A DNA stretch of 53,056 nt, taken from positions 1 to 53,056 of the forward strand of contig JAGYNZ010000019.1 in NCBI GenBank assembly GCA_018399745.1, given 5' to 3'. This stretch comes from Deltaproteobacteria bacterium (lineage in GTDB: Bacteria > Desulfobacterota > Dissulfuribacteria > Dissulfuribacterales > UBA3076). Below, in pieces: positions 1-53,056 of the stretch. Within the stretch, counting starts at the first letter, position 1, and every line of letters starts with the position of its first letter. Under the pieces are notes generated by a model, which saw nothing but the letters and a program-made list of their open reading frames with translations, did not search any database and was not told the origin of the DNA. Both the position numbers and the translations under genes were made by a program.

Positions 1-25
1 TTCTCACAAAAAAAAGAGGTGAACT

Positions 26-403
26 ATGTCCTTGTTCACGAAGATCCATCAAGCACTACAAGGTATTATTGCAAGATTTAAAAACGGTGATATTCCAAAA
101 GCAGTTGCTATCTCTACCTTTCCTGTTCCCAATATACCGGCTGTCAAATGGTCCCTTTTTGACCGGACCCTTATGTTTATAGCCGATACTGGAGACGCCG
201 GAGGCTATCGGCAGTGGCAGGCGGTTGGCCGTTATGTACAGAAAGAGGCTAAGGCCTTTACCGTCCGGCCCCACGCTTTATTAAAAAGACAGAAGAAGAG
301 CCAGAATGAAATGGTGTTGAAAGACGTTATAAAGTTTTCTGGTTATAAAATCTGTTCTACATTACTTTTTAAATTTGACAGTGCATCACCTCAAGGCATA
401 TAA
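26..403 (+). pseudogene. Truncated ArdC-like ssDNA-binding (anti-restriction) protein
   Basis: The first ~95 residues resemble the N-terminal ssDNA-binding domain of ArdC-family anti-restriction proteins, which plasmids and integrative elements carry to protect incoming DNA. The recognisable stretch runs from the amphipathic first helix to the family-typical segment FDRTLMFIADTGDAGGYRQW, followed by a VGRYVQKEAKAF block. After about residue 100 the similarity fades and the frame ends at 125 aa, whereas family members continue into a C-terminal zinc-metallopeptidase-like domain that is absent here. A good ribosome-binding site (AAAGAGGTG) precedes the ATG, so the remnant could still be translated. 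The family call is from memory of the motif. The truncation is clear from length. Confidence 0.5.
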
Positions 404-562
404 GGTTAGGCAATAATAAAAAACAGCATTATATCTAAGTCCTCACTATCCGAAAAATAGCATTTTTATTTGCGTTTCTAAAACAACTAGCGAGTTTTTT
501 TATAACATTGTAGCCAACTACGAAGGACAAGACTGTGTAGCGGTTAAGATGAGGTCAGAGAG

Positions 563-1543
563 ATGGGCGTTTTTATTGAAGAGTGGTCAATAGATGCTGT
601 TTTCGGCTATCCTCTTGTTGCGTTTTGTGATACCAACCTGGTTCTTATTTCTGATTGGTCTGGATTTATTAAAGTCGTTGATACTAGATTAAAAACAGTG
701 CAAAGCGAAATATTCGTTGGTAAAAAGATAATGAGCGCACAGCCGTGTAGCTGTTTAAGCTCATTATGTGTAAATCCCGCAAACAATCAGTTTTGCTCTG
801 TGGCAACTAGATGCGGCTATGCTGTTCTCTGGGAAATTGGGCAACCGCATTTCAAATCGATTTCCCCAAACTTTGTAGGTCCGGTCAATTGTGTTGCCTT
901 TTCAAATGAGGGGACTAAGTTGGCTTTGGGCCTTGGTTTTTATCCCCTAGATGATGCCTTGTGGAGTAATCGCGGTGATGAAGCACGGATTGAAATATGG
1001 CGGATAGATGAGGAAGAACCCGTTTTCGAAACATCAACAAAGCTACCAGGCGTTTGTACGGATTGTATTGCTTGGGATCAAAACGATTTTGAGATTGCCT
1101 GCATAACCGGATCGCGCTATCAAAGGCAAGGTTTTCTTATTAGACTGAATGCTTACGATCTTTCTCCAGTGCAATTCATCGAAACCCCCGGAGTAATGGC
1201 GGATAGTATCGAATACCAATATTTTGACTACCAAGATTCCCCGGAACGATTGGCCGTCGGTTACAACAAAGGACTTTTAAATAGCTACCCTCTAACAGGA
1301 TACCATGAAGATTTTTGGTCGTATAAAATATCACAAGATATATTCGACTTTTGCTGCGATATGGAAGCCATGAGGATTTTTACGACAAACGGGAAGATAC
1401 TAAATGCCGATGACGGCTCGATTATCGGAGAATTTGAACCCTTGGGTGATTGTTCGTCTTTAAAAATAAACCCTCCAGTAGGTCTCGTTGGTATTTCGAG
1501 AACAGGTGTTCTTCGAATCTGGAAAAGCTTACTGACTCTATAG
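563..1543 (+). CDS. WD40-like beta-propeller protein
   Basis: A 326-residue protein without signal peptide or membrane segment. It contains repeated beta-propeller blades of WD40 type: recurring short strands ending in patterns such as GYAVLWEIG (about residue 90), ARIEIWRI (about 145) and GVLRIWKS near the C-terminus, with Asp/Gly turns between them. Such proteins are usually scaffolds for protein-protein contacts, so no reaction can be assigned. The ATG follows a GAGG-type ribosome-binding site. The gene stands alone in the putative mobile element ending at 3920, next to nuclease and anti-restriction genes, so it may be element cargo. Function unknown. The blade assignment is by eye. Confidence 0.6.
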   Translation: MGVFIEEWSIDAVFGYPLVAFCDTNLVLISDWSGFIKVVDTRLKTVQSEIFVGKKIMSAQPCSCLSSLCVNPANNQFCSVATRCGYAVLWEIGQPHFKSISPNFVGPVNCVAFSNEGTKLALGLGFYPLDDALWSNRGDEARIEIWRIDEEEPVFETSTKLPGVCTDCIAWDQNDFEIACITGSRYQRQGFLIRLNAYDLSPVQFIETPGVMADSIEYQYFDYQDSPERLAVGYNKGLLNSYPLTGYHEDFWSYKISQDIFDFCCDMEAMRIFTTNGKILNADDGSIIGEFEPLGDCSSLKINPPVGLVGISRTGVLRIWKSLLTL

Positions 1544-1688
1544 GTATCTTTCCTTTTGTCATTTGGGATGTAAACCTCTTAATCTCTTCTAAAAGTTCCT
1601 CTTTAAAAATAATCCCTCTCTGGTCAAGAAAATTTGTCAAAACATCAGTCTGAATAACTTCAGATATTATACAGCTTCTTGAAATCAA
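1422..1688 (-). CDS. Possible small protein, weakly supported
   Basis: An 88-codon reading frame with a TTG start, downstream of the nuclease gene and on the same strand. Its first half (ISEVIQTDVLTNFLDQRGI followed by an acidic helix) looks like natural helical protein and resembles short deltaproteobacterial proteins that start with a 'DVL..LL..KGI..KEE' pattern. Against it are the rare start codon, the lack of a clear ribosome-binding site and a 122-bp antisense overlap with the WD40-like gene. It may be a remnant. I do not assign a function. Confidence 0.22.
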   Translation of the reverse strand: MISRSCIISEVIQTDVLTNFLDQRGIIFKEELLEEIKRFTSQMTKGKIPIESVSFSRFEEHLFSKYQRDLLEGLFLKTNNHPRVQILR

Positions 1689-1739
1689 CTGTTTGTTGCT
1701 GCGTCGAGTTTTTCTTACGATTCAATTAATATTCACTGT

Positions 1740-2423
1740 TTATGGTCTGCATAATCCACAGGGGTCATATCCGGCCTCAATAGCCTCTTCTCTGCTCTGA
1801 AAGATTGCCGTGCAGTTTTTGCAGTTATAGGACCTACAAGATGGTTTGTGAAATTTTTTAGACCTGATGTTTCCATGGTAAACGATACCTTGACTATCAC
1901 TTGTAAATCCCTGATGAATAATAGATGTTTCTCCATGTCTGAAATCCCATGGAGGGACTGAATGAGGGTCACGCCATAATCCCGCTTTTTCCTGCCTTGC
2001 TTGAGTTTCAAGTTCCGCCAAGTATCTTTCAGATGAATATCTTTTAAAGTGCCAGGCTAGACCAGCCTTAAGCAGTTCCTCATTCAAACACTTTCCCTCG
2101 ATATATATCCAGGCAATAGTCCTTCCATATTTATCAGTAGTAATTGGTTTAGCTTCCACCATCCTGCCAAATACCATTTTAGAGGAGAATTGTTTGGCTC
2201 TTTTACCAAAAGCTTGTCCTTTTTCTGGACAGTCAATTCCGTAAAGGCGGATTTTTTCACCTTTACCATTGTGCATTACAGTGATTGTGTCACCGTCACT
2301 GACACCCACTACTTTGCCTATCCATGTCGTATTTTGAGACCATAAAGGGAGGGATGAGGCGAGAATGAAAACCAGACTAAGAATAAGGCTTTTTATAGCA
2401 TTAACGAAGCTGCATTTTGGCAT
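1740..2423 (-). CDS. Exported thermonuclease (SNase-like) with Ada-like Cys-rich tail
   Basis: A protein of about 227 aa. A hydrophobic signal sequence ends near LWSQ and is followed by a staphylococcal-nuclease fold: DGDTITV, the RLYGIDCPE active-site strand, KYGRTIAWIYI, and a LNEELLKAGLAW segment carrying the expected Arg/Glu/Arg region. Members hydrolyse DNA or RNA phosphodiester bonds outside the cytoplasm. The last ~45 residues form a separate module, YHGNIRSKKFHKPSC...YNCKNC...GYDPCGLCRP, with the four-Cys spacing of the zinc-binding domain of Ada and of similar nuclease tails. I chose the ATG at 2423, which is preceded by GGGAA. An in-frame GTG at 2453 would add ten residues before the signal peptide. 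Confidence 0.8.
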   Translation of the reverse strand: MPKCSFVNAIKSLILSLVFILASSLPLWSQNTTWIGKVVGVSDGDTITVMHNGKGEKIRLYGIDCPEKGQAFGKRAKQFSSKMVFGRMVEAKPITTDKYGRTIAWIYIEGKCLNEELLKAGLAWHFKRYSSERYLAELETQARQEKAGLWRDPHSVPPWDFRHGETSIIHQGFTSDSQGIVYHGNIRSKKFHKPSCRSYNCKNCTAIFQSREEAIEAGYDPCGLCRP

Positions 2424-2453
2424 AGTTAATTCCCATTCTGAGGGGGAGTCCAC

Positions 2454-2910
2454 AGAAATAATACGTTCAAGGTCATGATTAAATAATCAGCTTTAAAACT
2501 TAGTGAAATACATTGAATTTATGGCTGGAAGTGATGCACTGCTGACAATAGGAGGTGTTAGCCGATGGCAGGGAGGCCCACCGGCTAACGGTTAAATGTT
2601 AAAAAAGATTGTTGGATCTATAGTCCTTTTTTAATTATCGACATATAATTCAAAAAGCTTAAATGGCTTTCTATTGCCATAATGCAATAAAGATTTCCTG
2701 ATTGTTAAAGTTGACAGCTTATTTCCGCAGCTCCATACTTCAAATCAGTTAATAACTGAACAGTATGACGGTAAACTGAGTTTAAAAATATAACGGCAAC
2801 TGAAGCTGGAAGGGAACTCCTATATACTTGTTTAAAAATCAACGTTCAGGGAAATGGCAACGCTTTCAAAAGGACTTTTTCTACACACTCGTTAGCGCAT
2901 AAAAGCGAAT
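2454..2910. other. Intergenic region without a supported gene
   Basis: This 457-bp A+T-rich region lies between the divergent nuclease and HNH genes. No convincing coding frame is seen. It contains one strong hairpin (2557-2589), listed separately, and presumably both divergent promoters. I could not recognise a clear -35/-10 pair. Confidence 0.5.
2557..2589. repeat. Inverted repeat / hairpin
   Basis: GTTAGCCG at 2557-2564 pairs perfectly with CGGCTAAC at 2582-2589. After one A/C mismatch the stem gains three more pairs (TGG/CCA) around a purine-rich loop. There is no U-tract on either side, so it is not a classical terminator. It might be a REP-like element, a small RNA structure or a protein-binding palindrome. 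An integron attC reading was considered and rejected. Confidence 0.5.
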
Positions 2911-3615
2911 ATGAAAAATCCCAAATGGACCCGAGATGAATTGATTTTGGCACTTGATCTATATTTTCGTTGTCCACCGAGCAAAACTAATAAAAATAAC
3001 AAAGAAATAGTAGCATTAAGCGACCTTCTTAATTCTCTCCCTATCCATCCTCAGAAATTTGAATACGAGAAATTTCGTAACCCCAACGGGGTTTATATGA
3101 AGCTTTGTAATTTTCTTCGATTTGACCCAAATTATTCTGGCGTAGGCCTTAAAGCAGGTGGAAAACTTGAAGAAGAAATCTGGTATGAATTCAGTGGCGA
3201 TATAGAAAAGTTGAGAAAAGTAAGCCAAGCAATTATCAATTCTTCGTCGGAGGTGCCGAGGCCAACAGAATACGAAGAAGATGAAGATGAATTTGAGGAA
3301 GGGAGGCTTCTAACAAAGCTTCATAAGATCCGGGAACGCTCACCTGCTATCAGCAGAAAGAAAAAAACTGAGGTTTTAAGAAAAACGGGAAAACTTGAGT
3401 GTGAGGCCTGTGGCTTCGATTTCCATAAATTTTATGGCGACATTGGTCTGGGAGTAGCAGAATGCCACCACACAAAACCCATATCAGAATTGAAAAAAGG
3501 TGAGAAAACAAAGCTTAGTGATTTGAGTATTCTTTGTGCCAATTGCCACCGGATCATTCATAAATCAAAGCCAATGTTTTCGGTAGAACAATTAAAAAAG
3601 AGGATTAAGCGCTAA
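2911..3615 (+). CDS. HNH endonuclease, McrA-like
   Basis: A 234-aa protein. The N-terminal ~100 residues begin with the WTRDELILALDLYFR segment typical of McrA-like restriction proteins. The C-terminal ~85 residues form an HNH nuclease: CEACGFDF, then ECHHTKPISEL (first catalytic His pair), then LSILCANCHRIIH, giving a four-Cys zinc site around a beta-beta-alpha metal motif. Relatives cleave modified (for example methylated) phage or plasmid DNA. The modification-reading part is short here, so substrate specificity is unknown. It lies within the putative element that ends at the tRNA-Sec fragment, in keeping with a defence or cargo role. Confidence 0.8.
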   Translation: MKNPKWTRDELILALDLYFRCPPSKTNKNNKEIVALSDLLNSLPIHPQKFEYEKFRNPNGVYMKLCNFLRFDPNYSGVGLKAGGKLEEEIWYEFSGDIEKLRKVSQAIINSSSEVPRPTEYEEDEDEFEEGRLLTKLHKIRERSPAISRKKKTEVLRKTGKLECEACGFDFHKFYGDIGLGVAECHHTKPISELKKGEKTKLSDLSILCANCHRIIHKSKPMFSVEQLKKRIKR

Positions 3616-4335
3616 TCGTGAAAGGGCGGGTCTTTCTCCCACCCTCCCCACACGAGGAAAGAAACAAAGTCAGAGTAAAAGATAATCAGGATTTTTTAAA
3701 ACTCTGGGGCAAATCGGCAAAAGGTACTTAATTTAGGTGTCCATATAGGTGTCTAATGGCCGTATTTTTCGGTAATACTCAATAACACTAAATGAAAAGG
3801 CAACTCACTGTCATCATTAACAAAGAGCTGCCTATATATCACTCAGTGAAAGTCAGTAAAAATGCCTTATCTGGAATGAAGAGCTCGATGGGTGGGTTCG
3901 ATTCCCATGCGCTTCCGCCATCTGATTTCAAAAGGAATATTCCCCAAAAGTCTACATAAAAGGGCTGATCGGCATGTTGTTTTCACCATGTCGTTTATTT
4001 TTTCAATTTTTAAGCATTGCTTTATATATAATTGATATTAAATAAAAAATTGTGTCTGATTATCCCGCTTTTTACAGATCAAATCAAGCCCCTTTTTACC
4101 ACCTTGCCTTTCATTTTATATAATGCTGTATAGATTTAAGGCTGGTTTCCTTCCGTATCTAAGTTGACATTGAGACAGTTTTTGATCCATAATCGCGCGG
4201 TCTCTGAAAATCCATGTGATTAAGTAAGGGTCGCAAAAATCCTGTTTATGTCCTCAAGGGTATTGATTAAAAAGGCTAATAAGTTTTTATACCGTGAAGT
4301 GTCACACATATAAATGATTTTCAACAGGTAGCCCA
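3616..4335. other. Intergenic region spanning an element/chromosome junction
   Basis: About 720 bp without a supported gene. The left part (to about 3890) looks like element DNA. The tRNA-Sec 3' fragment at 3892-3920 marks the probable junction. From 3921 to cstA the DNA is A+T-rich and should hold the cstA promoter, which I could not pin down. Confidence 0.5.
3892..3920 (+). other. 3' fragment of tRNA-Sec (probable att site)
   Basis: The segment contains a complete T-arm (GTGGG, loop TTCGATT, CCCAT), then GCGCTTCC, G and CCA. Between the T-stem and CCA there are 9 bases rather than 8, so the acceptor 3' strand is 8 nt followed by discriminator G. An 8-bp acceptor with G73 is specific to bacterial tRNA-Sec. 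The matching 5' acceptor (GGAAGCGC), D-arm and anticodon arm are absent upstream, so this is only the 3' end. A lone 3' tRNA copy next to nuclease and ArdC-like genes is the usual scar left at the distal end of an element integrated by a site-specific integrase. The intact selC should lie left of this window. Confidence 0.7.
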
Positions 4336-6057
4336 ATGAATTCATTATATCTGGCTTTTGGTATCGCAGTGGTTTTTCTGATTGCCTATCAAACGTATGG
4401 CAAATTTCTGGCCCGGAAAATTTTTAAGCTCAACCCAGACGCAGTTTGCCCCAGCAGGGATTTGCAGGACAACATAGATTTTGTTCCTACCCAGAAATCC
4501 ATACTGTTCGGCCACCATTTTACGTCTATTGCCGGCACCGGTCCCATTGTCGGACCTGCAATCGCCATTATCTGGGGTTGGGTTCCTGCTGTGATATGGG
4601 TAATTTTTGGCTCTATTTTCATTGGTGCTGTACATGATTTTGGTTCTATGGTGGTTTCAATGCGCAACCAGGGGAGGTCTATTGGCGATATTGCATATGA
4701 TGTCATAAACAAACGGGTCCGGACCCTGTTTCTGATTATAATCTTTTTTGAACTCTGGATTGTTGTGGCCATTTTTGGGGTAGTCATTGCTGTTGTATTT
4801 GATATGTTTCCTCAGGCGGTTATCCCTGTATGGCTGGAAATTCCAATTGCCTTATGGCTGGGCCATATGATTTACAAGAAAGGCCTTCCTCACCTGCCAC
4901 TAAGCATTGGAGCCCTCATTGTCATGTATATTACAGTTTTAATCGGCGCTTATGTCCCTATCGAAATGCCTGCCCTCTTCGGCCTGAGTCCCATAGCCCT
5001 TTGGGTGATCCTCTTGTTGATATATGCATATATCGCATCCACATTGCCTGTGCAGATCCTTTTGCAGCCCAGGGACTATATAAATTCTCACCAGCTTTTT
5101 GTCGCTCTTGTCCTGCTTGCATTGGGGGTGCTTTTTGCCCATCCCGTCATGGTTGCACCGACAACCGATTTTTCTCCTGAAGGCGCGCCACCTATCTGGC
5201 CCATGATATTTGTGATCATGGCATGTGGAGCCATCTCTGGATTCCATTCACTGGTTTCATCCGGTACATCCTCCAAACAGTGCGATGCTGAATCAAGCTC
5301 TCTCTCTATAGGTTACGGCGGGATGCTCATGGAAGCAATGCTTGCCATCTTTGTCATTATTGCCTGCGGCGCGGGATTTGCCCTCGGCATGACAAAGGAT
5401 GGCCAGACATTCACCGGACTGGCCGCCTTTTCTCAGCACTATTCCAGTTGGGGGGCTGCGGCGGGTCTGGGATCCAAGATCAGTGCATTTGTAGTGGGTT
5501 CAGCCAACATGATTGAAAGGATCGGTATCCCTTACCAAATCGCATTAACTATCATGGGTGTGTTCGTGGTCTCATTTGCTGCTACAACGCTTGATACAGC
5601 TACCCGCCTGCAGCGTTACATAGTGAACGAGCTGAGTATTGTTTGCAGGGTGCCGACCCTTGGGAAAAGACATCCAGCTACTTTCATTGCAGTATTAACT
5701 GCCCTTTTTCTTGCCTTCTACAACGGAAGCGGTAAGGGTGCCCTTAAGCTCTGGCCTCTGTTCGGGTCCGTGAATCAGTTGCTGGCTGGGCTGGCACTTC
5801 TAGTGGTTACCGCTTATCTTGCTCACAAGAAAATTCCTGCACGCTATACAATGATTCCCATGGCATTCATGCTTTTCGTGACCGGCTGGGCCATGATAAT
5901 TAATATAGAGACCTTCTATACAGAGTCTAACTGGTTGCTTTTTTCCATTGGAATCCTAGTATTTGTATTAGAGATCTGGATGGTTGCTGAAAGTATTCTG
6001 GTTTTACAGCGGGTCTATAGCAAGAAGTCGGAATCAGGGACTAACCTGCACTTCTGA
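4336..6057 (+). CDS. cstA: CstA-family carbon starvation / pyruvate-peptide transporter
   Basis: A 573-residue polytopic inner-membrane protein with more than a dozen hydrophobic segments. It shows family hallmarks in order: the N-terminal TYGKFLARKIF, the cytoplasmic loop YVPT-equivalent DFVPTQKSILFGHHF, the glycine-rich FTSIAGTGPIVGPAIA, HDFGSMVVSMRNQGRSI, and SGFHSLVSSGTSSKQ in the middle. CstA proteins take up pyruvate and/or peptides when carbon is scarce. Length fits the shorter CstA form. It is a single gene, and its last 24 bp overlap the convergent exported-protein gene. Substrate is inferred only from family. Confidence 0.92.
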   Translation: MNSLYLAFGIAVVFLIAYQTYGKFLARKIFKLNPDAVCPSRDLQDNIDFVPTQKSILFGHHFTSIAGTGPIVGPAIAIIWGWVPAVIWVIFGSIFIGAVHDFGSMVVSMRNQGRSIGDIAYDVINKRVRTLFLIIIFFELWIVVAIFGVVIAVVFDMFPQAVIPVWLEIPIALWLGHMIYKKGLPHLPLSIGALIVMYITVLIGAYVPIEMPALFGLSPIALWVILLLIYAYIASTLPVQILLQPRDYINSHQLFVALVLLALGVLFAHPVMVAPTTDFSPEGAPPIWPMIFVIMACGAISGFHSLVSSGTSSKQCDAESSSLSIGYGGMLMEAMLAIFVIIACGAGFALGMTKDGQTFTGLAAFSQHYSSWGAAAGLGSKISAFVVGSANMIERIGIPYQIALTIMGVFVVSFAATTLDTATRLQRYIVNELSIVCRVPTLGKRHPATFIAVLTALFLAFYNGSGKGALKLWPLFGSVNQLLAGLALLVVTAYLAHKKIPARYTMIPMAFMLFVTGWAMIINIETFYTESNWLLFSIGILVFVLEIWMVAESILVLQRVYSKKSESGTNLHF

Positions 6058-6441
6058 CATCGTGCCGGTCAAGGGGTCTTTATAACGTATTTCCCCCCTT
6101 ATTTCACCGGCTTTAACAGACCCTGTTGTTTCCATCAAGATTCGAAGATTACCGGGTTTTACTTTTCTAAGCAGCCATTTTGCTTCACAACGTTTAGGAT
6201 TGTACTTATCAAACTGTGGATCGGATTGTTTGATACCTGTGTCTTTGGGGAGGTGCTGGATTACTATGATCGTGTTTGGGGCCGGTGACTGTATTTTGAG
6301 TTCCATAACGATCTTTTTGCCCTCTGAAGTAATATATTCGGCAGATACCAGATTACCTGCACAGATCTGTGAGGAAAGTATTGTCAACAACAAGGTCCCC
6401 ATAAAGACCGAGATATTCAAGGATGTTTTAGGATTTAACAT
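6034..6441 (-). CDS. Exported protein of unknown function
   Basis: About 135 residues from the ATG at 6441, with a hydrophobic signal sequence (SVFMGTLLLTILSSQICA) and probable cleavage after ICA. The mature part is rich in beta-strand patterns (KIVMELKIQSPAPNTIIVIQ, GEIRGEIRYKDP) and contains a single Cys near KRCEAKW. It may be a small Ig-like or beta-sandwich domain, but I recognise no family. It is the second gene after the membrane HTH protein on the same strand (166 bp apart), so the two may be co-transcribed. Its 3' end overlaps cstA tail to tail. A longer frame back to 6519 exists, but the ATG at 6441 precedes the signal peptide properly. Confidence 0.6.
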   Translation of the reverse strand: MLNPKTSLNISVFMGTLLLTILSSQICAGNLVSAEYITSEGKKIVMELKIQSPAPNTIIVIQHLPKDTGIKQSDPQFDKYNPKRCEAKWLLRKVKPGNLRILMETTGSVKAGEIRGEIRYKDPLTGTMSEVQVSP

Positions 6442-6606
6442 ATATTTCAGGCCCCCTGTTTTCTCAGTACCATAATAATTATTTTTGTGTCTTGTCTGGT
6501 GGAAAGTTCGGAAACACAATCACGGCAACAAGAGAGATTGAAGGCACGAGATAAGACAACATTCAGTTTTTTATCTTTGAGTTTATTTGGTCCCATATTG
6601 TCCGGA

Positions 6607-7524
6607 TTAGGGTATTATTTCAAACTTCTTGGTTTTTTCATTCCAGCGATACCCACTTCCAGACCAGATATCTTCAATCTGTTCTATGCCGAAATTTATA
6701 TTATTTATTTTACCCAGTTCGTCATAAACAGTAAGTATTTCTTCGTCATCAATTTTTTGATCACCATCGACATCCGCCCAGTGCAAGGTACTTAATTGCA
6801 GTGTATCTGGTCCATCAATAGGTGAAGCAGTGCTTCGGCCTTTTCTGACAGTCACTGTTCCTTCAAATTGACTTTTTGCCCCAAACTCGGCACCAGGATT
6901 AATTACTGCCAGATAACAGAAGATAATCTTCTGCATATCGGCCCTGTAGATCCATTTAAGATCACCTGTTTTTTTGTCAATGGACGTAAAGGCAGGGTCA
7001 GCTTCTATTGGAGTACATTCTAGAGGTACTGACTCCCGCAATATAAGAAAATGAGATCCAGCGTGGTTGTTTTCTACAGTTATTATGACTGGAAAGGGCA
7101 GACCAGGGGCCACATGTGGAGGAAGGTCTCTACAGGCGGTGATATTTATTTTTTGATGTCCGGAAAAAGACCACCAGAAAGCGCCGGAAATGGTCACTAC
7201 ACTGACCAATGCCAATACCAATAGTGGACGAATTGTAAAAATTTTAGGCAGCCGATATTCATCAACCTTGTGATTTTCCTGTTGCCTTTTCTCCACTTCC
7301 TCTTTTTGTGATCCTGCCTCATGGTCTTCAAGTATTTCCTCAAGGGACACTTCCAGTGCCTCGGCCAGCTTAACCGCATTTTCTTTCTTAATGGTAGGGT
7401 ATCGTCGATTTTCCCACCGAGAAATGGTGTCTGTGGTTACTCCAACTGCTGTAGCAAGATAGAGCTGGGTAAGTTCCAGAGACTCTCTGAAATTACGGAC
7501 CTTGTCGCCGTCGATTTTTACCAT
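6607..7524 (-). CDS. Membrane-anchored XRE-type HTH protein with outer Ca2+-loop domain
   Basis: A protein of about 305 aa with an unusual three-part design. Residues ~8-65 are a Cro/CI (XRE) helix-turn-helix domain (LTQLYLATAVGVTTDTISRW). Residues ~98-120 are a single transmembrane helix. The rest, predicted outside the cytoplasm, is a beta-rich domain ending in a dockerin/EF-hand-like loop DVDGDQKIDDEE at ~251-262, which should bind Ca2+. This suggests a one-component transmembrane regulator that could sense an envelope signal and bind DNA directly. The divergent cytochrome gene at 7813 and the downstream exported gene are candidate targets. I took the ATG at 7524. An in-frame GTG at 7560 is an alternative. 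The target genes are inference. Confidence 0.75.
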   Translation of the reverse strand: MVKIDGDKVRNFRESLELTQLYLATAVGVTTDTISRWENRRYPTIKKENAVKLAEALEVSLEEILEDHEAGSQKEEVEKRQQENHKVDEYRLPKIFTIRPLLVLALVSVVTISGAFWWSFSGHQKINITACRDLPPHVAPGLPFPVIITVENNHAGSHFLILRESVPLECTPIEADPAFTSIDKKTGDLKWIYRADMQKIIFCYLAVINPGAEFGAKSQFEGTVTVRKGRSTASPIDGPDTLQLSTLHWADVDGDQKIDDEEILTVYDELGKINNINFGIEQIEDIWSGSGYRWNEKTKKFEIIP

Positions 7525-7812
7525 GGCTGGTCCGCCGATTGATGGACGGTCTGTAATCACAAGTGTTTCCCGTAGACTATTTTCTATCCGGAAATACAGA
7601 TTCTTCTGACTTTAACATGAATAGTAACGAACCAGTAGCAAAACTCAAGACTTTCCTTGAATTCAGGGCACTAAGAGTGGCCGACATCGGGCCTATGTAT
7701 GGCGATATAGGGAGGCATTTGTCCCGATGTCCATTGTATTTTCCACATCAGGAATCGATACTTTAATTAAGGAACGCGGCCGCTTTTCTAAAAAAATAAA
7801 GGAGGTATCGAG

Positions 7813-8334
7813 ATGTTTAAACAAGAAAACATCACAGAAAGCCGTGGGATATATGGTTTATGTAATCCCAAGCTGTTTGGTGTATTGGCGTTTTTGTGTC
7901 TGTTTCTTATAGGAATGCAGACCAAAATAATGGCAGACGATGGCAGTGCTGAAGAGGGGTTTGCAGAAATTGTAGATATTAACCTCCAGGCCAGATGTCC
8001 ATCAATGCAGGGATTGCCTGAGGATTCTAAGGATGTGAAGGGCTTTAGGCATACAGCCCATGCACAGGAGTATCTCAAGGGAAACTCTTCTTTCTCTGCT
8101 GCCCAATATGATGACAACTTCAACTGTGCAGCCTGCCACCCCGGGTCCAGTTCAGAGAATGAAATTTCCAGGGAGCCTGTCTGTGAGAGGTTGTCAGGTG
8201 TGTTAGCAAATGCAGGAGGGCCTGAGAATCTGAAAAAGTACTACCATGACGTCTGCCTGGACTGTCACAAGAATATGCACAAGGCGGATAAGACGACGGG
8301 GCCGGTGAAGTGCACAGGTTGTCATGTTAAGTAA
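7813..8334 (+). CDS. Exported triheme c-type cytochrome
   Basis: A 173-aa protein with a hydrophobic export segment (about 21-37) after a hydrophilic N-terminus. Three covalent haem-binding motifs follow: CAACH (105-109), CLDCH (148-152) and CTGCH (167-171). Additional His residues around 80-83 and 156 could serve as distal ligands, which suggests bis-His low-potential haems as in cytochrome c3/c7-like carriers of anaerobes. It probably moves electrons in the periplasm. A very strong ribosome-binding site (AAAGGAGGT) precedes the ATG. The exported-protein gene 70 bp downstream probably shares the transcript. Confidence 0.8.
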   Translation: MFKQENITESRGIYGLCNPKLFGVLAFLCLFLIGMQTKIMADDGSAEEGFAEIVDINLQARCPSMQGLPEDSKDVKGFRHTAHAQEYLKGNSSFSAAQYDDNFNCAACHPGSSSENEISREPVCERLSGVLANAGGPENLKKYYHDVCLDCHKNMHKADKTTGPVKCTGCHVK

Positions 8335-8404
8335 TACATTATTGATATGAGTCGCTTATGGAGCAGTCAGCTTTTGTCTCAACACTTTATAAGGAGGTTA
8401 TACC

Positions 8405-8902
8405 ATGAAAAAGCTTCATCTTGTTTTATTGCTATCGGTGACGTGTTTTGTATGGAACATCATGTTGTCAACCTGCTATGCAGCCAGCCATAAAGGCAAA
8501 GTGGCGGCAGTAGTCAAAGGCGATACTGAAATATGTGGAGTGCTGGATCATATCGTGCCTGATCCCGGAAAAGAGCCATGCGAAGTAAAGGGCCAAATCT
8601 CCAATCTGGTTCTTATAAAAGGGGACCTGCCTGAAATGCTCGAGCCTGAACGGAGAGTCATACTGAACGTAAAAGGTACAGGTAAATTCATGGCAAAGGT
8701 CGTATTGCTTAATAACAGTGATACTACATTGAACGATATAGCCTCGGCTGTACTCAAAGAGGAAGGCAGTATCATATGGTACAATGAAAAGGGCGGTCTC
8801 TGTATACTATTACTTAAATCAGAAAATGAGTTCGTGCCCTCTGTAGGAGATGATGTCAGCCTGAAAGTCAAACGTAACAGGAGGATTATAGAAGGCTGTT
8901 AA
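8405..8902 (+). CDS. Exported protein of unknown function
   Basis: A 165-aa protein starting MKKLHLVLLLSVTCF, with a classical signal peptide and probable cleavage after CYAA. The mature part has beta-strand-like segments (AAVVKGDTEICGVLD, NLVLIKGDLPEM, RRVILNVKGTGKFMAKVVLL) and three Cys, but no haem motif. I recognise no family. AAGGAGG precedes the ATG, and it follows the triheme cytochrome gene closely, so it may act with it in the periplasm. A GGGCCC-containing inverted repeat shortly after the stop (about 8922-8966) may end the transcript. Confidence 0.6.
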   Translation: MKKLHLVLLLSVTCFVWNIMLSTCYAASHKGKVAAVVKGDTEICGVLDHIVPDPGKEPCEVKGQISNLVLIKGDLPEMLEPERRVILNVKGTGKFMAKVVLLNNSDTTLNDIASAVLKEEGSIIWYNEKGGLCILLLKSENEFVPSVGDDVSLKVKRNRRIIEGC

Positions 8903-9392
8903 ACTAAAGACTCTTGAATTCCGGGGCCCTTTTAGAGAATCCATTATTCCCTGACAGGGCCCTTCTTGATTGAGAGCTTTATGACCATTCACGGGTGAAC
9001 AGATTCAGCGTTTTGTCATGTAATATTTTTTATGTAACCTCACAAAACCATTTCTTTTCTTATTAAGATTCCAGCATAATGCATCTAGAATGCCTATACC
9101 GAGACAGATAATATAGCCAGGGATTTTTACCCGTTCATTATTTTTATTCATGGATTCATATTGAAGGATATGCTGACAGCACGGGTCCCGAAGGGTATAA
9201 TCTCCATCAGTCTCAGGTGTAGGCCATGAACGTTTAACTTGCTTCAAAAGGCAGTCTGTTCAGACAGGCTGACAGCCGTTGGCTATTGGGGAAGCAGGCA
9301 TTGAAGAGCTAAGGACGACACTCCTTATGGCCGGCAAATCGCAGGGTTGATATCTGAACAGAGCCCGGGTAGATAATGATTAGGAGGAACAA
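8903..9392. other. Intergenic region without a supported gene
   Basis: 490 bp between the exported-protein gene and glgC. A minus-strand frame of 80 codons at 9005-9247 has no recognisable motif or good ribosome-binding site, and I do not accept it. The glgC promoter should lie near 9250-9375. TAGGAGGA at 9380-9387 is the glgC ribosome-binding site. Confidence 0.4.
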
Positions 9393-10661
9393 ATGCGGGA
9401 TACCTTGGCCGTAATTCTGGCTGGAGGAGCCGGAAGCAGGCTTAATGTTCTGGTACGACACAGGGCAAAGCCAGCAGTACCATTTGGCGGTATCTATAGG
9501 ATAATTGACTTTGCGCTTTCAAATGTAATGAATTCAGGTCTTAATCATGTTGCAGTTTTGACTCAATATAAGCCCCTTTCTCTTATGGATCATATAGGTA
9601 CCGGCGTTGCTTGGGATTTCGCCGGCAGGACCAGGGGCGTCAAGATCCTTCCCCCACGTACAGGGGAGAAAGATTCAGACTGGTATAAGGGCACTGCAGA
9701 TGCAATACGGCAGAATCTGGATTTTATAGAGGCCAGACCCTCAAAACAGGTGTTAATACTTTCAGGGGATCATGTCTATTACATGGATTACAGGAATATG
9801 GTTAAATGCCACAGGGCTACCGGGGCCAAAGTCACAGTGGCCATGATGACTGTTCCTTCGGAGCAGACCGACCAATTCGGAATTGGTATTCTGGATAAAA
9901 GCGGCCGGATTGTCGATTGGGAGGAAAAGCCTAAAAAGGCCAGATCGAATCTGGCCTCAATGGGGATTTATGTATTTGATACTGAATATCTGGTCGAATC
10001 TATTAGGGCTACCAGTCATGTAGACTTTGGTCATCATATACTGCCCAAGGCCATGGAGGAAGGTCAGTTGTTTGCTTACATTTACCATGGATACTGGCGG
10101 GACGTGGGAACGGTATCTGCATACTGGGAAGCCAACATGGACCTGCTCAGGCATGGGAGTGGTTTGGAGCCTGAGACCTGGAGCGTATGCACTAATGTCG
10201 AAAATGAGTGCTTGCTATTTGACCGCCCACCGGCAATGATCCTGCCCGGTGCCGAAGTAAAGAATTCAGCCATTAGCAAAGGCTGCATCATACGCGGGAC
10301 AGTTAGTGGGTCTGTTCTTTCACCTGGAGTAGTAGTGGAATATGGGGCAAGAGTGATTGATTCCATATTAATGCAAAATACATGGGTGGGTAGCGGGGCC
10401 TTTTTGAACAAAGTAGTGACCGACAAGGAGGTTGCAATCGGCCCTGACTCCAGTATCGGATCAGGGAATATTGATATTGCAAATCGTCTCTATCCCAAAC
10501 ACCTTTCTACCGGCATAACTCTGATCGGCAAATGGGTTACTGTCCCTGAAGGGGCGAAAATCGGCACAAATTGCATTATTGCCCAAAGGGTCACGAACAA
10601 TATGTGGCCGGAAAACTTAATACTCCCTGACGGGGAAACACTGGATGGTCTGAACAAATGA
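9393..10661 (+). CDS. glgC: Glucose-1-phosphate adenylyltransferase
   Basis: A 422-residue enzyme that makes ADP-glucose from glucose-1-phosphate and ATP, the committed step of bacterial glycogen synthesis. The N-terminal nucleotidyltransferase domain starts with [17 protein letters not shown] and [21 protein letters not shown] (pyrophosphorylase signature with catalytic Arg/Lys). [21 protein letters not shown] and [14 protein letters not shown] follow, and residues ~290-415 form a left-handed beta-helix of hexapeptide repeats for allosteric control. Length is normal. TAGGAGGA lies 5 bp before the ATG. The last 4 bp overlap glyQ (ATGA), so glgC-glyQ-glyS should be translationally coupled. That is an uncommon link between storage and translation genes. 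Confidence 0.95.
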
Positions 10662-11515
10662 TTTTTCAGGAAATTATAGCAAATCTAAATAAATATTGGC
10701 AGGAGCAGGGGTGCATACTGCTACAGCCGTATGATATGGAGGTAGGGGCAGGGACTTTTCACCCGGCCACCTTTCTTCTGTCCCTTGGGCCTGAGCCGTG
10801 GCGTATTGCATATGTACAGCCCTCGCGCCGCCCTACAGACGGCCGTTATGGTGAAAATCCCAATCGCCTTCAGCACTATTACCAGTATCAGGTAATACTC
10901 AAGCCTTCACCTGACAATATACAGGATCTGTATCTTAACAGCCTGGCAAATTTTGATCTGATCCTGGCAGAACATGATATACGTTTTGTAGAGGATGACT
11001 GGGAGTCACCAACTCTTGGAGCCTGGGGTCTTGGTTGGGAGGTCTGGCTTGATGGTATGGAAATTACCCAGTTCACTTATTTCCAGCAGGTCGGCGGTGT
11101 TGATGTAAATCCAATATCCGTTGAGATCACCTATGGCCTGGAACGGATCGCCATGTACCTGCAGGAAACAGATAATGTCTATGATCTCAAATGGAGTGAG
11201 CATGTGAGATACGGCGCAATACATCATAGAGATGAGGTAGAGTTCTCACGCTATAATTTTGAGGCCGCAGATGTGGACACCCTGAAACAACTGTTTTCAC
11301 TTCACTACAAGGAGGGGTCGAGATTGCTGGAGCGAAGGCTTGTGCTCCCGGCCTATGACCAGTGTCTTAAGTGCTCTCACTACTTTAATCTCCTGGATGC
11401 CAGAAGTGCCATAAGCGTGTCGGAGAGGACTGCATATATAGGCCGTGTCCGTGATCTCGCACGGGGAGTTGCCGAGAAGTACACATTTCTTGAAGAGGGA
11501 GGGGCCAAGGCGTGA
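10658..11515 (+). CDS. glyQ: Glycyl-tRNA synthetase alpha subunit
   Basis: A 285-aa class II aminoacyl-tRNA synthetase catalytic subunit of the bacterial alpha2beta2 GlyRS. It shows [38 protein letters not shown], the motif 2 region [18 protein letters not shown], and the motif 3 region [10 protein letters not shown]. Length matches the family (~290-300). It starts within the glgC stop and its own stop overlaps the glyS GTG, giving tight coupling that helps make the two subunits in equal amounts. It charges tRNA-Gly in the cytoplasm. Confidence 0.97.
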
Positions 11516-13590
11516 ATACCAGGAATCTCCTTTTGGAGATAGGAACTGAGGAAATCCCCGCGGCCTTTATTCCATCGGCCATGGACAACCTGGTACTGCT
11601 GGCCAGAGAAAATCTGGATCGCGAGCATTTGACATATGAAGATGTCCTGACATTAGGGACTCCCAGGCGTTTGGCCCTTTTTGTCAGAAATCTGCAGGAC
11701 CGGCAACCTGATAGAGAAGAAGTTGTCACAGGGCCACCTGCAAAAGCCGCCTTTTCATTTAACGGAAAGCCTACGAAAGCAGGAGAGGGTTTTGCGCGTA
11801 ATCATGGTGTCAAGGTCGAAGATCTGCAGGTGGAAGACACGGAAAAGGGGTTTTACCTGGTGTTACGAAGGATAGTCCCTGGCAGAGATACAGGTGAGCT
11901 TTTAAGTGAAATTCTTCCCCGCGTCATAACTGCAATTCCATTTTCCAAGACCATGCGGTGGGGTACGGAGGACCTGCGTTTTGCAAGGCCTGTTCGCTGG
12001 CTTGTTGCACTTTATGGAAAGAATATAGTCCCTTTCAGCCTTGCCGGGGTGAAGACCGGTCTTGAAAGCCGTGGACACCGTTTCATGGCCCCTGAGCACA
12101 TTCGAGTGTCATCGGATTTAGAGAGCTATATAAAGGCCCTTGAAGGAGTCTTTGTGCTGGTTGATCCATCAGTCAGGAGAAACAGACTCCTTCAGGAGGC
12201 CCGAAATGCCGCGGCATCCGTTGGGGCCAATATACTCTCCGACGATGAACTGGTGGACATTAATACATATCTTACCGAATTCCCGTCTGCGGTGTGCGGC
12301 TCTTTTGATAAACGTTTTCTGGCTCTTCCGCGCGATGTGTTAATAACCTGTATGAGGGAGCACCAGAAGTATTTTGCCGTTGTAGATGATAAGGGCGATC
12401 TTATGTCACATTTTGTGGCTGTTAACAATACGCGTTCACCAAGGCCGGAACTTATATGCAAGGGCCATGAAAGGGTGATAAGGGCAAGACTTAGTGATGC
12501 GGATTTTTTCTTTAAAGAGGATCTGAAACGACCACTTGAGGAGTTTGTTGCCGGTCTCTCAGGTATGATTTTCCATCAACGTATTGGTACAGTCCTTGAC
12601 AAAATTCACAGGGTGAAGGCCCTTGCCCATTACTTGGCCGAACAGGTGGCCGAGGACAATATTTCAGTGATTGAGAGGGCGGCATGGCTTTGCAAGGCGG
12701 ATCTTTTGACAGAAATGGTAGGCGAGTTTCCAAGCCTCCAGGGCATAATCGGAAGAGAATACGCCCTTCTCTCTGGTGAAAGCCAGGATGTGGCCGATGC
12801 CATAGAAGAACACTATATGCCGTTACGCTCAGGCGGAAGACTCCCGGGGAGTTTACCGGGGGCGCTGCTTAGTATCGCAGATAAGATGGATACTATCTGC
12901 GGGACTATTGCCATTGGACTCAAACCTTCCGGTACTGCTGATCCTTATGCTCTGAGGAGGCTGGCCCTTGGTATCCTTCATATAATGGAAGAAAGATCTC
13001 TGCCTTTGTCTTTGAAGGCACTTATAGCAGAGGCATTGCGCCAGCTTGAGAATCAGTTTTCAGATATATCAGAAGAACTTACCGGTGAGGTAATTACTTT
13101 TTTCAAACGCCGTTTCTCTTATGATCTCACCGCTCGGGGAATAGATCATGATTTAGTAGAGGCAGCCACCAGAGTGGAATTTGATGATGTGCAGGACTGT
13201 GTTCTGAGAATAAACGCCCTGGCGTCAGTTCGTTCAAGGCCGGAATTTGAACCTCTAAGCATTGCCTTTAAGCGGGTAATTAACATATTAAAGGGGTTTG
13301 AGGGTGGGACAGTGAATCCATCCCTGCTTGAAGCAGAGGAGGAAAAGGCCCTTCATGAGGCATATCTATCTGTCGAGAAAAAGGCTGAAGCCTTTTCCCA
13401 AGACAGGGACTATGAGCAGGCCCTTGTTACCCTTTTGTCTCTCAAGCCTCAGGTAGACAGTTTTTTCGATAATGTGATGGTCATGACTGACAATGCAGAT
13501 GTAAGGGCTAATCGGTTGGCGCTCCTCTGGAATATCGCCCGTCTTTTTTCCAGAATTGGTGACCTGTCAGTCATAAATATATCGGGTTAG
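11512..13590 (+). CDS. glyS: Glycyl-tRNA synthetase beta subunit
   Basis: A 692-aa beta subunit needed for tRNA-Gly recognition and full activity of the alpha2beta2 enzyme. It begins [15 protein letters not shown] (family signature) and contains [12 protein letters not shown] and [19 protein letters not shown]. Its central HD-like domain ([17 protein letters not shown]) is followed by the DALR-type anticodon-binding region near the C-terminus ([18 protein letters not shown]). The start is GTG at 11512, overlapping the glyQ stop (GTGA). Length is as expected. The frame is intact and no decay is visible. Confidence 0.97.
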
Positions 13591-13713
13591 AAATGGAGGT
13601 CCATTTGGCCCGGATTGCTTGCTTTTGCAGGGGTTACAACGGGCCATGAGAATATACCCCTTGAGGCATCACACAAGACCGGAGAATGGGCCACAGAACC
13701 TTTAGCCCAGAAC

Positions 13714-14892
13714 TTATTTGGGCGGATATGCTTTTCCCTGCTTCTTACAGGTATTATTATCTTGTATATCCTGCCCCTTCAAACTGATCAAGGATAGCCG
13801 TCCATAGTCACCGCTGATAAATTGTTCCATCATTTGAAACGCCTCGCTATCAGTGAACTGGCGAGGAGGATGTTTACAGAAATAGGCCGCCGGTGCAGAA
13901 AGGACTCCGCCCTGACCTCTGCTTAAAGCCAGTTTCGTGCAACGAATGGCATCAATAGCCACACCGGCCGAGTTGGGAGAATCCTCCACTGAAAGACGAA
14001 GCTCCAGGTTCATGGGCACATCACCAAAAAGTTTTCCTTCCATACGAATGAAACATATCTTGTTGTCTTTCTGCCATGCCACATAATCACTCGGGCCAAT
14101 ATGGATGTTTTCATCGTTTAGGCGCTTTGCGGCCATTGCCTGAACAGCCTCTGTCTTAGATAACCTCTTGGAAATTAAGCGTTTACGGCTGAGCATATTA
14201 AGAAAGTCAGTATTGCCTCCGGTATTGAGCTGATATGTTCGTTCCAGCTTGACGCCTCGTTTTTTAAACAGGTCGGTCAGCACCCGGTGGACTATGGTTG
14301 CACCCATCTGGGATTTAATGTCGTCACCGATGACAGGAATATTTTTTTCCTCGAAACGTTTGGCCCATCCCTGATCACTGGCGATAAAAACCGGAATGTT
14401 ATTGATAAAAGCAATTCCTGCATCCAGCGCACATTCAGCATAAAACTTTGTGGCCTCTTCCGAGCCTACAGGAAGATAATTTAGGAGGATTTCAGCGCCA
14501 GACTGCTTGATTACCTCAACCACTTCTTCTTTGGTTGCTTCAGGTTTATCAGCCAGGACAAAAGTGAATTTGTCGTCATAATTCCTCATGTGGCTTGCGA
14601 CACCGTCCAGGATCCTACCCATACGAACAGCAACCCCTGATTGGGGGAGATTCGGATAGAGGCACTTTGTACAGTTAGGTTCGGCGAAGACGGCTTCATG
14701 CACATCCTTTCCAACCTTTCGTCTGTCAACATCGTATGCCGCAACGACCTCTATGTCTCCAGGCTTGTATCCATCAATTTCCCAATGCATCAGACCGATA
14801 ACATCTTCTGCGTCTTTGCCACGATAATAGTGAATTCCCTGAATCAGGGAACTAGCGCAGTTACCAATTCCAACAATCACTATTTTGATCAC
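13714..14892 (-). CDS. ino1: Inositol-3-phosphate synthase
   Basis: A 392-aa NAD-dependent isomerase of the prokaryotic/archaeal Ino1 type that cyclises glucose-6-phosphate to inositol-3-phosphate. Visible features are an N-terminal Rossmann motif (IVIVGIGNCASSLIQG), EVVAAYDVDRRKVGKDV, INNIPVFIASD, the catalytic-core GDDIKSQMGATIVHRVL, and LNTGGNTDFLNM with the conserved Asn/Asp. The product could feed inositol lipids or compatible solutes such as di-myo-inositol phosphate, and nothing in the window decides which. The start codon is GTG, with AAGGAGA upstream at slightly long spacing. It is convergent with glyS. Confidence 0.93.
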   Translation of the reverse strand: MIKIVIVGIGNCASSLIQGIHYYRGKDAEDVIGLMHWEIDGYKPGDIEVVAAYDVDRRKVGKDVHEAVFAEPNCTKCLYPNLPQSGVAVRMGRILDGVASHMRNYDDKFTFVLADKPEATKEEVVEVIKQSGAEILLNYLPVGSEEATKFYAECALDAGIAFINNIPVFIASDQGWAKRFEEKNIPVIGDDIKSQMGATIVHRVLTDLFKKRGVKLERTYQLNTGGNTDFLNMLSRKRLISKRLSKTEAVQAMAAKRLNDENIHIGPSDYVAWQKDNKICFIRMEGKLFGDVPMNLELRLSVEDSPNSAGVAIDAIRCTKLALSRGQGGVLSAPAAYFCKHPPRQFTDSEAFQMMEQFISGDYGRLSLISLKGQDIQDNNTCKKQGKAYPPK

Positions 14893-15442
14893 AGCTCAGT
14901 CATCTCCTTAACGTTAGTTGAAAGTGCGGAAGACGATTTGTATGTAATTTTACTATTCCAGATCGCCCTAAGTTTAATACCACCTTTCGAACGTAAATAA
15001 AAGTGTTGGTTAACATTAGAGCCGATTTTTTTATGACATAATATCCTCGGGCAGATTTGATTCGAAATATCTAAAGTTGTGATGCGCTCTTTCAGCACGG
15101 TCAATTTTATATAATTAAATGGTATGAAGCGAAACTTTACCTTTAAGGTAGTTTATAATTTTAGTTCACTATAGGTACTTCCAATTTTGTAAATATGCTT
15201 GCAAAGGTATTGGAGCATGTTTATACTTAAGTTAATTACCTGGTGATTCAAAGAGGCTTCCTTGCGTAGTGCTTTTGTTGTGAGAATTTCCAAAGGTAAG
15301 CCGACAGCGATATTGGCAACTAATTGTTTTTTCTTCAAGTATTTGTTGCTTCAGTGATGATTATTGTTTGCTCTTGAAAGATATTTTTATGTGTAGCTGG
15401 CAAATAACAAACTTGATATTTTGCTAATATAAAAGGGATTAT
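14893..15442. other. Divergent intergenic region
   Basis: 550 bp of A+T-rich DNA between ino1 (leftward) and the DUF948 gene (rightward). No supported gene or RNA is seen. Promoters for both genes should be here, but no clear box pair could be chosen by eye. Confidence 0.4.
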
Positions 15443-15991
15443 ATGCCTTCCATAATAAGTTCGCTTGCATTTTTCGCCATAGCCCTGGCCTTTATAGTTC
15501 TGGTAATTTATATCGTTCGTTTGTCAAAGAGTGCCCAGAATACACTGGAGAACTTGGACGAAGTTGTGGTTTCTAAAATGGCAGAACTGGAGGATACGGC
15601 ACAGAAAACTCTCAGCGGGATAAATCAGCGTATGGGTATGATAGAGGGCCAGTTGATACCTCTCATTGAAGAGCTCAAAAATACAGCCAAGGCATATCAG
15701 GATCTCAGCAGGACTCTGGAGAAGGATCTTCCCCCGATCTTAGATAATGTTCATCAAATTACTGGAGAAATAAAGGACTTGACTGGTGATATTAATGTCA
15801 AGATTCACCAGACAAAGGACTTCTTTGAAGCTGCTCGTGAGGCAGGTGAGACAATCCGGGTTGCAACAGATATGAGCAGGTCGGGGCTTACAGGGTTGGC
15901 TGTTCAGGTGGCAAGTATGAGCGCAGGCGTCAAGAGGTCTTTGGAGTTTCTTTCTGAAAACCTTAGATTTAAAGGAGGTAGCAAGAAATGA
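15443..15991 (+). CDS. DUF948-type membrane-anchored coiled-coil protein
   Basis: 182 residues. One N-terminal transmembrane helix (about 7-27) is followed by a long, heptad-rich helix (NTLENLDEVVVSKMAEL..., LEKDLPPILDNVHQITGEIKDL) like DUF948 / general-stress proteins and methyl-accepting-like coiled coils. The C-terminal ~40 residues are amphipathic. No enzymatic motif is present. It overlaps the next gene by 4 bp (ATGA), and the DUF948-YtxH pairing is widespread and often linked to envelope stress. It acts at the inner membrane, and its molecular job is not known. Confidence 0.75.
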   Translation: MPSIISSLAFFAIALAFIVLVIYIVRLSKSAQNTLENLDEVVVSKMAELEDTAQKTLSGINQRMGMIEGQLIPLIEELKNTAKAYQDLSRTLEKDLPPILDNVHQITGEIKDLTGDINVKIHQTKDFFEAAREAGETIRVATDMSRSGLTGLAVQVASMSAGVKRSLEFLSENLRFKGGSKK

Positions 15992-16353
15992 GCAACAGTG
16001 AAGGTCGCTATTCGGCAGGTTGTGTGGCCATAGCATTTTTGTTGGGAGGTGCAGTGGGAGCTGGTTTGGCCACGTTATTAACTCCCAAAACAGGTTCTGA
16101 AGTAAGGAATCGGATAAGGGAGCAAGCCTATGCGGCCCGTGGTGAGGCCTATAAGGTAGCAGATGATGTGCGTTACAAAGCCAGTGAGCTTCTTGATAAA
16201 AGTAAGGGGGTTGTTGAACAGAAGAGGGCTGTTTTGGAATCTGCTTATGAAGCAGGTAAAGAAGCAATGTCACGCGAGAAGGAACGCCTTGTTGCCCGCA
16301 TGAAGTCTGAAAGGGCTGAAGAAGACACCTCTTCAGAGCAAGAAGAGGCTTAA
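15988..16353 (+). CDS. YtxH-domain protein
   Basis: A 121-aa protein with an N-terminal glycine-rich membrane segment (CVAIAFLLGGAVGAGLATLLTPKTGSEVR), the core of the YtxH family. An amphipathic helical tail rich in Lys/Glu/Ala follows and ends in a Glu/Ser-rich stretch. It is translationally coupled to the upstream DUF948 gene. YtxH proteins are linked to stress in Firmicutes, but their biochemical role is unknown. A GGGGGATCCCCC palindrome just after the stop (about 16389) sits between this gene and the convergent nadK. Confidence 0.8.
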   Translation: MSNSEGRYSAGCVAIAFLLGGAVGAGLATLLTPKTGSEVRNRIREQAYAARGEAYKVADDVRYKASELLDKSKGVVEQKRAVLESAYEAGKEAMSREKERLVARMKSERAEEDTSSEQEEA

Positions 16354-16414
16354 GACTTATAAAATGAGCTGTGGATTTAAATAGAGAGGGGGATCCCCCG
16401 AGGATCGCTCTTCT

Positions 16415-17233
16415 CTATGTCCCAACACCCTTTGCCCATCCAAGCTTTTCCCTTAAAATAGTGAAGTAGTTTCTGATTGGGGATTTTATGAGTTTGAGGT
16501 GTCCTTGGGCCTTTTGCACCTCGACACAGTCTCCTTCGTTGAGTTCATATCCTGCTTGACCGTCTATTACTAAGCTGATCTTTTCCCTGGCATTTCTGAG
16601 CTGTATCGCTACTTTCATTCGACCCGGCAGTATAAGAGGACGTGCATTAAGGGCAAAAGGACAAATCGGGGTCAATATAAGGGCCTCGATACAAGGGTGC
16701 AGGATAGGGCCGCCGGCAGAGAGGTTATAGGCTGTAGACCCGGTTGCACTTGATATGATAAGACCATCTCCGCGGTATGTGGTAAGGAATGAGCCCCCCG
16801 CCCAGGTTGGAAGTGTTATAATTGTACTGAGAGGGCCTTTGCTTATCACTGCTTCATTAAGTGCATAATAAGTCGAGTCTTTACTACCAGCTACCTTTAG
16901 CGTAACCGAGAGTATTGTCCGTTTATCCAGCTCGAAGGTTCCTGATATCAGAGAATCCAGCGCCTGTTCCATCTCGTTTATATGGATCTCGGTAAGAAAT
17001 CCCAGACCCCCCAGGTTTATGCCAAGCAGGGGGATTCCCAGCTGATAAGCCTTCCCGGCTACATGTAGCAGGGTGCCATCTCCTCCCAGTACTACTATGG
17101 CCTCGGTTTGAGGGTTTACCTTTCCTTCAGTGACAGATACCCCATAACCATGGAAAAGCTTTTCAATGACCTTTCCTATCCTGTTTGGGACTTCGGTCTC
17201 GTGCCTGATAATGAGGCTGATATGTTTGAGCAT
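16415..17233 (-). CDS. nadK: NAD kinase
   Basis: A 272-aa ATP/polyphosphate-NAD kinase that makes NADP+ from NAD+. Family landmarks are VVLGGDGTLLHVA (GGDGT at residues 50-54, with the catalytic Asp), INLGGLGFLTEI, the ALNEAVI strand, TYRGDGLIISSATGSTAYNLSAGGPI and FALNARPLILP. Length is normal. It starts 9 bp after the end of the M16 protease gene on the same strand, so the two form an operon. Cytoplasmic. Confidence 0.96.
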   Translation of the reverse strand: MLKHISLIIRHETEVPNRIGKVIEKLFHGYGVSVTEGKVNPQTEAIVVLGGDGTLLHVAGKAYQLGIPLLGINLGGLGFLTEIHINEMEQALDSLISGTFELDKRTILSVTLKVAGSKDSTYYALNEAVISKGPLSTIITLPTWAGGSFLTTYRGDGLIISSATGSTAYNLSAGGPILHPCIEALILTPICPFALNARPLILPGRMKVAIQLRNAREKISLVIDGQAGYELNEGDCVEVQKAQGHLKLIKSPIRNYFTILREKLGWAKGVGT

Positions 17234-17242
17234 AAGGTCTGT

Positions 17243-19900
17243 TTATGGGCCCACTCTTACAAGCACATATTCTTCCGAATTCATGAATTTATTAGCAACA
17301 TTAAGTACTTGATCCGCAGTTACTTCATCTATTTTTCGAATGTACTCCGCTGCGTAATTATATCCAAGGCCATAGAGTTCATTTAAGGCCATATTCAAGG
17401 CCCGTGCTCTATTGGTTTGAAGGCCTATTTCATGGGTTCCGATAAGCCACCTTTTGGCCCTTTCAAGCTCTTCCTCGGTTATAACCTCCTTTGTTATCCT
17501 GTATGTCTCCTGCCACAGACCCTTCAGTGCCTGGTCTTTTTTCTCCGGCGCGCACGCAATATAGAAGGCAAAGGATCCATAGTCCAGGCCAAGTCCCACG
17601 AATGAGGTTACGGAATAAGCCAGGCTCTTTTTATCTCTGAGTTCAAGGAACAGGCGGCCCCCCTGGCCTGAAAGTAATGCATTCATGGTTTCAAGGGCAT
17701 AACGTTCAGTGCTGTTGAAAGTAGCTCCAGGAAAACCAAGCACGGTGTGAACTTGCCGTTTTTTCTTTTTTAGATTCAGAATTCTAGGTGAAATCAGGGG
17801 ATCCGGTTCAGACGGTGTGGGAAGTGATATCCCTGATTCCATCGACCAGGCACCAAGCATTGTCTCAATGCTGGAGATTATTTCTTCGGTACGTATATCT
17901 CCAACTATGGATAGAACCCCCCTATCGGGTATTACAAAATAACGATAGGTCTCAAGCAGATTTTTTGAACTGATAGCTTCAATGACAGAGGGCTTACCTA
18001 AGGGGTTCATGCTATATGGATGGGGCGCGAAAAGCAGACGGCGAAATTCTCTTACTGCAACCGCGGGCATATAATCATCCTGACTTTTGAGTTCTGCAAG
18101 TATTAATGGACGGAGCTTTTTTATTTCTTCAGACGGGAAAGCGGGAGAGACTAGAATCTCAGTGAAAAGGGCAAGGCCCTTATCCAGGTTCTGACTCAAA
18201 AAACGGCCTTGAAGCCCAATGGTATTCTGACCGGAGAAGCCACTGATGCTGCTGCCTAGACCCTCCACTAGTTCCGCAATATCCTGGGCGCTATGGGCCC
18301 TGGTTCCTTTTGTCCATGCCTTCGCGAGGAAGTTGAAGAGACCATTGGTTTTTTCATTTTCGTATCTTACTCCTCCTGGCAGCACCATTGTTAAAGCTAC
18401 AGTAGGTACTTCCGGGGCCTCCTGGACAAGGACCGTAAGGCCGTTGGAAAGACTAAACCTCTTGACAGTGTGAACATGAGCGCCCCTATCAGACACGATA
18501 CCCTTGGCCAGGAGTTCTGCCTCCTGGGCCATGACTTCCAGTTCCTGGCTCGTAAACTCGGGCAGGCTGTACTCCGGCAGTACCATGACTACACTGATAT
18601 TTTCCGGTCTGAAAATGTTCGCGGCAACCCGCTGGACATCATGGACACTTACCTCCCGGACCTTCTGGACATAAAGTTTTTCTGCATGAGGATTCTTTGA
18701 AATGGTTTCAAAGACACCGATCTTTCTTGCTTCTCCTTCCATTGTTTCCTGGCTATAGACAAAGTCTGTCTCAACCTGGACTTTTGCGCGTTCCAATTCT
18801 TTCTCAGATATTATCTCATTCTCCAGACAAAAGATCTCATGGAAGATCTGTGGCAGTGTTTCCTGGACCTTTTCCGGGTCCAGAGAAGCCGTGATTTCGA
18901 AAAATCCCGGTCCTGCCGGTGTAAATGCTGACGCATCAATGCTGTGGACCAGTTGTTGTCGATTTCGTAGAGAGGAAGTAAGGCGGGAGCTTTCCCCTTT
19001 CCCAAGCATGGCGGCTAAAACGTCCAAAGCAGGTACATCAGGGTCATTGAAATCAGGCAATCCTGAAAATGCTACAGTCAGATAGCCTTCCTGAATTTCC
19101 ATTGCCTCCATGGCGATCCTGGGCGCCTCCTGCCGCGGCTCTGTTGGATAGCTGAATTCCTGGGGCTCTTTTTTGGTTACTGTTCCAAAGGTGTCCTGAA
19201 TAGCCGCCCGGGCCTGAGATGGATCAACGTCGCCAACTACGACAACTGTAATTTGTGATGGGCGATATCTCCTTTCCATATAGGCCATGATATCCTGGCG
19301 TGTAAAAGACTTTACCGGGTCAGGATAGCCGATTACAGGGCATCCGTATGGATGCACCTTATATAACGTCTCCATTAATAAGCTTGAAAGTCTTGTCTTT
19401 GGCCTGTCATTTCTCATTTTTATTTCTTCAAGAACGACTCTTTTCTCTCGCTCTAATTCATCAGGATCGAATGACGAGTTAAATACTGCATCGGAGAGTA
19501 CGTTCAGTGAATTGTTCAGGAACTGTTTTGGGACTACGCAGTGGTAAACTGTATAATCAAGTGATGTATAAGCATTAATGGAACCGCCGATGGATTCTAT
19601 TTCCTTTGCTATTTCTCCAGGTCCCCTTCTCTCCGTTCCTTTAAAGATCATGTGTTCGATCAAATGGGTAATGCCGTTCTCTTCTTCTGTTTCGTAAACA
19701 CTGCCTGCCTGAACCCATACCTGTATGGCTGCCACGGGCGCCCTGTGATTTTCTTTCACGATGGCAGTGAGTCCATTAGAGAGCTTGATCTTGCTCAGTC
19801 CTGGAATAAGTTCCATTGCCAAGGAACTCACGGGTATGACAAGCTGAATTGAAAAGATGATCAGTATGCACAGAGTAATAGTTTTACTAGTTAAGAACAT
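17243..19900 (-). CDS. Exported M16-family zinc protease, fused two-domain form
   Basis: 885 residues after an N-terminal signal sequence. The first half holds the inverted zinc motif HLIEH (79-83) with the downstream Glu in the EREKRVVLEEIKMR region, so it is the catalytic M16 half. The second half (from about residue 460, TVKRFSLSNGLTVLVQEAPEVPTVAL) repeats the fold but lacks the HxxEH motif (NFLAKAWTKGT instead), as is normal for the inactive partner domain. Many bacteria encode the halves as two genes. Here they are one periplasmic polypeptide resembling pitrilysin. GGGAGA lies before the ATG. The nadK gene follows after 9 bp. Confidence 0.92.
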   Translation of the reverse strand: MFLTSKTITLCILIIFSIQLVIPVSSLAMELIPGLSKIKLSNGLTAIVKENHRAPVAAIQVWVQAGSVYETEEENGITHLIEHMIFKGTERRGPGEIAKEIESIGGSINAYTSLDYTVYHCVVPKQFLNNSLNVLSDAVFNSSFDPDELEREKRVVLEEIKMRNDRPKTRLSSLLMETLYKVHPYGCPVIGYPDPVKSFTRQDIMAYMERRYRPSQITVVVVGDVDPSQARAAIQDTFGTVTKKEPQEFSYPTEPRQEAPRIAMEAMEIQEGYLTVAFSGLPDFNDPDVPALDVLAAMLGKGESSRLTSSLRNRQQLVHSIDASAFTPAGPGFFEITASLDPEKVQETLPQIFHEIFCLENEIISEKELERAKVQVETDFVYSQETMEGEARKIGVFETISKNPHAEKLYVQKVREVSVHDVQRVAANIFRPENISVVMVLPEYSLPEFTSQELEVMAQEAELLAKGIVSDRGAHVHTVKRFSLSNGLTVLVQEAPEVPTVALTMVLPGGVRYENEKTNGLFNFLAKAWTKGTRAHSAQDIAELVEGLGSSISGFSGQNTIGLQGRFLSQNLDKGLALFTEILVSPAFPSEEIKKLRPLILAELKSQDDYMPAVAVREFRRLLFAPHPYSMNPLGKPSVIEAISSKNLLETYRYFVIPDRGVLSIVGDIRTEEIISSIETMLGAWSMESGISLPTPSEPDPLISPRILNLKKKKRQVHTVLGFPGATFNSTERYALETMNALLSGQGGRLFLELRDKKSLAYSVTSFVGLGLDYGSFAFYIACAPEKKDQALKGLWQETYRITKEVITEEELERAKRWLIGTHEIGLQTNRARALNMALNELYGLGYNYAAEYIRKIDEVTADQVLNVANKFMNSEEYVLVRVGP

Positions 19901-20273
19901 GTATTATTCTCCCTGGAGTAGGTTTTTATTTCAATATTTAAATCAACAAGATAGACTGGACCTTGAATATGAATGGGCATTCAATGAAAGCTTGACACCG
20001 TAAGCGAATTTTGGTACACACAAACTCGATGAATATTGGTTTTTTACTTTTGGAATATGTTTGATCCTTTTTATCGTCCTTTTTTGTGATGCGAGCATTT
20101 TTATTTTAAAATATATCTTACAAAAAATTGGTGAAGTTACCAATAGTTTTTCTGGCGAACACGGCTGGCCAAAGACATGTAATATCTAGGTGATTAAAAT
20201 ACGCAGGCTCGGCATGTGTAAGGTGATGTCTAAAAGAATCTCTAAATTTATATAAAATCAAAGAGGAGGAATT
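19901..20273. other. Divergent intergenic region
   Basis: 373 bp between the leftward protease gene and the rightward tusA-like cluster. No gene is supported. AGAGGAGGA at 20262-20270 is the tusA ribosome-binding site. Confidence 0.4.
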
Positions 20274-20525
20274 ATGAGCAAAATTGCCCCAGACGGTCTA
20301 ACAGTGGCCCATACATTGGATGCCAAAGGACTTAGCTGTCCAATGCCCATTTTGAAGACAAAAAAGGAAATAAACAAGATTAAATCTGGTGAGATCCTTG
20401 AGGTACTTGGTACTGACCCGGGCACGCGTAATGATATTCCCGGATGGTGTGATCGTGTCGGTCACGAGTATCTCGGAGAGAAAGAAGACGCTGGTTTTTT
20501 ACATTTCTATATAAAGAAGGCTTAA
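20274..20525 (+). CDS. TusA-family sulfur-carrier protein
   Basis: An 83-aa protein with the TusA/SirA fold: LDAKGLSCPMPILKTKKEI contains the CPxP motif, with Cys22 as the residue that carries persulfide sulfur. TDPGTRNDIPGWCDRVGHE follows with a second Cys. In sulfur-metabolising bacteria such proteins pass sulfur between rhodaneses, DsrE-type proteins and Dsr/Hdr-like enzymes; in others they serve tRNA thiolation. It heads a run of four small genes of DsrE-like character (to 21548), which favours sulfur relay in energy metabolism. An excellent AGAGGAGG site precedes the ATG. Confidence 0.88.
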   Translation: MSKIAPDGLTVAHTLDAKGLSCPMPILKTKKEINKIKSGEILEVLGTDPGTRNDIPGWCDRVGHEYLGEKEDAGFLHFYIKKA

Positions 20526-20631
20526 TATTCAGCCTCTCGGTCGGGCCATGTAAATAACAGGTGCCTTTTTATGCGCATCGGCATACATTGTTCATGGTCG
20601 GCTTACAAATATAATATGGAGGATAACGCGG

Positions 20632-20961
20632 ATGTCTGCTGATCCGAACAAATTTGGAATTTTCGTGACTTCGCCGCAGTATATGAGGCATGTTTTAGGT
20701 GTTACCAAGGCTGCTGTGAGGGCAGGGATGAAGCCCATGGTCTTTTTTAGCTTCAAGGCAGTCCATCTGGCCAAGAGCCCTGAATTTGCAGAGGTTGCCA
20801 GCCTCTGTGAAATCAAGAATCTGGCTATTTGTGTCGCTAGTTATCAGTGTGAAGGTTATGATCCTAATGACGTGCCTAATGGATTAACCGGCAGGCAAAT
20901 GGCGACTCAGGCCTATCACGGTGCTTTATTGGAAGAATGTGGCAAATACCTTGTGCTTTAG
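20632..20961 (+). CDS. DsrE-like sulfur-relay protein
   Basis: A 109-aa protein with an alternating beta/alpha pattern like DsrE/DsrF: FGIFVTSPQYMRHVLGVTKAA, then MKPMVFFSFKAVHLA and a Cys-bearing segment (EIKNLAICVASYQCEGYD). Three Cys residues are candidates for persulfide binding (one at VASLCEIKN, two in the segment above). DsrE-type proteins receive sulfur from TusA. GGAGGA precedes the ATG. It lies 106 bp after tusA and 33 bp before the next gene. Family call is good; the exact subgroup is not resolved. Confidence 0.72.
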   Translation: MSADPNKFGIFVTSPQYMRHVLGVTKAAVRAGMKPMVFFSFKAVHLAKSPEFAEVASLCEIKNLAICVASYQCEGYDPNDVPNGLTGRQMATQAYHGALLEECGKYLVL

Positions 20962-20994
20962 GCAGGGTATTTATAGATTAAGGAGATATCAGCT

Positions 20995-21333
20995 ATGTCA
21001 TTATCAGTATATTTTCTGTTGCCCAACCGGTCCTATGCCGGAGACGGCACACGCTCCACATTGGGGCTGTCGGTAGAAAACCATTTTGCGTATGCCGTAT
21101 ACATGTACGGGGAGTACCCTCCGTTCAATGAATATAATGTAGGCAACATTGAATGGGTTAGGGATATGGAAGGTGATGTGTTTAATTTAGGGGGCGATCC
21201 ACCTGATGTAGAGGATTTGCAACTGACACCCATCACTATAGAGGAACTTGGAGAGCGTATGCGTGACGCGGATGTTATAATTCCCTACGGCTTGCCGAAA
21301 CCGAGTTCTCCGCCACCTGACACCTGCGGTTAG
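20995..21333 (+). CDS. DsrF/TusC-like protein
   Basis: A 112-aa protein whose central part (TLGLSVENHFAYAVYMYGEYPPFNEYNVGNIEWVRDMEGDVF) resembles DsrF/TusC-type folds in which a bound pair of small subunits forms a ring. The only Cys is near the C-terminus (PPPDTCG), so if it carries sulfur it uses a flexible tail, unlike typical DsrE. AAGGAGAT precedes the ATG. The position between DsrE-like and DsrH-like genes supports a subunit of one complex. Assignment rests mainly on context. Confidence 0.6.
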   Translation: MSLSVYFLLPNRSYAGDGTRSTLGLSVENHFAYAVYMYGEYPPFNEYNVGNIEWVRDMEGDVFNLGGDPPDVEDLQLTPITIEELGERMRDADVIIPYGLPKPSSPPPDTCG

Positions 21334-21353
21334 TAGCATAAAAGGAGTACATA

Positions 21354-21548
21354 ATGAGCGACGAAAAAATTAAGATATTGCATGTCTATCGTTCTGAACC
21401 AACTGATGACGTCAAAAAGTTGGTCGAGATACTCAGCCGTGAAAGGGATGCAAAAGAATTCAGCCTTTACATGGGTGAACCCAAACCCAATTATGACATT
21501 CTGGTTCAGATGATTTGCGAGGCGGACAAGACAGTCAGTTGGTGGTAA
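21354..21548 (+). CDS. DsrH/TusB-like small protein
   Basis: Only 64 aa. It starts KIKILHVYRSEPTDDVKKLVEILS and ends QMICEADKTVSWW, a Cys followed by the Trp-terminated tail seen in DsrH/TusB proteins. It is shorter than typical TusB (~95 aa). AAAGGAG precedes the ATG. Together with the three upstream genes it gives the order TusA, DsrE-like, DsrF-like, DsrH-like, and a strong terminator follows. The Cys in the tail would be the sulfur-accepting residue. Confidence 0.6.
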   Translation: MSDEKIKILHVYRSEPTDDVKKLVEILSRERDAKEFSLYMGEPKPNYDILVQMICEADKTVSWW

Positions 21549-22044
21549 AATAAAAAATATAGCTATTATTGTAGCCCCTGCCGACAATTGCCGGCAGGGC
21601 ATTATTTTTTAAGAATTTTCTTGTCAGGGCAAAGGCCCTTTCCCCAGGGGCCAGTATGATGCCGTCAGTCTTTTCTCTTTGCAAGCGGGCCTTGCTGCTA
21701 TATCAGCTTCCAGTATAGCCTGTGTCTACCCCATACCTATATGATCCGACAATTCGCCATGTCAGAGTATCTGGTTGCACTAATAATGCGTTTTAAGAAA
21801 ACTTTTACGGCGCCATTGGAAGAGCGAAGCGACTTACGCAATCCTTATAATAAAGCTTAAAGACTCCGTCACTTGACTGCTCCGCCAAGGCCTGTCATGA
21901 TACCTTTTGAATGAAACGCCATATACTATTTATTACGTAGTACCAAATTAATCCTTTATAGGCGGTATTTTGTCACTTGCCGGCGGAGTTTAATGCAGTA
22001 TATTCCTGACTGAGTAATCACTTTTTTAAAAACCACCCTTAAAA
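21549..22044. other. Intergenic region after the sulfur-relay cluster
   Basis: About 500 bp. It begins with the terminator at 21573-21608, and the remainder has no supported gene. An imperfect palindrome TGACTGAGTAATCA at 22007-22020, 24 bp before tetR, could be an autoregulatory operator. That is a weak suggestion. Confidence 0.4.
21573..21608 (+). terminator. Intrinsic terminator after the tusA/dsrE-like cluster
   Basis: GCCCCTGCCG and CCGGCAGGGC form a strong G+C stem around a short ACAATTG loop, followed by ATTATTTTTT. It lies 25 bp after the last gene of the cluster. Confidence 0.9.
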
Positions 22045-22653
22045 ATGGAACAGGAATCAGGAGAAAGGACTGGTGTATCACGCAAGGAAGCCATATTGAT
22101 GGCCGCCACCGAACTGTTTGCTCAGCGGGGTTACAGTGCTACACCTACATCTGAGATTGCACAAGCCGCTGGTGTAGCTGAGGGTACTCTCTTTCATCAT
22201 TTCAAGACCAAAGAAGGCATTCTGGCATATATTGTTAAGGACATGTTGGATGCCTATGTTCAGGGGATTGAAATACAGGCCGAAAAGGCTTCAAATGGAC
22301 TTGAAGCCATAAAAGGGGGGATTTGTTTCCATTTTCATTTTATCAATGAAAGATCCCGGGAAGTCATGGTCATGCTGCGTGATTTTCCTTTTCATTTGAT
22401 GGAGGCGGATACGCCCTTTCGTGAAATAGTCACTACCCGTTTTTTTCACCTGGTCAAGTTATTCACGGATCTAATCGAAACAGGCCAGAAGGATGGGTCC
22501 ATAAGAGATATTCCGGCAGAGAAAACGGCCTTTATCCTGATAGGGATGCTAAATGGTCTCGGGCGTCAGAGGCTTATGTGCCCTTTAAAGATCCCGGACA
22601 TTTATCAGGAGGTGCTGGACTTTTGTTATAACAGTCTGGCCAAAAGGGTCTGA
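22045..22653 (+). CDS. TetR-family transcriptional regulator
   Basis: A 202-aa protein with an N-terminal TetR DNA-binding domain: KEAILMAATELFAQRGYSATPTSEIAQAAGVAEGTLFHHFKTKEGIL (residues ~14-60). A helical ligand-binding region follows. It lies 25 bp upstream of a TolC-type outer-membrane gene on the same strand, so it probably represses that efflux gene in response to a small molecule. No typical ribosome-binding site is obvious before the ATG. The ligand is unknown. Confidence 0.92.
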   Translation: MEQESGERTGVSRKEAILMAATELFAQRGYSATPTSEIAQAAGVAEGTLFHHFKTKEGILAYIVKDMLDAYVQGIEIQAEKASNGLEAIKGGICFHFHFINERSREVMVMLRDFPFHLMEADTPFREIVTTRFFHLVKLFTDLIETGQKDGSIRDIPAEKTAFILIGMLNGLGRQRLMCPLKIPDIYQEVLDFCYNSLAKRV

Positions 22654-22678
22654 ATTCCATGGTGAAGGAGATTCCATT

Positions 22679-24280
22679 ATGTTGCAACGGATATTGGTAC
22701 CGAATGTTACATGCTTTTTGGTAATCATTTTCTTGACCGGCTTTAGCCTGGCTCAAGAGAGGGGGGAGGATATTCTGGAGGAGACGAGTATCCTGACACT
22801 GCAGAGTGCTCTGGCAAGAGGTATCCAATACAATTTGGATCTGCAGGTGGAAGAGCTCAATATACCCATCAGCAGAGAAAACGTAATTGTCGAAAGGGCG
22901 GAGTTTGATCCTACCATTGAAATGGGGATATCGTCGATGGAAGAGAGGACTCCAACGGCTTCGGCCTTTACCAGCGAAGACTTCAATCTATACCGGGAAA
23001 CAGGTGGTGATATCGGCATCCGGAAGAAGTTTCGATTTGGTCTTGAATCACAGATTTCTTTTGAAGCCAACCGTTCCATGAACAACTCCTCTGTGGACGC
23101 GCTGCGACCGCAATATCGTAATTTTCTGCTGCTGGATCTCACCCAACCGCTCCTCAGGAACTTCGGCACCGAAGTCAATACGGCCAATTTACGCATGAGC
23201 CAGAACTTGGTGCAGCAGACTGCGAGGGAATATATGGATCGGGCCCAGCGCATAGGTGAAGAAATCGAGCTCGTTTATTATGAACTTGCAGAAGCACAGG
23301 ATGTCCTTCGCTATCGTATCGAATCGCGGGAGCTGGCACAGGATCTTCTTCAGGGTAACAGAGAAAAGTTTGAAGCAGGTGTAGTTCCCATTACAGATGT
23401 GCAGCAGGCCGAAACCTCTGTGGCATCCCGGGACGAAGAGGTGATTTTAGCCAGGCAGCAAATGGAGATAGTGGCCAACCGGTTGAGAGACCTTCTGGGA
23501 ATACGTCCGGAAAGCCCGCTCTATAAAGAACCTTTTGTAACAGAAAACATCCCCGGAACAGATCAGACCTTCCCTGATTTCGAACAGACCCTGGCTACTG
23601 CTTTGGAAAAGCGTCCGGATATCCAGCGACAGCACATACAAATCGCCAATCAAGATATAAAACTGGAATACTACGATAATCAGAGGCTCCCCAGACTGGA
23701 TCTGGAAGCGACCCTGGGTGCCAACGGCCTGTCTGGTGGAGATCGTCCCACGTCCTTTGCCGATTTTACAGCATCAAGTACACAGGTAGGTAGCTATGAA
23801 GACTCTCTTTCCCGTATGTCCGATGCAGATGGATACGAGTGGTATGCAGGGCTTCGTCTTTCCTATCCTTGGGGCAATCGGGCTGCAGATGCCCGCTATC
23901 GGCGTGCCGGTTTGGAAAAGCGGCAGGCGGTTTATGGACTAAAGCGTTTGCAGGAGACTATCGAAAAGGAGTGTAAGAATTCTTTAGTAGCCGTGAAAAG
24001 AAGTCTTGAGAGGGTCAGTGTGGCGGAGCGTTTCGAAGAACTGGCACAGACTACCCTGAACCAGGAGATGGAGCGTTTTAAGGAAGGCCTTTCCGACACG
24101 TTTCGTATCCTGGATTTTCAGGATGACCTCATCGGAGCCCATATTCGGAAGACTGAGGCCCTTGTGGATTTTAACCAGGGACTGGCAAATCTCTATCGTG
24201 CCATCGGGATTAATCTGGAACGATTTAATATCATTGCAGCCACATCGGAGAATAAGCTCGTTGATGCTGGAGAACAATAG
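22679..24280 (+). CDS. TolC-family outer-membrane efflux protein
   Basis: 533 residues with a signal peptide (cleavage near SLAQ). The mature part has two outer-membrane-efflux repeats, each with long alpha-helical hairpins: LQSALARGIQYNLDLQVEELN, YMDRAQRIGEEIELVYYELAEAQDVL, then ALEKRPDIQRQHIQIANQDIKLEYYDNQRLPRLDL, and a final helix pair before RAIGINLERFNI. It forms a trimeric channel for type I secretion or drug efflux. No inner-membrane pump or adaptor follows, so it must pair with components elsewhere; a lone HlyD-like adaptor is at 39786. GGAGAT precedes the ATG. Probably controlled by the adjacent TetR protein. Confidence 0.9.
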   Translation: MLQRILVPNVTCFLVIIFLTGFSLAQERGEDILEETSILTLQSALARGIQYNLDLQVEELNIPISRENVIVERAEFDPTIEMGISSMEERTPTASAFTSEDFNLYRETGGDIGIRKKFRFGLESQISFEANRSMNNSSVDALRPQYRNFLLLDLTQPLLRNFGTEVNTANLRMSQNLVQQTAREYMDRAQRIGEEIELVYYELAEAQDVLRYRIESRELAQDLLQGNREKFEAGVVPITDVQQAETSVASRDEEVILARQQMEIVANRLRDLLGIRPESPLYKEPFVTENIPGTDQTFPDFEQTLATALEKRPDIQRQHIQIANQDIKLEYYDNQRLPRLDLEATLGANGLSGGDRPTSFADFTASSTQVGSYEDSLSRMSDADGYEWYAGLRLSYPWGNRAADARYRRAGLEKRQAVYGLKRLQETIEKECKNSLVAVKRSLERVSVAERFEELAQTTLNQEMERFKEGLSDTFRILDFQDDLIGAHIRKTEALVDFNQGLANLYRAIGINLERFNIIAATSENKLVDAGEQ

Positions 24281-24328
24281 AAGGCATAACTCCGTTTCCG
24301 TTAAGAGGCGTTTTACATCAACCGGCCT

Positions 24329-25543
24329 CTAACCTCCGGATACCGCCTCAGCCATCTTGAAGATAGGAAGATACATGGCAATTATTATCGAGCCTACGGT
24401 TCCACCAAGGAATACTATCATAAAGGGTTCGATCATGCTCGTCAGGGCCTCGACAGCTGTCTCCACTTCCTCATCATAGAAATCAGCTATCTTATTAAGC
24501 ATCTGGTCCAGTGCCCCTGTCGTTTCACCGACAGATATCATTTGCACTACCATGGCGGGGAAAATTTTGCTTTCACTAAGCGGCTCTGCCAGTGTCCGCC
24601 CTTCACTGATGCTGGATCGGACCTTGTATATGGTCTCTTCCACGACTTTGTTGCCTGAGGTCCCTGCAGCTACATTCAGTGTTTCAAGTATAGGTACGCC
24701 GCTTTCTATCAAGGTGCCTAAAGTTCTGGTAAGTTTTGCCACGGCCACTTTTTTCAATAGCGGCCCGAATACAGGTGATTTCAGAATCAGCCCGTCTACC
24801 ATACGCATACCTTTTTCTGTTTTGTAGTATTTTCTAAACAGGAATATCATGACTGCCGTAACGACGATCATGAGAGGGGTATAGGATTTTACAAAGCTAC
24901 TGAGGTTGACCACCATCTGGGTCGGAACCGGCAGGGCACCGCCTAAGTCAGAAAACATTTTCTCGAACACAGGTATTACGAAGATGAGAATTACTCCAAT
25001 TACCAGGGCGGATATGGCAAGTACTATAGTAGGATAAGTCAGTGCCCCTTTGACCTTTTTTTTAAGGCGCAGCGCCTTTTCCATATAGTCGGCAAGTCGT
25101 TTTAAGACATCATCCAACATCCCTCCCATTTCTCCTGCTGCAATCATATTGCAGAAGAGTCGATCAAACTGTTTCGGGTGTTTCTTCAGGGCATCAGCAA
25201 AACTGGAGCCACTTTCCACATCGGACTTTGTGTCCATGAGTACCTTTTTAAAGGTCTTGTTTTCCTGCTGACCGGCAAGGATTTCCAACCCTTGTATAAG
25301 TGGAAGGCCGGCATCTATCATGGTAGACAACTGTCTGGTGAAGATAACGATGTCTTTTGGTGACACCTTTTTTTTGAAAAGTGCTATATTCTCCAACAGG
25401 TCTTTGGGTTTGGGCTTGACTTTAGAAAGATTTATCCTTTGTTGTCGAAGTAAACGGCGCACTGCCTGCTCATCCTGAGCCTCGATTTCCCCCTTTTGTA
25501 TTTCGCCTCCGATGGCGGTGCCTTTCCATACAAAGACTGGCAT
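24329..25543 (-). CDS. pilC: Type IV pilus / type II secretion inner-membrane platform protein
   Basis: 404 aa. An N-terminal cytoplasmic segment (MPVFVWKG...) is followed by two GspF/PilC domains, each with family features: IVIFTRQLSTMIDAGLPLIQGLEIL...FADALKKHP, and LTRTLGTLIESGVPILETLNVAAGT...ISEGRTLAEPL. Membrane helices flank each domain, and the C-terminus reads FLGGTVGSIIIAMYLPIFKM. PilC organises the pilus assembly platform and works with the PilB/PilT ATPases, none of which is in this window. Length is normal. The gene is convergent with the TolC gene. Confidence 0.95.
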   Translation of the reverse strand: MPVFVWKGTAIGGEIQKGEIEAQDEQAVRRLLRQQRINLSKVKPKPKDLLENIALFKKKVSPKDIVIFTRQLSTMIDAGLPLIQGLEILAGQQENKTFKKVLMDTKSDVESGSSFADALKKHPKQFDRLFCNMIAAGEMGGMLDDVLKRLADYMEKALRLKKKVKGALTYPTIVLAISALVIGVILIFVIPVFEKMFSDLGGALPVPTQMVVNLSSFVKSYTPLMIVVTAVMIFLFRKYYKTEKGMRMVDGLILKSPVFGPLLKKVAVAKLTRTLGTLIESGVPILETLNVAAGTSGNKVVEETIYKVRSSISEGRTLAEPLSESKIFPAMVVQMISVGETTGALDQMLNKIADFYDEEVETAVEALTSMIEPFMIVFLGGTVGSIIIAMYLPIFKMAEAVSGG

Positions 25544-25730
25544 AAAGACTTACCTCCCGAGAAAGTAGTGAATGTCCGAAATGCAAAAACGCGTAGGACC
25601 TGGTTGCAAAAATGCAAACATATGCTTTAGATCTTATCGGACATGTTAAGGACGGACTTGATTCGAGTAACGAGTTATTTAAAGATTTTATTGTACGTAA
25701 GTATAATGATGGATTATATGGAAGGAATGC

Positions 25731-26024
25731 TTAGTCTGGAAGTTTGTCTAATGCGTCATCTAAGGAGATGCCCGCAATCAAAAAGGCCTTTTCTTTGGAA
25801 TTGGCACCTGATTTCAACATAACCGAGGATTGGGAGACCTTGAATAGTTTTGCCAGAAACTGTTGGCAGGCTTTGTTGGCCTCACCATCTACAGGAGGAG
25901 GCTTTACTTTAAGCTTGAGCGACGAACCATGAAGGCCGGCAAAAGCTGTACATGAGGATCTTGGTTGCACATAAAGACTCAGAACTATGCCTTTTGGAAC
26001 CATCTTCAGATACGGCGGAATCAT
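25731..26024 (-). CDS. DUF167 (YggU-like) protein
   Basis: A 97-aa protein of the UPF0235/DUF167 family: VLSLYVQPRSSCTAFAGLHGSSLKLKVKPPPVDGEANKACQQFLAKLF is the core signature, and SGANSKEKAFLIAG follows. These are small, soluble alpha/beta proteins without an established function. The gene is 23 bp downstream of the prephenate-dehydrogenase-like gene and is probably the last gene of the aroC operon. Confidence 0.9.
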   Translation of the reverse strand: MIPPYLKMVPKGIVLSLYVQPRSSCTAFAGLHGSSLKLKVKPPPVDGEANKACQQFLAKLFKVSQSSVMLKSGANSKEKAFLIAGISLDDALDKLPD

Positions 26025-26047
26025 CGTGGAGGAGGTCGCCCTTGAAT

Positions 26048-26920
26048 TTAACGGCTGTCTACATAATTTTTTTTTGATAAAAGGACCGTATGTCCCAGAT
26101 CCTGAACCTCCTCAAAGAGTTCTATGAATGCTTTACGGTCACGTTCTTTGATTATTTTTCTCAAATTTGCTCCATGTTGGCTGAAGGTCTCAAGGACACC
26201 GTCGGTATATGGGTTGGACATCTGAATGGTTGCATAAAGCTCGGGGTCTTGATGATAGAGCCTGGCTAATATCTCCATCTGTTGTTCAAAGCTTGGGGTT
26301 GCAAGCGCCATTATTTGCTTAGGGTCAATACCATGGTCATCCATGGCCTTTCCCAGACAAAGAAGTATGAAATGATTCAGGGCCTGGGTCCATGCCATGG
26401 TGCGGTCGTGTTCTTCGGGCGAAACGACGGATGTAACAGCCCCATGTTTACTGAGCAATCCTTCCCACCAGGTAAACCATCTTTTGCCACGCCCCTTACA
26501 TAGTGCTACCCTTCTGCCTTTCATTGATTTTTCGACCGGTCCGAAAAGCGGATGGGTCCCTGCTATCTCACAGCAGGCACATTCCAACATGCATGCCACC
26601 TGTGACTGCTTCAGTGAACATAAGTCCGTCAAAAAGGAATTTTCCGGGATTATAGGACCTAGTTTGGCCACCACTTTAGGAAATACCTGCATGGGGAGGG
26701 ACAGTATGATGACTTGGCACTGGCGGGCCAGATCCTCGGGACGGAGTTCTGTCTGCATGTCAGAGATGAGTACCGGAAAGCCGGCATCCTGAAAGAATTT
26801 GGCAAACCATCTTCCCATGCGTCCCAGGCCGCCAATGATTCCGACTGTTGGGCGGCTGACATCAGGGGCGAGATCCGTGGGTATTCGAGATTTCACAGTT
26901 TTTAGAAAACTCAGGACCAA
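26048..26920 (-). CDS. tyrA: Prephenate dehydrogenase family protein
   Basis: A 290-aa NAD(P)-dependent oxidoreductase. After a short N-terminal extension it has the Rossmann motif VGIIGGLGRMGRWFAKFF, then ISLPMQVFP-type strands and the TyrA catalytic region AGTHPLFGPVEKSMKGRRVALC with the conserved His. A helical dimerisation domain follows (MAWTQALNHFILLCLGKAM). It converts prephenate (or arogenate) in tyrosine synthesis. There is no fused chorismate mutase or ACT domain, although the TyrA half of E. coli T-protein-type enzymes is the closest look-alike. It overlaps the end of aroC by 10 bp, which supports a shared aromatic pathway operon. Confidence 0.9.
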   Translation of the reverse strand: MVLSFLKTVKSRIPTDLAPDVSRPTVGIIGGLGRMGRWFAKFFQDAGFPVLISDMQTELRPEDLARQCQVIILSLPMQVFPKVVAKLGPIIPENSFLTDLCSLKQSQVACMLECACCEIAGTHPLFGPVEKSMKGRRVALCKGRGKRWFTWWEGLLSKHGAVTSVVSPEEHDRTMAWTQALNHFILLCLGKAMDDHGIDPKQIMALATPSFEQQMEILARLYHQDPELYATIQMSNPYTDGVLETFSQHGANLRKIIKERDRKAFIELFEEVQDLGHTVLLSKKNYVDSR

Positions 26921-27981
26921 TTATCAGGCACAAGGGCCCTTGCTCTCAGTATGTGGTCAGTTAGGACCAGACGAACCATGGCCTCGCACACAGGTACGAT
27001 CCGGGGAATGGCTGAGGCATCATGCCTGCCTCCCACTCTGAGTTTAGATGGTTTCTCCGATATGGTTATAGTATCTTGTTCTTTAGATATAGATGGAATC
27101 GGCTTTACAGCCGCCCTTACGATTATATCATCACCGTTTGATATACCGGCCAGTATTCCTCCTGAGTTATTGCTCAAAAATCCCTCGGGAGCTATAGGGT
27201 CATTGTTTTCTGATCCCAACAGTTCAGCGGACCTGAAGCCGGCTCCAATCTCTACACCCTTTATTGCGCCTATGGACATCAGTCCCTTGGCCAGCTCGGC
27301 ATCGAGCTTGTCAAAGACCGGCTCTCCAAGGCCGGGAGGCACACCTGTTGCCAATATCTCTACAAGTCCTCCAACTGAGTCGCCTTTGGATCTCACCTCT
27401 GCTATTCTTTCCTCCATCCCTTTTGCTGCTTCAAGGTCAGGGCAGAAAAGCCTGTTTTTATAGACCGCATCAAGATCACGTTTTTGTGCCCTTACTTTGC
27501 CCAGGGCCACTGTGTAAGCGATAACCTTGATGCCTAAGGTGTCTAAAAATACCTGGGCTACCGCGGCTGCTGCCACTCTTGCAGCGGTTTCTCTTCCCGA
27601 GGCCCTGCCTCCACCCCTGTGATCGCGAATTCCGTATTTTTTCCAGTAGGTATAGTCGCCGTGACCGGGTCTGAACACGTCCCTTAGCTGATCATAAGCC
27701 TGGCTCTGGGCGTCCTGGTTTCTGATCATCAGTAATATTGGTGTACCCGTAGTCTGTCCCTCAAAGACACCTGAGAGGATTTCTACCATGTCAGGTTCTT
27801 TTCGCCGGCTTTCCGCAGGGCCACCCTTACCAGGCCGCCTTTTGTCAAGAGTCTTTTGAATGATTGTCTTGTCAAGGGTCAGGCACGGTGGGCATCCGTC
27901 TATAACCACGCCCAGGGCGGGACCATGTGACTCTCCCCAGGTGGTTATGCGGAAGTAATGTCCAAATGTATTTCCTGGCAC
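26911..27981 (-). CDS. aroC: Chorismate synthase
   Basis: A 356-aa flavoenzyme catalysing the last step of the shikimate pathway, EPSP to chorismate, with reduced FMN. All signatures are visible: GNTFGHYFRITTWGESHG at the N-terminus, RRPGKGGPAESRRKEPDMVEILSGVFEGQTTGTPI, RPGHGDYTYWKKYGIRDHRGGGRASGRETAARVAAAAVA, and RVGGRHDASAIPRIVPVCEAM near the C-terminus. It is the first gene of the run aroC-tyrA-DUF167. A ribosome-binding site of GGAGT type lies upstream of the ATG. Confidence 0.97.
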   Translation of the reverse strand: MPGNTFGHYFRITTWGESHGPALGVVIDGCPPCLTLDKTIIQKTLDKRRPGKGGPAESRRKEPDMVEILSGVFEGQTTGTPILLMIRNQDAQSQAYDQLRDVFRPGHGDYTYWKKYGIRDHRGGGRASGRETAARVAAAAVAQVFLDTLGIKVIAYTVALGKVRAQKRDLDAVYKNRLFCPDLEAAKGMEERIAEVRSKGDSVGGLVEILATGVPPGLGEPVFDKLDAELAKGLMSIGAIKGVEIGAGFRSAELLGSENNDPIAPEGFLSNNSGGILAGISNGDDIIVRAAVKPIPSISKEQDTITISEKPSKLRVGGRHDASAIPRIVPVCEAMVRLVLTDHILRARALVPDNWS

Positions 27982-28533
27982 CTTTTATTCTGACTCCTTT
28001 CCAGTCTGGATGGTATTTACATACTTACTTTTACCATTGGTCCGCAGTCTATCAAAAAGATTTTCTTTCTCAAGGTTTTTTCTTTACAGTCAGAGGTGGG
28101 CCATTTCATGGTATTTGAATGAAAGGAGTCCAGCTATTGGAATAATAACAGGGGTTTTTATGGTCAGCAATTTTTACAGGCATTTTAAAATACTACACAG
28201 GTTTGGTCTATAAAGACAGGATGCAAAGGCTTAAGGAAGGGAAAAGAATTTTTTATACGAACAGATTTTCTTGTGGATGAAATGTGGAAATTATATTCTA
28301 TTTAATAAACAGAAAAAAATACACTTATATATTTTTTTTGAGAAATGGTACCTGAAATCAAGGATAAATTGGCAAAATATTAAAAGAAAAATTGGTATCC
28401 TTTTTGCTGAATACTCAAATAAAGGAAATGGAATAATACTGATAAATTTGCTGAGGACAATATTACACTGTGAAGTTTGAAATTCATAAGTTAACAATCA
28501 ATGAATTTTTTACCCATGAGGAGGGAAAGTAAA
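27982..28533. other. Divergent A+T-rich intergenic region
   Basis: About 550 bp between aroC (leftward) and the PEP-CTERM-like gene (rightward). It is markedly A+T-rich from about 28240 on. Frames here look like chance. Promoters for both sides are expected but not resolved. Confidence 0.4.
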
Positions 28534-29094
28534 GTGAAAATGATTAAAGGAAAAAGACACCTGATTATATCTATATTGGCCATTATGCTATTTGGGTCGT
28601 ACAGTTCAGTTTGGGCGGCTCTTATCTATGAGACCTGCCATAATCCTGCCTCAGACGTGCTTGTTAACTCAAGCCATCCTTATGCATTCGAGCTGGATTT
28701 GCCCGGATGGGATTTTGAGAAGGGACTTTACACTGTGGCTACATTTGAGCTGACATATGAAAATCAATGTGGACTACCCATAAAAGTATATGCCGCGCAT
28801 CCAAACAATCCGGGAAATTATGATATCTTTTTGGGGGCTATTCCAACCGCTACATATGGGGCATCCGGGACTGAGACCTTTGATCTCCTCTCAGGACTGA
28901 GTGAGGCCGACTTTAATGCCCTTTTTCAGGATCAATCGATTCTCTACGCCCAGACCAATTGTCACTATTACTTTGATAAGGCATGCCTGCATCTTGAGAC
29001 CATATCCACGCCGATCCCGGGAAGCGTTCTGCTTCTGGGTTCCGGTCTGCTTGGCTTGATAGGCCTCGGCCGAAGACGGATGAGGCAGGAGTAA
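28534..29094 (+). CDS. Exported protein with PEP-CTERM-like sorting signal
   Basis: About 186 residues from the GTG at 28534, chosen because AGGAGGG sits 8 bp before it; an ATG at 28540 is the alternative. An N-terminal signal peptide (LIISILAIMLFGSYSSVWA) leads to a Cys-containing beta-rich mature domain. The C-terminus reads STPIPGSVLLLGSGLLGLIGLGRRRMRQE: a Pro motif, a transmembrane stretch and an Arg cluster, which is the tripartite PEP-CTERM design with PIP in place of PEP. Exosortase would cut it for export to the surface or matrix. No exosortase is in the window. The mature domain is not recognised. Confidence 0.75.
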   Translation: MKMIKGKRHLIISILAIMLFGSYSSVWAALIYETCHNPASDVLVNSSHPYAFELDLPGWDFEKGLYTVATFELTYENQCGLPIKVYAAHPNNPGNYDIFLGAIPTATYGASGTETFDLLSGLSEADFNALFQDQSILYAQTNCHYYFDKACLHLETISTPIPGSVLLLGSGLLGLIGLGRRRMRQE

Positions 29095-29625
29095 GACATA
29101 CATAAAAAAGGCCTTCTCAATAGAAGGCCTTTTTTATTTTGGTATTTAAACGCAAGATAATCGTAAGATCACATAAACGCCATTTAAGATTGACAACCCA
29201 TATCATTAAGGTCCATAATAAAAAGTAGAGATTAAAGATCAAGATTAATGAATTCGTAGGGCCTGTACGAGTCGGTGCAGAGTAATATTGGCAGTTGCCG
29301 TTTCAGCCCGGATCACAAAAAGCGATTTCCTGATGCGTCAGGCAAAGTCCAGGCAACCAAGTTGGTTGGTACGTCAACCTGTTAAGGTCAGCCGATCATT
29401 CGGACCGGATCGTGGTCCATTAAAAATAATATACAAAAAGGATTGTATGAAGATATGGGAGGGAAACAGTTTACATCATCCGTCTTTTAAAATATGATTA
29501 AGTTGTTTTCGTCGTATCCGGAGTGGAAATTCTAAATTCTGATTATATAAATTGAGCTGCATGCCTGGTAATACTGAAGGGCAATGAATTGTATTATTAA
29601 AACCAGAGAACGGGAGGAGAGCAAG
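29095..29625. other. Intergenic region
   Basis: About 530 bp, opening with a perfect terminator at 29104-29136. The rest shows small inverted repeats (for example GGTC...GACC near 29390-29413) that hint at leader-RNA structure, but I cannot match it to a known riboswitch. No gene is supported. AACGGGAGGAG at 29610-29620 is the ribosome-binding site of the next gene. Confidence 0.4.
29104..29136 (+). terminator. Intrinsic terminator after PEP-CTERM-like gene
   Basis: AAAAAAGGCCTTCT and AGAAGGCCTTTTTT form a perfect stem around CAAT, with U- and A-tracts on both sides. It could terminate transcription in both directions. Confidence 0.93.
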
Positions 29626-30453
29626 ATGAAGAAAATTTTCGGCTTAGGAGTGGCGCTGGCGCTTTTAATGGGCAGTATAGCCTCGGTTGCGGCATGGGAG
29701 TTTGTTAGTGCTCCAGGGGCATATACCATGCTCCAGCAGTCTGACACCTACCTGCTGGATGTGAGGACGCCTTACGAATGGTATTGGGCAGGTCACCCTG
29801 GAGATGATGGAACCAGCGGGGCATTTTTAGAGGGAAAGGTCATTAATATCCCCTTTTGGTTGTGGGATTATGATCCGGCGACCAGCCAGTATACGTGGAT
29901 TCAGCGACCCTACATATTTTTTGTCGAGGAGGTGGTAAGACAGTTTGATGTTAATGATACCCTCATTATCATGTGCAAGACCGATGGACGGGGTGGTTAT
30001 GCCGCAGATGCATTAGAGGACCCGCTTCCTATATTTGAACGCCTGGAAGAGCTGGGCTTCTATAATCTTTACAATTTAGGTGGAGGATTTCTCAGCCCTG
30101 GTAAAGTACACGACGGTGTAACCTACATTGGATGGGTAGACTCAGGGCTGCCTTATAACACCAATCTTGATGGAATATGGGAAGAAACCCAGGGTCTGGT
30201 AAAGGCCGATATATTTTTCGACTGGCTTGAGTTTGCATATATAGATGTGCTTAATCCATGCCCCCTGCCAATTCAAACAGGTTCGGAAACCCAGGAAATT
30301 GCCGGGATTTTTTACCGGTATTATAGCAGTACAGGCATCTATGTCGCAGTGGTTGAAGATGACTTTTATGTTTATGATGAGTCGGGTGGATTACAGAATG
30401 CGGGCACAGTAGACGACTGGGCGAATGTGCTGTGGACACAGTTCAGCAACTAA
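29626..30453 (+). CDS. Exported rhodanese-like protein
   Basis: About 275 residues from the ATG at 29626, which is preceded by GGGAGGAG. An N-terminal signal peptide (GVALALLMGSIASVAA) is followed by a rhodanese domain: TYLLDVRTPYEWYWAGHPGD, KVINIPFWLWD, then the active-site loop LIIMCKTDGRGGYAADAL with Cys117 and a concluding YNLYNLGGGF strand. The C-terminal ~80 residues form an extra domain I do not recognise (QEIAGIFYRYYSSTGIYVAVVEDDFYVYDESGG). It should transfer or bind sulfane sulfur in the periplasm. A terminator follows at 30493. Confidence 0.85.
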   Translation: MKKIFGLGVALALLMGSIASVAAWEFVSAPGAYTMLQQSDTYLLDVRTPYEWYWAGHPGDDGTSGAFLEGKVINIPFWLWDYDPATSQYTWIQRPYIFFVEEVVRQFDVNDTLIIMCKTDGRGGYAADALEDPLPIFERLEELGFYNLYNLGGGFLSPGKVHDGVTYIGWVDSGLPYNTNLDGIWEETQGLVKADIFFDWLEFAYIDVLNPCPLPIQTGSETQEIAGIFYRYYSSTGIYVAVVEDDFYVYDESGGLQNAGTVDDWANVLWTQFSN

Positions 30454-30492
30454 CCGAATAAGTACAGATAAAGTACCAGGCATGCAGCCGGA

Positions 30493-30521
30493 GGCAGGGT
30501 CATTATGTCCCTGCCTTTTTT
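30493..30521 (+). terminator. Intrinsic terminator after exported rhodanese
   Basis: GGCAGGG (30493-30499) pairs with CCCTGCC (30509-30515) around a 9-nt loop and is followed by TTTTTT. Confidence 0.92.
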
Positions 30522-30524
30522 ATG

Positions 30525-30649
30525 GGCAGCAACTGTTTGTTGGATTGGACCTGGTTCTGAGATATTGAGTGATTTTATTAGAATTCAGGTGGTTTGTCAG
30601 GACATTTTTTCCGCCGCCTGAGGATGAGCCGCAATGTGACCACATCGGC
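30525..30649 (+). repeat. 125-bp direct repeat, copy 1
   Basis: From GGCAGCAACTGTTTGTTGGA to the ACATCGGC end, this segment matches 38390-38514 over 125 bp without gaps, with about 11 substitutions (about 91% identity by hand count). Both copies have the same orientation. It begins right after the terminator of the exported rhodanese gene and ends where a broken flavodoxin-like gene begins. It carries no obvious gene and could be the end of a former mobile element or a recombination scar. Confidence 0.88.
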
Positions 30650-30725
30650 AACGAAAATACTTGCAGCTTTATTTTCAGTATTATTGATTTATAGGCTTTT
30701 GGGTATTTCTATTTTATCTTCGATA

Positions 30726-31138
30726 TCGAAAACTGCTTTCCGATCTGAGTCGCTTTGGATGGGAATCCTGGAGAAAAATGGGGTTTCAGTGGATGTGATC
30801 AGGGCGGTGGACCACCAGATAGCTCCAGGGGTCTATCCGGATATGACCGAGCATGGCGTGGAAAGGGACGTTTGGACTGAGATATATAAGAAGGTCCTTG
30901 CCTCCGATATCCTTGTCAATGGATAGGGGAGGTAGATCCGGGTCTCTCCTGTCTCGACCCCGGTTCCGGCGGTCCGGAGAACGATTTCACAAACCGCAAC
31001 CAACCTTTATGACCTGGAACCTTCTTCATATGGCAAGAATGCTCAAGAACATGGGTGGAATACCCGCTCACGGCAACCAGCGTTCACTTTGGGAAAGCGG
31101 TTGCAGATTCGACCAGCCCAACCCTGAGTACCGCTGAG
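30726..31138 (+). pseudogene. Broken flavodoxin-like NADPH-dependent FMN reductase
   Basis: Two pieces of one gene in different frames. The first piece (30726-30926) reads LWMGILEKNGVSVDVIRAVDHQIAPGVYPDM...WTEIYKKVLASDILVNG, typical of the N-terminal half of flavodoxin-fold FMN reductases. The second (about 31005-31138), shifted by one frame, reads NLLHMARMLKNMGGIPAHGNQRSLWESGCRFDQPNPEYR, the conserved C-terminal end of the same family. The middle, including the second part of the flavin site, is mostly missing or scrambled, so the gene has lost sequence as well as frame. It sits between the 125-bp repeat and eanB. Confidence 0.8.
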
Positions 31139-31161
31139 TTAAGGGAAACAGAGGAATTTTC

Positions 31162-32451
31162 ATGTCAGACAGAATAAAGACTATCAATACACAGGAGCTG
31201 TTTGAACTGCTCGGCCGACCGGATACGGTACTGGTCGATGCAAGGAGGCCGGATGCCTACAATGGGTGGAGGCTGAAAGCTGAGAAGAGAGGCGGCCACG
31301 TCAGCGGGGCCAGGAACCTCTGGGCGGGCTGGACCGGCGCGGAATACTGGAAGGACATCCTTGCAGGAAAGGAAATTGACAGAAAAAGCCGGATCGTCAT
31401 CTACGGCTACGATGATGAGGAAGCCCAAGGTGTTGCGGAAGCTTTGATCGAAGAGGGCTACGATGATATCCTGATCTACGAAGGCTTTCTGAAGGAGTGG
31501 TCGGCAAACCCTGGACTGCCCATGGAACACCTTCCCAGGTTCCGGCACCTTGTACACCCGGAGTGGTTGAGCAAGTTGCTGAAGGGGGAGAGTCCGGAAG
31601 AACATGATGGAACCAGGTTCGTTGTATGTCATGCCCATTACAGAAATCCGGACGATTACGCCCTGGGGCACATTGAAAATGCCATTCCCCTGGATACCCT
31701 GGAACTGGAGGAGCGGCATCTATGGAACCGACGGACTCCGCAGGAACTGAGAAATTCCTTGGAAAAAAACGGCATAACTCATGATACCACAGTGATCACC
31801 TACGGCAGGTTTTCCGACCCGGACAAACGGGATCCGTTCCCTGGCAGCAACGCCGGGCAGATAGCTGCTATTCGGTGCGCCGTGATTATGATGTACGCCG
31901 GTGTCCGGGACGTGAGGGTCCTGAACGGAGGGCTCATGTCCTGGATAGCCAGCGGCTTCGATATATCAACTGATACGCTGACTCCCGAAAGGGTAAATGA
32001 TTTCGGGGCGGATATTCCCGGCCGTCCCGGTATAATGGTGGGTATTCCCGAGGCGAAGGAACTGCTTGCCTCCCGGGAAGGAGAACTGGTCAGCGTTCGA
32101 AGCTGGAAGGAATTCATAGGAGAGGTTAGCGGCTATAACTATATAGATGTGAAGGGACGAATACCCGGCGCCATCTTCGGTGACTGCGGAAGCGACGCCT
32201 ACCACATGGAAAATTTCCGGAACCCTGATCACACAACTCGGGAATACGGCGAGATAGAGCGGAACTGGATAAAATCAGGTATCACGAGGGACAAGCGGAT
32301 CGCGTTTTATTGCGGTACCGGCTGGAGGGCCAGTGAAGCGTTCCTGAACGCCTACCTTCTCGGATGGAATGATATTGCTGTATTTGACGGCGGATGGATG
32401 GAGTGGAGCAATGATCCCTCCAACCCCATCGAAGTCGGCATCCCGGAATAG
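31162..32451 (+). CDS. eanB: EanB-like multi-domain rhodanese (hercynine sulfurtransferase)
   Basis: 429 residues made of three rhodanese-fold repeats (~5-120, ~130-275, ~285-425). The first two lack the active Cys (IVIYGYDDEEAQ and VITYGRFSDP). The third has IAFYCGTGWRASE with Cys384. This architecture, with one active CGTGWR loop in the last domain, matches EanB of Chlorobium limicola, which places sulfur from polysulfide directly on hercynine to form ergothioneine without oxygen. The next gene, 12 bp on, encodes a histidine-betaine-forming methyltransferase, which fits the EanA/EanB pair. Preceded by AAACAGAGGA. The enzyme assignment is by motif and context, not by test. Confidence 0.82.
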   Translation: MSDRIKTINTQELFELLGRPDTVLVDARRPDAYNGWRLKAEKRGGHVSGARNLWAGWTGAEYWKDILAGKEIDRKSRIVIYGYDDEEAQGVAEALIEEGYDDILIYEGFLKEWSANPGLPMEHLPRFRHLVHPEWLSKLLKGESPEEHDGTRFVVCHAHYRNPDDYALGHIENAIPLDTLELEERHLWNRRTPQELRNSLEKNGITHDTTVITYGRFSDPDKRDPFPGSNAGQIAAIRCAVIMMYAGVRDVRVLNGGLMSWIASGFDISTDTLTPERVNDFGADIPGRPGIMVGIPEAKELLASREGELVSVRSWKEFIGEVSGYNYIDVKGRIPGAIFGDCGSDAYHMENFRNPDHTTREYGEIERNWIKSGITRDKRIAFYCGTGWRASEAFLNAYLLGWNDIAVFDGGWMEWSNDPSNPIEVGIPE

Positions 32452-32463
32452 CCGAGTAAGAAT

Positions 32464-33441
32464 ATGCTTTCGGACCGCATCAGGTTCACCACCTGCTACA
32501 GGGCCCTCTCAGGGGAGGATGTCAGAGCTGAGATACTGGACGGCCTGCTGAGACCTCCCAGATCGATACCGTCAAAGTACTTCTACGACGGGGCGGGTTC
32601 ACGACTCTTCGAGAAGATCACCACGCTCACTGAATACTATCTCACCAGCACGGAAAAAGCTATAATGCAGGATGTTTTCCCGTCCATAGCGGAAGATATC
32701 GGTAGTATCGACATCATCGAACTCGGCAGCGGGGACTGCTCAAAGATTACTATCCTTCTGGATTGCATACCGAATGACCTGATGGCCGGAATACGTTACA
32801 TACCTGTAGATATCAGCAGATCAGCCGTCATGAAATCCTCGACAACCCTTCTGGAACGCTACCCGGATCTTCAGATCCATGGTTTGATAGCTGATTTCCA
32901 GAATGACATTCAGTCAATACCTGATGGAGCAGGAAGAATTGTCTGCTTCTTCGGAAGCACTATAGGCAACTTGGAAAGAAATGAAGCGAAACGGTTTATG
33001 AACCGTATTAAAAGCATAATGATGCCCGGTGACCGCCTGCTTCTCGGACTTGACATGGTCAAGAATACTCAGGTTCTCGAGCGGGCCTACAATGATGACA
33101 GCGGTCACACCGCTGAATTCAACCGCAACATACTGAAAGTAGTCAACAGATTACTCAGAAGCGATTTTGAGCCATCCCGTTTTGACCATTCGGCTTACTT
33201 CAATTCAGAAGAGAACAGGATAGAGATGCACCTTGTGGCGTCGGAGAATACCACTGTAAACAGTCCCTTCATATCAGAACCGCTCATACTTGAAAAGGGG
33301 GAATCGATACGCACCGAGAACTCATACAAGTATACGATGGACGATATAGCTGCGTTATCATCGATCAGCGGTCTTCAGATCAGTAATGTTTTCGCTGATG
33401 AGAGGGAATGGTTCTCACTGGTGGAGTTCTCCGCCGAATAG
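32464..33441 (+). CDS. eanA: EanA-like L-histidine N-alpha-methyltransferase
   Basis: A 325-aa SAM-dependent methyltransferase of the EgtD type. It begins with the typical RPPRSIPSKYFYDGAGSRLFEKITTLTEYYLTSTEKAI segment and then shows the SAM-binding IIELGSGDCSKITILLD, CFFGSTIGNLERNEAKRFM, LLLGLDMVKN, NRIEMHLVASE and a C-terminal GESIRTENSYKYT loop that helps bind the histidine. It should trimethylate histidine to hercynine, the substrate of EanB. It lies 12 bp after eanB. The gene is intact although surrounded by broken genes. Ribosome-binding site weak, so translation may be coupled to eanB. Confidence 0.85.
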   Translation: MLSDRIRFTTCYRALSGEDVRAEILDGLLRPPRSIPSKYFYDGAGSRLFEKITTLTEYYLTSTEKAIMQDVFPSIAEDIGSIDIIELGSGDCSKITILLDCIPNDLMAGIRYIPVDISRSAVMKSSTTLLERYPDLQIHGLIADFQNDIQSIPDGAGRIVCFFGSTIGNLERNEAKRFMNRIKSIMMPGDRLLLGLDMVKNTQVLERAYNDDSGHTAEFNRNILKVVNRLLRSDFEPSRFDHSAYFNSEENRIEMHLVASENTTVNSPFISEPLILEKGESIRTENSYKYTMDDIAALSSISGLQISNVFADEREWFSLVEFSAE

Positions 33442-33640
33442 AGCCTTCTCCAGCTTGATATCACTTGAGACATATACACAGTATCTCAATGCTGGTGACA
33501 TCATCGCTTTTGAAATCGATAGCGAAATTAAGAGCAAAGAACTGTCGGGATTGACAGAACCTTCGGTTGTTAGGATGAAGCTATTTACCCTCGACAACAG
33601 GTTTATAATTAGAAAAATTGGTCATTTATCAAAGCGGACC
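33439..33640 (+). pseudogene. C-terminal fragment of PemK/MazF-like toxin
   Basis: Starting inside the eanA stop region, the frame reads ISLETYTQYLNAGDIIAFEIDSE then SGLTEPSVVRMKLFTLDNRFIIRKIGHLSK, a close match to the C-terminal half of PemK/MazF endoribonuclease toxins (LxxPSVVR...TLD...KIG.LS). The N-terminal half, with the catalytic Arg, and any start signal are missing, and the frame runs into unrelated residues after LSKRT. A remnant, with no antitoxin gene nearby. Confidence 0.7.
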
Positions 33641-33917
33641 GCCTGGACGTTCCCCTGCCGGGTTGCTGCCGGATTCTGGCTCATCAGCAGGAAGTCTGCG
33701 AACATCCTTCCTCGGCAAGCGCTTTGAACCCTTTGAAATCTCCCGGCACCACCCGCGAGCTTGCCTTGACCTCCACAGCGGTTTTTACACCAATGAGAAA
33801 ATCCACCTCGTGGCCGTGTGTCGATCGCCAGTATGTAAAAGGAGGCTTTATCCTGCTGTAGCTCAGGTACGCCCGGATCTCCATGCCGATGAACTGCTCA
33901 AAGCTCCTGCCGTACAA
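33615..33917 (-). pseudogene. C-terminal fragment of DUF4143-type AAA ATPase
   Basis: On the minus strand, 33917-33684 reads YGRSFEQFIGMEIRAYLSYSRIKPPFTYWRSTHGHEVDFLIGVKTAVEVKASSRVVPGDFKGFKALAEEG, the C-terminal DUF4143 nuclease-like domain of the common AAA+DUF4143 proteins (EVDFLIG, AVEVKAS). After AEEG the frame is lost. A shifted frame continues LLMSQNPAATRQGNVQAV, which would be the expected final strands. The ATPase half is absent. A decayed remnant, ending close to the PemK fragment in a convergent arrangement. Confidence 0.75.
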
Positions 33918-33974
33918 AAAAAAGCGGCAAAGCGATTTTCTCTATTGCCGCCTGTAACGATAATGAAGTGAAAA

Positions 33975-34439
33975 ATAAACGGTTCCCTGCTATCAGGAGC
34001 TAAGGGACGCATCGGCCCTGCTTGGTCTGTTGAAAGCCACGGTATAACACCCGGGCATGGGCGTTGATCTTATGGGGTAAAAGTCCCCTGTATGTGAACC
34101 CCGCTCCGTCATTTCATGATGGTAGCTAAAGCACTGGCTGAAGGCAGGGGCGATTTCGCGAGATGGCACAGGATCAAAAAGTGGATACCAGCAAAGGCCG
34201 TTTTGCTGGGGTTTCGCTTGGCCGGGGATTTGTGCTGGAAAAATTCATCCTCGATTATTCTTTATCTTCTTTTGGAGAAGTCGGGACACTCAATCGACTC
34301 ACGCTTAGCGGTATGTTTTAAAAGAAGGGCTGACTTTCGAACTTCAAAATCAACACAAACGTGTTTTTTGCTTATAACAACTGAAAGTTTTATGATATTT
34401 TATTCATTGGTTTAAAGTGAGAATATTGAGGGAGAAGAT
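33975..34439. other. Non-coding segment rich in hairpins
   Basis: About 465 bp without a convincing gene (a frame at 34116-34415 has no protein-like features). It contains several short stable hairpins: GGGG-TAAAAGT-CCCC at about 34075-34089, and CCAGCAAA-(6 nt)-TTTGCTGG at 34188-34209. The mix of stems and tetraloop-like linkers resembles part of a structured RNA such as a group II intron domain, but no intron-encoded protein or domain V was recognised. The strand is unknown. AGGGAGAAG before 34440 serves cutA. Confidence 0.35.
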
Positions 34440-34763
34440 ATGCCAGAAGAAATCATCATTTTTATAACCGCCGGGAATAAGACCGAAGCCAACCAAATTG
34501 CCAAAGTTCTCATTCAGGAAAAACTGGCTGCGTGTGTTAATATGATTGATCAGGTGGAGTCAGTTTTTAAATGGCAAAATCAGGTATCGCAGGAAAAAGA
34601 AATTTTGATGATAGTCAAAAGCATCAGCCGCAATATGGACAAGATAATTACCACGGTTAAGCAAAACCACAGTTACGACGTGCCCGAAATTATTGCGATG
34701 CCGATTATTTCCGGGTCAAAGGAGTATCTGTCGTGGCTGCGCGAAGAATCGTCCGGCAGGTGA
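34440..34763 (+). CDS. cutA: Divalent-cation tolerance protein CutA1
   Basis: A 107-aa trimeric alpha/beta protein. Signatures are IIFITAGNKTEANQIAKVLIQEKLAACVNMI, VESVFKWQNQVSQEKEILMIVKS and the C-terminal VPEIIAMPIISGSKEYLSWLRE. CutA1 is linked to copper and other divalent cation tolerance, though its exact action remains unclear. Length is normal and the frame is intact. GAGGGAGAAG lies just before the ATG. It stands alone among broken genes. Confidence 0.93.
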   Translation: MPEEIIIFITAGNKTEANQIAKVLIQEKLAACVNMIDQVESVFKWQNQVSQEKEILMIVKSISRNMDKIITTVKQNHSYDVPEIIAMPIISGSKEYLSWLREESSGR

Positions 34764-34874
34764 CGGAATATCAAATAAAATAATCTGTATAAAACAAAAA
34801 TCTTAGTTTTTTGAAATATTTCCCATTTTACACTGGTCTATCTATATAAATCGAAAAATGAACGAGCTGAGCGC

Positions 34875-35307
34875 ATGGAGTTAACTATTATTGGAAGCGG
34901 AACTGCCTCACTGCAAGCAAATCGAGGACCTGCCGGGTATGTGCTGAGCATTGGCGACACCCTTTGTATTCTGGATAGTGGTACCGGAACATTCTTAAAA
35001 TGTCTGCAGGCGGGATTCAGTTATCGTGATGTCAATAAATTGTTCTACACACATCTGCACCCGGACCACACCATCGGATCTCGTTCCTTTTCTGTTTGCA
35101 ATAAAATACACGCCCGGCTTTGGCAGAAAAAAGGACCTGGAAATTTATGGTCCGCCAGGGTTTAAAGATTTCTTTCGTAAGCTAACTACGTTGTTTGGTT
35201 CCGGTATGACAGAGGTCGGCTACGAGATTAATTTAGCAGAATTGCATGAAACGAAGTTTGACCCTGGTCAGTTTAAAGGGACAACTAAAAAATGTACGAG
35301 AGACTGA
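34875..35307 (+). pseudogene. Frameshifted, truncated metallo-beta-lactamase-fold hydrolase
   Basis: The first part (from the ATG at 34875) reads MELTIIGSGTASLQANRGPAGYVL...LDSGTGTFLKCLQ...LFYTHLHPDHTI, the start of an RNase Z-like MBL protein with the metal motif THLHPDH. Around 35070-35080 the frame shifts by one, and the protein continues as SDLVPFLFAIKYTPGF...LEIYGPPGFKDFFRKLTTLFG before ending at 35307. The remaining metal ligands of the C-terminal half are missing, and the tail runs into the antisense lpxR-like gene, so this is a dead fragment. Confidence 0.85.
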
Positions 35308-36304
35308 TCGAACCGAAAATTTGGGCCTCGTCCTGGTCGTCGAACTCTTTTGTGCAATAGACATGGGTATAGGTGAGTCTGAAATTTTTTATGTTAAGGC
35401 TTGCTCCGGCCATAATGTCAGCGACGAACGGTTTTTTGTCCACCTCGTGGCTGTCAGTGAAGGTATTGCCGTCAAGGAAAATGTTCTGAAGGACCGCTCG
35501 GCCATCGACGCCAACGAAAACGTGGAAACCGAACGGCGGGCTTTTGGCGTCCGCCGCCGCCAAGCTGGAGTCTCCCGCGGGTCGGAAAAGGCCGGTTCCG
35601 AAATCGAGTGGCAGATTATAACCCCATCGGATCTCCGCTCCGGCGTTCGCATAGGTGTAAACGTTGCCCAAAGCGGCTCCTATATGGGGTATGACATCGA
35701 ATTCCGCCCAGTCGCCGGAGTCCGTTTCCCAAAGCCGATATTTGATTTCATAAGCGACAACCAGAGCGGGTTCGTTTTTCAACTGGTTGTTCCATCCTTT
35801 GGGTTCGTCGGTATTGATCCATTCGTGTACCGTCTCCTGAATGTCTCTCGCGTAGGATTCTGGGCCTACAATTCCGATGTCGAGTTCGAGGGAATCCAGT
35901 CTTTTGCGGGTTTTACTGTGAAAACCGATTCCAAAGTAGGTATAACCGGCGTAGGGACGGTCGTCCTCGATCAACTCTTCTTTCTCTATATCTTTGGGGG
36001 TGAATATTTTTTGCCCCAAGGACAAAGCGATGTTCTTGACCGCCTTTTTCGGTAACGGCACCGACTCGATCGCTCCCGCGCTCCAAGCAGGCAATCTTTT
36101 GTCCTCGATAAATTCGCCCAGGTCTCCGGATATCCAAATCAGTTTCGCCCCGTTGGTGTAATAACGGTCCGTATTGGCGAAAATATCGTTTTCCCAATAA
36201 ATGATGAATGTCTGTTCGTCGTCCAAATCCGGTTTTTCCTCCGAATAAACCGACGGAATTGCGGCAAACAGGAAAATCACAAGGTATATTAACAATTTTA
36301 ACAT
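35285..36304 (-). CDS. LpxR-like outer-membrane lipid A deacylase (DUF2219)
   Basis: A 339-aa protein with a signal peptide (YLVIFLFAAIPSVYS) and a DUF2219 beta-barrel. Features are FIIYWENDIFANTDRYYTNGAKLIWI (conserved Asn/Asp motif), DDRPYAGYTYFGIGF, HEWINTDEPKGWNNQL and a barrel ending FGSISLSYIF with a terminal aromatic. LpxR removes the 3'-acyloxyacyl group of lipid A in a Ca2+-dependent manner. Length fits the family (~320). Its 3' end overlaps the dead MBL fragment by 23 bp. Base composition looks richer in G+C than nearby DNA, hinting at transfer. Confidence 0.85.
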   Translation of the reverse strand: MLKLLIYLVIFLFAAIPSVYSEEKPDLDDEQTFIIYWENDIFANTDRYYTNGAKLIWISGDLGEFIEDKRLPAWSAGAIESVPLPKKAVKNIALSLGQKIFTPKDIEKEELIEDDRPYAGYTYFGIGFHSKTRKRLDSLELDIGIVGPESYARDIQETVHEWINTDEPKGWNNQLKNEPALVVAYEIKYRLWETDSGDWAEFDVIPHIGAALGNVYTYANAGAEIRWGYNLPLDFGTGLFRPAGDSSLAAADAKSPPFGFHVFVGVDGRAVLQNIFLDGNTFTDSHEVDKKPFVADIMAGASLNIKNFRLTYTHVYCTKEFDDQDEAQIFGSISLSYIF

Positions 36305-36459
36305 TATTTTTTCCCGCCGGCATGTAGTTTGATTTTTTCGAAAAAGCCGAACGAGTTTCCGGGTTCATCAAAACGGCACTTCAATCGAAATTTTTTTCAT
36401 TGGCCTGTCTACCAAGCATGCAATTTTAAAATTTCGCCTCTTTCCCCCCTAATTCCTTT

Positions 36460-36959
36460 CCATTTTTCCCTTTCGACGCGCTCGAATGGTTGGCCGCCAT
36501 GTGTTCTCATGTGCCGAATAAGGATGAACAGATGGTTCGTTACTACGGCTACTATATTAATGTCAGCCGTGGAAAAAGAAAGATGCAAGACAAGAATGAC
36601 GCCATCACCTCCGTTTTGGAACCTCAAGGTTCATCAAAGGAATTCCGTAAGAACTCGGCTCACCTTATTCAAAAGATATATGAGATCGATCCGCTCACAT
36701 GCCCTAAATGTTCAGGGGATATGAAGATCATAAGTGTTATGGAAAATGAAAATGTCATAAAGAAGATCCTCAAACATCTCGGACTGTGGGACCTTAAATC
36801 AAGGCCGTCGCCAATGAAAGAAAAGACACCCGGGCTTGGGTTAACGAAACCACCATGGACTATTCACTATCCCAACTGCCACCATCGGACGATTATCTCT
36901 GTTTTGATATGGAATACCCTGTCGAAGATTCCGATCTTAGCGGGGAGGCCTCATTCTGA
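36460..36959 (+). pseudogene. Remnant of an IS91-family transposase
   Basis: Only the C-terminal ~165 residues remain. The frame reads FDALEWLAAMCSHVPNKDEQMVRYYGYYINVSRGKRK, then NSAHLIQKIYEIDPLTCPKCSGDMKIISVMENENVIKKILKHLGLW, matching the zinc-ribbon tail of IS91-type Y1 transposases. Near 36855 a frameshift occurs; the shifted frame reads MDYSLSQLPPSDDYLCFDMEYPVEDSD and stops at 36959, the normal family ending. The relaxase domain with catalytic Tyr is absent. It shows that a rolling-circle element once acted here. Confidence 0.88.
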
Positions 36960-37145
36960 GAATTTTAAAAACAAAAATGGCGGTTAACGGAGTAGTGCGC
37001 CAAAATTCAAAGGCTTTTCAATCTATTATCCAGTAGCATTTCAAATAAGTTTTGATGTTTCGCCTTTCTTTTTTTATTCTTGACACAAGGCTGATCTTCT
37101 GATAGCCCCCAGTCAGAAAAGCAAGTTCTTATCACACAAGCAGAA

Positions 37146-37667
37146 GGTGGGTGCGAATATTCTGTGGATTGATGCAGCGTTGCACACTGATCTGCCGCAG
37201 CTTGAGGCAAAAATCGATAGCTCCCTGGCCGAAGTGACCGGCACAACAACAGCCCGGTGCGTACTGTTTGGCAACGGCTGTCTGCCGGGGATAAGCGATA
37301 TTGTCCAACGTCAGGGGTGGACATTCTTCCCGCCGGTAACTGCATTGATGCATTGCCGGGGAGTGAAGAGAGGCTGAAATACGAGGCGGAGGGCTGTTTT
37401 CTTTTGACACCGGGATGGGTCAGGGCCTGGCCTTCTATTGTGGCCTCCATGGGGTGGGATGCAGTGGATGTTAGAATTAACCCGGGGCGGTACAAAAAGA
37501 TACTGGTTTTTGATTCGGGTATTCACCCTTTAACTGATGAAGAGGTGCTGGATTTTTTTGATCTCACCGAGTTCGTCGTTGAAATCTGCCCTCTTGATCC
37601 GGGTCATTTTTCGTCGCTTATTGAAACGTTTATTGCAAGATTACGCAGACTAGGTGAAATCGCCTGA
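37146..37667 (+). pseudogene. Frameshifted DUF1638-like gene
   Basis: Two frames of one protein. The first reads ILWIDAALHTDLPQLEAKIDSSLAEV...CVLFGNGCLPGISDIVQRQG. After a G-run at 37313-37318 (one extra base) the next frame continues VDILPAGNCIDALPGSEERLKYEAEGCFLLTPGWVRAWPSI and runs to 37667. The joined product resembles DUF1638 proteins, often found near corrinoid/methyltransferase genes. The usual N-terminal ~20 residues also seem missing. Deletion of one G would restore the reading frame, so a sequencing slip is possible. Confidence 0.7.
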
Positions 37668-37698
37668 TATATTCCAACAACCAATACAAGGAGCAGTC

Positions 37699-38043
37699 AT
37701 GAAGAAAAAAATGTTCGTTATCGCATCGGTATTTGTAATGGCAGGAACTTTGACCCTCGCTTATGCGGCAGACGTCGACAAGGGTAAGGCCCTATTTGCC
37801 AGCCCGACTCTCGGCGGCGGCACAACCGGCAAGAGCTGCATGACCTGCCACGATGGTGGTGACGGTTTGGGGGATGATCTGTTTGATCGGAAGAGCTATA
37901 CCATCATGGGTATGGAAAAAAACAGTGTCGAGGAGATTGTCAATGTCTGTATCGAAAAGCCACTGGGAGGAGTCGCCATTGACCCGGCGGGTGAAGAAAT
38001 GAGCGATCTTATTGCCTATATGAAAACCCTGGTCGCCAAGTAA
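37699..38043 (+). CDS. Exported monohaem cytochrome c
   Basis: A 114-aa class I-type cytochrome. A signal peptide (FVIASVFVMAGTLTLAYA) is followed by one haem motif, CMTCH, in the mature protein, and candidate axial Met residues lie in the MGMEKNSVEE region and in the C-terminal EEMSDLIAYMKTL helix that closes the fold. It would shuttle electrons in the periplasm. AAGGAG precedes the ATG. A stable hairpin follows at 38081. The gene is intact. Confidence 0.88.
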   Translation: MKKKMFVIASVFVMAGTLTLAYAADVDKGKALFASPTLGGGTTGKSCMTCHDGGDGLGDDLFDRKSYTIMGMEKNSVEEIVNVCIEKPLGGVAIDPAGEEMSDLIAYMKTLVAK

Positions 38044-38080
38044 AAGGTTGCCCGGCTCGAAAATGAGTCGGCGACGATTG

Positions 38081-38106
38081 CCCCCTTGCCGAGTGACCGG
38101 CAAGGG
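38081..38106 (+). terminator. Likely terminator after cytochrome c
   Basis: CCCCTTGCCG and CGGCAAGGGG pair perfectly around AGTGAC. Only TATTGT follows, so the U-tract is poor, but the stem is very stable. Confidence 0.7.
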
Positions 38107-38389
38107 GTATTGTCATACAACGATATTTACAGGACATTCCGCCCTAAAATTAATTTCCGCTATAAATAACACTATCAAATCTCGCTTAAACATGTTTAGG
38201 ACAACAGTCAAATAAGCTGTAAGGTTTTGTTCTTTGTCTCGACTCAATTTTATAAATACATCTTTTTAAACGCTGTGCCTGTTTGCCCCCAGACCTGCCA
38301 GCAGACTTTGGCCCTTACCCAACTCTGGCGGAGCAATTTTGACATATCTTTTTCGCTGGGGCATAATGACCAATTCTGCCGTTTTCATC

Positions 38390-38514
38390 GGCAGCAACTG
38401 TTTGTTGGATTGAACTTGGTGCCGAGATACTGAGTGGTTTTATTAGATTTCAGGTGCTTTGTCAGGACATTTTTCCCGCCGCCTGAGGATGGGCCGCAAT
38501 GTGACCGCATCGGC
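38390..38514 (+). repeat. 125-bp direct repeat, copy 2
   Basis: Second copy of the segment at 30525-30649, same orientation, about 91% identical over 125 bp. It lies 167 bp from the 3' end of tRNA-Arg. The two copies bracket the 7.7-kb patchwork of eanBA and broken genes. Confidence 0.88.
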
Positions 38515-38680
38515 CCTGCTCGGATTGAATTTCAAGCCGTACGAATCTTGCGGCATTTAATTACATCAATATCTGATAACCGCAGAGCATTGAGGCTAAA
38601 TCATGGGAACAAAACAGGAATAATCTTAACATTAAAACCAAAAGAACTTAACCCTGTATGATATAAGTCTCTGTTTTTAT

Positions 38681-38757
<77 letters not shown>

Positions 38758-38871
38758 TGAGGCGAAAAGTCTTCCAATAATAATATATTCAGCTTAATAA
38801 CAAAAAAATCCTTATCGAATCTCTGCTTCGAATTTTAACATAAAAAAACAAAGGTAAATATTATTAAAATG

Positions 38872-38899
38872 AAAAAGGTTAACTCTATTTGAGTTAACC
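38872..38899 (-). terminator. Terminator of tRNA-Phe
   Basis: Reading leftward, GGTTAACTC and GAGTTAACC form a perfect 9-bp stem around a 5-nt loop, followed by TTTTTCATTTT. It lies 12 bp after the tRNA-Phe CCA end. Confidence 0.88.
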
Positions 38900-38910
38900 C
38901 TGTATTTAGC

Positions 38911-38986
38911 TGGTGCCGAGAGACGGAATCGAACCATCGACACGTGGATTTTCAGTCCACTGCTCTACCGACTGAGCTATCTCGGC
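38911..38986 (-). tRNA. tRNA-Phe (anticodon GAA)
   Basis: A 76-nt cloverleaf: acceptor GCCGAGA/TCTCGGC, D-arm TAGCTCAGTCGGTAGAGC, anticodon loop CTGAAAA (anticodon GAA), T-arm GACGG-related stem with TTCGATT loop, discriminator A and an encoded CCA. It has its own downstream terminator, so it is transcribed apart from tRNA-Arg. Confidence 0.96.
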
Positions 38987-39321
38987 TAAATTTCCGCCGC
39001 ATTATGATGAACCTGTTTGGCTTTGTCAACCTTGGTGTTAACTTAAGGTCATATTCGTTTGATTTTTGTGATATGTTTATTTTATATAAATGTCTTGAGA
39101 AAAAGATAAATTGCTGGAACTCGTACCCGGAAGCGGTGTGGATTCAGTCTATATGATCGAGCAAAACTACAGCCTGGCAGTGGCAACCTGAGGAGTTAGC
39201 AATTGATTATAGAGGAAAGATATATAGATTAAAGATATGATGAACATAAGATGTAAAAATGCCGGGTTGTTTTCCCGGGTCTTAAGTTCGAAGCCGAATA
39301 ACATGGAAGGAGGATGCAAGA
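38987..39321. other. Intergenic region
   Basis: 335 bp between tRNA-Phe (leftward) and yjbQ (rightward). Nothing is supported except the expected promoters. GGAAGGAGGA precedes yjbQ. Confidence 0.4.
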
Positions 39322-39750
39322 ATGACACCTGTCATCTATTGTGATGAGATTGAAATATCAATGGAAAAAGGACCGGATATCATTGATGCCACGGGAAGAC
39401 TTCAGGCCGTTGTCAATGCAAGCAGGGTGTCAAACGGGAGTCTGCATGCAACTGTAATCGGATCCACCGGTTCCCTGACGACAATCGAATACGAACCAGG
39501 GGTGGTAGAGGACCTGAAAGATGCCATCAGCAGACTCGCGCCTGCAAATCTGGTATATAAACATGAGCTGGCCTGGCATGACGGAAACGGCCACAGTCAT
39601 GTTCAGGCAGCCCTTCTGGGTCCATCCCTGACCGTCCCTGTCCGTGGAGGGAATCTGTATCTCGGGACCTGGCAGCAGGCAGTGATGATTAATCATGATA
39701 ACCGTCCACGAACCAGAAAAGTGGCAGTGACGATTACAGGTACGGCCTAG
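39322..39750 (+). CDS. YjbQ-family (UPF0047) protein
   Basis: A 142-aa protein of the secondary thiamine-phosphate-synthase-like YjbQ family. The hallmark GNGHSHVQAALLGPSLTVPVRGGNLYLGTWQ with its metal-binding His residues is in the C-terminal half, and DLKDAISRLAP precedes it. Members have weak thiamine-phosphate synthase activity, and their cellular role is unsettled. A strong AAGGAGG site lies upstream. The next gene begins 35 bp on. Confidence 0.92.
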   Translation: MTPVIYCDEIEISMEKGPDIIDATGRLQAVVNASRVSNGSLHATVIGSTGSLTTIEYEPGVVEDLKDAISRLAPANLVYKHELAWHDGNGHSHVQAALLGPSLTVPVRGGNLYLGTWQQAVMINHDNRPRTRKVAVTITGTA

Positions 39751-39785
39751 CAAGGCAGTGTCTGCAGCATAGAAACTGGAGAAAC

Positions 39786-40937
39786 ATGAAACCTATACTG
39801 CGTCGCATTTTATTTGTACTTATTATTTTTGTTGTGGCGGCACTGATCCTTTTCTATGTAATGAGGGAAAAGCCGGTCTCAGCTGTCGTGCAGGTCGTGG
39901 ATAGCGGACGCGTCGAGGCGACCGTGTCCAATACGCGTTCCGGCACTGTCAAGGCCTGCAGGCGTGCCCGGCTTGCACCGGCCATTGGAGGCCAGATAGA
40001 TGAACTTTCAGTACGTGAGGGGAATCGCGTTGATGAGGGCCAGGTGTTGCTGGTGCTCTGGAATGAGGATCTGGAGGCCGAAGTGAAGCTGGCGGAGAGC
40101 GAAGGCGCAACAAGCCGGGCCAAAGCCGATGAGGCCTGTTTGTTGGCAGAGGAGGCCCAACGCGATGCCGACCGGCTCGTGGAACTCCGCAAACAGGACC
40201 TGGTCTCTGAGGCGGACTTTGACCAGGCCGTAACCAAAGCCAGTGCCCTGCGTGCGAACTGTGAAGCCGCCTGGGCAAGTGTCAGGATGAGCGCCGCACG
40301 TCTTCTATTCGCCCGCGCAAGGCTGGACCGGACTATCCTCAGGGCGCCGTTCGCAGGGACGGTCGCAGAGGTAAACGGCGAACTGGGTGAGTTTGTTACA
40401 CCCTCACCCACAGGTATAGCCACGTTGCCTGTTGTGGATCTCATTGATACGAGCTGCCTCTATGTCTCTGCCCCTATAGACGAGGTGGATGCCACGGCCA
40501 TCAGGACGGGAATGGAGGCGCGCATCACACTGGATGCATTTCCCAAAACGAATTTCAAGGGCGTGGTCAGGCGTATCGCACCTTATGTGCTGGAGCTGGA
40601 AAAGCAGGCCCGGACCGTTGAGGTAGAGACGGTCTTTGAAGACCTGCCCGGCAATAATGAACTGCTGTCCGGCTACAGCGCCGATGTGGAGATTATCCTT
40701 GATGTGCGGAATGATGTGCTTCGAATACCCACTGAGGCCGTTCTGGAGGGCGGCCGCGTACTTGTCTGCCGGGCTGACGGGCTGATAGAGGAACGCACGA
40801 TAGAAACGGGGCTTTCAAACTGGCAGTTAACCGAGGTGGTATCAGGTCTTGAATCCGGAGAGCTGGTCATAACGTCAGTAGACAGGGAAGGCATAAGGCC
40901 GGGTGCCCGTGCCAGGCCGGAATTCGTATCCAGGTAA
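39786..40937 (+). CDS. HlyD/RND-type periplasmic adaptor
   Basis: A 383-aa membrane-fusion protein. An N-terminal membrane anchor (LFVLIIFVVAALILFYVM) is followed by a lipoyl half (SGRVEATVSNTRSGTVKACRRARLAPAIGGQIDELSVREGNRVDEGQVLLVLWN), a long helical hairpin, the second lipoyl half (RTILRAPFAGTVAEVNGELGEFVTP) and a beta-barrel with DVRNDVLRIPTEAVLEGGRVLVC. Such adaptors bridge an inner-membrane pump (RND or MacB-like) and TolC. No pump gene follows. The TolC-like protein at 22679 could be a partner, but this is only a guess. G+C appears higher than in the next cluster. Confidence 0.9.
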   Translation: MKPILRRILFVLIIFVVAALILFYVMREKPVSAVVQVVDSGRVEATVSNTRSGTVKACRRARLAPAIGGQIDELSVREGNRVDEGQVLLVLWNEDLEAEVKLAESEGATSRAKADEACLLAEEAQRDADRLVELRKQDLVSEADFDQAVTKASALRANCEAAWASVRMSAARLLFARARLDRTILRAPFAGTVAEVNGELGEFVTPSPTGIATLPVVDLIDTSCLYVSAPIDEVDATAIRTGMEARITLDAFPKTNFKGVVRRIAPYVLELEKQARTVEVETVFEDLPGNNELLSGYSADVEIILDVRNDVLRIPTEAVLEGGRVLVCRADGLIEERTIETGLSNWQLTEVVSGLESGELVITSVDREGIRPGARARPEFVSR

Positions 40938-40980
40938 AGGGTCGTTCAATGATCACAGACCCTGGGCATGTGTGTTCAGC

Positions 40981-42153
40981 ATGAAATCAGACGAATCCAT
41001 ATTCGCCGTTAAGGAGATAATGACTGAATTTGCCGGGCATACCGGACTTTCACCGGCCGGAAAGTTCCCCCAGCGCTATTTATGGACCGATGCCTTCGCA
41101 GTATGCAACTTTCTGGAAATCTACGGCCGAACAGGCGAAGAAAAATACCGGCTCCTTGCATTAGACCTTGTTGATCAGGTCCATGACATACTCGGCAGAC
41201 ACCGTGAAGACGATCCGAGAACCGGTTGGATAAGCGGTCTCGATGAGAAAGAAGGCAGAATTCATCCCACAAAAGGGGGGTTGAGGATCGGTAAAAAGAT
41301 TAACGAACGCAAACCCTCTGATCCTTATGACGAAAACCTGGAATGGGATCGGGACGGGCAGTATTATCACTATCTGACAAAATGGATGCACGCCCTCAAT
41401 CGAGTAAGCAGGGTAACCGGAGATTACACTTATAACATATGGGCAATAGAACTTGCAAAGACCGCACATGCCTGTTTCACCTATGTCCCCCTGTCCGGCG
41501 GCCGGAGACGCATGTACTGGAAAATGAGTATAGACCTCTCCCGTCCTTTGGTACAGTCCATGGGGCATCACGATCCTCTCGACGGATTCATAACCTATAT
41601 ACAGCTCCAGGCCTTTACGGCTGAAACCTCTGTAAAAACTGTGCCTGATCTCAATCCGGAGATTGCCGACATGGCCGATATATGTGAGGGAAAGACCTGG
41701 GCCACGGATGACCCGCTCGGTATTGGCGGTCTCCTGTGCGATACATGTAAGTTGGCGCAATTGATTAGTAATGAAAGATTTAAACAGACCGGCCTGATGG
41801 AGGATCTGCTGGATTCTTCCCTGACTGGTTTGGAATCTTACGTGAGAAACAATTCATTAACGCTCCCCGTTGCTTACCGCCTTGCATTCCGGGAGCTGGG
41901 CCTGGCTATTGGATTACAGGCCGTTCAGAAGTTGAAGGGACTGATCGATGCGAGTCCAGACGCTTTTGACAGGAAAGACCGGCTGCTTTTGTATATTGAG
42001 AAATTGATGCAGTATATACCCTTGAGTGAAATAATTGAGAAGTTCTGGCTGGAAGACAAAAACAGGAAGGCGCCCAGTTGGACAGAGCACCGTAATATCA
42101 ATATGGTGATGCTGGCGACCAGCTTGGCCCCTGATGGGTATCTGAACCTGTAA
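40981..42153 (+). CDS. Alpha/alpha-toroid-like protein of unknown function
   Basis: About 390 residues from the ATG at 40981. Upstream in-frame codons overlap the adaptor gene, and a GTG at 40972 is possible. Repeated helical pairs (RYLWTDAFAVCNFLEIYGRTGEEKYRLLALDLVDQVHDILG; YYHYLTKWMHALNRVSRVTGDYTYNIWAIELAKTAHACF) suggest the six-hairpin toroid fold of glycoside hydrolases and epimerases. There is no signal peptide, so it is cytoplasmic. I do not recognise a catalytic pair. It directly follows the adaptor gene and may be co-transcribed. Confidence 0.65.
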   Translation: MKSDESIFAVKEIMTEFAGHTGLSPAGKFPQRYLWTDAFAVCNFLEIYGRTGEEKYRLLALDLVDQVHDILGRHREDDPRTGWISGLDEKEGRIHPTKGGLRIGKKINERKPSDPYDENLEWDRDGQYYHYLTKWMHALNRVSRVTGDYTYNIWAIELAKTAHACFTYVPLSGGRRRMYWKMSIDLSRPLVQSMGHHDPLDGFITYIQLQAFTAETSVKTVPDLNPEIADMADICEGKTWATDDPLGIGGLLCDTCKLAQLISNERFKQTGLMEDLLDSSLTGLESYVRNNSLTLPVAYRLAFRELGLAIGLQAVQKLKGLIDASPDAFDRKDRLLLYIEKLMQYIPLSEIIEKFWLEDKNRKAPSWTEHRNINMVMLATSLAPDGYLNL

Positions 42154-42323
42154 ATAAACAGGGTCTGGGAAAAATCATCTATTTCCTCGGCCCAACTGAA
42201 GATTTTTTGCTTAACCATATAATATATGTAATTATTTTCCAATCGCTGTAGCCTGCTCAAAGATGACGAATATGATCTTTGAAGCGTTCCAGAGAAAGGC
42301 CCTGAAAAAAGAAAGGAGGACTT

Positions 42324-43043
42324 ATGGCGGAAGAACTGAAGGTTGGATGTGCTCGTCCCACCGGAGGTCCGGTAGGGGAAACAGCTACTGAAAAGACAGT
42401 TGAAACAGAAAGGGCGGAAAAGGAGGTCGTGAGCATGATACAGGTCGGCAGAAAGGCGCCGGATTTTACCGCTCCGGCTTATTTAAAGGGTGATTTTATC
42501 AATGTAAAGTTGTCAGATTATCTGGGGAAATGGGTTGTGCTTTGTTTTTACCCCGGTGATTTTACCTTTGTCTGAGCCACCGAGATTTCAGCAGTTGCTG
42601 AAAAATACAATGAATTTCAAGATCTTGGCGTGGAGATTTTGTCCATGAGTAGTGACAGTATATTTGTACACAAAATGTGGAATGACTGCGAGCTGTCTAA
42701 AATGGTACAGGAGGGCATTCCTTTTCCCATGCTGTCTGATGCAGGCGGAAGGGTAGGAAAGGTTTACGGTGTCTATGATGACGATGCCGGTGTAGAGACG
42801 CGCGGGAGATTTCTCATCGACCCGGACGGAGTCATCCAGGGCTACGAGGTGTTAACTCCAGCCGTAGGTAGGAACGTTGATGAGACGCTCCGGGAGATTC
42901 AGGCCTTTCAGCTTGTAAGGGAGTCAAAAGGGACACAGGCCACACCATCCGGGTGGAGACCGGGCAAAAAGACACTCAGGCCCGGCCCTGAACTGGTGGG
43001 AAATGTATGGAAGGAATGGAAGACCGAAATGGCCTTTGATTGA
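42324..43043 (+). CDS. Selenocysteine-containing peroxiredoxin (in-frame UGA)
   Basis: A 239-residue AhpC/Prx1-type peroxidase read through an in-frame TGA at 42573-42575 (codon 84). Before it stands [14 protein letters not shown] and after it [14 protein letters not shown], so the UGA occupies exactly the position of the peroxidatic Cys and must encode Sec. The frame is the same on both sides and continues with normal Prx sequence ([31 protein letters not shown]). A hairpin 10 nt after the UGA fits a bacterial SECIS. At the place of the usual resolving Cys (normally ACPSGW) the sequence is ATPSGW, so the enzyme lacks the standard resolving residue. It reduces H2O2 or organic peroxides in the cytoplasm. 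AAGGAGGA precedes the ATG. Confidence 0.93.
42586..42603 (+). promoter_or_regulatory. Bacterial SECIS hairpin
   Basis: TTTCAGC and GCTGAAA form a perfect 7-bp stem around AGTT, so GU lies in the apical loop. The loop is 18-21 nt after the UGA, within the range SelB needs. It lies inside the coding sequence, as bacterial SECIS elements do. Confidence 0.75.
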
Positions 43044-43063
43044 TAAAAAAACAGCAGAATAAG

Positions 43064-43103
43064 CAGGGATTGAGTCGGTTTACAGGGCCGATTTCAATCC
43101 CTG
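43064..43103 (+). terminator. Likely terminator after Sec peroxiredoxin
   Basis: CAGGGATTGA and TCAATCCCTG pair, with GTCGG/CCGAT extending the stem around a short loop. There is no long U-tract, so it could also protect the 3' end of the mRNA. Confidence 0.7.
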
Positions 43104-43569
43104 ACAATTCGATCATGTAAAATACTTGAAGACATCAGGTGGAATGTAAATTTTCCATATTTAATGAGGAAAAAGCTCAAAAGTTTCAATACTGCTCTGT
43201 CCTGATCTTGAGCATTGGTTTTTATGCAAAACCAGTTCATATTGCCTCAATATCCCGGGCAATTACAGGGAAAACAAAGGAATAAGTCAAGCTAGTCAAG
43301 GACGTTCTCAAGAGGGGTCCGGGATTTTCGTCCGTTCACCATAAGCAGTGCCACATCCAAGTGGTTCTGAGTCTGCCATATCTGCAATATCTAAAAGTCC
43401 TAGAAAAACAAAAAGGCAAGTCAAGCCAGTTCCTTAGTAAATTATTGAGTCTGATAAACTATAGTAAACTATATTTTATAGGTATTCAAATTTTCAATTT
43501 TTGAACTTATGAATAATAATAGCGGTTAAAGACAGATCGATATCTATTTTTTTTATTTCAACTTAAAAA

Positions 43570-43626
43570 TTTAACACAAATGTCAAATTATCTTAACAAA
43601 AATTTAACATTAATGTCCGATATATT
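43570..43626 (+). promoter_or_regulatory. Four-unit Pho-box-like promoter of the HMA/pump cluster
   Basis: Four 11-bp direct units run TTTAACACAAA, TGTCAAATTAT, CTTAACAAAAA, TTTAACATTAA (43570-43613). Seven bases later comes TATATT (43621-43626), a good -10 box, and no -35 box is present. Tandem 11-bp repeats with a TGTCA/TTAACA core replacing the -35 are how PhoB/PhoP-type regulators bind. The first ATG is 43 bp further on. The alkaline phosphatase promoter at 51576-51632 has the same four-unit, 7-bp design. Confidence 0.65.
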
Positions 43627-43669
43627 ACCATATATTGGAATTAGACTATAAAAACAAAAGAGGATAGTG

Positions 43670-44041
43670 ATGAGTCATTATGTGCATATCGTTCCGGGAC
43701 GTATGAGGGTGAAGATACCTCTTGTAAAAAGAAAAAGGGAATCGGCAGAGCATATTGAACAATTAGTTAGACAGTTTAGGGGTATAAAGTCTTGCTCTGT
43801 CAACGTCATCACGGGCAGCATTCTGATTTTGTACGATCCGGAGACAATAAATTCAGATGTGATTCTGGATCGCTTTGAAAACGAAGGATTCTTTGATAGA
43901 TCAAAGATGATATCGAGCGATGAACACATTGATGGAGCATTGACAAAAGTGGGAGAATTTCTGGGAAAAGTAATTTTCAGCGCATGTGTCGAAAAGGCCT
44001 TTCAAGGGAGTGTATTTTCCTATATCACGGCTCTTATTTAG
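43670..44041 (+). CDS. Small HMA-like domain protein (no CxxC)
   Basis: A 123-aa protein. Residues ~5-75 form a ferredoxin-like HMA fold: YVHIVPGRMRVKIPLVKRKRE, then FRGIKSCSVNVITGSILILYDP. The CxxC metal pair of true heavy-metal domains is absent; the loop has GRMRVK instead. The C-terminal ~40 residues are hydrophobic (GEFLGKVIFSACVEKAF) and may touch the membrane. I chose the ATG at 43670 because AGAGGA lies 5 bp before it. It is the first gene after the Pho-box-like promoter. It shares the VxGRxRxK and TGSxLxxY motifs with the protein at 44857 and with the pump N-terminus. Function unknown. Confidence 0.75.
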   Translation: MSHYVHIVPGRMRVKIPLVKRKRESAEHIEQLVRQFRGIKSCSVNVITGSILILYDPETINSDVILDRFENEGFFDRSKMISSDEHIDGALTKVGEFLGKVIFSACVEKAFQGSVFSYITALI

Positions 44042-44540
44042 ATATATTCTTTATATACTCACCTAATCAGGCCTGACAGGTAATCTGAAGCATATCTAAA
44101 AAATCCGATTCTGGATTAATAATCAATTTTTTTCTATTGTTTTTTTCAGAAAAAATAAATATAATATTGGTTGAGGAGATGTTTCTCTTCTCTTCTCTTC
44201 TCTTCTCTTTAGCAGGAAGTTGAAGCTTGTTTTAATCTTGAGCATGAGCAGGGTTAAAATTGAACAAAACCGAGCTATCAATAAATTGCTATTTAAAAAG
44301 ATTAATCTCTTATCTTGCATTATGCAAAAAATTTAATTGTGTGAATTTTGTGAAAGCTTGAACTTAAATTAGGTGTAACAACCTCATATTTTTTATAAGT
44401 ATCTGAATAAACATCAGTTAATGCGTTGAAGTAACCTATAATAAAAAAGTTTTTGATCTTTAAGCTCTAAGATATTTTTTATATTCATTTTGGCTTAATA
44501 GTCTTCGACTAATTATGATTTTAGGCAAAGGGGGCATGAA
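44042..44540. other. A+T-rich intergenic region with pentanucleotide repeat
   Basis: About 500 bp without a supported gene. It holds the (TTCTC)5 tract at 44183-44207. A separate promoter for the following genes is likely because of the distance. No Pho-box-like array is seen here. Confidence 0.45.
44183..44207 (+). repeat. (TTCTC)5 microsatellite
   Basis: Five perfect TTCTC units, followed by TTT. Such pentanucleotide tracts change length by slipped-strand mispairing and can vary promoter spacing or transcript structure. It lies between the first HMA-like gene and the DUF5132 gene, 334 bp before the latter. Confidence 0.95.
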
Positions 44541-44873
44541 ATGGCGCTGTTCGGTGATACGATAAAAGGGACGGTTTTTAGCGGTCTTGCCATAGGGATA
44601 GGCGCAGCTGTGATTGTGCCGGCAGTTCTTCCGGTTCTGGTTAGAGTGGGTAAGCCTCTGGCCAAGGCCGCCATGAAGAGCGGACTTATTCTGTACAACA
44701 CAGGCAGGGAAATGGCAAGCGAATTGGAAGAGATAGCGGGGGATCTTTGGGCAGAGGCTAAGGCAGAGGCCGAAGAAGAGATTGAATCTGAAGCGGAGTC
44801 CGAAGGAGAGGAAGAGGAAATGCTACCAAGCACGGCAGAACTTCAGGAAGAGACCGGTGTTAAAGCTACCTAA
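44541..44873 (+). CDS. DUF5132-like membrane protein with acidic tail
   Basis: A 110-aa protein. Residues ~10-35 form a glycine/alanine-rich membrane segment (VFSGLAIGIGAAVIVPAVLPVLVRV), followed by an amphipathic helix (GKPLAKAAMKSGLILYNTGREMASELEEIAGDLW) and a strongly Glu-rich tail (about 15 Glu in 30 residues). The acidic tail could bind cations such as Ca2+ or the Lys-rich tail of the protein at 45359. The last 17 bp overlap the next gene. DUF5132 genes commonly sit with HMA-like proteins and P-type ATPases. No activity is known. Confidence 0.75.
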   Translation: MALFGDTIKGTVFSGLAIGIGAAVIVPAVLPVLVRVGKPLAKAAMKSGLILYNTGREMASELEEIAGDLWAEAKAEAEEEIESEAESEGEEEEMLPSTAELQEETGVKAT

Positions 44874-45336
44874 AGCAATAATAACTCACACTGTAAACGG
44901 CAGGTTGAGAATCAAGGTACCTTTGGAAAAGGGTAATAACAGATATTTCCAGGCCTTGGAGCATAAATTATCCCGCTGTGACGGTGTACATAGTATAAAG
45001 ACGAATTCAATAACTGGAAGTGTGCTGCTCCTTTACGAGGCCGATAAAAAGGAAAATATCTTTAAATTTGCGGAGGAGAATAGACTATTTAAGTTACAGG
45101 GGCATGAGAGTGTGCGAATGTTGCTGATAGATAGGGTTAGGCACAGCTTTAAAGATCTAAACAGATATACAAAGAAATTAACAGGGGATGAGTTGGACAT
45201 AGCTAGTTTTACATTTCTTTCTTTACTTTTTTTAAGTATTTACAAGATAGTAAGAGGCAACTTTTTCGCTCCTGCCTGGTACACATCTCTCTGGTATGCA
45301 ATCAACACAATTATTAGGTCTTCGGATAATCGGTAA
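44857..45336 (+). CDS. HMA-like domain protein with C-terminal membrane helix
   Basis: About 159 aa from the GTG at 44857, which is preceded by CAGGAAGAG inside the DUF5132 gene; a TTG at 44782 is a worse start. The N-terminal HMA-like domain reads AIITHTVNGRLRIKVPLEKGNNRYF, then GVHSIKTNSITGSVLLLYE, again without CxxC. The C-terminal part has a membrane helix (ASFTFLSLLFLSIYKIV) and an aromatic-rich end. It is translationally coupled to the DUF5132 gene (17-bp overlap), which suggests the two proteins act together at a membrane. Confidence 0.75.
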   Translation: MLKLPKAIITHTVNGRLRIKVPLEKGNNRYFQALEHKLSRCDGVHSIKTNSITGSVLLLYEADKKENIFKFAEENRLFKLQGHESVRMLLIDRVRHSFKDLNRYTKKLTGDELDIASFTFLSLLFLSIYKIVRGNFFAPAWYTSLWYAINTIIRSSDNR

Positions 45337-45358
45337 CGTCGAAAAGGGGGCAAGCAAA

Positions 45359-46144
45359 ATGGTCGAAGAAAAAGAAAAAAGATCGGGCGAAGAAGGGTTA
45401 CATAGAGCTGGTTCAGCCGTAAAGGAGGGCATAGTTAGCAGTCTTAAAGGAGTGAATGAGATCGAGGCGGAAATTGTAAGTTTGGCCAGAAACGTCGTAT
45501 CCAACACCCTAAGTGCCTCGGGTAATGTGACTAAGGAGGGCATCGGTGTCATCACTGATGTTATGAAGGGTGCAATTCAAGGTACAGAAGAGATTGGCAC
45601 CGGAGTCATAATGGCCGTGAAGAGTGTATCCAAAGGCATCATTCTTGGCGTCAGCGACGTTGGAGGTGATGTTGTGACTGTTGCCGGGCAGACGACCAGA
45701 GTTGCTGTTAAAGAGGCCGCTAACGTAGGAGCGGATGTGGCTATGATTGGCAGGAGGACCGTTGATGGTGTGATAGAGGCCACTAAAGAAGTCGGGGGTA
45801 ACGTGGAAAAAGTCGCAATGAGTGCTGTCAAAGGGGCCATTGAAGCAGCAGCAAGTTTAGGAAAGGTTGCGACTACGGCGGTTACCGAATTACTTGTGGG
45901 CGCTGTAGGAGGTATCAAAGAAGTGCTAAACGCCATAGTTCCAAAGTCTTCAAGAAGAGAGATTGGCAAGCCTGTACAAAATAAGATATCGTCAAAAGCA
46001 AGTAAAAAAGTAACGCCCAAGCCCGTTAGTAAGAAATCAACAGAAGAAGAGACAAAAGCAAATAAAAAAGTAACTCCCAAGACCGAAAATAAGAAATCAA
46101 CAGAAGAAGAGACAAAAGCAAAGTCTGCTAAGCCTTCTGTCTAA
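45359..46144 (+). CDS. Amphipathic phasin/apolipoprotein-like protein, Lys-rich tail
   Basis: About 261 aa from the ATG at 45359; AAAAGGGGG precedes it. Residues ~15-195 are an uninterrupted series of Gly/Ala/Val-rich amphipathic segments of 11-22 residues (GIGVITDVMKGAIQGTEEIGTGVIMAVKSVSKGIILGVSDVGGDVV...), a pattern seen in phasins, LEA proteins and apolipoproteins that coat lipid or polymer surfaces. The last ~60 residues are Lys/Thr/Glu-rich and contain a 20-aa tandem repeat. There is no signal peptide. It may coat a granule or membrane inside the cell. This is inference from composition. Confidence 0.65.
   Translation: MVEEKEKRSGEEGLHRAGSAVKEGIVSSLKGVNEIEAEIVSLARNVVSNTLSASGNVTKEGIGVITDVMKGAIQGTEEIGTGVIMAVKSVSKGIILGVSDVGGDVVTVAGQTTRVAVKEAANVGADVAMIGRRTVDGVIEATKEVGGNVEKVAMSAVKGAIEAAASLGKVATTAVTELLVGAVGGIKEVLNAIVPKSSRREIGKPVQNKISSKASKKVTPKPVSKKSTEEETKANKKVTPKTENKKSTEEETKAKSAKPSV
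46001..46120 (+). repeat. 60-bp tandem repeat inside the amphipathic-protein gene
   Basis: Two head-to-tail 60-bp units (46001-46060 and 46061-46120) differ at 6 positions. They encode two 20-residue units of the type SKKVTPKPVSKKSTEEETKA. The last 30 bp of each unit are identical. Confidence 0.95.
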
Positions 46145-46220
46145 GAGAGGGAATTAGCTAAAGCAAAGTGTCAAAATGTAAATATAAAGATACGGGATGG
46201 AGAGAGATTAAGGGGCCTTA

Positions 46221-49200
46221 GTGGTGATTGACCCGATTCATTTATCGGTAAGGGGCAGGGTCAGATACAAGGTAAACGGTCTTTACCGCTCTAAACTTTT
46301 AAAAGCACATCTTGAGTCTCAACTCATTCAAGAGGAAGATATAACGAGAGTTAGTGCCAGTACACTAACAGGAAATCTTCTTGTCAATTATAACTCCCGC
46401 CGATTCACATCTGATATCGCCAAGCTGATTCAGAGGGTAGTCTCAGATTACAAAGTAAAGGCTTTAAACTCCCCAAAACATATAGCAAAAAAGCAAGACG
46501 ATATCTTGCCAAGAATTAAAAGTAAAGAAAAACGACCGTTTGTGAGCAAAAGGAAGCTCAGGCGTCTTGTGGCTCGTTCGCAGAAACAGGTGGGGAGTGA
46601 ATCCTGGCACTTGAGGGAAGTGGTCGATACGATAATGGCTCTTGACACTTCAATAACTTTTGGGCTTTCAGGTTTTGAGGCCAAACGGCGTTTTAAAAAG
46701 TATGGTCCAAATGTCCTTCCAGAAGCTTTATCACGATCAGGTTTTAAAATTTTTTTGGATCAGTTCAGGTCGTTTCCAGTCGGTATGCTTGCGGTAGCTG
46801 CTGGCATCTCGTTGCTTACCGGAGGTATCTTGGATGCCGCTGCGATAATGGGGGTTGTGGGCATAAATACAATTATAGGCTATGTAACCGAAAGCAGGTC
46901 TGACAAGATAATACATTCTTTAAAAAGCCTGGTTCGTCCAAGGACTTTGGTAAGACGAGACGAGAAGGTAAAGGATATCGGCGCAGAGGACGTTGTCCCT
47001 GGAGATGTGCTGGTTCTGAGGCCCGGACAATATGTAGCTGCTGATTCAAGACTCATAGAGACAGAGCGTTTAACTATCGATGAATCCTCTCTGACTGGCG
47101 AAAGCGTTCCAGTATCGAAGATGACCAATGTCCTTTATAAAAAAAATATTCCATTAAGTGACAGGTCTAACATGTGCTATATGGGCACGCTTGTAACCGG
47201 TGGTCAAGGGCTGGCTGTGGTAGTTGCTACCGGAAGATTTACAGAGATGGGAAGAATACAGGCAATGTTGACTGAGGCCGAAATTACACAAACTCCAATG
47301 GAGAAGCAGCTTGATCAGATAGGGACTAGGTTGGTGTTTGTATCAGGACTATTATGTGGCATTGTATTTGTAATTGGTATTTTGCGTGGCTATGGATTTC
47401 TGTTGATGTTTAAGACAGCTATTTCGTTGGCGGTAGCAGCTATTCCGGAAGGGCTTCCTGCAGTAGCTACAACTACGCTCGCTTTGGGTATTAGGGAGAT
47501 GCATCGACATAATGTTCTTGTAAGACATCTGAGTGCGGTAGAGACTCTTGGCTCTGTTCAGATCATCTGCCTTGACAAGACCGGCACTATTACTTTCAAC
47601 AGAATGTCAGTAGTGGAGATTTTTGTTGGGACCTGGCTAATCAATGTCTCGAAAAATAGGTTTGAAATTTTCCATGAGTCAATTCTTCCAATCTTTAGAG
47701 AGGAGTTAGCAGGCCTTGTCGTTTGCTCAACGCTATGTAATGAGAGCGAGTTGATACAGGTACACGGAGGTTATCTTGTAAAAGGATCTCCTACAGAGAA
47801 TGCCTTTATATATATGGCACAGTACTTTGGCCTCGATGTTCCGAATCTCAGAGCGAACTTTTATCTGATAAAGACAATATATCGTTCTGAAAGAAGCAAC
47901 ATAATGATCACTTTTCACAAAACCATCAATGGAAAGATTCTTGTTGCAGTTAAAGGCAGTCCTATGGAAGTCCTGTCTCTTTGCACCTTCAAGATGAGGC
48001 GGGGCAAGACTACTTTACTTGAAGATGCAGACTATAATTTATTTCAAACAGAGAATGAGCGCATGGCTGGCAAGGGCTTAAGAGTAATTGCGGTGGCATA
48101 TAGATTAATGGAATATGATGAGAATACTTATAGCGATGAGGAATTGATGCCCTGCAACCTGGTGTGGCTGGGGCTTTTAGGTATAGCAGATCCCGTAAGG
48201 AAGGGGGCCAAAAAACTTATAGCCCGCTTTCATAGAGCCGGCATAAGAACAGTTATGATAACTGGAGATCAAGGACCCACAGCCTATGCCATAGCAAAAG
48301 ATTTGAACTTGAGCGGGGAAGAACCACTAAGGATTCTCGATTCCACCAGCCTCGTCGATATAGACTCCCAAGCTCTGCAGGCTTTATGCCAGCAATCTCA
48401 AGTATTTGCCAGAGTGAGTCCTTCGCATAAGCTTCAGATTGTACAGAATTTGCAGAAAGCAGGCAAAGTTGTAGCTATGACCGGTGATGGAATAAACGAT
48501 AGTCCGGCACTAAAGGCTGCAGATATCGGCATAGCCATGGGGCAAACAGGGACCGATGTCGCCAGAGAGGTTGCGAGCGTGGTCCTCGAAGATGACAACA
48601 TTGAGACTATGATCATTGCCGTAGGCCAGGGAAGGACCATATATAACAATGTCCGTAAATCACTCCATTTTTTGCTTGCAACAAATTTTAGTGAAATAAT
48701 GGTCACTTTTGCCGCAACGATGGTCGGCTTAGGGCAGCCTTTGAGCAGTATGCAGTTGCTCTGGATCAACCTTATAACAGATATTTTTCCGGGACTTGCT
48801 CTTTCAATGGAGGCGCCTGAAAAGGATATATTAAATCGCCCTCCAAGGGATCCTGATAATCCTATGATTAATTCTTCCGATTTCAAGAAGATAACTCGTG
48901 AAGCCGGAATTATTAGTCTGGGAGCTATCAGCTCATATGTTTATGGAGTACTCAGATATGGAAAGGGTCTGAGAGCGAGCAGCATAGCTTTCCAGACCCT
49001 TACGTTAAGCCAGCTCCTCCATGCCATAACTTGTCGTTCCGAACAGCATAGTATATTTGATTTGGAGTCTCGATCTGCAAACAAATATTTGAATGTAGCT
49101 CTGGGAGGATCATTTATTCTTCAGGCGATGTCACCTGTTGTTCCTGGATTGAGATCGCTTCTTGGTTTAAGCACAATTGGAATGACTGATTTGCTGATAA

Positions 49201-49271
49201 TAGGAATTAATGCCCCGTTGCCCTTTTTGTTAAATGAGATAGCAAAAAAGGTACAGAATGGAAATGTATGA
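46221..49271 (+). CDS. P-type ATPase (Ca2+-ATPase-like) with N-terminal HMA-like domain
   Basis: 1016 aa. Residues ~1-90 are a third HMA-like module without CxxC (LSVRGRVRYKV, STLTGNLLVNYN). The rest is a complete P-type pump: N-terminal cation-ATPase region, actuator LTGES (292-295), PEGLP in M4 (409 on), phosphorylation motif DKTGT (Asp452), GDGINDSPAL hinge (755 on), and M5-M10 with LWINLITDIFPGLALSMEAPE. PEGLP rather than CPC points to the P2 (Ca2+/Na+/K+) group, not heavy-metal pumps. The start is one of two adjacent GTG codons after AAGGGG. Its last 4 bp overlap the MetK-like gene (ATGA). It exports a cation or loads it into a compartment; the ion is unknown. Confidence 0.9.
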   Translation: MVIDPIHLSVRGRVRYKVNGLYRSKLLKAHLESQLIQEEDITRVSASTLTGNLLVNYNSRRFTSDIAKLIQRVVSDYKVKALNSPKHIAKKQDDILPRIKSKEKRPFVSKRKLRRLVARSQKQVGSESWHLREVVDTIMALDTSITFGLSGFEAKRRFKKYGPNVLPEALSRSGFKIFLDQFRSFPVGMLAVAAGISLLTGGILDAAAIMGVVGINTIIGYVTESRSDKIIHSLKSLVRPRTLVRRDEKVKDIGAEDVVPGDVLVLRPGQYVAADSRLIETERLTIDESSLTGESVPVSKMTNVLYKKNIPLSDRSNMCYMGTLVTGGQGLAVVVATGRFTEMGRIQAMLTEAEITQTPMEKQLDQIGTRLVFVSGLLCGIVFVIGILRGYGFLLMFKTAISLAVAAIPEGLPAVATTTLALGIREMHRHNVLVRHLSAVETLGSVQIICLDKTGTITFNRMSVVEIFVGTWLINVSKNRFEIFHESILPIFREELAGLVVCSTLCNESELIQVHGGYLVKGSPTENAFIYMAQYFGLDVPNLRANFYLIKTIYRSERSNIMITFHKTINGKILVAVKGSPMEVLSLCTFKMRRGKTTLLEDADYNLFQTENERMAGKGLRVIAVAYRLMEYDENTYSDEELMPCNLVWLGLLGIADPVRKGAKKLIARFHRAGIRTVMITGDQGPTAYAIAKDLNLSGEEPLRILDSTSLVDIDSQALQALCQQSQVFARVSPSHKLQIVQNLQKAGKVVAMTGDGINDSPALKAADIGIAMGQTGTDVAREVASVVLEDDNIETMIIAVGQGRTIYNNVRKSLHFLLATNFSEIMVTFAATMVGLGQPLSSMQLLWINLITDIFPGLALSMEAPEKDILNRPPRDPDNPMINSSDFKKITREAGIISLGAISSYVYGVLRYGKGLRASSIAFQTLTLSQLLHAITCRSEQHSIFDLESRSANKYLNVALGGSFILQAMSPVVPGLRSLLGLSTIGMTDLLIIGINAPLPFLLNEIAKKVQNGNV

Positions 49272-50485
49272 GAAAAGACTTCATCTTTACCTCTGAATCA
49301 GTAACTGAAGGACACCCAGACAAACTGTGTGATCAGATAAGTGATGCCATAGTAGATCGTTTTTTACAACAGGACGCCTATTCTTCAGTTATAGCGGAAT
49401 GCGCAGTTTCTCAGTCTATTGTCTTTATTGCCTTGGTCTTTTCGTCGACCGCTCTTGTAGATGTGGCCAATGTGGCCAGAAATACCATCAATCAGATAGG
49501 CTACGACGAAGCCCCTTTTAGTGGAAGGAGCTGCACGGCGCTTACCATCGTCAAAGAGTTACCCCTATCCGAAGAATTGCGCTTTGACGAAGCCAAGCTT
49601 ACAGAAGAAGAGATAGATAGAATCACAGTGAAGAATAGCCAAGTCAATGCCTTTGGCTTTGCCTGTAGACAGTCCCCTGCTTTAATGCCTCTGCCCATAT
49701 GGCTAGCTCATAAGCTTGCAAGGCGGCTTACATCAGCGAGATTAAGGAAGTTGCTGCCCTATCTGGCTCCGGACGGAAAGACGCAGGTAGGAGTTGAATA
49801 TGAGAATAACCGACCAAAAAGGATTTACAGCATCGCTATACAGTTCTGCCAAAAAGATTCTGCAGCTGGATGTATACTTAATACCAAGCAGATGCAGAAT
49901 GACATAAGAGAGGTGGTCATTGATCCATCATTTCGCGAAGAAGCAATACGTCCTGATAAAAGGACAAAGATATTCATTCAGCCCAATGCCGAGATTATTG
50001 GTTGCGGGCCAGCTGTGCATTCAGGACTTACGGGGCGCAAAAACGCAATAGATACCTATGGAGAGTATGCAAGACATAGCGGTGCAGCCTTAAGTGGCAA
50101 GGATCCCAGACGTATTGATAGAATTGGTGCATATGCCGCAAGATATGCCGCCAAGAATATAGTTGCGGCAGGGATTGCAGAGGAGTGCGAGGTCCAATTG
50201 AGTTATTCTATGAACCTCTCAAAACCTATCAGCATTCAAGCAGAGACCTTTGGAACCGGCAAGGTAACCGAAGCTGTTATCGTTGATCTGCTAAAGAAAT
50301 ATTTTGATTTCCGTCCAGCCGGAATAATGAGACAATTTAATCTCAGACATCTGCCCCGAATCATAAAAGGCGGCTTTTACAGGAAACTGGCTGCCTATGG
50401 CCATGTTGGACGCATGGAAATCGGTCTGCCATGGGAGCTTACAGATAAAGTCAGGATGCTTAAGGATGCCGTTGCACATAAATAG
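49268..50485 (+). CDS. Divergent methionine adenosyltransferase (MetK) homologue
   Basis: 405 aa, full MetK length. Conserved parts are FTSESVTEGHPDKLCDQISDAIVD (His16, Asp18, Lys19), MPLPIWLAHKLARRL, KTQVGVEYENN, SGLTGRKNAIDTYGEY and SGKDPRRIDRIGAYAARYAAKNIVAAG, so the ATP/triphosphate site looks preserved. By eye alignment, two methionine-site motifs are changed: the GE-containing strand reads ALVFSSTALVD (Glu replaced by a hydrophobic residue), and GAGDQG reads VKNSQV (the Asp becomes Ser124). It overlaps the pump gene by 4 bp, so the two are made together. It may act on another substrate or have a binding role. A housekeeping metK should exist elsewhere. Confidence 0.85.
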   Translation: MRKDFIFTSESVTEGHPDKLCDQISDAIVDRFLQQDAYSSVIAECAVSQSIVFIALVFSSTALVDVANVARNTINQIGYDEAPFSGRSCTALTIVKELPLSEELRFDEAKLTEEEIDRITVKNSQVNAFGFACRQSPALMPLPIWLAHKLARRLTSARLRKLLPYLAPDGKTQVGVEYENNRPKRIYSIAIQFCQKDSAAGCILNTKQMQNDIREVVIDPSFREEAIRPDKRTKIFIQPNAEIIGCGPAVHSGLTGRKNAIDTYGEYARHSGAALSGKDPRRIDRIGAYAARYAAKNIVAAGIAEECEVQLSYSMNLSKPISIQAETFGTGKVTEAVIVDLLKKYFDFRPAGIMRQFNLRHLPRIIKGGFYRKLAAYGHVGRMEIGLPWELTDKVRMLKDAVAHK

Positions 50486-50512
50486 AGATAATATTTTAAT
50501 GGAGATATGAGC

Positions 50513-50764
50513 ATGGCTGTGGCATCACTCTATGAAAACGAGGGGGAAGAACGGCAACACTTGTCAGCGATTCGAATGCTTTCGCTCGATTTTGGGATTC
50601 CTGAAAAAATTATAGTTTCACTTTATGAACATGAGCTTAGAATCTTAAAGAGACATGCGCGTATAAATATTTTTCTTTCTATATTTGTAAGCAGGCGTAT
50701 AAAAGATTTACTAACGAATATAAACAGTTGGCCAAAAGATGATATGAATTTGGATAGTAAATAA
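50513..50764 (+). CDS. DUF3562-like small protein
   Basis: 83 aa from the ATG at 50513, chosen because GGAG ends 8 bp before it; an ATG at 50507 is too close. It is helical and soluble: YENEGEERQHLSAIRMLSLDFGIPEKIIVSLYEHELRILKRHARINIFLSIFVSRRIKDLL, resembling DUF3562 proteins. It lies 27 bp after the MetK-like gene and is probably the last member of the cluster. Function unknown. Confidence 0.7.
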   Translation: MAVASLYENEGEERQHLSAIRMLSLDFGIPEKIIVSLYEHELRILKRHARINIFLSIFVSRRIKDLLTNINSWPKDDMNLDSK

Positions 50765-50778
50765 GTACCCATATATTA

Positions 50779-51051
50779 CTAGCCTATGACTTGATTTAAC
50801 TCTTCCTCGATCATTCTTTCTATAGTAGATTTTAACAACTTGGCTGCAAAACTTAAATCTGCTGTTATTTCAATAGTGTAGTCCTTTATAACTAAATAAC
50901 CGGTCGCTGATCCTTTAAAATTACATATATACCCATTCCATTGACATATCAGATCAAGGGATTCTCCAATATTATTAATAGTCGTTTTTATAAGCCTTTT
51001 GGCTTCTTCTCTGGAAAAAGAATGGGTTTTTTTGATTTGAATATCAGCCAT
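50779..51051 (-). CDS. Polyhydroxyalkanoic acid system (PHA_gran_rgn) protein
   Basis: A 90-aa protein of the family annotated as polyhydroxyalkanoic acid system / granule regulator protein: ADIQIKKTHSFSREEAKRLIKTTINNIGESLDLICQWNGYICNFKGSATGYLVIKDYTIEITADLSFAAKLLKSTIERMIEEEL. It is a small alpha/beta protein. I chose the ATG at 51051 over a TTG at 51054. It is convergent with the cluster. Its link to polymer granules is the family's name only; no PHA synthase is in the window. It fits the idea of a granule-related neighbourhood. Confidence 0.8.
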   Translation of the reverse strand: MADIQIKKTHSFSREEAKRLIKTTINNIGESLDLICQWNGYICNFKGSATGYLVIKDYTIEITADLSFAAKLLKSTIERMIEEELNQVIG

Positions 51052-51767
51052 CAAGCCATTTAATAATCTTAATTTTATTCTGTTATTATTTACAATTTTA
51101 AAAAATGGCAGATTAAATATATCACTAAAGTGAAAAAAGTCCTTAAATTGCCATTTTTACTTAAAGCATAAGTGAAAACTAAATATCTCGAATGTTATAG
51201 TCTTAATCCTTCTTGTTAAAAGATACGGCAAACTAAGAGCATTTTCCACATGAAAGGTTACCATTATCAAGACGTTCGGTAAAAAGGTTCTCACATATTA
51301 ATAAAATAAGCTGTTTATCATTCTCGAATTTCAGTTTTCGATTGCGGCACAATCCTACCTGAGATCATTTAAATAACCAAGTCTATTCCCGATTAAATTT
51401 GGACATAGCTATTTTAGGTGTTTGAGTTCGATTCAGTCACGTTCTCGATCTGACTTTTAATTGAGGACAACAGATAAAATAATAATTTATCCTAAATATT
51501 TTGCATGATTTCCAATTCAACTTCCATCCGCAAGCCATAATTCCTATTAGTTTTTTTCCCGGTGTAAATCTGTTTTTTCACTGAAGTGTCACAGAAGCTT
51601 CATAGAACGTTCACAATCTGGATTTATATAATCCCATAGAAAATTCGCTGCGACCATCGGCGAAAAATCTCAGGAAAAGGAGGTGGTGGAAAAACACTTT
51701 TGGGCAGGGTGAATTTTATGGAAAAAAATATTCGACAATACAGTTGTTACAAAGAGGAGGATAAAAC
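51052..51767. other. Intergenic region carrying the alkaline phosphatase promoter
   Basis: About 715 bp. The left 500 bp show nothing recognisable. The right part holds the four-unit Pho-box-like promoter (51576-51632), an untranslated leader and a possible 17-codon leader peptide (51718-51771). Confidence 0.5.
51576..51632 (+). promoter_or_regulatory. Pho-box promoter of alkaline phosphatase
   Basis: Four 11-bp direct units run TTTCACTGAAG, TGTCACAGAAG, CTTCATAGAAC, GTTCACAATCT (51576-51619). Seven bases later is TATAAT (51627-51632), and no -35 box is present. This is the arrangement of a PhoB-activated promoter, with two tandem Pho boxes, in front of a gene that PhoB classically controls. 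It serves as the reference for the look-alike promoter at 43570. Confidence 0.8.
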
Positions 51768-51771
51768 ATGA
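51718..51771 (+). CDS. Possible 17-aa leader peptide before alkaline phosphatase
   Basis: ATG at 51718, preceded by AGGGTGA, opens a 17-codon frame (MEKNIRQYSCYKEEDKT). Its TGA at 51769-51771 overlaps the alkaline phosphatase ATG (ATGA). Translation of the small frame could therefore hand ribosomes to the phosphatase gene. It may be chance, since the main gene has its own GAGGAGG. Confidence 0.3.
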   Translation: MEKNIRQYSCYKEEDKT

Positions 51772-53056
51772 TTTACTGGAAGAAAAATCCAGCAGCAAGT
51801 CGTCTGTTAAATGTAATCATAATGGCTTCGCTCATTATAGGTCTCGGCATTACGCCCCCGGCATTTGCCGATGACGATGATGACGACTCGAGTAGAGGAA
51901 TACGAGGGATACTTAGTAACCATTGTAAAAACGTTATTATTTTGATTCCTGATGGCTGTTCACAGAGTATCCAGACCCTTTCCCGCTGGTATAAAGACGC
52001 AATGCTGGCCGTTGATGGTATCCAGGTAGGTGCCGTCAAACACGAGATGGCGGATTCCGTTATAACCGATTCTGCTGCCGCTGCCACGGCTTTTGCCACT
52101 GGAGTCAAGACCTCCAATGGTTTTCTTGGAGTCGCCCCTGACTATTCCACGCTGCTCAGCAGATACGTGGGTTATGAACCGCCTGACACTGAGCAATACG
52201 AGCCGTTGGCCTCGGTTATGGAAGGTGCGAAACTGAACGGTAAGGCCACCGGACTGATTGCCACCTGCCGTTTCAGTCATGCCACACCCGCTGCCTGGGC
52301 AAGCCACCATCACAAAAGAGGTGATGAGGCCAAAACCGTCTCCGAGCATATAGTTTACAACGAACTGGATCTGGTCTTTGGTGGCGGAAAACGCAATCTG
52401 GATCCTTCCTATCGTCCAGATGGAGAAGATTTGGCGCAGGTACTTACAGATCGCGGTTATACAATTGTGGAAGACAGGGCCGGAATGGACGCCGTCAATA
52501 GACTTCCGGTCTATGGTATGTTCGCATACAGTCACATGTCTCCTGAAATTGACCGTCCCTATGACACACCGGATGAACCCTCCCTGGCAGAGATGACTGA
52601 AAAGGCCATCGAACTTCTGTCCCGGAATAGACAGGGCTTCATTCTGATGGTGGAAGCGAGTCAGGTCGACTGGGCCGGCCACAATAACGATCCTATCTAT
52701 ATGGTTACTGACTTCATCGAATTTGACGAAGCCGTAAAGGTCGCACTGGATTTTGCTAAAAAAGACCGTCATACCCTGGTGCTCGCCTATCCGGATCACA
52801 ACACCGGCGGAATGGATATCGGTAACAGGGCTCGTAACTGGGACTATACAGGAACGACAGTCGAAGAAATGATTGATCCGATCCTTGGCATGACCAGAAC
52901 GGCTAATGCGGTTATTGCTGCAATGAACGGAAACTATTCCTTTAACAATGTGCAGCAGGCGATCAAAGACCTCTGGAATATAACCATATCTATGGACGAC
53001 TACAATGAAATGATAAACGTCATGGATAGTGAAGGTGCTTCAGAGTCTTACGCCCT
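51768..53056 (+). CDS. Exported alkaline phosphatase, partial at window edge
   Basis: The first 429 codons are present and the frame is open at the window end. A signal peptide (about 11-34, ending PAFA) is followed by a run of six Asp, then the core: VIILIPDG (metal Asp), TDSAAAATAFATG with nucleophile Ser102, CRFSHATPAAWASH, LMVEASQVDWAGHNND and YPDHNTGG (metal ligands). This is the PhoA-type alkaline phosphatase superfamily, releasing phosphate from esters in the periplasm. A strong GAGGAGG site precedes the ATG, and a Pho-box-like promoter lies 136-192 bp upstream, so phosphate starvation should induce it. The poly-Asp stretch is unusual and may bind cations. Confidence 0.93.
   Translation, partial: MIYWKKNPAASRLLNVIIMASLIIGLGITPPAFADDDDDDSSRGIRGILSNHCKNVIILIPDGCSQSIQTLSRWYKDAMLAVDGIQVGAVKHEMADSVITDSAAAATAFATGVKTSNGFLGVAPDYSTLLSRYVGYEPPDTEQYEPLASVMEGAKLNGKATGLIATCRFSHATPAAWASHHHKRGDEAKTVSEHIVYNELDLVFGGGKRNLDPSYRPDGEDLAQVLTDRGYTIVEDRAGMDAVNRLPVYGMFAYSHMSPEIDRPYDTPDEPSLAEMTEKAIELLSRNRQGFILMVEASQVDWAGHNNDPIYMVTDFIEFDEAVKVALDFAKKDRHTLVLAYPDHNTGGMDIGNRARNWDYTGTTVEEMIDPILGMTRTANAVIAAMNGNYSFNNVQQAIKDLWNITISMDDYNEMINVMDSEGASESYA

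Follow-up and report, generated by a model that had tools for sequence, protein, structure and literature searches.

The window analysed here, a stretch of 53,056 nt, carries two adjacent genes on the + strand, eanB and eanA, which encode proteins of 429 and 325 amino acid residues. The preliminary description had placed a three-rhodanese protein here, followed 12 bp later by an EgtD-type methyltransferase. Both ORFs were found to be intact, and Pfam concurred, with three rhodanese stretches in EanB and Methyltransf_33 in EanA. The features of the pair are as follows.

31149–31161, + strand: candidate ribosome-binding site of eanB, GAGGAA closely 5' of the ATG (direct reading of the sequence)
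31162–32451, + strand: eanB, predicted EanB-type ergothioneine synthase with three rhodanese domains and catalytic Cys384 in CGTGWR (phmmer, residues, tree)
32464–33441, + strand: eanA, predicted histidine N-alpha-methyltransferase of the EgtD type (TIGR03438, Pfam Methyltransf_33, substrate-site residues)

A 12-nt gap separates eanB, the first gene, from eanA. No candidate promoter of eanBA scored above shuffle expectation.

When EanB was compared with solved structures by phmmer, the best matches were Chlorobium limicola EanB, PDB 6ktv (E = 6e-159) and 6h98 (E = 4e-158), and the next was YnjE (E = 7e-83). EanB of the window is 55% identical to the C. limicola enzyme and shares its three-rhodanese architecture and its catalytic Cys/Tyr/Thr/Arg set. 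C384, Y325, T386 and R389 correspond to C. limicola Cys412, Tyr353, Thr414 and Arg417, with the register fixed by Tyr and Thr variants at aligned positions within the solved structure set, so that all four equivalents were kept in the catalytic-site check that had been proposed. Tyr353, Cys412 and Arg417 are the key EanB residues according to a review (PMC10903977). The Cys loop (CGTGWR, with Cys384) was confined to the third rhodanese domain, in agreement with the single active loop described earlier.

The CGTGWR loop was discarded as an EanB diagnostic, as the thiosulfate sulfurtransferase YnjE of E. coli carries the same loop. YnjE also has three rhodanese domains and the equivalents of Glu345, Tyr353 and Arg417; because it keeps all four catalytic residues too, neither they nor the loop discriminate EanB, and the residues common to both proteins are not enough to specify the substrate. 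In contrast, YnjE is 39% identical to EanB of the window and lacks the 19 EanB-specific positions (e.g. HxHYRN at 157–162, Tyr347 and Asn351), all of which the window protein matches (19/19, HxHYRN included). These positions were defined as invariant in nine reference EanB-clade proteins, among which C. limicola EanB is the sole biochemically characterised one, and absent from three YnjE-like outgroups. In the tree, EanB of the window clustered with C. limicola EanB and was separated from the YnjE-like proteins with a support of 100/100. Its nearest row was from Fermentibacteria (91/89), and the other branchings within the clade were mostly weakly supported. This overall placement, in the C. 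limicola clade and with all of the specific positions, is the discriminating evidence for the predicted EanB identity. We know of no EgtD partner for YnjE.

EanA scored 355.6 bits with TIGR03438, the NCBI equivalog for EgtD (cut-off 290.9), and the genome has no other EgtD. All ten of the positions Tyr39, Phe47, Tyr56, Gly161, Asn166, Tyr206, Thr213, Met252, Glu282 and Ser284 (Mycobacterium smegmatis EgtD numbering), which we take from EgtD structures to be the histidine/TMH-site residues, were identical in EanA. EanA joined the EgtDs of three other adjacent eanB–eanA pairs with a tree support of 98/98. Within the family it is thus placed with the EgtDs, having passed the cut-off and kept the histidine site, as the earlier assignment to the EgtD-type histidine methyltransferases had claimed. 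That assignment had been made dependent on the family side of EanA and on the substrate-site residues, and on both the predicted EanB–EanA identity of the pair held up. M. smegmatis EgtD belongs to the same family and has the same histidine-binding residues, whereas its partner is EgtB, an O2-dependent sulfoxide synthase, and the partner in the window is a rhodanese protein.

Based on these residues and placements, we infer the following activities. EanA would use three SAM to trimethylate histidine at its alpha-amino group, yielding hercynine (trimethylhistidine). EanB would carry sulfane sulfur as a persulfide on Cys384 and pass it to the imidazole ring, assisted by Tyr325 and Arg389, a scheme modelled on the proposal for the C. 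limicola enzyme (PMC10903977). Together, they should form hercynine from histidine and then, with polysulfide, ergothioneine from hercynine, all without O2. This pathway has been described before, and C. limicola likewise pairs EanB with an EgtD-type methyltransferase (our sequence comparison covers EanB); what would be new is its occurrence in this host lineage, by transfer, rather than a new kind of system. Another O2-independent route, with an EgtD-type methyltransferase and the metallopterin-dependent ergothioneine synthase MES, occurs in Caldithrix abyssi (PMC9516567); MES, the sulfur-inserting enzyme there, is unrelated to EanB.

EgtD was present in 8/9 other genomes reached through close EanB relatives (above cut-off in 6), and above cut-off in 0/14 control genomes. 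Given that the genomes of L005 and L010 are near-identical at the ean locus, independent co-occurrence of EanB and EgtD comes to about 7/8. Adjacent eanB–eanA genes were found in Fermentibacteria, Aegiribacteria and Syntrophomonadaceae MAGs (L002, L005 and L006). The two genes are therefore adjacent, on the same strand and co-occurring across genomes, as in an anaerobic ergothioneine (ean) operon. EanB loci without an adjoining EgtD were also observed (L003, L004, L007 and L008), and in the L003 genome (Melioribacteraceae), which has a clear EanB homologue, no EgtD was detected genome-wide, possibly owing to a different acceptor or to an incomplete genome. Such loci, together with the suggestion of Beliaeva and Seebeck that sulfurisation by some EanB-like enzymes may target other heterocycles (PMC9516567), would be compatible with an EanB-like sulfurtransferase that uses another acceptor, the pair then making a different sulfurised heterocycle or a methylated amine. 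For the window this is very unlikely, as its EanB matches every EanB-specific column, the EgtD next to it has a complete histidine site, and EgtD accompanies EanB in nearly all of the genomes examined.

At L005, eanB and eanA are followed by a long ORF that, judged by its sequence, appears to encode a cysteine desulfurase, then by sufE, an aminotransferase-like gene and a flavodoxin gene. A sufE or sufE-like gene adjoins or lies near eanB at L005, L007 and L008 (the L008 gene was judged by sequence only), which suggests a cysteine desulfurase/SufE route as the source of sulfur for EanB. Unlike at L005 and L007, no sufE or other sulfur-supply gene was found near eanBA in the window. A native gene for a secreted rhodanese-domain protein (29584–30453; 83% protein identity to a congener) lies directly left of the segment described below, and a role for it in sulfur supply would be speculation.

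The pair lies in a segment that is not native to the genus, whose features are as follows.

30522–38800: insert with eanBA, about 8.3 kb, without counterpart in seven congeners except for a tRNA gene and the group II intron fragment (genus DNA search, synteny BLAST)
30511–30649, + strand: direct repeat, left copy, 139 nt, at the left insert edge; 90% identical to 38376–38514
30651–31137, + strand: FMN-reductase/flavodoxin-family remnant, broken, directly 5' of eanB (two reading frames; a 54-residue stretch 67% identical to the L005 gene)
33684–33917, − strand: DUF4143 ATPase gene, C-terminal fragment (positions 106–160 of 160 of PF13635 only)
34051–34166: group II intron fragment, many copies in the genus (77–89% identical to congener copies)
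34440–34763, + strand: cutA, intact, inside the insert (PF03091)
34875–35307, + strand: RNase Z-like metallo-hydrolase gene, frameshifted (N-terminal TIGR02651 match to the first ORF of 96 residues, interrupted)
35285–36304, − strand: LpxR-family outer membrane protein gene, intact, inside the insert (PF09982, full length)
36490–36987, + strand: IS91-family transposase gene, C-terminal fragment (NF033538 positions 287–354 of 356)
37147–37667, + strand: DUF1638 gene, frameshifted (successive parts of PF07796 matched in two overlapping frames)
37654–38043: gene for a small cytochrome-like protein, intact
38376–38514, + strand: direct repeat, right copy, 139 nt, near the right insert edge; 90% identical to 30511–30649

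The genes on either side of the pair had been described as fragments, which was correct for the direct neighbours and slightly too strong for the stretch as a whole, where cutA, the lpxR homologue and the gene for the small cytochrome-like protein are intact. In the 139-nt repeats every frame was broken, no family match was obtained, and the genus search gave no further copy; within the insert, 18 nt at a third site (34008–34025) match the end of the right copy. The FMN-reductase remnant had no DNA match in the congeners. At L005 its counterpart is intact, encodes a protein that matches Pfam FMN_red and lies 3' of eanA, and the remnant may be a leftover of the donor neighbourhood. The group II intron family has copies on many contigs across the genus (L035, L036, L037, L043, L046 and L047), with a degraded piece in the window, and the gathering score of Rfam RF02001 was passed beside an intron copy in two retrieved loci. 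Matches to the Rfam family Plastid-ycf2 were rejected as tRNA look-alikes below gathering. A linkage of eanB to RNase Z-like genes, which lie 5' of eanB at L003 and, as the broken copy, after eanA in the window, was also rejected, as 36% identity over 70 residues is too low.

Both flanks of the insert are native. On the left, aroC has 86–92% protein identity to six congeners, and on the right the membrane-fusion gene has 91% to congener G040; the left-hand homology to the congeners ends at 30521 (G041), and homology restarts to the right of the insert at 38801 (G040). EanB was found in 1/46 genomes of the order, 0/7 congeners and 1/395 genomes of the phylum, a sample that spans 246 genera and includes 328 genomes that are at least 90% complete with low contamination. 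EgtD above cut-off was found in 1/46 genomes of the order, and the seven congeners had neither EanB nor EgtD. The closest relatives of the pair, in the same gene order, were found in a Ca. Fermentibacteria MAG (Bin_206, L002), with 67–69% identity for EanB and 58% for EanA. That locus also shares the strand arrangement and the dinucleotide signature: the distance of eanBA to it was only 0.046, compared with 0.120 to the window backbone, for which the mean is 0.057 and the maximum 0.109. It differs in its GC3 (0.74 versus 0.63 for eanB and 0.57 for eanA) and in that no adjacent flavodoxin gene was detected there. The pair had been described as richer in G+C than its flanks, and this was supported (eanB 54% and eanA 48%; native genes on the left side 46–51%, with GC3 of about 0.46–0.51), although G+C is high (57%) in the native membrane-fusion gene at 39786 as well.

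The phyletic distribution, the empty congeners, the composition and the Fermentibacteria-like donor strongly support horizontal gain of eanBA, in line with the gain suggested in the preliminary description. The donor was probably a Fermentibacteria-like microbe; as EanB identity is only 67–69% and the tree is small, it is indicated at the lineage level, the actual donor being unsampled. If the pair were instead ancestral in the phylum and lost from all sampled relatives, its copies might sit in unsampled genomes or be hidden by the incompleteness of MAGs, but its absence from all 394 other phylum genomes, most of them >90% complete, a foreign composition matching the Fermentibacteria locus, and nearest sequences that belong to other phyla bring vertical inheritance close to refuted. 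No EanB was found on viral contigs, and the plasmid records held only YnjE-like or other rhodaneses with at most 41% identity to EanB. A 16S gene was not found in the assembly. In the dN/dS comparison with the Fermentibacteria copies, synonymous sites were saturated.

A false join of foreign DNA into the contig was considered as well, and the genome is a draft of 88 contigs with repeats near both edges of the insert. With both flanks native, however, two independent false joins would be required; moreover, a degraded copy of the genus-wide group II intron lies inside the insert, and the estimated contamination is 0.83%. A chimeric assembly is accordingly very unlikely.

The chance of both genes staying stop-free is about 0.02 at about 5% change per copy, a value that assumes, as an unproven dating, that the 90%-identical repeats date from the insertion. 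Because the dating is assumed, selection for retention of eanBA is plausible but not shown; the retention by selection that had been proposed stands to this extent and is conditional on the repeat dating. The pair could also be a recent arrival that is intact for lack of time and unused by the host, which concerns host use and is compatible with the enzyme assignment. No strong promoter was found, the neighbours in the insert have decayed and the base composition has barely adapted, all as expected for passengers; set against the stop-free probability, which counts only under the repeat dating, unused passenger genes are unlikely. We consider the chances about even that a compact eanB–eanA cassette moves between phyla and that selection maintains it in an anaerobe as the genes transferred with it decay, in which case ergothioneine would have a real benefit without oxygen.

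At a probability of about 0.86, our reading is that eanBA is an operon of two genes for making ergothioneine without oxygen, gained horizontally from a Fermentibacterota-like donor and intact while several neighbours decayed. The pair would have arrived in the 8-kb non-native insert and stayed intact, and several genes that arrived with it, or came by other insertions, would have decayed. Its position in a foreign insert and in another lineage sets it apart from the C. limicola pair. The predicted pathway, well supported by sequence, was unexpected in this host lineage and represents a clean case of transfer, and it would add one more case for the spread of the anaerobic ergothioneine route by horizontal transfer. 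With the seven empty congeners as natural controls, the lineage-specific gain allows a species that has the pathway to be compared with species that lack it, and bears on the role of ergothioneine in organisms that perhaps never encounter oxygen.

Elsewhere in the window, a cluster of genes for HMA_2 and DUF5132 proteins (43667–49271), with a P-type ATPase bearing an HMA_2-like N-terminus, adjoins metK.
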